A stretch of 34,501 nt of DNA from positions 21,097 to 55,597 of the forward strand of contig JAAFJP010000037.1 of assembly GCA_013298125.1 (NCBI GenBank). The letters are read 5' to 3'. This stretch comes from Cytophagales bacterium (GTDB lineage: Bacteria > Bacteroidota > Bacteroidia > Cytophagales > Spirosomataceae). Shown here piece by piece: positions 1-34,501 of the stretch (position 1 is the stretch's first letter; each line of letters begins with the position of its first letter). The notes beneath the pieces were generated by a model. The model had not been told where the DNA came from and searched no databases. It was given only the letters and a program-made list of their open reading frames with translations. The translations under genes and the position numbers were made by a program.

Positions 1-3000
1 GAGATGTAAGTTACTGGGTAAGTCAGACAGTGACTACCAACAGTGTAGCTTGCGAAGGACCAAGAGCAGAAATTGTAGTAACGGTAAATCCAGCGACAAT
101 AGCTCCAACGGTTACAAGTCCAGTAGTCTATTGCCAAAACGCAACAGCAACGGCATTAACAGCCACTGGTACAGCCTTGAAATGGTACACAGCTGCAAGT
201 GGAGGTACAGGGAACTCAACAGCTCCAACACCTGTGACTACGACAGCTGGCAATACAATTTATTGGGTAAGCCAAACTATCACAACCAACAGTGTAGCTT
301 GTGAAGGACCAAGAGAAGAAATTGTCGTAACGGTAAACCCAGCCGCCTCAACTTCGGTAGCAGGTCCTCCTCAAACAATTTGTCCAACAACGCCAGCAAC
401 ATTGGCGGGTAATACCCCAGCAGTAGGTACTGGTGTATGGACATTTGTTTCAACAACTGCGGCTTCAACGCCGACTGGATTTTTTACTAATCCAACCTCT
501 CCAACAGCTACTTATACGCCAACAGGTGGAGTAGGAGCATATACTTTGCGTTGGACTATCAGTACGCCAGCCAATTGTAATACCAATTCTTCGGATGTGG
601 TGATTACTTCTTTGGATATCACAAAGCCAGCCATTACAGCAAGTAGTTTACCAACAATTACTGTTAATGCTAATACTGGTCTTTGTTCGGCATCAATGGC
701 AACAGTTACTGCAAACGCTAATTATAAAACAGCAGCAGCAGCAAACTTAGCCAAAGCAACTTATGCCACAGATAATTGTGCAGTAAATTTAATTAGTAAT
801 GATTTTGCTTCTTTGACATTCCCATTGAACGTAGGAGGAACACACAAAATCACTTGGACAGTAACGGACTTTGGTGGAAATACCAGCCTTCCTTATGAGC
901 AGATGATTGTGGTAGTGGATGCTGAGAATCCAACGATTACAGCACCAGCGGATATAACAGCACAAAGCACAGATGCAGGTCAATGTTATGCAACAAATAT
1001 TAGTTTAGGTACACCCACAACAGCCGATAATTGTAGTGTAGCCTCAGTTGTTGCTAAATTGGGTGGAGCAAGTGGAACGGTTATAACACCAACTACTCAA
1101 TTTGCAAAAGGCTCTCCAATTGCTGTAACGTGGGTAGTAACTGATGGAGCGGGTTTAACTGCCACAGCAACTCAAACGGTAACAGTAGTAGATACTGAGA
1201 AGCCAAAATTCACTTTGGCGACTCTTGCAGGAATTAATGTTAATGCAGATGCAGGTGTTTGTACTTACGCAAGTAGTCAATTAACCCCTCCTGCAACAAC
1301 GGATAACTGTACAACAGGAACAGTAGCAGTAGCAAGTCCAGCAAGTTTAGTAGCAGGTGCAAATACCGTTACTTGGACAGTTACTGATGCAGCGAATAAC
1401 GTAGAAACTAAGACACAAGTTGTTACGGTTGTAGATGCAGAGAAACCAAAATTCACTTTGGCAACGCTCGCAGCAATTAATGTTAATGCAGATGCAAATA
1501 CTTGTACTTACGCAAGTAGTCAATTGACTCCTCCTGCAACAACTGATAACTGTACAACAGGAACAGTAGCAGTAGCAAGCCCAGCGAGTTTAGTAGCAGG
1601 TGCAAATACTGTTACTTGGACAGTTACCGATGCAGCGGGTAATTCAGAAACTAAGACACAAGTTGTCACGGTATTAGATACTCAGAAGCCTAAATTCACT
1701 TTGGCAACGCTTGCGGGAATTAATGTTAATGCAGATGCGGGCGTTTGTACATACGCAAGTAGCCAATTGACTCCTCCTGCAACAACTGATAACTGTACAT
1801 CGCCAGTAGTGGCAATTGCAAGTCCAGCAAGTTTAGTAGCAGGAACAAATACTGTTACTTGGACAGTGACAGATGCTGCAAATAACGTAGAAACTAAGAC
1901 ACAAGTTGTTACTGTATTAGATGCTGAAAAGCCTAAATTCACTTTGGCAACGCTTGCAGCAATTAATGTTAATGCAGATGCAAATACTTGTACTTATGCG
2001 AGTAGCCAATTAACGCCTCCTGCAACAACTGATAACTGTACACCATCGGTAGTAGCAGTGGCAAGTCCAGCAAGTTTAGTAGCAGGTGCAAATACTGTTA
2101 CTTGGACAGTTACGGATAATGCAGGTAATATTGAAACGAAAACGCAAGTTGTTACGGTAATAGATGCTGAGAAGCCTAAATTCACTTTGGCAACGCTTGC
2201 GGGAATTAATGTTAATGCAGATGCAGGTGTTTGTACTTACGCAAGTAACCAATTAACGCCTCCTGCAACAACTGATAACTGTACATCACCAGTAGTAGCA
2301 GTGGCAAGTCCAGCAAGTTTAGTAGCAGGTGCAAATACTGTTACTTGGACAGTTATTGATGCTGCGGGTAATTCAGAAACTAAGACACAAGTTGTTACAG
2401 TATTAGATGCTGAGAAACCAAAATTCACTTTGGCAACGCTTGCAGGAATTAGTGTTAATGCAGATGCGGGTGTTTGTACTTACGCAAGTAGTCAATTAAC
2501 GCCTCCTGCCACAACGGATAACTGTACATCGCCAACTTTGGCAGTGGCAAGTCCATCAAGTTTAGTAGCAGGTGCAAATACTGTTACTTGGACAGTTATT
2601 GATGCTGCGGGTAATACTGAAATGAAAACACAAGTTGTTACAGTGGTTGATAATCAAGCCCCAACATTCACTTTTGTACCTGCGGCTTTGACAGTAAATG
2701 CTAACAATGCAGGTTGTACAGCAACAATTGCATCATTAGGAACTCCAACGGCAACAGATAATTGTGGTACTGCAAATATTACCAACAATGCCCCAAGTGC
2801 TTTCCCAATAGGAAATACAACCGTAACATGGACTGTAACTGACGGAGCTGGTTTAACCGCAACCGCAACACAAGTAGTAACCGTTACCAACCCAATCACT
2901 CTACCAACTCCAACCATCAACCAAGTAATTGGCTGTAATGGTGGATTTAATGGTAGCTTGACGGCAACCGCAACGGGTGGTGCAGGTTTCACTTACGCAT

Positions 3001-6000
3001 GGACAGGTCCAAATGCTTTCGCAAGTACAGGAGCAAATGTATCTGGTTTAGGTGCAGGGACATATAACGTTACGGCAACGGCAAGTACAGGTTGTACCGC
3101 TACGGCAAGTATTACCTTGACTCAGCCCGACCCATTGACTTTCTCACTTACAAAATCAAGCTATAACGGTGCAGATATTTCATGTAATACTTCAACGGAT
3201 GGAACTGTAACAGTAGATAGTCCATTAGGTACAGGACCAGTTTCAACTTATCAATACCAAATCAGACTATCTGGTGGTTCGTTCGGAGCATTCCAAACTA
3301 ATCCTATTTTCACAGGTTTGGGTGCAGGTACATACGAGGCAAGATTCAAAGACCAAAACGCTTGTAACTCTACTATTCAGAGTATTACATTAACAGCACC
3401 ACAGGTAATTGTATTAACATCTGGTGGTACGGATGTAACTTGTAATGGAGCAAATGATGGAAAAATCACCGCTTCGGCAACGGGTGGAACGGGAACTTAT
3501 ACTTTTGCTTATAAATTAACATCGGCAGCAAGCTATACACCAGCATCAAGTGGAACAATCACAGGATTAGCCCCAGGTGTATATACTGTAAGTGTTAAAG
3601 ATGTAAATAATTGTGAGAAAACAGCTTCGGTTACTATCATCGAACCAGCAGTTTTAACAGCTAATACTACGCAAGTAGATGTTAAATGTTTTGGATCTGC
3701 AACAGGTTCAGTTGATTTGACAGTAGCAGGTGGAAATTCTCCATATACTTACGCTTGGACAGGAGCAAATTCATTTACTTCATCAACGGAAGATATTACT
3801 TCATTGTCGGCAGGTGCTTATTCAGTAATGGTAACGGATGCAAAAAGTTGTACAGCTACTACTACGGTAATGGTTATGCAACCAACCGCAGCAATCGCCA
3901 TTACTTCGACGGCAACGAATGTAGGTTGTTTCGGGGCATCGACGGGAGCAGTTAATTTGGGTGTAACAGGCGGAACAACGCCTTATGCTTACGCTTGGAC
4001 TGGACCAGCTTCGTTCTCAGCAACAACAAAAGATATAACTTCTTTGTCTGCGGGTACTTATAACGTGACCGTAACGGATGCTAATAGTTGTGTGGCAACT
4101 GCCTCAGTAGCAGTAACGCAACCAACGGCAGGTCTTGCTCTTAACACAACAGCAACCAACGTAGCGTGTTTTGGAGGAACAACGGGAGCGATTGATTTAG
4201 CAGTAACGGGTGGTACAAGTCCAAATACTTATGCTTGGACTGGACCAGGGACGTTCTCAGCAGCGACAAAGGATATTAGCGGATTAGCTTTTGGTACATA
4301 TTCAGTAGTTGTAACTGATGCCAATAGTTGTAGTGCTGCCGTTACGGTAACATTAACCCAGCCAACCGCAGGAGTGACCGCAACGGCAACGGCAACGGCA
4401 GTAGCCTGTTTTGGAGATGCAACGGGTGCAGTAAACCTTACAGCAGCAGGTGGTACAAGTCCATACACGTATGCGTGGACAGGCACGGGAGGCTATGTTG
4501 CAACAACAAAGGACATCGCAACTTTGATTGCAGGAACGTATAATGTGACTGTAACCGATGCAAACGGTTGTACCGTATCAGCTTCGGCAACGGTTTCACA
4601 ACCAACCGCAGCACTTGCCTTTACAACTCCAACATCTACTAATGTATCATGTAATGGAGGAAGTAACGGTTCTGTAAATTTTGGAGCAACGGGCGGAACA
4701 TCGGCGTATGTATTTAGCTATAAATTAGCATCAGCTACGGCATTCACCACAGCAACTTCTCCAATCTCTGGATTAGTAGCAGGAACATATACCTTGAAAG
4801 TAGTAGATGCTAATAATTGCGAAGCTACAACAAACATTACTATTACTGAACCAACCGCCATTACTGTTACGCCAACGGGTGTACCATTGATTGGTTGTGC
4901 AGGTTCACAAACGGGAACAATTAATACTACGGCATCGGGTGGTACAGGTACATTGACTTACGCATGGTCAGGACCAAATGGTTTCACAAGTGCTTCGGCA
5001 AACTTAACTACTTTATTTGCAGGAACTTATAACTTAGTTGTAACGGATGCAAATAGTTGTACAGCAACAGCAAGTGTAACCTTAATCGACCCACCAGCAG
5101 TTCTTTTATCATCTGCAAAAACGGATGTTAAGTGTTTTGGAGGAAATGATGGAACGATAACAATTACGGTTACAAATGCAGGACCAACTGATAAATACAG
5201 ATTCAAAATAGACGGTGGAGCATGGGTACCAAGTTTAACAATCGCATCGCCATATACTTTCACAGGTTTGTCGGCAGGTTTACATTCAATTGATGTACAA
5301 AATGCTTCGGGTTGTGTTTTCTCAGGAAATAATCCACAGGACGAGTTAAAAGTAACTTTGATGCAACCAGTAGTTTTAGCAGCTAATGCTTCAAAGGTCG
5401 ATGTAACGTGTGTAGGTGGTAACAACGGAACTGCCACAGCAGCACCAACTGGCGGAACTTCGCCTTATACTTACGCATGGACGGGAGCGAATTCGTTTAC
5501 TTCAACTACGCAAAGTCTCAGTTCATTAACGGCAGGAACATACAACGTAACAGTAACAGATGCTAATAGTTGTGTAGCAACGGCTTCGGTAACAGTATCA
5601 GCAACGAATACGCTTCCAACGGTAACAGTTTTACCAACGACAGCAATCTTGACTTGTGCTAATCCAACGGCAAGCATCACAGCATCAGGAGCAGCTACGT
5701 ACTCATGGTCGGGACCAGCTTCATTTACAACTGCGACAGCAAATATCACAATAGCAGGTACATACATCGTTACAGGAACATCGTCAGCAGGTTGTACGGC
5801 AACAGCAAGTGTAGTAATTACAGAAGATAAACTTGCTCCAACCGTAACGGCATCATCGGCAATTGCTATCCTGACTTGTGCAACGCCAACTACAACCGTA
5901 ACGGCAGGTGGAGCAGATACGTACTCGTGGACAGGTGCAGGTGGATTTACATCTTCATTAGCCACAGCAACTATCACCGCAGGAGGTACTTACACAGTGA

Positions 6001-7439
6001 TTGGAACATCATCAGCCAATGGTTGTACAGCAATGGTAACCGTAGCAGTTACTGAAAACAAAGCAACGCCAACTATCATGGTAACGCCAACGTCGTCAGT
6101 ATTGACTTGTGCCTCACCAAGTACAAGCATAACCGCAAGTGGTGCAGATACGTATTCTTGGACAGGTACAGGCGGTTTCACAGCTTCAACTGCAACAGCA
6201 AGTATTACAGCAATGGGTACTTACACCGTTGTAGGAACATCGACCGCCAGCGGTTGTACAGCCTCTGCAAGCGTAGTGATTACGGAAGACAAAGCAACGC
6301 CAACGGTAACAGTTTTACCAACGACAGCCATCTTGACTTGTGCAAATCCAACGACAAGTGTTACAGCCTCGGGAGCTGATTCGTACTCATGGACAGGAAC
6401 AGGTGGTTTCACCGCCTCAACTGCCACAGCAAGTATTTCAGCAATGGGTACTTACACAGTCGTAGGAACATCATCTGTCAATGGATGTACAGCAATGGCA
6501 ACAGTAGCCATCACTGAAAATACAACCGCACCAACGGTATCTATCGCAAATACAGGTTTAGCATTATCTTGTACAACTCCAACTACAACACTTACAGCAA
6601 GTGGAGCGGATACTTATTCATGGACAAGTACAGGAGCATTTACTGCAACAACAGCAGCCGCAACTATCACGGCAGGAGGAACTTACACAGTAGTAGGAAC
6701 GTCATCGGCGAATGGTTGTACAGCAATGGCAACGGTAGTAGTTACAGAAACGAACGTAACGCCAACGGCTATTATCACAGGTTCGCTTACGGTATGTGCT
6801 AACTCGCCAATTAGCTTGGGGGGAACAGGTGGAGGAACTTACTTATGGTCTGGACCAAATAGTTTCTCGGCAACTACTATGGCAATCAATATCGCCAATG
6901 CAACTGCAACTCAGGCAGGTGTTTATATGCTAACTGTAACCAGCTCAACGGGTTGTACAGCTACGGCATCAGCCACTGTAACCGTAGAAACAGTAACTGT
7001 ACCAACTGTTACACCACCAGCTGCACCAATGCCATTGACGGGAAGTATTACCTTAGTATCAACTGGTTGTACTGGAACGGTTACATGGTATAGAGTTCCT
7101 GATAATGTAGCTCTTCCAATGCCAATAACACCGTCAATCAATACACAATATTATGCAAAATGTACATCAGCAAGTGGATGTACGAGTGCAGCATCCAATA
7201 TTGTTGATGTAGTAGTAGTTGATAGTCCTGTAACAAGTATTGTAACGGGCGATTGGGAAAGTGGGACAACATGGAACACGGGTACTGTACCAACAGACCT
7301 CAACCATGTAATCATAGCTCCAACGCACATAGTTACTATCAAAACAGCGACAGCAACGGCTAAGAAATTGGAACAAAAAACTAACTCAACCCTCAAATTT
7401 GATAATTCAACTTCAAAATTGACGGTGAAAGGTTTATAA
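1..7439 (+). CDS. Giant repeat-built cell-surface adhesin (SprB/HYR/Ig-like), 5' truncated
   Basis: The reading frame is open from the left edge (codons in phase with base 3), so the N-terminus lies outside the window; about 2,479 residues are visible. Order of domains: two CHU-type Ig-like repeats (to about base 350), a linking Ig-like segment, about nine HYR modules (about 615-2890), about eleven SprB-type repeats with the C(F/N)G..TG signature (about 2900-5605), five to six PKD/Ig-like repeats (5606-6990), one more Ig-like module, and a final 70 residues around a DWESGTTWNTG motif. The protein is rich in Thr, Ala, Ser and Val and almost free of Lys and Arg in the repeats, as expected of an exported stalk. 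SprB-type proteins of gliding Bacteroidota are type IX-secreted adhesins; that role is inferred here. I do not see a conserved type IX C-terminal sorting domain. A few of the final residues could instead belong to a truncated beta-helix module. Confidence 0.9.
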   Translation, partial: DVSYWVSQTVTTNSVACEGPRAEIVVTVNPATIAPTVTSPVVYCQNATATALTATGTALKWYTAASGGTGNSTAPTPVTTTAGNTIYWVSQTITTNSVACEGPREEIVVTVNPAASTSVAGPPQTICPTTPATLAGNTPAVGTGVWTFVSTTAASTPTGFFTNPTSPTATYTPTGGVGAYTLRWTISTPANCNTNSSDVVITSLDITKPAITASSLPTITVNANTGLCSASMATVTANANYKTAAAANLAKATYATDNCAVNLISNDFASLTFPLNVGGTHKITWTVTDFGGNTSLPYEQMIVVVDAENPTITAPADITAQSTDAGQCYATNISLGTPTTADNCSVASVVAKLGGASGTVITPTTQFAKGSPIAVTWVVTDGAGLTATATQTVTVVDTEKPKFTLATLAGINVNADAGVCTYASSQLTPPATTDNCTTGTVAVASPASLVAGANTVTWTVTDAANNVETKTQVVTVVDAEKPKFTLATLAAINVNADANTCTYASSQLTPPATTDNCTTGTVAVASPASLVAGANTVTWTVTDAAGNSETKTQVVTVLDTQKPKFTLATLAGINVNADAGVCTYASSQLTPPATTDNCTSPVVAIASPASLVAGTNTVTWTVTDAANNVETKTQVVTVLDAEKPKFTLATLAAINVNADANTCTYASSQLTPPATTDNCTPSVVAVASPASLVAGANTVTWTVTDNAGNIETKTQVVTVIDAEKPKFTLATLAGINVNADAGVCTYASNQLTPPATTDNCTSPVVAVASPASLVAGANTVTWTVIDAAGNSETKTQVVTVLDAEKPKFTLATLAGISVNADAGVCTYASSQLTPPATTDNCTSPTLAVASPSSLVAGANTVTWTVIDAAGNTEMKTQVVTVVDNQAPTFTFVPAALTVNANNAGCTATIASLGTPTATDNCGTANITNNAPSAFPIGNTTVTWTVTDGAGLTATATQVVTVTNPITLPTPTINQVIGCNGGFNGSLTATATGGAGFTYAWTGPNAFASTGANVSGLGAGTYNVTATASTGCTATASITLTQPDPLTFSLTKSSYNGADISCNTSTDGTVTVDSPLGTGPVSTYQYQIRLSGGSFGAFQTNPIFTGLGAGTYEARFKDQNACNSTIQSITLTAPQVIVLTSGGTDVTCNGANDGKITASATGGTGTYTFAYKLTSAASYTPASSGTITGLAPGVYTVSVKDVNNCEKTASVTIIEPAVLTANTTQVDVKCFGSATGSVDLTVAGGNSPYTYAWTGANSFTSSTEDITSLSAGAYSVMVTDAKSCTATTTVMVMQPTAAIAITSTATNVGCFGASTGAVNLGVTGGTTPYAYAWTGPASFSATTKDITSLSAGTYNVTVTDANSCVATASVAVTQPTAGLALNTTATNVACFGGTTGAIDLAVTGGTSPNTYAWTGPGTFSAATKDISGLAFGTYSVVVTDANSCSAAVTVTLTQPTAGVTATATATAVACFGDATGAVNLTAAGGTSPYTYAWTGTGGYVATTKDIATLIAGTYNVTVTDANGCTVSASATVSQPTAALAFTTPTSTNVSCNGGSNGSVNFGATGGTSAYVFSYKLASATAFTTATSPISGLVAGTYTLKVVDANNCEATTNITITEPTAITVTPTGVPLIGCAGSQTGTINTTASGGTGTLTYAWSGPNGFTSASANLTTLFAGTYNLVVTDANSCTATASVTLIDPPAVLLSSAKTDVKCFGGNDGTITITVTNAGPTDKYRFKIDGGAWVPSLTIASPYTFTGLSAGLHSIDVQNASGCVFSGNNPQDELKVTLMQPVVLAANASKVDVTCVGGNNGTATAAPTGGTSPYTYAWTGANSFTSTTQSLSSLTAGTYNVTVTDANSCVATASVTVSATNTLPTVTVLPTTAILTCANPTASITASGAATYSWSGPASFTTATANITIAGTYIVTGTSSAGCTATASVVITEDKLAPTVTASSAIAILTCATPTTTVTAGGADTYSWTGAGGFTSSLATATITAGGTYTVIGTSSANGCTAMVTVAVTENKATPTIMVTPTSSVLTCASPSTSITASGADTYSWTGTGGFTASTATASITAMGTYTVVGTSTASGCTASASVVITEDKATPTVTVLPTTAILTCANPTTSVTASGADSYSWTGTGGFTASTATASISAMGTYTVVGTSSVNGCTAMATVAITENTTAPTVSIANTGLALSCTTPTTTLTASGADTYSWTSTGAFTATTAAATITAGGTYTVVGTSSANGCTAMATVVVTETNVTPTAIITGSLTVCANSPISLGGTGGGTYLWSGPNSFSATTMAINIANATATQAGVYMLTVTSSTGCTATASATVTVETVTVPTVTPPAAPMPLTGSITLVSTGCTGTVTWYRVPDNVALPMPITPSINTQYYAKCTSASGCTSAASNIVDVVVVDSPVTSIVTGDWESGTTWNTGTVPTDLNHVIIAPTHIVTIKTATATAKKLEQKTNSTLKFDNSTSKLTVKGL
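1197..2654 (+). repeat. Six tandem 243-bp HYR repeat units
   Basis: Six consecutive 81-codon units start at about 1197, 1440, 1683, 1926, 2169 and 2412. Each opens with EKPKFTLATLA and contains TPPATTDNCT and NTVTWTV motifs typical of HYR (hyalin repeat) modules. The units are nearly identical in DNA as well as protein, unlike the diverged HYR modules just before (about 615-1190) and after (2655-2890). This indicates recent duplication or gene conversion within the gene. Confidence 0.93.
2900..5605 (+). repeat. Array of about eleven SprB-type repeats
   Basis: Each unit of about 75-80 residues carries a cysteine near its start (for example CFGSATGSV, CFGASTGAV, CNGGSNGS), then TGGTSPYTYAWTG, LSAGTYNVTVTDANSC and a closing TQP. 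This is the pattern of the SprB repeat family of gliding-motility adhesins. The copies are diverged in DNA. The unit containing CFGGNDGT (about 5100-5370) is longer and lacks the AWTG motif. Confidence 0.85.
5606..6990 (+). repeat. Array of PKD/Ig-like repeats
   Basis: Five similar units of about 73-77 residues plus a diverged sixth carry LTCA.PT..ITASGADTYSWTG...GTYTVVGTSS.NGCTA. Units begin near 5606, 5837, 6065, 6293 and 6524. They resemble the Ig-like or PKD-like modules common in Cytophagales adhesins. The exact family is uncertain. Confidence 0.75.
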
Positions 7440-7471
7440 ATCTCAGATTAGCTATTTAAAAAAATGTGAAA

Positions 7472-7500
7472 CGGTTGGTAATTGGACATATTACCAACCG
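7472..7500 (+). other. Stem-loop after the adhesin gene
   Basis: An 11-bp perfect stem (CGGTTGGTAAT with ATTACCAACCG) and a short loop lies 32 bp after the adhesin stop codon. No T-run follows, so it is either an mRNA 3'-end stabiliser or an inefficient terminator. Confidence 0.5.
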
Positions 7501-7561
7501 CTAACATACCATCGTAAGGAACTAACATATCATATATCCACCAATTTATCCAGTTATCTCG

Positions 7562-7903
7562 ATGAAAACTTATGAGCAAAAAGGGGATAATTCTCTCCTC
7601 ATAATTAACCATAAAACGTTAAAGAAAGTATTAGTCAACAATGTAGTATTACTCAAAGGAGACGTAAATTATACCACATTTCACTTACTTCACGGCAAAG
7701 AAAGAATGGTTGCAAGAAGTATAAAATTCTTTGAAAAATTCTTGGAAACCCATGGTTTCTTACGAGTACATCGTTCGTTTATGGTCAATCCAAATTACAT
7801 CCAACAGTACAACCAAGAAAAAGAAAGTCTCACCATGAAAAACGGACAAGAAGCCCATATTTCCAGAAGAAGGAAACATACCTTGGGCAGTCTGGTGGCA
7901 TAG
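7562..7903 (+). CDS. Stand-alone LytTR DNA-binding protein
   Basis: This 113-residue protein consists almost wholly of a LytTR DNA-binding domain. Visible family signatures are the segment FLRVHRSFMVNPNYI (66-80) and the C-terminal ISRRRK (100-105), matching the equivalent stretch of full-length LytTR response regulators. There is no receiver domain or membrane segment, so it is not an ordinary response regulator. It starts at ATG and lies 122 bp after the adhesin gene on the same strand, with a hairpin between them and a strong terminator after it. Control of the neighbouring adhesin is possible but only inferred from position. Confidence 0.85.
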   Translation: MKTYEQKGDNSLLIINHKTLKKVLVNNVVLLKGDVNYTTFHLLHGKERMVARSIKFFEKFLETHGFLRVHRSFMVNPNYIQQYNQEKESLTMKNGQEAHISRRRKHTLGSLVA

Positions 7904-7923
7904 ATTTTTATTTTCGTACCACC

Positions 7924-7963
7924 AAAAAAGGATTAGGAAACGTTGATTTCTTAATCCTTTTTT
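7924..7963 (+). terminator. Rho-independent terminator after the LytTR gene
   Basis: A-rich 5' arm, stem AAAAAAGGATTAGGAAA with TTTCTTAATCCTTTTTT, loop of about 6 nt, ending in a T-run. The A-rich 5' side means it may work in both directions. Confidence 0.85.
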
Positions 7964-8151
7964 GTTTTTCTATATTAAATTAATCGTGGGCATTGGCGTT
8001 AATTTTGATGCTAATACCAAGGAAATAGATAATTGGGTTGGGGCTGAGTTGTGATGAACTAAAAAAAAACATCCGTACGATTGATGTAATTTTCCTCCTC
8101 ATTTCTAAATCTTTTCTATTAATTTTACACTACCAAAAAAAGCATTTTAAT

Positions 8152-9384
8152 TTGAAAACTATATTACTCCCAAAAATTACGGAATCTTTCCACACGGAAA
8201 TCCCTTTGCCTTCTTCTAAGTCAGAATCTAACAGAGCCTTGATTATCAGTGCCTTAGCGGGTGGAAAAGATAATCTCTCTAACCTCGCCGAAGCTCGTGA
8301 CACCCAAACCATGATGCGTTTATTGGCTTCTGATGATGCCGTTGCGGATGTCATTGATGCAGGAACTACGATGCGGTTTTTGACTGCCTATTTCGCCATC
8401 ACGGGTCAGCACAAGACTATGACGGGTACACCACGTATGTGTGAGCGTCCGATTGGAATTTTGGTAGATGCTTTGCGTTCGTTAGGAGCTGATATTCAAT
8501 ACGTTAATCAAGAAGGTTATCCTCCTCTAAACTTAAAAGATTTTCATTTTTCAGGCAATAATCACCTCCAAATTCGGGGTGATGTGTCGTCGCAATATAT
8601 TTCGGCTATTTTGATGATTGCCCCTCTCTTACCCCAAGGTTTGGTGTTGGAAATTACGGGCGAATTAGGTTCAAAACCTTATATCGAAATGACCTTGAAG
8701 CAAATGGAGGCGTTCGGGGTGAATATCCAGCGAGATTGGGATAATATGACTTTAATCGTTCCATCCCAAAAATATCAACCTATTCCCTACGCCATTGAGT
8801 CTGATTGGTCGGGGGCGAGTTATTGGTTTTCGGCGGTGGCACTTTCTGAACATGACAATGCTCAATTAGAATTATTAGGATTAAAAGAAAATTCACTACA
8901 AGGAGATTCAGTTATCACTCAGATAATGAGTCATTTAGGGGTAAAATCTGAATATACGGATAGAGGTTTTAAGCTCACAAAGATTCCTGCAAATACCTCT
9001 TTGGAATGGGATTTTACCAATTGCCCAGACCTTGCACAGACGGTTTGTGTAGTGGCTTCTGCCAAAAAAGTACCTCTTACTTTAACGGGAATTGAATCCT
9101 TGAAAGTAAAAGAAACAGACCGTATTTTTGCCCTTCAAACAGAGTTAGCGAAGATGGGAACGAAATTGGAAGAAGTTGAAAAAAATCATAAGTATTTACT
9201 CAGTCCTTCTGATACCCTAACGCAACCAACTTCTATCCATACGTACGACGACCACCGAATGGCAATGGCTTTTGCTCCCTTGGCTTGTTTGATGGACATT
9301 GTGATTGAAGAACCAGACGTTGTTGTTAAATCATATCCTTCGTTTTGGAAGCATTTTGAGAGAATTGGGGGATTGGGTAATTAG
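8152..9384 (+). CDS. aroA: 3-phosphoshikimate 1-carboxyvinyltransferase (EPSP synthase)
   Basis: Catalyses transfer of enolpyruvate from PEP to shikimate-3-phosphate in the cytoplasmic shikimate pathway to aromatic amino acids. Family motifs are clear: PSSKSESNRAL near the start (K23, S24, R28), DAGTTMRFLTAYFA, RPIGILVDALRSLGA, SSQYISA, LKVKETDRI and YDDHRMAMAF. The start chosen is TTG at 8152, giving 410 residues, the usual family length. There is no in-frame ATG upstream, and a longer frame back to 8038 adds an unconserved hydrophobic stretch. The last residues (GGLGN) and the stop codon lie inside the left arm of an inverted repeat. It stands alone, without other aro genes nearby. Confidence 0.93.
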   Translation: MKTILLPKITESFHTEIPLPSSKSESNRALIISALAGGKDNLSNLAEARDTQTMMRLLASDDAVADVIDAGTTMRFLTAYFAITGQHKTMTGTPRMCERPIGILVDALRSLGADIQYVNQEGYPPLNLKDFHFSGNNHLQIRGDVSSQYISAILMIAPLLPQGLVLEITGELGSKPYIEMTLKQMEAFGVNIQRDWDNMTLIVPSQKYQPIPYAIESDWSGASYWFSAVALSEHDNAQLELLGLKENSLQGDSVITQIMSHLGVKSEYTDRGFKLTKIPANTSLEWDFTNCPDLAQTVCVVASAKKVPLTLTGIESLKVKETDRIFALQTELAKMGTKLEEVEKNHKYLLSPSDTLTQPTSIHTYDDHRMAMAFAPLACLMDIVIEEPDVVVKSYPSFWKHFERIGGLGN

Positions 9385-9727
9385 GTTATTGGGGATTAGG
9401 AGATATAGGTTATGAAAATATTTTGAAAAAAATGCAAAAAAGTTTTGTAGAAGATAATCTCTGTTTCTTACTACAAAATGTATTCAATAAGAATTTGCCT
9501 CTTTGAGTTGAGTAATTACAAAAATATACTATTCGGTCTATCTTAATAATCTTACAATTTAATCAATGTCAAACACCAAGAATATCCCCCTACCCCCTTC
9601 AAAGGGGGATTTACCACTTGTGCAATTCCCCCTTTGAAGGGGGTAGGGGGATGTTCATTGGTGTAAATTTCCAAAGTGAATATAGAGACTTCATGAATTA
9701 CCCCCAATCCCTAATTACCCAATCCCC
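9368..9727. repeat. Inverted repeat pair enclosing the aroA downstream gap
   Basis: The left arm GGGGATTGGGTAATTAGG (9368-9385) is matched by CCTAATTACCCAATCCCC (9710-9727). With one base deleted the match extends to about 24 bp. The left arm encodes the aroA C-terminus. The 479-bp gap 9385-9863 holds this pair, a second palindrome inside it, a terminator and a promoter-like site. I see no gene in it. Confidence 0.7.
9573..9664. repeat. GC-rich palindromic element, 37-bp arms
   Basis: The arms ACACCAAGAATATCCCCC... (from 9573) and ...GGGGGATGTTCATTGGTGT (to 9664) pair almost perfectly, with CTACCCCCTTCAAAGGGGGA as the core of each arm. It is far more GC-rich than its AT-rich surroundings. 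It resembles the REP/MITE-like elements common in Bacteroidota intergenic DNA. Confidence 0.85.
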
Positions 9728-9790
9728 AATTCCCCTTTGTTTAAGACGTATAAGCACAAGGTAAAACAAGAATGAATGTCAATAAAATGA

Positions 9791-9826
9791 GTCCTACCAA
9801 TACATTTTTTTGGTAGGATTTTTTTA
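9791..9826 (+). terminator. Rho-independent terminator
   Basis: The stem GTCCTACCAA with TTGGTAGGAT is followed by TTTTTTT. It lies about 400 bp after aroA and 38 bp before the PAS gene. What transcript it ends is unclear; readthrough from aroA or an unannotated short RNA are both possible. Confidence 0.75.
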
Positions 9827-9828
9827 TT

Positions 9829-9836
9829 TACATTTG
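9829..9836 (+). promoter_or_regulatory. -7 element of the PAS gene promoter
   Basis: TACATTTG matches the Bacteroidota -7 consensus TAnnTTTG exactly and lies 27 bp before the PAS start codon. The nearest upstream TTG (9810-9812) gives a short 16-bp spacer and sits in the preceding terminator stem. Confidence 0.45.
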
Positions 9837-9863
9837 ACTTAATCTTCTGTTAATCAAAAACTT

Positions 9864-10385
9864 ATGCAATTCAATCTATCACCCAAAGCCAGTACAGATA
9901 CGTTCTCTAATCTGGGTTTGATTCATCCATTGATGGTCGGGAACGAGTTTATGCCTCCCCTGATTCAACTCTCGGACGAAGCACAAAACGATTATGAAAT
10001 CATCTGTAAATACGCTCTCCGACAAGGTTGGGTTCAATGGGCAGATTTTAAGATGCACCTTCGTAAAAGTGCCAACGCCGTAGTCATTACCGACCACCGA
10101 CAAATCATTCGTTTTGCGAGTGCAGGTTTTGAGAAAATGACGGGCTATACCACAGATTTTGCCCGAGGGAAAAAACCCAAATTTTTACAAGGCAAAAAAA
10201 CCGAATCAGACGTACGTGCTGCCATACGTGAGGCAATCGAAAAAAGAGAATTTATAGATGCCGTCTTGACCAATTACCGAAAAAACGGAGAGGCATATTT
10301 ATGCAGAGTCAAGATTTTCCCGATGTTCAACAGGTCTTCTGAATTGGTTAATTTCTTAGCTTTGGAGAATGAAGTTTTTGCGTAA
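9864..10385 (+). CDS. LOV-like PAS domain protein lacking the photoactive cysteine
   Basis: A 173-residue protein with an N-terminal region of about 65 residues and one PAS domain (about 68-171). The PAS shows the LOV landmarks: GKKPKFLQG at 102-110, aligned to the canonical GRNCRFLQG, then AIREAIEKREF and NYRKNGEAY (137-145). The position of the flavin-adduct cysteine is P105, so the canonical LOV photocycle cannot form. The C-terminal glutamine region reads LALENE rather than the usual GVQ.D, so flavin binding is doubtful. There is no output domain, as in short LOV proteins. A sensor or partner-binding role is inferred. It ends before its own terminator. Confidence 0.8.
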   Translation: MQFNLSPKASTDTFSNLGLIHPLMVGNEFMPPLIQLSDEAQNDYEIICKYALRQGWVQWADFKMHLRKSANAVVITDHRQIIRFASAGFEKMTGYTTDFARGKKPKFLQGKKTESDVRAAIREAIEKREFIDAVLTNYRKNGEAYLCRVKIFPMFNRSSELVNFLALENEVFA

Positions 10386-10405
10386 TCATAAAATTATTAT
10401 CTTTG
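10378..10405 (+). promoter_or_regulatory. Promoter directly upstream of a terminator
   Basis: TTTTTG ending at 10380, a 17-bp spacer, and an exact -7 element TATCTTTG (10398-10405). It overlaps the end of the PAS gene. A transcript from here would start near 10411 and meet the terminator within about 45 nt. Confidence 0.45.
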
Positions 10406-10418
10406 TAAGTATCAATTG

Positions 10419-10454
10419 AAAAAGCCTTTCCAATGATTTGGAGAGGCTTTTTTG
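10419..10454 (+). terminator. Rho-independent terminator after the PAS gene
   Basis: The stem AAAAAGCCTTTCC with GGAGAGGCTTTTTT has an 8-nt loop and ends in a T-run, 33 bp after the PAS stop codon. Confidence 0.88.
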
Positions 10455-10468
10455 TATAAAAAGGAAAT

Positions 10469-10560
10469 AATTTTCAATGCTCAATATTCAATTTAAAATG
10501 TTCAAGTGTTTCCGTACAATCACTTGAACATTGATTATTGAAAATTGAGAATTGAAAATT
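10469..10560. repeat. Imperfect inverted repeat, about 40-bp arms
   Basis: The left arm starts AATTTTCAATGCTCAATATT and ends ATGTTCAAGTG (10508). The right arm starts CACTTGAACATT (10521) and ends ATTGAAAATT (10560). The loop is 12 nt. It lies just before the EamA gene and has the form of a small palindromic mobile repeat. Confidence 0.75.
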
Positions 10561-10576
10561 ATCAAAATAGTAAACC

Positions 10577-11488
10577 ATGCAAAAAACACAAATCAAGTAT
10601 CTCATCGGAGCAATTTTAGTCGTAATCGGTTCAATCTGTTTTGCGGGGAAAGCCGTTTTGGTCAAATACAATTATATTCATTATCACGTAGATACGGTTT
10701 CATTATTAGCTTTGAGAATGCTTTTTTCTGCCCCTTTTTACCTAATAATTCTCTTTTTTCAGAATAAAAAACAAAGCGAAGTGCCAAAATTGACAGGCAA
10801 AGAATGGGCTTGGATGTTGTTTATAGGCTTGGTGGGTTATTACTTAGCAGCCTTCTTTGATTTTTGGGGATTGAATTATATCACCGCCAGTGTTGAAAGA
10901 TTGATTTTGTTTCTATATCCTACCATTGTCGTAATTTTATCCGCTATTTTTCTCAAAAAACCGATTCATAAAATCCAATACCTCGCCCTCGTGATTACCT
11001 ACTTGGGCGTTGCGTTCTCCTTCGTACCTGACTTGCGGATGGGTATGCAAAAGGATTTAATCATCGGTTCGACTCTGATATTTTTGAGTTCATTGACCTA
11101 CGCCATTTATCTGATTGGTTCGGGCGAGATGATACCCAAAGTTGGAGCATTACGCTTCACGTGCTACGCCATGTTGATTTCGACGGCTATGATTATTGTA
11201 CATTACACTATCTCAGTCGGTGGAAATCTATTTGCCTATCAATCAGACGTTTACTTGCTTTCAATCGTGATGGCAGTCTTTACAACCGTCATTCCATCCT
11301 TTTTAATGTCGGAAGGCATCAAACGTATTGGCTCGGGGAATGCCTCCATTATTGCGAGTATCGGACCTATTGCCACAATCATCATGGCAAATATTTTCTT
11401 AGGTGAAATCATCAATTCATGGCAAATTGTAGGGACATTTATTGTTTTGGGAGGGGTATTGATGATTTCTTGGAAAGGGAAGAAGTGA
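10577..11488 (+). CDS. EamA/DMT-family inner-membrane transporter
   Basis: A 303-residue hydrophobic protein with about ten membrane segments, arranged as two EamA half-repeats (about 8-150 and 160-298). Typical features are the opening GAILVVIGSICFAGKAVLVK, the motif SVERLILFLYPTIVVILSAIF at the end of the first half, and the second-half GNASIIASIGPIATIIMA followed by GEIINSWQIVGTFIVLGGV. DMT proteins export or exchange small metabolites; the substrate cannot be told from sequence. It starts at ATG right after a palindromic repeat and ends before another. It is apparently a single-gene unit. Confidence 0.88.
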   Translation: MQKTQIKYLIGAILVVIGSICFAGKAVLVKYNYIHYHVDTVSLLALRMLFSAPFYLIILFFQNKKQSEVPKLTGKEWAWMLFIGLVGYYLAAFFDFWGLNYITASVERLILFLYPTIVVILSAIFLKKPIHKIQYLALVITYLGVAFSFVPDLRMGMQKDLIIGSTLIFLSSLTYAIYLIGSGEMIPKVGALRFTCYAMLISTAMIIVHYTISVGGNLFAYQSDVYLLSIVMAVFTTVIPSFLMSEGIKRIGSGNASIIASIGPIATIIMANIFLGEIINSWQIVGTFIVLGGVLMISWKGKK

Positions 11489-11520
11489 AGATTAGGTAAA
11501 ATTCCAGAATTATATACCTG

Positions 11521-11626
11521 ATGCCACAAAGCCTCACCCCCAGCCCCTCTCCCGTGGAGAGGGGAGTATTCGTCCATTTTTTTTCCCCTCTCCACGGGAG
11601 AGGGGCTGGGGGTGAGGCTTTGGCAT
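11521..11626. repeat. GC-rich palindromic element between convergent genes
   Basis: The left arm ATGCCACAAAGCCTCACCCC... (from 11521) pairs with ...GGGGTGAGGCTTTGGCAT (to 11626). The central arms are CAGCCCCTCTCCCGTGGAGA on one side and its complement on the other. Arms are about 43-45 bp with an 18-nt AT-rich loop. It sits between the convergent EamA and DUF5672 genes and could also act as a two-way terminator. Confidence 0.88.
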
Positions 11627-11637
11627 TAAGTACATTT

Positions 11638-12372
11638 TTACATAAATTTTTTCCAAAATTCATAGTCATATTTCTCCCAAGCATGACAACCAAAAGGTAG
11701 TTGTTTCTGATTGAGTTCATAACATAATTGAGGATGTTGTTCCATCCCAAAATCTAAGGCTTCTTGCCAATTGGGTAGGCGAAGAAATGGTCTAAAAGGT
11801 AATAATCTGACAAAATGCGTAGAGAATAGTCCATCTTCATTGCCCATCCATTTTTGACCAAATAAAGCAAAAATCTTCAAAAATCGAATGCACGATTTTA
11901 CTTTTCGCAAGGAAAAACCTCCGTTCAGAACGATTCGTTTTCTTTTGATATAATTATTAGGATTCTTCCCTCCCACTGTCCAACGTTCAGGGTCGATATA
12001 AGGCGAACCAACGTAATCGAAGCCCTTATCACACCATTCTTTTAGTTTATCCGTAAAAACAAAAACGTCTAATTGATGAATGAGAATGTACTCGAATTGG
12101 AGAAAGGATTGATAAAAATCAGTCGAAATCAAGAGCTGATTGTAGCCTACAATATCCTTGAAAAAATGGTCTGGGAAGTCTTTATACTGAATTTGGGGAT
12201 ATTTTTGGGTAATTTCTGGTAATGATAATGAAACAGGTTTGACAATAATGATAGGGTAATTCCCCAAGATTTTTAAGCATTGATTAAATGAAATTTGTTC
12301 AAATTCATTCATCTCAACTTTATAAATCGGGATAACAACGGCTACTTGATGATTTGTTATATTTGAAAACAT
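11638..12372 (-). CDS. DUF5672 family glycosyltransferase-like protein
   Basis: A 244-residue cytoplasmic protein. It opens with VAVVIPIYK, a typical Rossmann-like nucleotide-sugar start. It carries the DUF5672 hallmarks YILIHQLDVFVF (a DXD-like site at the end of a strand) followed by WCDKGFDYVGSPYI, then NGGFSLRKV and NEDGLFSTHF. DUF5672 proteins are predicted sugar transferases in cell-surface polysaccharide synthesis; the sugar is unknown. It lies 68 bp after the GT2 gene on the same strand and is probably cotranscribed. Confidence 0.82.
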   Translation of the reverse strand: MFSNITNHQVAVVIPIYKVEMNEFEQISFNQCLKILGNYPIIIVKPVSLSLPEITQKYPQIQYKDFPDHFFKDIVGYNQLLISTDFYQSFLQFEYILIHQLDVFVFTDKLKEWCDKGFDYVGSPYIDPERWTVGGKNPNNYIKRKRIVLNGGFSLRKVKSCIRFLKIFALFGQKWMGNEDGLFSTHFVRLLPFRPFLRLPNWQEALDFGMEQHPQLCYELNQKQLPFGCHAWEKYDYEFWKKFM

Positions 12373-12400
12373 TAGATTTGAATAATTGATTGATATTCAA

Positions 12401-12438
12401 GCTAATAGCCGACAGCCAATTGCTGATAGCCGACAGCC
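12401..12438. repeat. Two direct copies of a 21-bp unit
   Basis: ATAGCCGACAGCC occurs at 12405-12417 and 12426-12438, with a period of 21 bp, between the two glycosyltransferase genes. It is a short tandem fragment of a dispersed repeat type; no function can be assigned. Confidence 0.7.
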
Positions 12439-12440
12439 CT

Positions 12441-13418
12441 CTACTCCACCAAATCCCCCAAGAGCGTTTTCCACCAGTCTTTTTGAGGGTCATAATAATT
12501 TCCTGCAAATAATTCTTTCATCACTGGCAAAATTCTAAACAGGCGATTTTGGGGTAATTGTTTACGAATGGCAAGATGATTCTTTAAGGTTATCAAATCC
12601 GCCATTTTCTCCGAAGGAATATCAGGCTTATCTTTTAGTAATTGATAAATGGTTTCTAACTTTTCCCATTCCTTCTGAATTGGGGCTATTTTCTCACTTC
12701 GTGGGCGACTGAAACGTTCTTGAAACGAAACAAATTTCCCTGGTTTACCAAAACCCACTTGCTGATTAGCGTGGATTCGGTAGTTAATCAACTTTTCTTC
12801 CACAAAACCAATTTGATTGTTCAACGAAAGCAACAGAGCTATCCAACTATCATGAATCATGGTCTTTATACCGTCTGGGAAGGGAATAAGTTTGGGCAAT
12901 ATCCGTGAGCGAATTGCCAACGTTGCCCCCGTAACTACATACCCACGATACAGAATTTGGTACGCCTTTCCCGATTTCCAATTTTGTTGAGCCTTGTAGT
13001 CAAACATAATGGCATCCCACATCGTATTTTCTTGGCGTTCAGAATTTCCATCCATAATTCCACCATCCGAAAAAACAGCTTCTTTGTCAGGGTTCTCCGT
13101 TAAATATTGAACCTGTTTTGCGACCTTTTCTGGATGCCAATAATCATCTTGGTCGCACAGGAAAATAATATCTCCTTTACAAAGCGAAAGACATTTTTCA
13201 AAATTTTTAGTAGAGCCTAACTGTCTGTCATTCAGATTAATAAATATTTCAAACGAGACTTTTTTACTAAATTCTTCTATGATTTTTATGGAATTATCCG
13301 TCGAACAATCATCACAAATCACTACTTCATCCACGGGTAACGTTTGTGCCTGAATGCTTGCCAGTTGCTCTGCCAAGAATTTTTCTCCGTTATACACACA
13401 CAAGGCTACTGAAATCAT
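12441..13418 (-). CDS. Family 2 glycosyltransferase
   Basis: A 325-residue GT-A fold enzyme. The N-terminus ISVALCVYNGEKFLAEQLAS, the CDDCSTDNS nucleotide-binding segment (35-43) and the metal-binding DQDD (89-92) are all present, followed by the acceptor-side region with GATLAIRS and HDSWIALL. Such enzymes add sugars, often rhamnose-like, during O-antigen or capsule synthesis; the specific sugar cannot be told. The first gene of a two-gene minus-strand unit with the DUF5672 gene. The product ends LLGDLVE just before the 21-bp repeat. Confidence 0.9.
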   Translation of the reverse strand: MISVALCVYNGEKFLAEQLASIQAQTLPVDEVVICDDCSTDNSIKIIEEFSKKVSFEIFINLNDRQLGSTKNFEKCLSLCKGDIIFLCDQDDYWHPEKVAKQVQYLTENPDKEAVFSDGGIMDGNSERQENTMWDAIMFDYKAQQNWKSGKAYQILYRGYVVTGATLAIRSRILPKLIPFPDGIKTMIHDSWIALLLSLNNQIGFVEEKLINYRIHANQQVGFGKPGKFVSFQERFSRPRSEKIAPIQKEWEKLETIYQLLKDKPDIPSEKMADLITLKNHLAIRKQLPQNRLFRILPVMKELFAGNYYDPQKDWWKTLLGDLVE

Positions 13419-13443
13419 AAATTGGGTTATTGAGTTGAGGTTT

Positions 13444-13604
13444 AGGAACAGGAATTTGATAAGTTATCCAATTGGGGATTATTATTTTAGACTTAATCAA
13501 GATAAAAAAACTGACGTATAACAGCGTTCTACTAAGTTTTTTTAACGTAGAGTAAGGTTAAAAGAATGATTCATAGTTGGATAAGTTATTGAAATCCTGT
13601 TCCT
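13444..13604. repeat. 161-bp element with 28-bp terminal inverted repeats
   Basis: The left arm AGGAACAGGAATTTGATAAG... (13444-13471) and the right arm ...TTGAAATCCTGTTCCT (13577-13604) match at about 24 of 28 positions. The interior is AT-rich and has no open frame. It fills most of the 307-bp gap 13419-13725, which shows no other clear feature. It looks like a MITE. Confidence 0.7.
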
Positions 13605-13725
13605 TACGGGTAAATTTAATGCTTATTTTGTTGATTGAAAAAAAATGTACTAAATTGATACGCCCTACAAAGATACGCTACGAAACAAAAAAGAAGGATT
13701 ATATCATTGAAAAATACTTGAACAG

Positions 13726-15105
13726 ATGCAAATCAGAGCCAGATTAACTTTACAATTTACATTATTAGTTTCGGTGATTGTCTTAGCAATCTTCGTACTA
13801 ATTTACTGGCTTCGATTAAACTACGTTGAAGACGAATTTTATAAACGTTTAACCCAAAAAGCATCTACCTCAGCGGAGTTGTTAGTAAGCGTTAAAGAGG
13901 TGAATGCCAAGCTATTAAAGAAAATTCAGAAGACTAATAATGACGTTTTATATCGTGAAAATATCATTCTTTACGATTATAAAAACGTGAAAGTTTTATC
14001 TGGAAATGACACGATTCGTTTTAAGGTTACGCCCGAAATGTTGAACCAAGTCAGAAAACTACATTTTGCTAAGTTCAAACAAGGGGAATTCAAAATAGTT
14101 GGAATGCTTTACACAGACCGTTTCAATCGAGTCGTAACCGTTGCGGGTGCCGTAGATTTGGCAGGAGAAAAAGACCTCGAATACCTCAAAAACATTATGA
14201 TTTGGCTCTTTTTGGGGGCTTTGGTTTTGGTTTCGCTGGTGGGATGGTACTTTGCTGCCAGAGCCTTAGCACCCATTTCGGAGGTCATCCAACAGGTTCA
14301 ATCTATTTATCCCCAAAACGTCAATCAACGGCTTACGATTCAAAATCCGAAGGACGAAATTGGGCGACTAACTGCCACATTTAATGAACTTTTAGAACGG
14401 ATTGCGGAAGTTTTTAGGCTACAAAATCTATTCGTCTCTAACGTTTCGCACGAGATGAAAAACCCCTTGATGAAAATCGGTTCGCAGATTGATGTTGCCC
14501 TTTTGAAAGAACGTACTCCCGAACAGTATCTATCTACATTACAGTCAGTTAGACAAGATATTCGTGAGATGGGGCAGTTGTCAAATACCCTTTTAGAACT
14601 CGCCAAAGTGAGTGATTTGAACCACAAATTGATGTACGATGAGGTTCGATTGGACGAAACTATTTGGGAGGCGGGTGACTTACTTCTACAAGCCGAACAA
14701 AAGTATCAAGTGCAAGTCGATTTTGCGGATGAGTTGGAGGATGATGCCCAATTGGTAATCAAAGGCAATGCTCAATTGCTGAAAACTGCCTTTGTGAATT
14801 TGATGGAAAATGGTTGTAAGTTTTCAGATAATTATTCAGTAAAAGTGAGTTTACATTTTGAGCAAGACCATATTGAAGTACAATTTATGAATCAAGGCAT
14901 CATGGCAAAACCTGAAATGGACTTAATTTTTGAGCCTTTTTACCGAAGTCAAAATACTGCCAATATCAAAGGTTACGGCGTAGGACTATCATTAGTAAAC
15001 AGAATCGTAAAACTCCACGGAGGAAATATTAAAGTGCAATCGCTTGATAATCAGACGGTTTTTATATTATGGTTGCCTTATTCGGTGGGGGGAGTACGTG
15101 GGTAA
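13726..15105 (+). CDS. Membrane sensor histidine kinase (HAMP-HisKA-HATPase)
   Basis: 459 residues. TM1 (about 9-29), a periplasmic sensor region of about 125 residues with no domain I recognise, TM2 (about 157-177), HAMP (about 178-232), HisKA with phospho-acceptor H242 in NVSHEMKNPL, and a HATPase domain with N-box NLMEN (358-362) and G-box GYGVGLSL (416-423). It autophosphorylates and passes phosphate to a response regulator. No regulator gene is adjacent: the preceding gene is divergent and the next is convergent. It may therefore be an orphan kinase. Its 3' end overlaps the convergent folK gene by 28 bp. Confidence 0.93.
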   Translation: MQIRARLTLQFTLLVSVIVLAIFVLIYWLRLNYVEDEFYKRLTQKASTSAELLVSVKEVNAKLLKKIQKTNNDVLYRENIILYDYKNVKVLSGNDTIRFKVTPEMLNQVRKLHFAKFKQGEFKIVGMLYTDRFNRVVTVAGAVDLAGEKDLEYLKNIMIWLFLGALVLVSLVGWYFAARALAPISEVIQQVQSIYPQNVNQRLTIQNPKDEIGRLTATFNELLERIAEVFRLQNLFVSNVSHEMKNPLMKIGSQIDVALLKERTPEQYLSTLQSVRQDIREMGQLSNTLLELAKVSDLNHKLMYDEVRLDETIWEAGDLLLQAEQKYQVQVDFADELEDDAQLVIKGNAQLLKTAFVNLMENGCKFSDNYSVKVSLHFEQDHIEVQFMNQGIMAKPEMDLIFEPFYRSQNTANIKGYGVGLSLVNRIVKLHGGNIKVQSLDNQTVFILWLPYSVGGVRG

Positions 15106-15719
15106 TCTCGCAATTCCAAAATCGTCTTCCCCAACACGGGATGTACAAAATCAGGGGTAATTTCTACCATTGGACTCAACACAAAATCACGCTCTTGTAT
15201 GAGTGGATGTGGGACTTTCAGATTAGGTTCGTCGATAATTTGGTTTCCATAAAACAAAATATCAATATCAATCAATCTCGCTCCCCATTTCTCTTTTCTA
15301 ACTCTACCTAACTGATTTTCAATAGATTGCGTTTGTTCCAGAACTTCTAACGGCTTCAAAGGAGTTCGTATTTCGATAGCTAAATTCAAAAAATCGGGTT
15401 GGTCGGTTACGCCCCAAGGTGCAGTCTCATAATCCTTTGATTGCTTCACAACGACACCCACTTTTTCGTTGAGTAATACTATCGCTTTTTCAAGGATTTC
15501 TTTTCTATCTCCAAGATTTGAACCTAATGAGAGATAAACCGTTTCTAATTTTGGCATGGGATAATGTTTGTCTTCATAAGCCTCTACGAGTGTAACCAAA
15601 TCATTAAATTCATCTTCTTCCGATTGCTCCAACAAGGCAGAGGAGTTCATGGCTTGATAAATTTTATCCAATGCCTTTTTGTATTGTTCTTCGGTATTAA
15701 TGGATTCAGATTTATTCAT
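15078..15719 (-). CDS. folK: HPPK (FolK) with HigA-antitoxin-like N-terminal extension
   Basis: Residues about 58-205 are 6-hydroxymethyl-dihydropterin pyrophosphokinase of folate synthesis: VYLSLGSNLGDR (61-72), YETAPWGVTDQPDFLN, KWGARLIDIDILFYG with metal-binding D151 and D153, and PHPLIQERDFVLSP. The 213-residue length exceeds the usual 150-170 because of about 55 extra N-terminal residues. That extension (TEEQYKKALDKI, then DLVTLVEAYEDKHYP) closely resembles the N-terminal segment of COG5499/HigA-type antitoxins, without their helix-turn-helix. The join falls at M55 (codon 15555-15557), which could serve as an internal start giving ordinary FolK. It starts at ATG and overlaps the convergent kinase gene. 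Confidence 0.88.
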   Translation of the reverse strand: MNKSESINTEEQYKKALDKIYQAMNSSALLEQSEEDEFNDLVTLVEAYEDKHYPMPKLETVYLSLGSNLGDRKEILEKAIVLLNEKVGVVVKQSKDYETAPWGVTDQPDFLNLAIEIRTPLKPLEVLEQTQSIENQLGRVRKEKWGARLIDIDILFYGNQIIDEPNLKVPHPLIQERDFVLSPMVEITPDFVHPVLGKTILELRDYPRTPPTE

Positions 15720-16076
15720 TTCGAGACCAATAAATAGTCGTTAAGTTTTAAGCGAACGTCGCTCGGTCATAAGTTTCTAAGTTAGAAAAATCATAAATTA
15801 TTGATTTTCATGTAGTTATTAAGGAATTTTGACTTTTTATAATATAAAATATTCCTCAACCGATACTTAGATTTGGTTAATTTATTAGAAGTATTCAGTA
15901 TTTATTTTACAGAATATGATACGTTGAATGATAGATAGTTATTTCACATTTTTTGTGACTGCCTACTGACGGCTATTTTTTACTAAATACTTGTGAGACG
16001 ATTTTTTGTAAATTTATAAAAAATAAAATACCTTTAAGAAAAATAGGAAAACATCAACATCCGAAACATTATTTTC
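15720..16076. other. 357-bp intergenic region between divergent folK and yqgE
   Basis: AT-rich; it must hold the folK promoter on the minus strand, but I find no exact TAnnTTTG there. The yqgE promoter candidate lies at its right end. I see no gene, RNA or long palindrome in the rest. Confidence 0.5.
16005..16036 (+). promoter_or_regulatory. Putative promoter of yqgE
   Basis: TTTG (16005-16008), a 20-bp spacer, then TACCTTTA (16029-16036), matching the Bacteroidota consensus TAnnTTTG except for the last base. It lies 40 bp before the start codon. Confidence 0.5.
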
Positions 16077-16631
16077 ATGCGAAACGTAAAACAAGGTTCT
16101 GTATTAATCTCCGAACCGTTCTTAGGTGACCCAAATTTCGAGAGAAGTGTTGTGTTGATTTGTGAACACGAAACAACGCAAGGTACATTTGGGTTGGTTC
16201 TCAATCAAACTTCTAATCTATTGCTCGCTGATGTATTAGAAGAAAATATTTATCCCGACGTTCCGCTACAAGTGGGTGGACCTGTTCAGCATAATACGCT
16301 CCATTATTTACACCGCCGTCCTGACTTGATTGATGGCGGAGTAGAGGTAATGAAGGGCGTAACTTGGGGTGGTAACTTTACACAGGTCAAGGAGTTACTG
16401 AATAATGGGGTGTTATCTCCCAATGATATTCGATGTTTTATAGGGTATTCGGGTTGGGAAATCGACCAGTTGGATGGAGAACTCAAAAAAGATTCTTGGA
16501 TTGTGTCTGAAACTACTGCCGATGTTATTTTTGATACCCCACCCAAGAGTTTTTGGCGAAGTATTTTGAAAGATATGGGCGGGGATTTTAAAGTAATGGC
16601 AAACTACCCGATTGACCCTCGGTTGAATTAA
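16077..16631 (+). CDS. YqgE/AlgH family protein (DUF179)
   Basis: 184 residues, the usual length. Family motifs: KQGSVLISEPFLGDPNFERSV near the start, HETTQGTFGLVLNQ, VGGPVQHNTLHYLHRRP, and FIGYSGWEIDQLDGELKKDSW. It is a soluble cytoplasmic protein of widely conserved but undefined function; the name AlgH comes from an alginate-regulation locus in Pseudomonas and does not define the role here. It starts at ATG, 2 bp upstream of the next gene, so the two form an operon. Confidence 0.93.
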   Translation: MRNVKQGSVLISEPFLGDPNFERSVVLICEHETTQGTFGLVLNQTSNLLLADVLEENIYPDVPLQVGGPVQHNTLHYLHRRPDLIDGGVEVMKGVTWGGNFTQVKELLNNGVLSPNDIRCFIGYSGWEIDQLDGELKKDSWIVSETTADVIFDTPPKSFWRSILKDMGGDFKVMANYPIDPRLN

Positions 16632-16633
16632 GA

Positions 16634-17107
16634 ATGAACGATGAAATACCCCAACATACCATCATCTACACCCGCCCAACCGACCATCTTTTGATGCTTT
16701 TGGGTGGATTGGGAACGTCTCTTTACATGATTTTTTTCTTGAATCAGACAGAATATTTGCTTGGATTCTTGTTTATGGGATTAGCTATCTTTCTGATTTA
16801 CAAATACATACAAAAATCTAAACCTCAGCCCAAACTCATTCTCAGTAAAGACGGAATCCAAGTAGTGGGGCAACCTTTTGTTTCTTGGGCGATGGTGCAT
16901 GGCTTACAGATTCGTCCTGATATTAAAGGAAATGACTATTCTGAAACTTTCGTTTTTACAAATAATGGAAGAATTCAGGAATTCCCGATTCCGAAATTAC
17001 AGATTACTTCGTGGCAATTGGAAAGGCTTTTAGAAGGGTATCGTGAGGCGTTTTTGGGTAGTCAGAATGTTGAAGATGAGAATAGTAACACAGATTTTAG
17101 TTTGTAA
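16634..17107 (+). CDS. Conserved hypothetical membrane protein
   Basis: 157 residues. Two adjacent membrane segments (about 18-58) are separated by a short turn, followed by a soluble PH-like region with LILSKDGIQVVG and FVSWAMVHGLQI, the pattern of small bPH-type membrane proteins. I do not recognise a named family. It starts 2 nt after the yqgE stop codon and is surely cotranscribed with it. The last residues (about NTDFSL) and the stop codon are encoded by the left arm of a palindromic repeat, so the native C-terminus has probably been replaced. Confidence 0.75.
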   Translation: MNDEIPQHTIIYTRPTDHLLMLLGGLGTSLYMIFFLNQTEYLLGFLFMGLAIFLIYKYIQKSKPQPKLILSKDGIQVVGQPFVSWAMVHGLQIRPDIKGNDYSETFVFTNNGRIQEFPIPKLQITSWQLERLLEGYREAFLGSQNVEDENSNTDFSL

Positions 17108-17138
17108 ATCCGACGTACAGACTAAAGTCTGTGTTACT
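17084..17138. repeat. Palindromic repeat overlapping a gene end
   Basis: AGTAACACAGA (17084-17094) is matched by TCTGTGTTACT (17128-17138). A second palindrome ACAGACTAAAGTCTGT lies at 17117-17132. The left arm lies inside the coding region and supplies the stop codon. The element sits between convergent genes. Confidence 0.7.
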
Positions 17139-17144
17139 AAAAAT

Positions 17145-17864
17145 CTACACTTCCATAGGCACATCCATCAACAAAACCTCCGCATCTTCTGAATTAGCCG
17201 TTATCGTGATTTTATCAGTATTCCAAATCCCAAAACCGTCTCTGGTGTTTAATTGATTACCTTCTATCGTTACGTCTCCTTTCACAATAAAGGCATAAAC
17301 GCCGTTTCCTGAGCGTTTTATGGTGTATTCTGTGGTGAAATCTTTATCAAAATTTCCCATCGAAAACCATGCGTCTTGATGTACCCAAACGCCTTCATCG
17401 TCTGGACTTGGCGAGAGGATTTGTTGGAATTTGTTATGTCTATCGGCAATATTTAACGTAATTTGGTCATAGCGAGGTGTAACATTTCCTTTGTTCGGGA
17501 ACATCCAAATCTGTAAAAGTTTTACCATTTTATCTGGACTATTGTTGTATTCGCTATGACGAACGCCCGTCCCCGCACTCATTACCTGTATATCTCCATG
17601 ACGGATAACTTCCTCATTTCCCATGCTGTCTTTATGAGCCAAATCGCCCTGTAAAGGAATGGTGATGATTTCCATATTGTCGTGTGGATGAGTACCAAAG
17701 CCTTTTCCGCCTGCAATTTCATCATCATTCAGTACCCGCAAAACGCCAAAGTGCATTCGTTGTGGGTCGTGATAATTGGCAAAACTAAATGTATGATGGG
17801 CATTCAACCAACCATGATTGGCGTGTCCCCGTGTGTTTGATTTATGAATGACTGTGTTTGACAT
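17145..17864 (-). CDS. Pirin family protein (bicupin)
   Basis: 239 residues from the ATG at 17864; a TTG further upstream (17891) lies next to a palindromic repeat and is not needed. The N-terminal cupin carries the pirin signature RGHANHGWLNAHHTFSF and the metal site with H59, H61, H103 and E105 (THPHDNMEI and SAGTGVRHSEYN). The C-terminal cupin is degenerate. Pirins are cytoplasmic metal-binding proteins; some act as quercetin dioxygenases, others as redox-sensitive cofactors. The role here is not determined. Single-gene unit. Confidence 0.9.
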   Translation of the reverse strand: MSNTVIHKSNTRGHANHGWLNAHHTFSFANYHDPQRMHFGVLRVLNDDEIAGGKGFGTHPHDNMEIITIPLQGDLAHKDSMGNEEVIRHGDIQVMSAGTGVRHSEYNNSPDKMVKLLQIWMFPNKGNVTPRYDQITLNIADRHNKFQQILSPSPDDEGVWVHQDAWFSMGNFDKDFTTEYTIKRSGNGVYAFIVKGDVTIEGNQLNTRDGFGIWNTDKITITANSEDAEVLLMDVPMEV

Positions 17865-17913
17865 TTTGTTTGTTGTTTTAGATGATTTCAATGGGTAGGG
17901 GCGTATCGCATAC

Positions 17914-18035
17914 TAATGCTGTCAATTTAAGAAATTTGTCCGACTAACGCTGGTAGGGTTCAAAACCCTACCAGCGTTCAAACGAGGTTATTAAATATAT
18001 TTCAACAAAAGTAAAATCTTAAATTGACAGCATTG
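17914..18035. mobile_element. Inserted MITE-like element with 18-bp perfect TIRs
   Basis: AATGCTGTCAATTTAAGA (17915-17932) and TCTTAAATTGACAGCATT (18017-18034) are perfect inverted termini. The 11-bp sequence GTATCGCATAC flanks it as a direct duplication (17903-17913 and 18036-18046), as expected of a transposed element. No transposase is encoded, so it would need one in trans. Confidence 0.85.
17946..17978. repeat. Palindrome within the inserted element
   Basis: AACGCTGGTAGGGTT and AACCCTACCAGCGTT form a perfect 15-bp stem with a 3-nt loop, GC-rich within an AT-rich element. It may be part of the MITE or a third inserted repeat. Confidence 0.8.
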
Positions 18036-18090
18036 GTATCGCATACGCCCTCAGACGAAACGGGCGTATGCGATACGCCCCTACGAATAT

Positions 18091-18939
18091 CTAATCAATT
18101 CTAACCCTAAATAATTCCCCTTGCTCATTCGTAATGATTAAATGATTGTTATCCACAAACGTAATTGCCTCGGTTTGTTTATGAGCAAATTTGAAACATT
18201 TTTTAGGTTTCCTGAAATTAACTTCTTGATTATCAGTCGAAAACAAAAATACTTTTCCGTAAGTCAGTAAGGCAAAAGTCTTTTGGTCGGGACTTAGGGC
18301 TGCCCCAGTTACCATCGTTTTAATAAAAATATTATCTTTTGGTAATAGTGCATACTCGCCCGCTTGCGTGGGTATTGCGTAGAGTTGAACTTGTTTATTT
18401 CCTCGATTTTTAGAGAATAAGTACAAACTATCCCCACGAGCAAAAAAGGCTTCACAGTCGAAATTACGGTCTTCTTTGTCTGGTGGGAAACGCCCTTGGT
18501 CGGCATAATGGAAAGAGATTTTCTCTATTTTCTCAGGATGCTTTTCTGGAAATTTATAGATAATTAACTCTCGGCGGGTGTTGTCGTTATTCCCAAAATC
18601 ACCAACGTAGATATTTCCTTTATCATCACGAGTAATTTCTTCCCAATCTTGGTTTTTAGCTTTTGGAATTGGTAAAGTTGAGAGGAGATTCCCTTTTTTA
18701 TCAATTTCATAAAGTTCAGTTTTACCACCACCATCGTTATGCGTCCAGAAAGTTGAGTCTTTTGAGGTACGAATCAAGCCCGAACCTTCATTGACTTCTT
18801 TGGGCATTTTGAGCGGTTTATCGACCTTATAAAAGTGTCCACCACGTTCAAAACCGCTTTTTTTGATTTCGGAATGACAATTGCACGAAGCCACTTTTAG
18901 GTTAAATAACCACCAAAGGATTTTTGATTGAAGGAGCAT
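18091..18939 (-). CDS. Putative beta-propeller (SdiA-regulated-like) lipoprotein
   Basis: 282 residues. The N-terminus MLLQSKILWWLFNLKVASC ends in a lipobox-like VASC (C19), but a lysine breaks the hydrophobic core, so export as a lipoprotein is only likely. The rest shows propeller-like strands: NEGSGLIRTSKDSTFWTHND, LYEIDKKGNLLSTLPI, DWEEITRDDKGNIYVGDFGN, and later FDCEAFFARGDSLYLFSKNR and VTGAALSPDQKTFALLTYG. The pattern resembles SdiA-regulated or esterase-like propeller families. Function unknown. It runs alone, between a palindromic element and a divergent small gene. Confidence 0.65.
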   Translation of the reverse strand: MLLQSKILWWLFNLKVASCNCHSEIKKSGFERGGHFYKVDKPLKMPKEVNEGSGLIRTSKDSTFWTHNDGGGKTELYEIDKKGNLLSTLPIPKAKNQDWEEITRDDKGNIYVGDFGNNDNTRRELIIYKFPEKHPEKIEKISFHYADQGRFPPDKEDRNFDCEAFFARGDSLYLFSKNRGNKQVQLYAIPTQAGEYALLPKDNIFIKTMVTGAALSPDQKTFALLTYGKVFLFSTDNQEVNFRKPKKCFKFAHKQTEAITFVDNNHLIITNEQGELFRVRID

Positions 18940-19068
18940 AATTTGGGTTTTGAAATGTTATTTGTAAATGTAAAAGGATTTTTTCAACTTGTAGTGGTTT
19001 TGGACGAATGCTATTCGCCCCTACCATTCCGAATAATTTATTTTTCCTCTGTATAAAATTTTCATTCA

Positions 19069-19443
19069 ATGATTAAAATTATTGTAATACTCTTAGGAAT
19101 ACCCTTTTTTGTACAAAATGAGACATTCAAAATTTCGGAACAAGAGGCGTTAGGTTTAGTAAAGTCTATTCCATTTGTAAAGCAATCGTTGAAATATAAA
19201 TATCCATCAATTCATAAGATAGATAATGAACTTATGGTTAGTAGAGAGAATCCTACCAAGAAAAATCCATACTACTTTATTGATTTGATACAGGTTGATG
19301 ATGGACATCTAAATAGACTTGAAAGTTTTAGAGTTAATGCCATTTCTGGAAAAGTTGAATATGAAGATGTTATGAATCAATATTCTCGAAAACAATATTT
19401 AAGTATCGCTGAATGGAATAAATATAGAAAAATAAAGAAATGA
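19069..19443 (+). CDS. Small exported hypothetical protein
   Basis: 124 residues. It has a short N-terminal hydrophobic segment (about 2-15) that could be a signal peptide or anchor, then a charged region with LIQVDDGHLNRLESFRVNAI and GKVEYEDV. The strand pattern 'parameter, VNAISGKVEY' is reminiscent of PepSY-type domains, but I cannot assign it. It is followed 25 bp later by the ATG of the DUF1295 gene on the same strand, so they may be cotranscribed. Confidence 0.65.
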   Translation: MIKIIVILLGIPFFVQNETFKISEQEALGLVKSIPFVKQSLKYKYPSIHKIDNELMVSRENPTKKNPYYFIDLIQVDDGHLNRLESFRVNAISGKVEYEDVMNQYSRKQYLSIAEWNKYRKIKK

Positions 19444-19468
19444 ATTGACCATAATCCCCAAAAACCCT

Positions 19469-20305
19469 ATGAAACTAATCCGACTATTTTTACTAATCAC
19501 CATCCTCATTATTTCATACTTCCTCTTCTCAAATCCTTTACCATTTGCGGGAGGTATTATTTTGTTAATTAGTATTTTAACTGGTCTTTGGCTTGTGAGT
19601 CTTCTTGTCAAAGATGCCAGTATAATTGACTCCTTTTGGGGCTTAGGGTTTGTGGCTTTGGTTTGGTTTTATCATTTCCAATTGACTGATAATCAAAACA
19701 TTCGTTCATTGGTTTTGTGCCTACTCACTACACTTTGGGGCGTGCGTTTGGCTGTACACATACACACCCGTAACCATGGAAAAGGAGAGGATTATCGTTA
19801 CCAAGCATGGCGAGCTGAACACGGCAAAAACTTCTGGTGGATTTCGTATTTTAGGGTTTTTCTATTGCAAGGTTTCCTTCTCTGGATTATCGCCGTGCCT
19901 TTGCTGATTGGACAAGTTGATAATAATTCTAATCTGCAACCATTTGATTATCTGGGAATTACGTTGTGGATAATTGGTTTTTTGTTTGAAGCCATCGGGG
20001 ATTATCAATTGGTTCAATTCAAGAAAAATCCTGAAAATAAAGGAAAAGTCATGGATGTTGGATTGTGGAAATTTACTCGCCATCCCAATTATTTTGGCGA
20101 TGCTTTGCTTTGGTGGGGCTATTTCTGTTTTACGTTTTCAGTAGATGGATATTGGACAATTTTTAGCCCAATCTTAATGACCTTCCTTTTGATGCGTGTT
20201 TCGGGAGTGGCTTTATTAGAACAAAAATTAGTCGAAACCAAACCTGCCTATAAAGAATATGTGGAGAAAACCTCGGCATTTTTTCCGATGTTTCCGAAGG
20301 GATAG
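19469..20305 (+). CDS. DUF1295 / steroid 5-alpha-reductase-like membrane protein
   Basis: 278 residues from the ATG at 19469; an in-frame TTG at 19445 adds eight unconserved residues. About seven membrane segments. Family motifs: DASIIDSFWGLGF, LTTLWGVRLAVHIHTRN with GEDYRYQAWR, and the C-terminal substrate/NADPH region DVGLWKFTRHPNYFGDALLWWG. The DUF1295 family is related to the steroid reductase and isoprenylcysteine methyltransferase group; the substrate here is unknown. Located in the inner membrane. Confidence 0.88.
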   Translation: MKLIRLFLLITILIISYFLFSNPLPFAGGIILLISILTGLWLVSLLVKDASIIDSFWGLGFVALVWFYHFQLTDNQNIRSLVLCLLTTLWGVRLAVHIHTRNHGKGEDYRYQAWRAEHGKNFWWISYFRVFLLQGFLLWIIAVPLLIGQVDNNSNLQPFDYLGITLWIIGFLFEAIGDYQLVQFKKNPENKGKVMDVGLWKFTRHPNYFGDALLWWGYFCFTFSVDGYWTIFSPILMTFLLMRVSGVALLEQKLVETKPAYKEYVEKTSAFFPMFPKG

Positions 20306-20318
20306 ATAATTTGTTGCT

Positions 20319-20326
20319 TAATTTTG
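20319..20326 (+). promoter_or_regulatory. -7 element abutting the GT2 start codon
   Basis: TAATTTTG matches TAnnTTTG exactly and ends 4 bp before the ATG at 20331. Transcription would begin at or within a base or two of the start codon, giving a leaderless mRNA. The -33 region is weak (TTT at 20291-20293). Confidence 0.4.
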
Positions 20327-20330
20327 CACC

Positions 20331-21332
20331 ATGGACGTATCGATTGTTATTGTAAATTATCATTCCGCTCAATTAGCCATTGAGAGTATTGATTCTATTA
20401 AAAAATACACAAAAACAACAAATTTTGAGATAATTGTAGTTGATAATGATTCTCAGGATGATAGCGAATCATTGCTTAAAAATGCTCATCCAGACGTTAT
20501 TTGGCTACAAACTGGTTATAATGCGGGGTTTTCACGTGCCAATAATGCGGGTTTTAAAATTGCCAAAGGAAAATACGTCCTCTTACTCAATGCTGACACC
20601 CTAATTTTTGATGATGTGCTTGAAAAGTGTTTTCAGAAAATGGAGAACGATACTTCAATCGCCAGTATTGGTGGGCTACAACTTGATGCAGACAAATCGC
20701 CGATGAATTATTACAGAAACTCGGCTATTTTTATCCGTACATTTTATATTTTTCCTCAACTCAATTTTATCACAAATCTGATTCATAAATTTATTCCAGA
20801 ACCTATTTATGATGATGTGAATCAGACAGATATGCTCGTGGGTGCGTTCATGTATGTACGTAAAGAAGCAATAGATAAGGTAGGAGGGTTAGACGAAAAC
20901 TTCTTTATGTATGGCGAAGATAACGAATGGTCTGGACGACTGCGGAAGGTGGGAAAACTTTGTTATTTTGATGATATTCAATTCATTCATCTTGAGAACA
21001 AAAGTGATTTCAGACGAACCAAAATTTCTTGGGTAAATCGTTTTAGTACTCAAATGCAAGTCTCCAATCTCCTTTGGATTCGGAAAGAAAAGGGGCTTTT
21101 AGCTTATCTCTTCTTGATTTTTCATTATATCACATTAGGCATTAGTTTCTATATTTGGAAAATTACCGTAAATATTTTTCATTTCAGAAATCCATTTTTT
21201 CAATTAGACAATCAAAAAATATTTGCTCTCAAAACGTGGGTTGTCTTGAAATTCTTTTGGAAAACAGTTTTTAACCAAGAAGGATTTTATAAAATTGCTC
21301 CCGAAGATAACATCGACAAAAAGTATCAATGA
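20331..21332 (+). CDS. Family 2 glycosyltransferase (rhamnosyltransferase-like)
   Basis: 333 residues. GT-A motifs: VSIVIVNYHSAQLAIESIDS at the start, VVDNDSQDDS (36-45), NAGFSRANNAGF (64-75) and LLLNADT (84-90) as the DXD-like site. The region MLVGAFMYVRKEAIDKVGGLDENFFMY and EDNEWSGRLRK is typical of WbbL/rhamnosyl-type enzymes. A hydrophobic stretch near 260-285 (LFLIFHYITLGISFYIWKI) may anchor it to the membrane. It overlaps the next gene by 4 bp (ATGA), so translation is coupled. Confidence 0.9.
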   Translation: MDVSIVIVNYHSAQLAIESIDSIKKYTKTTNFEIIVVDNDSQDDSESLLKNAHPDVIWLQTGYNAGFSRANNAGFKIAKGKYVLLLNADTLIFDDVLEKCFQKMENDTSIASIGGLQLDADKSPMNYYRNSAIFIRTFYIFPQLNFITNLIHKFIPEPIYDDVNQTDMLVGAFMYVRKEAIDKVGGLDENFFMYGEDNEWSGRLRKVGKLCYFDDIQFIHLENKSDFRRTKISWVNRFSTQMQVSNLLWIRKEKGLLAYLFLIFHYITLGISFYIWKITVNIFHFRNPFFQLDNQKIFALKTWVVLKFFWKTVFNQEGFYKIAPEDNIDKKYQ

Positions 21333-22435
21333 AAAAACCTAAAATACTCTTTTTCACGCCATTAGCTGGTCGAACAGGCTCAGAAATGATGATTGGCTAT
21401 ATCCTCAATCACTTTGACCGTTCTCGATTCCAGGCTTCAATCGTCAGCTTTTCGGATGGAGAATTATTAAAAGAACTTCCCTCAGACGTTAATACATACT
21501 TTGTTACTCGAAATTTTAGTTTGAAAGACAAAATTATGTACAGATTGTATGAAAACCCTGTTTACACAAGCATAAAAAAGATTCAAGCCATTGAGCAAGC
21601 GGATATTTGGTACGTTAATACTATAACCCTGCCCGAAGTCTATGACGTTGCAAAGCAATTTGGGGTACAAATCGTAACGCATTTTCACGAATTACCACAA
21701 AGTTTTATAACACTCAGAAAAAAAGATTTCAAGACAGTTATTGAAGACTCTAACTTATTAATTGGTTGTGCCGAAGTGGTTTGTGAGGCTATCAAAGATG
21801 CAGGAGGAGAGAACATAAAATTACTCTATGAAACTATTGATACGTCTATAATTGCCTCAAATTCAGAGAGATGTGATATTCTGAAAGCTCAGTTGGGTAT
21901 TCAAGAAGGTGATACAGTTTGGGTGATGTCTGGCACAACAGACGCACGTAAAGGCTTTGATTTTTTGCCAGAGATAGCCAAAAGATTAGATAGTCCTACT
22001 CATCATCTAATCTGGTTGGGCAGGAGTATTGATAACGGTTTGAGTTATTTTGTGGAGCAAAAATGTCAGAACCTTACTACCTCTACCAAAATTCATCTTT
22101 TAGGTCCTCAGAAAGAGGATTACTATAACTATTTATCCTTGGCAAATGCTTTTTTATTGCTTTCTCGTGAAGACCCATTTCCATTGGTGATGTTAGAAGC
22201 GGCTTATTTGGGTAAACCCATTTTTGCCTTTCAGTCGGGTGGGGTGAGTGAATTTATGCAGGAGGGTATGGGTAAAATCGCTAAAAATTTTAACGTAGAT
22301 GAATTGGTTGATAACATGATAGCTTGGCAAAATGGTCAATTATTGACAGATACCAATATTTCTATAAAGCGAGCTATGGAATTTGATATTTCAATCCAAG
22401 CCGAGAAATGGCAGGAGATAATGCTGGGGTTATGA
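21329..22435 (+). CDS. Family 4 glycosyltransferase (GT-B)
   Basis: 368 residues. The N-terminal Rossmann domain begins PKILFFTPLAGRTGSEMMIGY, with the glycine-rich acceptor loop. The C-terminal GT1 domain has VWVMSGTTDARKGFDFLPEI (198-217) and the nucleotide-sugar site SREDPFPLVMLEAAYLGKP (279-297, E290). It is probably a retaining transferase of surface polysaccharide synthesis; the sugar is unknown. Second gene of a two-gene unit with the GT2 gene, followed by a strong terminator. Confidence 0.9.
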   Translation: MKKPKILFFTPLAGRTGSEMMIGYILNHFDRSRFQASIVSFSDGELLKELPSDVNTYFVTRNFSLKDKIMYRLYENPVYTSIKKIQAIEQADIWYVNTITLPEVYDVAKQFGVQIVTHFHELPQSFITLRKKDFKTVIEDSNLLIGCAEVVCEAIKDAGGENIKLLYETIDTSIIASNSERCDILKAQLGIQEGDTVWVMSGTTDARKGFDFLPEIAKRLDSPTHHLIWLGRSIDNGLSYFVEQKCQNLTTSTKIHLLGPQKEDYYNYLSLANAFLLLSREDPFPLVMLEAAYLGKPIFAFQSGGVSEFMQEGMGKIAKNFNVDELVDNMIAWQNGQLLTDTNISIKRAMEFDISIQAEKWQEIMLGL

Positions 22436-22447
22436 ATGTATTAAATG

Positions 22448-22486
22448 AAAAATGCTCATTCCAATATTTTTAGAATGAGCATTTTT
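22448..22486 (+). terminator. Rho-independent terminator after the glycosyltransferase operon
   Basis: The 14-bp perfect stem AAAAATGCTCATTC with GAATGAGCATTTTT lies 12 bp after the GT4 stop codon. The A-run and T-run allow use in both directions. Confidence 0.9.
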
Positions 22487-22575
22487 GTTACAATGGAGTT
22501 GAAAACGGAAGCCAATAAAATTTTGATTACTCATTTCTCTCAATTACTCTATCTATCTCATTCATTTTCAATGCT

Positions 22576-22806
22576 TTAAATCTTCTTAGCCCTCTTTTTA
22601 GCCATAATCATGATGTGTTCAATGAGCATAAAACGGTCTAATTCAGTATTTTCCTCATTACTCAATTCAGCCGTTTTCTTCTTGTACAACAAATCCTCTA
22701 CTCTTTTGATAACAGTAGAAGGAGGTCTGAAATTCAAGACATCTTTGGGGTCTGGTGATGAAGTTATAAAGTCAATAATTTCATCATAAGCTCTGTATGC
22801 AACCAT
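22576..22806 (-). CDS. Small conserved protein, cyanobacterial-type family
   Basis: 76 residues from the ATG at 22806; a TTG two codons upstream is a less likely start. The pattern YDEIIDFITSSPDPKDVLNFRP, then RVEDLLYKKKTAELSNEENTELDRFMLIEHIMIMAKKRAKK, matches a family of short helical proteins that is frequent in cyanobacteria and sometimes found beside HNH-type or toxin-like genes. From memory such proteins are often called antitoxin-like, but no toxin gene is adjacent here. Charged, soluble, cytoplasmic. Confidence 0.72.
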   Translation of the reverse strand: MVAYRAYDEIIDFITSSPDPKDVLNFRPPSTVIKRVEDLLYKKKTAELSNEENTELDRFMLIEHIMIMAKKRAKKI

Positions 22807-22867
22807 AGACAAATTCTTTTTACGAAAATATCATTTTTTTGATTTGAAAACTACAAAACATCCAAGA

Positions 22868-23605
22868 TTATAAACTCAACAACTCCTTAAACCGAATTGC
22901 CTGACGACGTGAAATCTCAATTTTATCACCACTCTCACGTAGCGTTACCTGCAATCCACCCGAAAACCACGGCTCGATTTTTTGGATATATTTCAAGTTG
23001 ATAATATGCTTGCGGTTGGCACGGAAGAAGATTTTTGAATCTAATCTGTCTTCCAAAGCGTTCAGAGATTTGAGAACCAATGGCTTTTGGTCGTCGAAGT
23101 ACAGACGGACATAATTGCCCATAGATTCAAATAGACGCACATTTCCTAATCTTACGAACCAACATTTCTCACCATCTTTCACAAAAACTTGGTCGTTTTC
23201 TGAGAGGACAGTCGTGTTTTCTTTATTGGTTTCGGTCAGTTGTTTTTGACGATCAAATTCCTCCTCAACTTTCTGAACAGCCTCCGAAAGTCGGTGCAAT
23301 TCGATGGGTTTTAGGAGATAATCAAGAGCGTTAAATTCAAAGGCTTTGATGGCATATTCGTCGTAGGCAGTCGTAAAAATGACTTCTGGCACGTAGCCTT
23401 CGAGGTCAGTCAGGAGGTCGAAACCCGTTTTCCCTGGCATCTGAATGTCCAAAAACAGCAAATCAGGGTGGAGTTGGTCAATCAACTCAACGGCTTCTTC
23501 GGCGTTGGCGGCTTCACCTACGATATTGATTTTAGGGAAATTTTCGAGCAAACGTTTCAGTTCATTTCTTGCCAAACGTTCATCATCTACGATTAGAGCT
23601 TTCAT
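22868..23605 (-). CDS. LytTR-family response regulator
   Basis: 245 residues. An N-terminal receiver (1-115) with acidic pocket D7/D8, phospho-acceptor D53 in FLDIQMPG, T79 and K99 (LLKP), then a linker and a C-terminal LytTR DNA-binding domain (about 140-245) containing FFRANRKHIINLKYI and EISRRQAIRFKELLSL. Family regulators bind promoter DNA when phosphorylated by LytS-type kinases. The obvious partner is the LytS-type kinase at 26679-27770 on the same strand, separated by five genes that include a cassette with inverted termini. Confidence 0.95.
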   Translation of the reverse strand: MKALIVDDERLARNELKRLLENFPKINIVGEAANAEEAVELIDQLHPDLLFLDIQMPGKTGFDLLTDLEGYVPEVIFTTAYDEYAIKAFEFNALDYLLKPIELHRLSEAVQKVEEEFDRQKQLTETNKENTTVLSENDQVFVKDGEKCWFVRLGNVRLFESMGNYVRLYFDDQKPLVLKSLNALEDRLDSKIFFRANRKHIINLKYIQKIEPWFSGGLQVTLRESGDKIEISRRQAIRFKELLSL

Positions 23606-23635
23606 ATTTTGTATTTATTGGTAAATCGTTGTTGG

Positions 23636-24355
23636 TTATACTTTCAAATTATTCTTATGCAAAATACTGATGGCAGACCCCTTTGCCATGAATACGCTAT
23701 CGGCTTCGATTTCATTCAAAAAAGAAAATTGTTTGCCGTATAATTTTTCAAAATCACATTCTATCCGATAGCTTTTGACCTTGTGGATTTCCCAAGAAGG
23801 ATGTTGCACACCGTACTCAAAAGTGGTAGTTTCGCTGTATTTGGCATAACCCCAATAGTGTTCCGCAATGAATTGTTCCTTGCTTCCTTCAATCATCGGG
23901 GCGTGGTTTTTCTCGGTTGTGGCTTCCAATTTATTCCAAATACCCTTGTATTTCCAATGATAGCCCAATTCTATTTCTTCGCCAAGGTCTTTGTAAAAAT
24001 GCTTCATTGGTAGGGTTACGTATTTCTCTCGGTACAAGGTATTTGCCACAAAAGTTATGGCAGGTTTTGGGACAATTTCTTTGATAAAAACCGCACCCCG
24101 TTTCCAAGTATCACCATCTTTGACCCGCACATAAAAACGAAGATTGACTTCCTCAAAATTTACGTGAAAAGGGATTGTGAAACCTAACATTTTCGTTTTC
24201 TCGAACATAAACCCAATAACACTGACATAACAAACCCCATGAAAGAAATCAAGTTCAGTTTTTGGGGGCAAATAAGGCAATAAAATCTTGGGGTCAATCA
24301 CATAATTTGCCATGATGAGATTGTTCCATTCTGCGGTGAGAAATTTTTTATTCAT
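23636..24355 (-). CDS. DUF2071 (YqjF-like) protein
   Basis: 239 residues. The start MNKKFLTAEWNNLIMANYVIDPKILLPYLPPKTELDFF is typical of DUF2071, with VSVIGFMFEKTKML and NFEEVNLRFYVR following. It belongs to the acetoacetate-decarboxylase-like fold in family descriptions; no enzymatic role is established that I know of. It starts at ATG and lies 30 bp upstream of the response regulator gene, so the two are probably cotranscribed. Confidence 0.88.
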   Translation of the reverse strand: MNKKFLTAEWNNLIMANYVIDPKILLPYLPPKTELDFFHGVCYVSVIGFMFEKTKMLGFTIPFHVNFEEVNLRFYVRVKDGDTWKRGAVFIKEIVPKPAITFVANTLYREKYVTLPMKHFYKDLGEEIELGYHWKYKGIWNKLEATTEKNHAPMIEGSKEQFIAEHYWGYAKYSETTTFEYGVQHPSWEIHKVKSYRIECDFEKLYGKQFSFLNEIEADSVFMAKGSAISILHKNNLKV

Positions 24356-24465
24356 TGGGGTTTTTATGTGAACAATTTTATTGATAACTATTTGGTATTC
24401 AGAAACTTAATCTTGAAAAAACTTGTATATGATATTCGGTGGAGACAGAAAGATGAGTCGAATAA

Positions 24466-24801
24466 TTAAGCCACTGCAAAACCTGTGTAAGAACGTTTTG
24501 CTGGGGCATGAAAAGCCAAAACTATATCTTGCCTTGGAATACCTAACTCTGCAAACACATCTGCGAAACCTTCATCCGTACCGTCATATTCAATATAAAC
24601 CTTTTCGTTCTTGATACGAACGTGCAGGATACACCCGTAACTCCGACTATCATGTTTCCAGGCATTGTGGTAAATCAAGTAATTCATTTTATTTGGGTCT
24701 TCAACCAAATAAATTTCTTCATCCAAATTAGACTGCATCGTGAGGATGTAATCGTCTAAAATTTTCTTGATGATTTTCTGATATTGAGCTATCTTTTCCA
24801 T
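24466..24801 (-). CDS. xisI: XisI family protein (fdxN element excision controlling factor)
   Basis: 111 residues, the family's usual length. Motifs: MEKIAQYQKIIKKILDDY, then LIYHNAWKHDSRSYGCILHVRIKNEKVYIEYDGTDEGFADVFAELGIPRQDIVLAFHAP, ending near GFAVA. XisI and XisH were named for their need in excision of the fdxN DNA element in heterocystous Anabaena; their biochemical role is unknown. It overlaps the XisH gene by 13 bp, so the pair is translated together. No fdxN-type element is visible here. Confidence 0.9.
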   Translation of the reverse strand: MEKIAQYQKIIKKILDDYILTMQSNLDEEIYLVEDPNKMNYLIYHNAWKHDSRSYGCILHVRIKNEKVYIEYDGTDEGFADVFAELGIPRQDIVLAFHAPAKRSYTGFAVA

Positions 24802-25208
24802 GCGTGAATAATTGGATTTTGAACATCAAATATAATCAGTTTAACGTTATGTCGGTCTAAAAATGTTTGTACAATGGGTTCTCGTATCAAATCATCGTAA
24901 GCATCTTTTGGCATGGCTAAAAATGGGATTCGATTAGGTTCTTGTTCTTCCAGTAAAAGTGCGTAGAAATCGTACTGACCAACAGAATGGTGCAGTTCAT
25001 TGATATTCGATGAAGTAATGAAACTCTTTATCTCGACCAAAATTTTCTCCGTATTCTTTTCAGCAATGATAAATTTTTCAGCCGCAAAATCAGCGGCAAC
25101 TCTCCGTCGCCCAACACCAATTGATAAAAAATAAGGGTCATGAGTAACTACCCAACCTTCCATTTCCAATGCCTCTTTTACTAAATCGTGATAAACATCT
25201 TTTGCCAT
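24789..25208 (-). CDS. xisH: XisH family protein, PD-(D/E)XK-like
   Basis: 139 residues, normal for the family: MAKDVYHDLVKEALEMEGW, VTHDPYFLSIGVGRRRVAADFAAEK, VEIKSF, and ELHHSVGQYDFYALLLEEQEP. D40 (AADFAAE) and E59-I60-K61 form a D...EXK arrangement, as in PD-(D/E)XK nucleases, and the acidic residues are intact. Whether it cuts DNA is not known. It starts at ATG, just inside the right terminal repeat of the cassette, and is the first gene of the pair with XisI. Confidence 0.9.
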   Translation of the reverse strand: MAKDVYHDLVKEALEMEGWVVTHDPYFLSIGVGRRRVAADFAAEKFIIAEKNTEKILVEIKSFITSSNINELHHSVGQYDFYALLLEEQEPNRIPFLAMPKDAYDDLIREPIVQTFLDRHNVKLIIFDVQNPIIHAWKR

Positions 25209-25425
25209 TTGTGATATTACTGTTTTGAGTTATTATCTCCTTTGTCGATGTCTCCACCGAATATATTTTACTTGTAACTATTTGAAAATCAGACTAAAAA
25301 CTATTCTTCCGATTGTTGAACTATGCGTCTCAGTAAAAAACACCAACAAAAGCGGGAAAAGAATAACCTACTAAAAAATTTACTTTTGTATAATGTTCGG
25401 AGGGAAAAGCCGTCCATGAAAAAAA

Positions 25426-26205
25426 TCAAATAAATGCAATTCCTTTAAGAGCCTGCATAATGGCAAAACAGATAAAGGCAAGATATACGATTGACCCAAT
25501 CCAAACGATTGAGAGGGCTTTTTTTTCACTGGTTATTCTTTTTGAAGTAAAGTACCCCAATAAAGGAATGATTTGTAGAGAATGAATACCAAAAAAATGT
25601 GCTACTCGCAAATCCCCAAAAAGGGTACTCCAATTTAACAAGGGTAGTCCCGCTTCGCCAATTTTACCACCTATATTGTGCGAGTTAATAACACTCATAT
25701 ACCCGCCAAAAAAACTAAAAATAACAAAAAATAGTAGCCCGATTTTAATTGATAGTGCAAAAGCTTTGTTGATGGAATAGCTTTTTTGTAATATAAAACG
25801 GACTGAAATAATCAAGGTGGCAGTGGTAAGCCAAACAATCATTATACCCATCAAAACATATAAAATGCCTCCTAAAAGCTCTGTTTGGTTGAAATGCGAG
25901 AATTTACCTCTAAATGCTTGAATCGTGATTACACCGTTTTCATATAACATCACAATGGTGGCTAAAATGGAATACCACTTTACCCGATTTTGATTATTTA
26001 CATAAAACAGCAAATATGCCATCGTCCACGCATATACCCATGTACTAAGGGCAAATTTTATCGGTTTTATCATCGAATTAATACCCAAAACCTCAACTGT
26101 GTTTATCATGGCGTATAATCCAAGGCAAATCGCTAAACCCAAAAGAAACGAACCCAATATTGCCAATGGTCTATTTCTACTAAATATCTCTTCAATTAAT
26201 TTCAT
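25426..26205 (-). CDS. Conserved hypothetical polytopic membrane protein
   Basis: 259 residues with about seven membrane segments; hydrophobic throughout. Visible segments include FLLGLAICLGLYAMI, IKPIKFALSTWVYAWTMAYLL, LLGGILYVLMGIMIVWLTTATL and HFFGIHSLQIIPLLGYF near the C-terminus. The conserved His and Gly in FFGIHSLQ could bind a cofactor, but no function is known to me. It overlaps the DUF4281 gene by 14 bp, so translation is probably coupled. Confidence 0.75.
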   Translation of the reverse strand: MKLIEEIFSRNRPLAILGSFLLGLAICLGLYAMINTVEVLGINSMIKPIKFALSTWVYAWTMAYLLFYVNNQNRVKWYSILATIVMLYENGVITIQAFRGKFSHFNQTELLGGILYVLMGIMIVWLTTATLIISVRFILQKSYSINKAFALSIKIGLLFFVIFSFFGGYMSVINSHNIGGKIGEAGLPLLNWSTLFGDLRVAHFFGIHSLQIIPLLGYFTSKRITSEKKALSIVWIGSIVYLAFICFAIMQALKGIAFI

Positions 26206-26623
26206 GAATAGTTTTGGTTTTGACCGTTTTTATTAAGAAAAATAATAAATATCCTACGGGTCCGAACATAAAAGTAAATGGCAAAGTCAGCGTATAAAGC
26301 CACCTCGAAATTTGAAGTTGTTGAGACTTTTTAACGATGTATGCCCCCACAAATAAATCAAATGCTAAGTAATGAATCCAACCCATTGCCACCGCATTAT
26401 CATTCTGAAAAAGGGCTTTTACATTTGCCAAGGTACTGAAACTATCTAAACTGAAACTTCCAATGTCTTTTAGAAGTAAAAAGGCATAAATTAGGGCAAA
26501 TAGAACAATCATACCGTTTAAAATGATGGTTTGGGTGTGTTTCCATTTAGGCAAGAAAATCAGTAATATCCAGCCTAAAAGCACAAAGGAGTTACCAAAA
26601 GAAAAAATTGAGGTTGCATTCAT
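26192..26623 (-). CDS. ABA4-like (DUF4281) membrane protein
   Basis: 143 residues from the ATG at 26623; an upstream TTG (26671) gives an extension with no hydrophobic or conserved features. Four membrane segments. The family motif NDNAVAMGWIHYLAFDLFVGAYI and the closing PFTFMFGPVGYLLFFLIK match the ABA4-like family, named for the plant neoxanthin-synthesis protein ABA4. In bacteria the role is unknown. It overlaps the next membrane gene and starts 56 bp after the LytS-type kinase gene ends. Confidence 0.82.
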   Translation of the reverse strand: MNATSIFSFGNSFVLLGWILLIFLPKWKHTQTIILNGMIVLFALIYAFLLLKDIGSFSLDSFSTLANVKALFQNDNAVAMGWIHYLAFDLFVGAYIVKKSQQLQISRWLYTLTLPFTFMFGPVGYLLFFLIKTVKTKTIHEIN

Positions 26624-26678
26624 AATTGATTGGTTTTTAATATTATTGGGAATATTTTTTACTTTAACCAAAGCCTAA

Positions 26679-27770
26679 CTACCCCACCTTCACAATCTCC
26701 TTAATCTTCGACAAAGGGCTATCCTTCTCTGGTTCAATCTGTGGAATTGGAATAGTAATTTCTGCCGTAACTACCTCTTTTTCAGATTGATATATTTTAA
26801 ATTTTGATTCTGGTCCAAATAATAATTCGAGGCGGTGGGCAGTGTTTTCTAATCCAAATCCTCCTGAGTCGGTGGTTTCCAAAGTACCTGTGTTGCTGAT
26901 GTAGATGGTCAGCATTTTGTTCATCACCTTCGATTCTAAACTCACAAAGCCTCCTCTGACGGGTTTTGATACACCGTGTTTGATAGCATTTTCTACCAAA
27001 GTCTGCAACAACATGGGCGGTACTTGCACCGTCATTGAGTCTGGATGAATATTCTTACGAACCTGCAAACGCTCTTCATAACGGATTTTTTCTAAAGCTA
27101 AATAATCATCCACCGTCCGCATTTCTTCTGAAAGTGAAACCGTCCTACGTCTATCCGCCAGAAGCGAACTCCGCAAAATATTTGACAATTGCGTAACCGC
27201 TTTTTGGGCTTTGTCAGGGTCTTCCAAAATCAAAGCCCGAATACTATTGAGGGCATTGAACATAAAATGCGGATTCATCTGAGCCCTCAAAACCTTCGAT
27301 TCTGTATCCTTTACTGATGATTCCAAACGAATTTTATCAACCTCAACCTCCGATTTTCTTTCAAAATAATGAGAAGCGTAATAGAAAAGCGTCCAAATCA
27401 TCAAAGGTTTTGCCCAATTAAAAATGTATTGCAGAATATAGAAAAACGACCACAAATTAGCATCTTCACGCTCCCGCAGAAGGTATGAATCAAGCGGAAT
27501 ATTAAGCAAAGCCATAAAAATAGACATTCCACCCACCGCCAAAAGGATGCGAGGAATGACCTTATCTATTCCAATTTCGACCCAACCGTATTTTTTGATG
27601 ATTCTTCTAAAAAAATTGGTTAGTAACAAGACAATTCCAATATTAAGAACTGCCGCCATGAACCAATCGAGCGACCAACCATAGGTAGTGGTATATATCA
27701 GAGTCTCGTTGGTCAGCCAAGCCGACCAGCCAAAGATTTGTAATATCCAATATAGTTTTGTTCTTGACAT
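26679..27770 (-). CDS. LytS/YehU-type sensor histidine kinase
   Basis: 363 residues. Four membrane segments (about 5-25, 36-56, 75-95 and 112-132) without a recognised extracellular domain, then a coiled linker, a His_kinase domain with phospho-acceptor H168 in LRAQMNPHFMFNALNSIRALI, and an HATPase domain with VPPMLLQTLVENAIKHG (N-box) and GFGLENT. This is the standard partner of LytTR response regulators; the nearest is at 22868-23605. The downstream genes run on the same strand with short gaps. The upstream region holds a palindromic element. Confidence 0.93.
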   Translation of the reverse strand: MSRTKLYWILQIFGWSAWLTNETLIYTTTYGWSLDWFMAAVLNIGIVLLLTNFFRRIIKKYGWVEIGIDKVIPRILLAVGGMSIFMALLNIPLDSYLLREREDANLWSFFYILQYIFNWAKPLMIWTLFYYASHYFERKSEVEVDKIRLESSVKDTESKVLRAQMNPHFMFNALNSIRALILEDPDKAQKAVTQLSNILRSSLLADRRRTVSLSEEMRTVDDYLALEKIRYEERLQVRKNIHPDSMTVQVPPMLLQTLVENAIKHGVSKPVRGGFVSLESKVMNKMLTIYISNTGTLETTDSGGFGLENTAHRLELLFGPESKFKIYQSEKEVVTAEITIPIPQIEPEKDSPLSKIKEIVKVG

Positions 27771-27793
27771 AAAATAAATTGTACCTTGTTTTA

Positions 27794-27875
27794 TTTTACC
27801 ACAAAAGTCACAAAAGAGAACAAAGGTTTTTAGTTTTTTTACTTTTATTCTCTCTTGATACTTTTATGGTGAAAT
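27794..27875. repeat. Imperfect inverted repeat, about 30-bp arms
   Basis: The left arm TTTTACCACAAAAGTCACAA... (27794-27823) and the right arm ...GATACTTTTATGGTGAAAT (27845-27875) pair with a few mismatches around a T-rich loop. It lies between the kinase and phosphatase genes. No promoter or gene is apparent in the rest of that gap. Confidence 0.6.
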
Positions 27876-27961
27876 TTATGCAACAACAATTTAGCGTAAT
27901 CCAATGGAAAACGAAGGGAAAATTCAGTAAACGGAAAGTAGTGTGGATAAACGGACGATTT

Positions 27962-28618
27962 TCAAGGATTCAAATCAGCCAAGTGCGATACATCACAAGC
28001 TAATTCAACCGTAAATTTTGAAGTGTCATAATCATAAATCAATTTGTACAAACACAAATTGGCGTGGTCGAAAGTGTCCATCTCATAAAGCGGACGTTCG
28101 AGAAGAAGCGTAAGGATAATACGGATAGCTCGCCCGTGCATGGCAACCAAAACGGTTTGCTCTTCGGGACGACTAAGAATTAAATCAACAACAGGTTTCT
28201 GACGAGCAATCACATCTTCGGGACTTTCGCCACCTTCGGATGGCATATTAGTTTCGCCCGCTATCCAACTGTCTATCAGTACTTTATAATATTCATTGTC
28301 TCGATTATTCGGAATTTTACCCTCACGCACGCCCCAACTAATTTCGTTCAAACCGATGTGCTGTTCCCAAGGGAGATTCTTTTGCAGAAATTTATTTACC
28401 GATTGATGCGTTCTTTTCAAGGCAGAAGTGTAAACTTTGTCGAACGGAACGTGTTGATAATATTGAAAGAAAGCCTCGGCTTGTGCTTGTCCCAACTCGT
28501 TGAGGTCAGAGTCCACGCCACTTCCTTGCACCACGCCTTGACGGTTGAAAGCGGTTTCTCCGTGGCGAATCAGATATATGGTCTTTGTGGTTGGAGTTTG
28601 CGAGCGTTGGTCAGACAT
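27962..28618 (-). CDS. Histidine phosphatase family (phosphoglycerate mutase-like) protein
   Basis: 218 residues. The catalytic RHG motif is at 18-20 (IYLIRHGETAFNRQG, H19), with SALKRTHQS supplying the second Arg, SEGGESPEDVIAR the acid region, and VAMHGRAIRIIL the second catalytic His. Soluble, cytoplasmic. The family includes cofactor-dependent phosphoglycerate mutases, cobalamin and sugar phosphatases; the substrate is not determined. Single gene with a promoter-like -7 element upstream. Confidence 0.9.
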   Translation of the reverse strand: MSDQRSQTPTTKTIYLIRHGETAFNRQGVVQGSGVDSDLNELGQAQAEAFFQYYQHVPFDKVYTSALKRTHQSVNKFLQKNLPWEQHIGLNEISWGVREGKIPNNRDNEYYKVLIDSWIAGETNMPSEGGESPEDVIARQKPVVDLILSRPEEQTVLVAMHGRAIRIILTLLLERPLYEMDTFDHANLCLYKLIYDYDTSKFTVELACDVSHLADLNP

Positions 28619-28647
28619 TGAATATCAGTTAATTAGCAAAATAATCG

Positions 28648-28655
28648 CAAAAGTA
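28648..28655 (-). promoter_or_regulatory. -7 element upstream of the phosphatase gene
   Basis: On the minus strand TACTTTTG matches TAnnTTTG exactly, 29 bp before the start codon. I do not find a convincing -33 TTG at the usual spacing. Confidence 0.42.
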
Positions 28656-28710
28656 CGGCATTTTAATTAGAAATTAGCTTTGAGCAAATAATCATATTTT
28701 AGTTTTTGTT

Positions 28711-28767
28711 GTAGGGGCGTATCGCATACGCCCATTGCGTTCGAGGGCGTATGCGATACGCCCCTAC
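28711..28767. repeat. Intact GC-rich palindromic element
   Basis: GTAGGGGCGTATCGCATACG... (28711-28733) and its perfect complement (28745-28767) form 23-bp arms around an 11-nt loop. It is the uninterrupted version of the element split at 17895-18084, and lies between divergent genes. Confidence 0.92.
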
Positions 28768-28828
28768 GTTAAACATTTTCAGATAACTTCAGATAACCAT
28801 TTTATTTTACGGTAAACAAACAATAACC

Positions 28829-29251
28829 ATGTTCAATAAAAATATTACTCTCGAACAAATCAATCAAACCAGTAAAGGCTGCATGGTCGAACACCTCAGC
28901 ATAGAATTTACCGAAATCACACCCGAATATATCAGTGCAAAAATGCCTGTGGATAGTCGCACAAAGCAACCTATGGGACTTCTGCACGGAGGAGCATCGG
29001 TAGTTTTGGCAGAATCTGTGGGGAGTACCGCCTCATGGTTATCGCTCGAAAATCCAGAAAAACAAGCCGCAGTGGGTGTAGAAATCAATGCAAATCACTT
29101 GAAATCAGCCCGTGACGGCTATGTTTATGCCAAATGTACAGCCTTGAAAATTGGTCGTACTATGCACGTTTGGGATATAAAAATTACGAATGAAGTGGGG
29201 GATTTGGTTTGTGTGTGTAGGCTGACTACGGCGGTGATTGAGAAAAGATGA
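28829..29251 (+). CDS. Hotdog-fold thioesterase (PaaI/YdiI-like)
   Basis: 140 residues, the usual single-hotdog length. The active-site segment PMGLLHGGASVVLAESVGS includes HGG (53-55) and E62 on the central helix, as in YdiI/MenI and PaaI hydrolases. GVEINANHLKSARDGYVYA and GRTMHVWDIKITNEVGDLVC follow. Likely hydrolyses acyl- or aryl-CoA; the menaquinone-pathway DHNA-CoA hydrolase role of its relatives is possible but no men genes are nearby. It starts at ATG, 61 bp after a palindrome. Confidence 0.9.
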   Translation: MFNKNITLEQINQTSKGCMVEHLSIEFTEITPEYISAKMPVDSRTKQPMGLLHGGASVVLAESVGSTASWLSLENPEKQAAVGVEINANHLKSARDGYVYAKCTALKIGRTMHVWDIKITNEVGDLVCVCRLTTAVIEKR

Positions 29252-29316
29252 AAAACACTTTATACTAAATCAACAAAATCAGCGTAATTTTAGAAACGAA
29301 ACATATTACGCAAATA

Positions 29317-31809
29317 ATGACTAATCATAATTCCCCTTTTCAATTCTGGAACAACTTTCAAAAGCCAACCCGTAATCTCTATTTATTTTCACTAATTATT
29401 TTATCTATCTCACTGATAATCTTTGGATTAGCCTATTTCAGAGGGTTAGAAAACGTAGTCCATTGGGATGTGCTGAGTGAGTTAGGCGAAGTACCCATCA
29501 TCCTCGACCAATTCAAAGTGGGTGATGAAACCCTAAGCATTCCTTCAAAGACTTTCACCATCACTGAACAATTTGTGGCTTCTCCGATGGCAATAAATAC
29601 GCTTGGAAATTATCTATTTTTAGGGTTTTTCACCATTGGTTTTCTCTTGATTTTATCAGCATTATCCGCTCTCAAACGCTTTTGGTATTTGATTTTTATG
29701 GGGTCAATTATTCTACTGATTGTTACCTTTAATTTGGGCTTAGTTTTTAATGTTTTAGGAAATTATATCAATGTTTTAGCCATCATTTTATACGTAGGAA
29801 CAAGCTATTTTTTCCACGCTTTTCGTCCAGATATTGACATCTTCAAACGCTTCTTAACCTTCTTTTTTATCACGGTTTTAGTTGCCGTTTGTATTCAATA
29901 TTTTTCAAAAGTAAATACCCCATTTTTATTACTTTCCAGTTACAGAACATCAGGGGCAATGCTACTTTCTATTGGATTTATTTTTATTATTTCCTACGAA
30001 ATTATCAATGGTTTTTTAATCATCTCAACCTCCTCAAAAGGCTCTCAACAATTATTCAACTTCCTGATTATCAGTTTTATATATCTCACAAACGTCCTTT
30101 TAGTTTTTCTTTATAATAACAAAATTATCGACTGGAATATGATTTATTTGAGTCCGTTTTTGTTGTTAGTAATCTCCACAATCTTAGGCATTTGGGGATT
30201 CAGACAACGGAGAAATTTGAGTGTTGAAATATTGGATTTTGAGGAATCGGGGGCATTCATATACATAGGCTTGGGCATTATCACCTTCGCTACGGTTGCC
30301 CTCGGGTTTACCACTGCCAACGACCCCATGACGGAGGTATTTGAAGATGCCATTACCTATTCACATTTGGCGATGGGCGTGATGTTTATCGTCTATGTTC
30401 TCTTGAATTTTTCTACCCTTTTCAAAGACGGATTAGAGGTTCATAAAGTGGTTTTTAAGCCTTACAAATATCAACTTTGGTTTTTCAGAATTACGGCTCT
30501 GATTATGATTAGTGGTTTGTTATTGACCAAAGATTTTTTCCCTGTCAATCAATTTTCAGCCGCCTATTATAATGCTTTGGGCGACTATTACACCCACGCC
30601 AAAGACTATCGGGTGGCTGAATCTGAATACAAATTTGCGGCTGCCCACGAACCTCGAAATCACAAAACCAATTATGCCTTAGCATCCCTCTCACTCACAC
30701 AGGGCGACAACGAAACGGCAGGGGTTTATTTCAGAAAAGCAAGTGCTAAAAATCCATCACCCTTTGATTATGAAGGACTTAGTCGTTCACTTTCGGATGG
30801 TGACCAGTTTTTTAATGCTATTTTTGTACTAAAAGAAGGCGTACAAAAATTCCCAAAATCAGGGGAATTACAGAACAATTTGGCGTATCTCTACAACAAA
30901 TCTAAACTCCCAGATTCGACGGTGATTTATTATGAAATGGCAATCAAAAATGCTAAAAAAACAGAAGTTCCTGCCAGTAATTTATTAGCATTTTGGGCAA
31001 CGAATGGCAAAGAAAAAACCATTACCGAAACCTTAGCAAAAACAGAAGACATCAAGTATAATTCATACCAAGCCAATAAGTTAGCCTTAGTAAACAAAGC
31101 CAAAGCCCCCTCCGCCCCCAGAGGGGGAACTTTCGATTCAGATTTTGTCCAGCACCTATTAGAGTCGAAAGTCCCCCCTCTGGGGGTTGGGGGGCTTTCG
31201 GTAGCTGATTTTTCTTTGTTATACAACCAATCCATCCATCAAAAATCAAACGGTAAACCCTTGCCGTTGAGACGATTAGCCGAGTCAGAAGACAACGAAT
31301 CATTATCCGAAGATTTACTTTTTGCCAATGCCATGCAGGACTATTATCAAGGTGATAAATTGATAGCTTTGCAGAATTTTCAGGCTTGGTCATTGGGAGA
31401 TTCTACTGATAAAAAAGGAAAATACTACGGACTTTTATTGAATACTTTATTGAAGAAAGAAAAGTCAGAATCGATCTATCCATCCGACATCAAAGACCCT
31501 ACGGGCGTAGGCTTAAAACGTTATCCTTTGAATGAAAATGTAGTAGCAAAAGCCATAGAAATTTTCAATAAAAACAAACAACCCGAAAAAGGTTACGATG
31601 CCGTGATGAAGGCAATTGCTTGGCGAAAAGACTCGCCAAAATTATACGAATTATACATCATCCAAGCCCTAACGATAGGCATGAAGGACTACGCAAGTGA
31701 CGGATTGGCAGCACTCCAAAAATTATCCCCAACCGATTATCAGCGTTTTCTACCTACCTATCAAGCCAAATTACAATCTATCGAAAAAGCGGGGGTTGGT
31801 TTTCAGTAA
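29317..31809 (+). CDS. Large membrane protein with TPR domain
   Basis: 830 residues. The N-terminal half (about 20-410) has about ten membrane segments, starting LYLFSLIILSISLIIFGLAYF. The C-terminal half (about 415-820) is soluble and carries TPR-like helices: AAYYNALGDYYTHAKDYRVAESEYKFAA, NYALASLSLTQGDNETAGVYFRKA and similar. It could assemble a membrane complex or bind partners on its TPR side; no specific role is known to me. About residues 596-628 are encoded by a palindromic repeat inside the reading frame. It lies 36 bp upstream of the ABC ATPase gene, so cotranscription is likely. Confidence 0.85.
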   Translation: MTNHNSPFQFWNNFQKPTRNLYLFSLIILSISLIIFGLAYFRGLENVVHWDVLSELGEVPIILDQFKVGDETLSIPSKTFTITEQFVASPMAINTLGNYLFLGFFTIGFLLILSALSALKRFWYLIFMGSIILLIVTFNLGLVFNVLGNYINVLAIILYVGTSYFFHAFRPDIDIFKRFLTFFFITVLVAVCIQYFSKVNTPFLLLSSYRTSGAMLLSIGFIFIISYEIINGFLIISTSSKGSQQLFNFLIISFIYLTNVLLVFLYNNKIIDWNMIYLSPFLLLVISTILGIWGFRQRRNLSVEILDFEESGAFIYIGLGIITFATVALGFTTANDPMTEVFEDAITYSHLAMGVMFIVYVLLNFSTLFKDGLEVHKVVFKPYKYQLWFFRITALIMISGLLLTKDFFPVNQFSAAYYNALGDYYTHAKDYRVAESEYKFAAAHEPRNHKTNYALASLSLTQGDNETAGVYFRKASAKNPSPFDYEGLSRSLSDGDQFFNAIFVLKEGVQKFPKSGELQNNLAYLYNKSKLPDSTVIYYEMAIKNAKKTEVPASNLLAFWATNGKEKTITETLAKTEDIKYNSYQANKLALVNKAKAPSAPRGGTFDSDFVQHLLESKVPPLGVGGLSVADFSLLYNQSIHQKSNGKPLPLRRLAESEDNESLSEDLLFANAMQDYYQGDKLIALQNFQAWSLGDSTDKKGKYYGLLLNTLLKKEKSESIYPSDIKDPTGVGLKRYPLNENVVAKAIEIFNKNKQPEKGYDAVMKAIAWRKDSPKLYELYIIQALTIGMKDYASDGLAALQKLSPTDYQRFLPTYQAKLQSIEKAGVGFQ
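31102..31198. repeat. Palindromic repeat inside the TPR protein gene
   Basis: The left arm starts AAAGCCCCCTCCGCCCCCAG (31102) and the right arm ends CTGGGGGTTGGGGGGCTTT (31198); the arms of about 37 bp pair with few mismatches, including TTTCGA with TCGAAA. It keeps the reading frame open and encodes the Pro/Gly-rich stretch APSAPRGGTFDS and, on the return arm, ESKVPPLGVGG. Confidence 0.85.
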
Positions 31810-31844
31810 TTGGGTAAGTTTGTTTTATAAAAAATAAGTAAAAA

Positions 31845-32576
31845 ATGGAAATCATCAGAACTACCAATATTTCAAGACGTTACGTCATGGGTGAAGAAAT
31901 TATCCAAGCCCTCAAAGACGTTTCTATTTCAGTGAGCAAAGGCGAATACGTGGCTTTTATGGGTCCTTCGGGTTCAGGAAAATCTACGTTGATGAACATC
32001 GTTGGTTGTTTAGACACGCCCACTTCTGGACGTTATATTCTTAATAATCAGGATGTTAGTGAAATGACTGAAAACGAATTAGCAACGGTTCGTAATAAAG
32101 AAATTGGTTTTGTTTTCCAGACCTTCAACCTTTTGCCCCGTCAGTCTTCGCTCGAAAATGTGGCATTACCCTTGATTTATGCAGGCTACAACAAAGCTGA
32201 CAGAATTGAGAAAGCCATGCTCACCCTCAAAGGCGTAGGGCTCGAAAACAGGGCTCATCACAAACCCAACGAACTTTCGGGTGGACAACGCCAGCGTGTA
32301 GCCATCGCCCGTGCCTTAGTAAACGACCCCTCAATCCTCTTGGCGGATGAACCCACAGGAAACTTGGACACCAAGACCTCCTACGAAATCATGGATTTAT
32401 TTGACCAATTATACTCAAAAGGCAACACTATCGTCATGGTTACGCACGAAGACGACATCGCCCAATACGCCCACCGCATCGTACGCCTACGTGATGGTTT
32501 GGTAGAGACTGACAAAATTAATCCAAATGTGAAGAAGGCGAAGGAGTTAATGATGAGTTTGAAATCGCAGGATTGA
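31845..32576 (+). CDS. ABC transporter ATP-binding protein (MacB/LolD-type)
   Basis: 243 residues. Walker [10 protein letters not shown] (40-48), Q-loop Q92, signature LSGGQRQR (144-151), Walker B LLADEPTG (165-172, E169) and switch H201 are all intact. The closest class is the MacB/LolD/FtsE-like group, which powers mechanotransmission or lipoprotein/peptide export with an FtsX-like permease. No permease gene is adjacent, so its partner must be encoded elsewhere. The ATP-binding domain stands alone with no fused membrane segments. Confidence 0.95.
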
Positions 32577-32578
32577 TT

Positions 32579-33205
32579 ATGAGTGTTTTATCAAATATAT
32601 TCTATTCAGAGACTAAGAAAAATTGGCAACAATTAGCTTCGGAAATTGGAGGAGAATTTGTTGATGGAGGTTTTTGGAAAAAAGATAAGGTGGTATTAAA
32701 ATATCGTAAAACTGAAATTGTTTTAGAAACACATACCGTCAGTAGAGGAAAGAATAGTTCAACATATACCAGAATGAAATTTCCATTCAATTCAGTAAAT
32801 GGGTTTAACCTTTCAATCTCATCTGAGAACTTTTTTACCCATTTAGTAAAGAAGATTGGTTTCAATGATATTGAAATTGGAGAATTTGAATTTGATGATA
32901 AAATATATTTGAAATCAAATAATGAAAAAAAAGCCAAGTCGTTTTTTAGTTCAACTATTCTCAAAGAAGAAACTTTTAATGTTGTAAATATAACGGAATC
33001 ATTCCTTTCAATAAAACGCCATGATTCACTCTTTTTCTTTACAGAAAGTGAAGCTCCAAATCCATTTTATGTAGTTTTGTCAAAATTGGGTGTAGAGTCA
33101 GACATCGACGTTCTAAAATCATGGCTCAACCTCTGCAAAATCACCCTCGACAGATTAATTGAAATAGGCGAAGCGGAGGATGTGAGTCCTGATTTTGAGA
33201 ATTAA
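32579..33205 (+). CDS. Hypothetical protein downstream of the ABC ATPase
   Basis: 208 residues from the ATG at 32579, 2 bp after the ATPase stop codon; a TTG at 32573 would overlap the ATPase gene. No membrane segment or signal peptide. The protein is rich in Lys, Phe and Ser, with segments such as NWQQLASEIGGEFVDGGFWKK and KTEIVLETHTVSRGKNSSTYTR. I do not recognise a family. The spacing says it is translated with the ATPase, so it may be functionally linked to it. Confidence 0.72.
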   Translation: MSVLSNIFYSETKKNWQQLASEIGGEFVDGGFWKKDKVVLKYRKTEIVLETHTVSRGKNSSTYTRMKFPFNSVNGFNLSISSENFFTHLVKKIGFNDIEIGEFEFDDKIYLKSNNEKKAKSFFSSTILKEETFNVVNITESFLSIKRHDSLFFFTESEAPNPFYVVLSKLGVESDIDVLKSWLNLCKITLDRLIEIGEAEDVSPDFEN

Positions 33206-33238
33206 TAAAAAATAAACACTTTTTTTATCATTACAGAC

Positions 33239-33268
33239 TTGCAAAGCAAAAAAACTTCCGTACCTTTG
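33239..33268 (+). promoter_or_regulatory. Promoter of the initiator tRNA gene
   Basis: TTG (33239-33241), a 19-bp spacer, then TACCTTTG (33261-33268), a perfect Bacteroidota -33/-7 promoter. Transcription would start about 33273, some 20 nt before the tRNA. Confidence 0.8.
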
Positions 33269-33293
33269 CAGTCCAATTAAATGGAAACAACAT

Positions 33294-33628
33294 CGCAGGA
33301 TGGAGCAGTAGGTAGCTCGTTGGGCTCAAATCATTGTTAATTGAGAATTTTAAAAATTACTTGTTTAAAATTCTTTCAATCAATTTGCAAGAGGGCTGCG
33401 TAGAAAGAAATTTTTACGTGATTATTTGTCAAATTCGGGGAACCCTTTAAGTATGGCAATCCCGAGCCAAGCCTTAGTAATAAGGAAGGTGTAGAGACTG
33501 AATGGCAAGGACCTTACCAAGTAATGTTGGAGGTAAAGAGACAGTCCAGACCACAAACCGTAAGGGTAGTGAAAACTATAGTGGTAAGCATAACCCAAAG
33601 GTCACAGGTTCGAGTCCTGTTCCTGCTA
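33294..33628 (+). tRNA. Initiator tRNA-fMet(CAU), split by an intron
   Basis: 5' exon 33294-33326 and 3' exon 33589-33628 join to a 73-nt tRNA without encoded CCA. Acceptor stem CGCAGGA/TCCTGCT with an unpaired 1-72 (C.U), D arm GAGC...GCTC, anticodon arm TTGGG-CTCATAA-CCCAA, variable AGGTC, T arm ACAGG-TTCGAGT-CCTGT, discriminator A. The 1-72 mismatch and the three consecutive G-C pairs of the anticodon stem are initiator hallmarks, so this is fMet and not elongator Met or Ile. The anticodon loop is interrupted by the group I intron. Confidence 0.93.
33327..33588 (+). ncRNA. Group I intron in the initiator tRNA anticodon loop
   Basis: The 262-nt insert has the conserved group I core in order: P element AATTCGGGGAACCC (33432-33445), Q element AATCCCGAGCCAAG (from 33458), R element GTAGAGACTG (33491-33500) and S element AAGAGACAGTCC (33536-33547). 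P4 can form CGGGG with UCCCG, P6a CCTTA-gtaa-TAAGG, P7 GACTG (33496-33500) with CAGTC (33542-33546), and a P9-type hairpin ACCAC/GTGGT (33550-33585). It ends in G33588, the required omega-G. The sequence is close to the small IC3-type introns of cyanobacterial tRNA-Leu. It has no open frame, so no homing nuclease. Splicing after U33 restores CTCATAA. Confidence 0.92.
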
Positions 33629-33637
33629 CGCAGAACA

Positions 33638-33674
33638 AAGCTAATTATCTAATTATCAGATAGTTAGCTTTTTT
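33638..33674 (+). terminator. Rho-independent terminator after the tRNA
   Basis: AAGCTAATTATCT pairs with AGATAGTTAGCTT (one internal mismatch pair) and is followed by TTTTG. It lies 10 nt after the tRNA and ends the tRNA precursor. Confidence 0.85.
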
Positions 33675-33796
33675 GTTTTCAGATTGGGGACGGTTTAGGG
33701 GACGGATTTAACCCATTTGCTCAAAAACCATGAAAATAATTTGATATTTTTTTCACAAAGGAGAAATTAAGTGAGCATCAGCTACATTGCGGAGGT

Positions 33797-33890
33797 TTGG
33801 AACATTGCACAACATTTACTATTTTTGTCATGCAGAATTTACCGCTAAGAGGGCAACCCGTTTTATACTGGGTTGTCCTTTTGCATTCTG
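33797..33890 (+). ncRNA. Candidate short RNA (promoter followed at once by a terminator)
   Basis: TTG (33797-33799), a 20-bp spacer and TATTTTTG (33820-33827) form a good Bacteroidota promoter. The predicted transcript starts near 33833 and meets a hairpin GGGCAACCC/GGGTTGTCC (33851-33878) followed by TTTT. CAGAAT (33832-33837) and ATTCTG (33885-33890) could form an outer stem. No open frame of useful size is present, so a small RNA of about 50 nt is possible. Confidence 0.4.
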
Positions 33891-33934
33891 AAAACTTAAA
33901 CGCTACTTAAAGACTGTTTGAAGTCTGGACAATA

Positions 33935-33966
33935 AAAAAGCCCAAACCGTGAAAGTTTGGGCTTTT
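33935..33966. terminator. Bidirectional terminator
   Basis: AAAAAGCCCAAAC and GTTTGGGCTTTT form a perfect stem with a 7-nt loop, 17 bp after the 82-aa gene's stop codon. It fits termination of that minus-strand gene and any plus-strand transcript. Confidence 0.88.
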
Positions 33967-33983
33967 CGTTGAAAGATAAATTT

Positions 33984-34232
33984 TTACTCTTCAAATGATT
34001 CCTCTAAACACTTCTCAAACATTTTGTGTTGGTCGTGTTCAAAATCCGTCATTGATTCCATTAAGTTCTGGATATTTAGAAAATACTTAAAACTCTTTTG
34101 GTTATCAATACATTCTGACCACATACAAAAGCCGATAACTTCTAAAAGTGCTAATTGTAATCCTTGATATTCTTCAAAGGATTCATTTGTTGGTATAGTG
34201 ATAACCAAACTGTTTTTTGTGAATTGTACCAT
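33984..34232 (-). CDS. Small hypothetical protein with a structured leader
   Basis: 82 residues, acidic and soluble (MVQFTKNSLVITIPTNESFE... ending EKCLEESFEE), with two Cys (FCMWSECI) near the middle. I do not recognise a family. It starts at an ATG 3 bp after a strong inverted repeat in its leader and has its own terminator. The elaborate leader suggests it is regulated and real. Confidence 0.7.
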   Translation of the reverse strand: MVQFTKNSLVITIPTNESFEEYQGLQLALLEVIGFCMWSECIDNQKSFKYFLNIQNLMESMTDFEHDQHKMFEKCLEESFEE

Positions 34233-34235
34233 GAT

Positions 34236-34380
34236 GCTGTAAGTTTTTAGGATTTAAAATAAAAAAGCCCTGTCTTAGAAGTCCTAACGTACTTACAGCA
34301 CGTTTACAGGGGTTTCCCCTCCTGTCTTCATAACAGGGCAATATCTTTGAATTTCGTAACATAATGTAAGTTTTTTAGGA
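34236..34380 (-). promoter_or_regulatory. Structured 5' leader of the 82-aa gene with competing stems
   Basis: On the minus strand the leader can form: GCCCTGT (34339-34333) with ACAGGGC (34273-34267) followed by TTTTTT, a terminator-like stem enclosing AGGGG/CCCCT and AACGT/ACGTT hairpins; an alternative CCTGT/ACAGG hairpin at its 5' side; and GCTGTAAGT...TTAGGA (34299-34282) with TCCTAA...ACTTACAGC (34252-34236), which would cover the bases just before the start codon. A further TCCTAA...ACTTACA copy at 34380-34365 could compete for the same partner. It may be an attenuator or riboswitch-like control region. Confidence 0.5.
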
Positions 34381-34501
34381 ACACAAATTTTATCACTAAA
34401 ACCGAAACAAGCAAGCGGAGGAGGGAATTTATTTTTACGCTCTTAGCTGTGCTATACTGTACATTTTCCCATCAGTTAATATTTTGATGAAAATAACAGG
34501 A

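Follow-up and report, generated by a model that had tools for sequence, protein, structure and literature searches.

In the current study, we analysed a window of 34,501 nucleotides of DNA from a Cytophagales bacterium of the family Spirosomataceae and found near its end an initiator tRNA gene that is split by a group I intron. On our reading, to which we assign a probability of about 0.92, this is the widespread bacterial tRNA-fMet group I intron, which interrupts, within the anticodon loop, the one initiator tRNA gene detected in the genome; there it folds and splices to leave a normal fMet tRNA, and it was probably acquired horizontally in the recent past. Splicing, and its being autocatalytic, we infer from the structure. 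If this is true, no protein could be started in this bacterium without the splicing of one ribozyme, and congeners that share an identical 73-nt tRNA gene, some interrupted by the intron and some not, provide a natural comparison. The initial annotation had proposed a group I intron splitting an initiator tRNA in a Bacteroidota genome, and host phylum, 262-nt insert and anatomy all proved correct. It had also called for a covariance search, which placed the intron above the family cut-off, and for a count of initiator genes, which returned the split gene alone; its argument that a sole initiator gene would make initiation dependent on splicing carries over, in that no intact copy was found and dependence is to be expected.

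All features of the gene lie on the forward strand. The exons (33294-33326, 33 nt, and 33589-33628, 40 nt) join to a 73-nt gene that ARAGORN calls as tRNA-Met(cat), and in the unspliced window the same program calls no tRNA at all. The first exon supplies tRNA nucleotides 1-33 and the second starts with the anticodon CAU (33589-33591). An uninterrupted gene identical to the joined exons in all 73 nt is present in five congeners (G041-G045). Read directly, the joined exons have GGG/CCC in the anticodon stem, a C1 x U72 mismatch and an A11-U24 pair, which we take to be the marks of an initiator tRNA. The 262-nt intron (33327-33588) lies between U33 and C34. Because CA stands at both of its ends, three junctions are possible on paper; U33|C34 was chosen since no other cut provides both a terminal G and a U.G pair in P1. 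The ambiguity is absent from those related loci (8 of 84) in which the intron starts with T. The 84 loci represent 81 distinct introns, with L189, L190 and L211 repeating the family genomes G201, G111 and G158. The T and G found at their junctions prove nothing alone, as both were built into the search.

Upstream of the gene lies a likely promoter of the Bacteroidota type (33239-33268), made up of TTG (33239-33241), a spacer of 19 nt and TACCTTTG (33261-33268), as judged directly against what we assume to be the Bacteroidota consensus. A scan for sigma-70-type promoters, whose model does not cover that consensus, did not pick up this stretch. The promoter block cgtacctttgcagtcc is retained in 9 of the 10 relatives listed, the exception being G120. 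Downstream, a terminator-like hairpin followed by a T run occupies 33637-33671 (one found, against a mean of 0.4 in shuffled sequence). The gene would be transcribed from this promoter of its own and, probably, to its own terminator. Elsewhere in the window, a c4-2 RNA (RF02944, 62 bits) was detected on the reverse strand at 34262-34342, about 0.6 kb downstream of the split tRNA, and positions 30-7439 encode a 2,469-residue protein with SprB repeats and with HYR and Ig-like CHU_C-associated domains.

The intron belongs to the group I introns: RF00028 matches 33357-33570 with 69.7 bits against a cut-off of 50 (E = 6.7e-16 in the window search and 2.7e-17 in the genome-wide search). No open reading frame of 80 or more codons lies within the 262 nt, so that the intron is without an endonuclease gene of the I-Ssp6803I kind. 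The unspliced gene folds better than shuffled sequence (z = -2.94, 1 of 100 shuffles as good), but covariation is the stronger evidence for the fold. For this we aligned the window's intron with 24 others of tRNA-fMet (in all, 21 from Bacteroidota and 4 from Rhodothermota), leaving out the long or endonuclease-bearing introns L140, L141, L157 and L185 and the three repeat loci, on a P1-P9 model written down from the window sequence. Over the 54 pairs of the model, 93.0% of 1,335 cells hold standard pairs, compared with 29.6 to 44.7% when partners are slid by 1 to 3 columns; this figure is favoured by the structure having been drawn from one of the aligned sequences. Better evidence than the cells paired is provided by the compensatory changes in P2, P3, P6a, P8, P9.0 and P9. 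Both sides have changed in 29 of the 54 pairs, and the covariation score was 0.359 against a shuffled mean of 0.171, with none of 500 shuffles as high. No excess was seen in additional pair types (61, against 59.0 in shuffles, 135 of 500 being as high). The score and the covariation, together with the identical gene that congeners carry uninterrupted, led us to reject a chance match.

At the 5' splice site, the exon side of P1 (GGCU, 33323-33326) pairs with the internal guide sequence (33394-33397). The U33.G pair at the splice site, C32-G and G31-C are present in all 25 rows of the alignment, and the outermost G.U pair is present in 15 and fails in 10. The P2 hairpin (33399-33406 with 33411-33418) has both-side changes in 8 of 8 pairs and 87.0% of cells paired. 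In the core, P3 through P8 with a P3/P7 pseudoknot, three helices vary with compensation across the relatives: P3, whose main part joins 33425-33428 to 33506-33509 (both-side changes in 3 of 6 pairs, 98.0% of cells paired); P6a (33472-33476 with 33481-33485; 5 of 5 pairs, 87.8%); and P8 (33511-33514 with 33531-33534; 2 of 4 pairs, the outermost failing in 8 of 25 rows). P4 (33434-33439 with 33461-33466, P5 lying within) is 100% paired and nearly invariant, and P7, the guanosine-site helix, which pairs 33496-33499 with 33543-33546 across P3, is invariant in 25 of 25 rows. P1, P4, P5 and P7 are therefore conserved but lie outside the reach of covariation. An inner extension of P8 is probably misdrawn or misaligned, given that its first pair fails in 22 of 25 rows. 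Toward the 3' end, P9.0 (33550-33554 with 33581-33585) encloses P9 (33566-33570 with 33575-33579, capped by a GAAA loop); their cells are 99.2% and 98.4% paired, with both-side changes in 3 of 5 and 4 of 5 pairs, respectively. The terminal G is 33588. Splicing would then proceed as follows: the intron would fold around a P4-P6 and P3-P9 core, U33 of the 5' exon would pair with the G of the guide sequence and be the site of a first cut with a guanosine cofactor, and a second cut after the last G (33588) would allow U33 to be joined to C34, yielding a normal fMet tRNA.

The genome to which the window belongs is 95.5% complete and comes in 72 contigs, and at this completeness neither a tRNA family search, which returned 46 tRNA places, nor a pattern allowing up to two mismatches recovered an intact initiator tRNA; the exact initiator arm GGGCTCATAACCC is absent from the genome. 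Several candidates were set aside. The single place with a one-mismatch arm (L063) holds no tRNA, the CAU tRNAs called at the 46 places are one that reads as an elongator Met, another that reads as an Ile2 and a third, odd one whose variable arm is long, and C18:32884, a place without an ARAGORN call, was rejected as an initiator on reading by eye. The odd tRNA belongs to a same-strand cluster of 11 called tRNA genes (L074, C18:32400-34800) that looks phage-borne. Since the only initiator gene found is split, initiation should depend on splicing, as far as can be judged from assemblies. Fifteen genomes of the family have a tRNA-fMet intron, 14 with both halves of the gene and one (G168) with a 3' half at a contig edge. 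Searched by exact pattern only, none of the 15 has an intact arm within a tRNA: 13 have no match, and the matches in G189 and G201 lie where ARAGORN calls no tRNA and were read by eye as coding sequence. Exactly one intact arm was present in each of six controls without the intron. Intron-bearing genomes thus seem to be without a spare initiator gene. They can also seem to be without any initiator tRNA, because a standard tRNA finder misses the split gene.

It could be argued that the split gene is a dead copy and that an intact initiator tRNA sits in the few percent of the genome that were left unassembled; the completeness of 95.5%, the 72 contigs and the fact that the window ends at a contig end all leave room for this. 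However, two congeners whose genomes are 99% complete (G039 and G040) likewise have one fMet 3' half each among the matches listed, intron-bearing in both, and no exact intact arm. Moreover, the exons show no decay, matching the uninterrupted gene of five congeners base for base, and the intron core is intact, so we regard a dead copy as very improbable. A different proposal accepts that the intron is removed but holds that removal needs a host protein or is regulated, such that it ties initiation to GTP, Mg2+ or growth rate. With a single gene and a guanosine cofactor, such coupling would be possible in principle, but no sign of a sensor was noticed on a non-systematic look and congeners manage without the intron; we consider dependence or regulation of this kind highly unlikely.

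The question of when the intron arrived is less one-sided. By neighbouring DNA, the window is nearest to G043 and G042, with 87.8% identity over 1,082 bp and 89.8% over 605 bp, respectively, of upstream flank; downstream, only G043 also matches well, at 85 to 88%. Both carry the uninterrupted gene, identical in all 73 nt. The nearest intron, by contrast, is that of G121, a member of another genus (98.5% identity), followed by those of the congeners G039 (95.4%) and G040 (88.6%). An intron of long standing in the genus or family, since lost from G041-G045 and with no recent transfer, would fit the patchy presence within the genus (3 of 8 genomes with the fMet intron and 5 of 8 with an intact gene, among the matches listed), which is explained by repeated loss as well as by gain, and a single clade of fMet introns within the family is not rejected by an AU test (p = 0.09). 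Nevertheless, the DNA of an ABC gene places G043 (89.5%), G042 (89.5%), G041 (88.5%) and G039 (85.8%) nearer to the window than G121 (81.4%), and a TPR protein places G043 (83%), G039 (72%) and G040 (63%) nearer than G121 (53%). The two genes differ over G040, which the ABC gene (78.3%) puts slightly farther off than G121 and the TPR protein puts nearer. In addition, the variable P1 region differs between the window and G121 at 2 of 62 bases, against an identity of 57% at third codon positions of the ABC gene, and the two leader bases that separate the window from its seven congeners are both shared by G121, and one of them also by G098, which belongs to a third genus. An old intron without transfer accordingly appears unlikely to us, if considerably less so than a dead copy. 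The window's intron was probably gained recently by horizontal transfer, to judge from the two genes and the two leader bases, and the transfer perhaps included a short flanking tract, a reading on thin support: the flanks of G121 match the window over only about 84 bp upstream and 49 bp downstream, a match so short that a misplaced contig is an unlikely source of the likeness. One tentative extension, to which we give slightly less than even odds, is that introns which lack an endonuclease and sit in the sole initiator tRNA pass from genus to genus within the family by short-tract conversion of leader, exon and intron, which would place the whole of a lineage's initiation under a newly acquired ribozyme.

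A tree of 64 fMet and 14 Leu introns, unrooted and with bootstrap values that had not settled, places the window's intron among the 53 fMet introns of a starred set (99/96) from which Leu introns are absent. Under the same reservation on the bootstrap, the introns of the window, G121, G039, G040 and G120 group with an Anaerolineales intron (99/83) and then with one from Uhrbacteria (98/86), apart from those of Spirosoma and Fibrella. Left off the tree were L150, the three repeats, 16 fMet introns of at least 380 nt, one long Leu row and the 7 of 22 Leu matches that were missed by the 5' pattern. On the other side of the tree, the 14 Leu introns form one clade (100/99) and are joined there by 11 fMet introns from Saprospiraceae and Omnitrophota; the fMet introns therefore do not make up a single group. 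The starred branches suggest that the fMet intron may have entered the family twice, which the AU result given above does not establish.

Within the family, RF00028 matches occur in 43 of 222 sampled genomes, and the 54 matches, assigned to their tRNA by purpose-written 3' exon patterns, fall into four different tRNA genes: tRNA-Leu(UAA) (22), fMet (14), Ile2(CAU) (12) and Arg(UCU) (5), with one weak match unclassified. A wider scan of named genomes, which looked for a G directly preceding the fMet 3' half, yielded at least 115 stretches, of which 80 were listed. At least 70 loci, that is, 70 of the 80 listed, have both fMet halves around an insert at the same site; they span 17 phyla, a number that describes the sample, with phylum labels taken from record titles. 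Among the matches listed, Cyanobacteriota account for 16 loci, Bacteroidota for 14, Chloroflexota for 9, Nitrospirota for 8, Omnitrophota for 6, Rhodothermota for 4 and 11 other phyla for 13. The 5' half was unrecognisable in the other 10 (L135, L142, L146, L154, L158, L172, L174, L186, L202 and L203), some of which are cut by contig ends; the two from Bifidobacterium (L142 and L203) are probably not introns. L150 and L209 were counted among the 70 despite their other 3' ends. Four loci from Acidobacteria (L150, L172, L174 and L186) share a different 3' end before the fMet 3' half and possibly represent a separate intron type. RF00028 scores exceeded the cut-off in 13 of 19 loci from Bacteroidota and Rhodothermota (not in L146, L149, L160, L168, L190 or L211) and in 15 of 18 other cellular loci (not in L139, L151 or L167). 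The initial annotation had treated such an intron as unfamiliar in Bacteroidota, and in light of these counts that novelty was overstated: group I introns in tRNA-fMet are already known, and their range is wider than it supposed. A literature search by title and abstract start, with supplements and most subscription journals outside its scope, found no Bacteroidota tRNA intron, and the review PMC3984707 contains no word beginning with "Bacteroid". Introns of tRNA-fMet, usually presented as a feature of cyanobacteria, are found at this one site across many phyla.

Introns at the tRNA-fMet site range from 193 to 695 nt in length, and 14 of the 15 that reach at least 500 nt (of 84 loci) contain an open frame of at least 149 codons. 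The single such frame that was searched, from L157 (Saprospiraceae), matches PDB 2ost (Putative endonuclease; E = 1.7e-57), which we take to be the structure of I-Ssp6803I. The PD-(D/E)XK endonuclease-bearing introns, such as L140 and L157 (both Saprospiraceae) and others from further phyla, share the site of the window's intron and differ from it in having the reading frame. Carriage by a virus was also considered and set aside, as none of the viral contigs has an exact fMet 3' half preceded by G. One viral contig (IMGVR_UViG_3300005936_001382, L320) does encode, at 1501-1998, a protein 54% identical to the L157 intron endonuclease; its gene is free-standing, with a tRNA on either side, and a tRNA whose GGGCTCATAACCC arm is intact lies just downstream of it.

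Group I introns are also found in proteobacterial tRNA-Arg genes. Like the proteobacteria, the family studied here has them in tRNA-Ile2(CAU) (L081-L085, L088, L089, L091-L093, L096 and L099) and in tRNA-Arg, but both the tRNA and the junction differ from those of the window's intron; in some of the Ile2 introns, the sequence upstream of the core resembles an HNH-type endonuclease by eye. The tRNA-Leu(UAA) introns, the most numerous in the family, likewise occupy a different tRNA and position. The window's own genome has one of these as its second group I intron (L002, C67:162480-162694), located after U34 and scoring 47.1 bits, below the cut-off of 50. Passages of one report (PMC8450103) describe Ile2 introns of Acidovorax and Burkholderia and attribute missing fMet or Ile2 calls in 36 genomes to group I introns; for those genomes, the same passages name no groups beyond cyanobacteria, Acidovorax and Burkholderia. 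The closest known counterparts are the tRNA-fMet introns of cyanobacteria (Synechocystis PCC 6803 and Gloeobacter), which interrupt the same tRNA in the same anticodon loop, and the window's intron is of this kind. Among the matches listed, 16 cyanobacterial loci have the U33|C34 junction and a similar 3' end, and three of the four tested (L136, L138 and L143, but not L151) exceed the RF00028 cut-off. The Synechocystis copy, as described in passages of PMC1995217, is 655 nt long and encodes I-Ssp6803I, whereas that of the window is 262 nt long and has no endonuclease gene.
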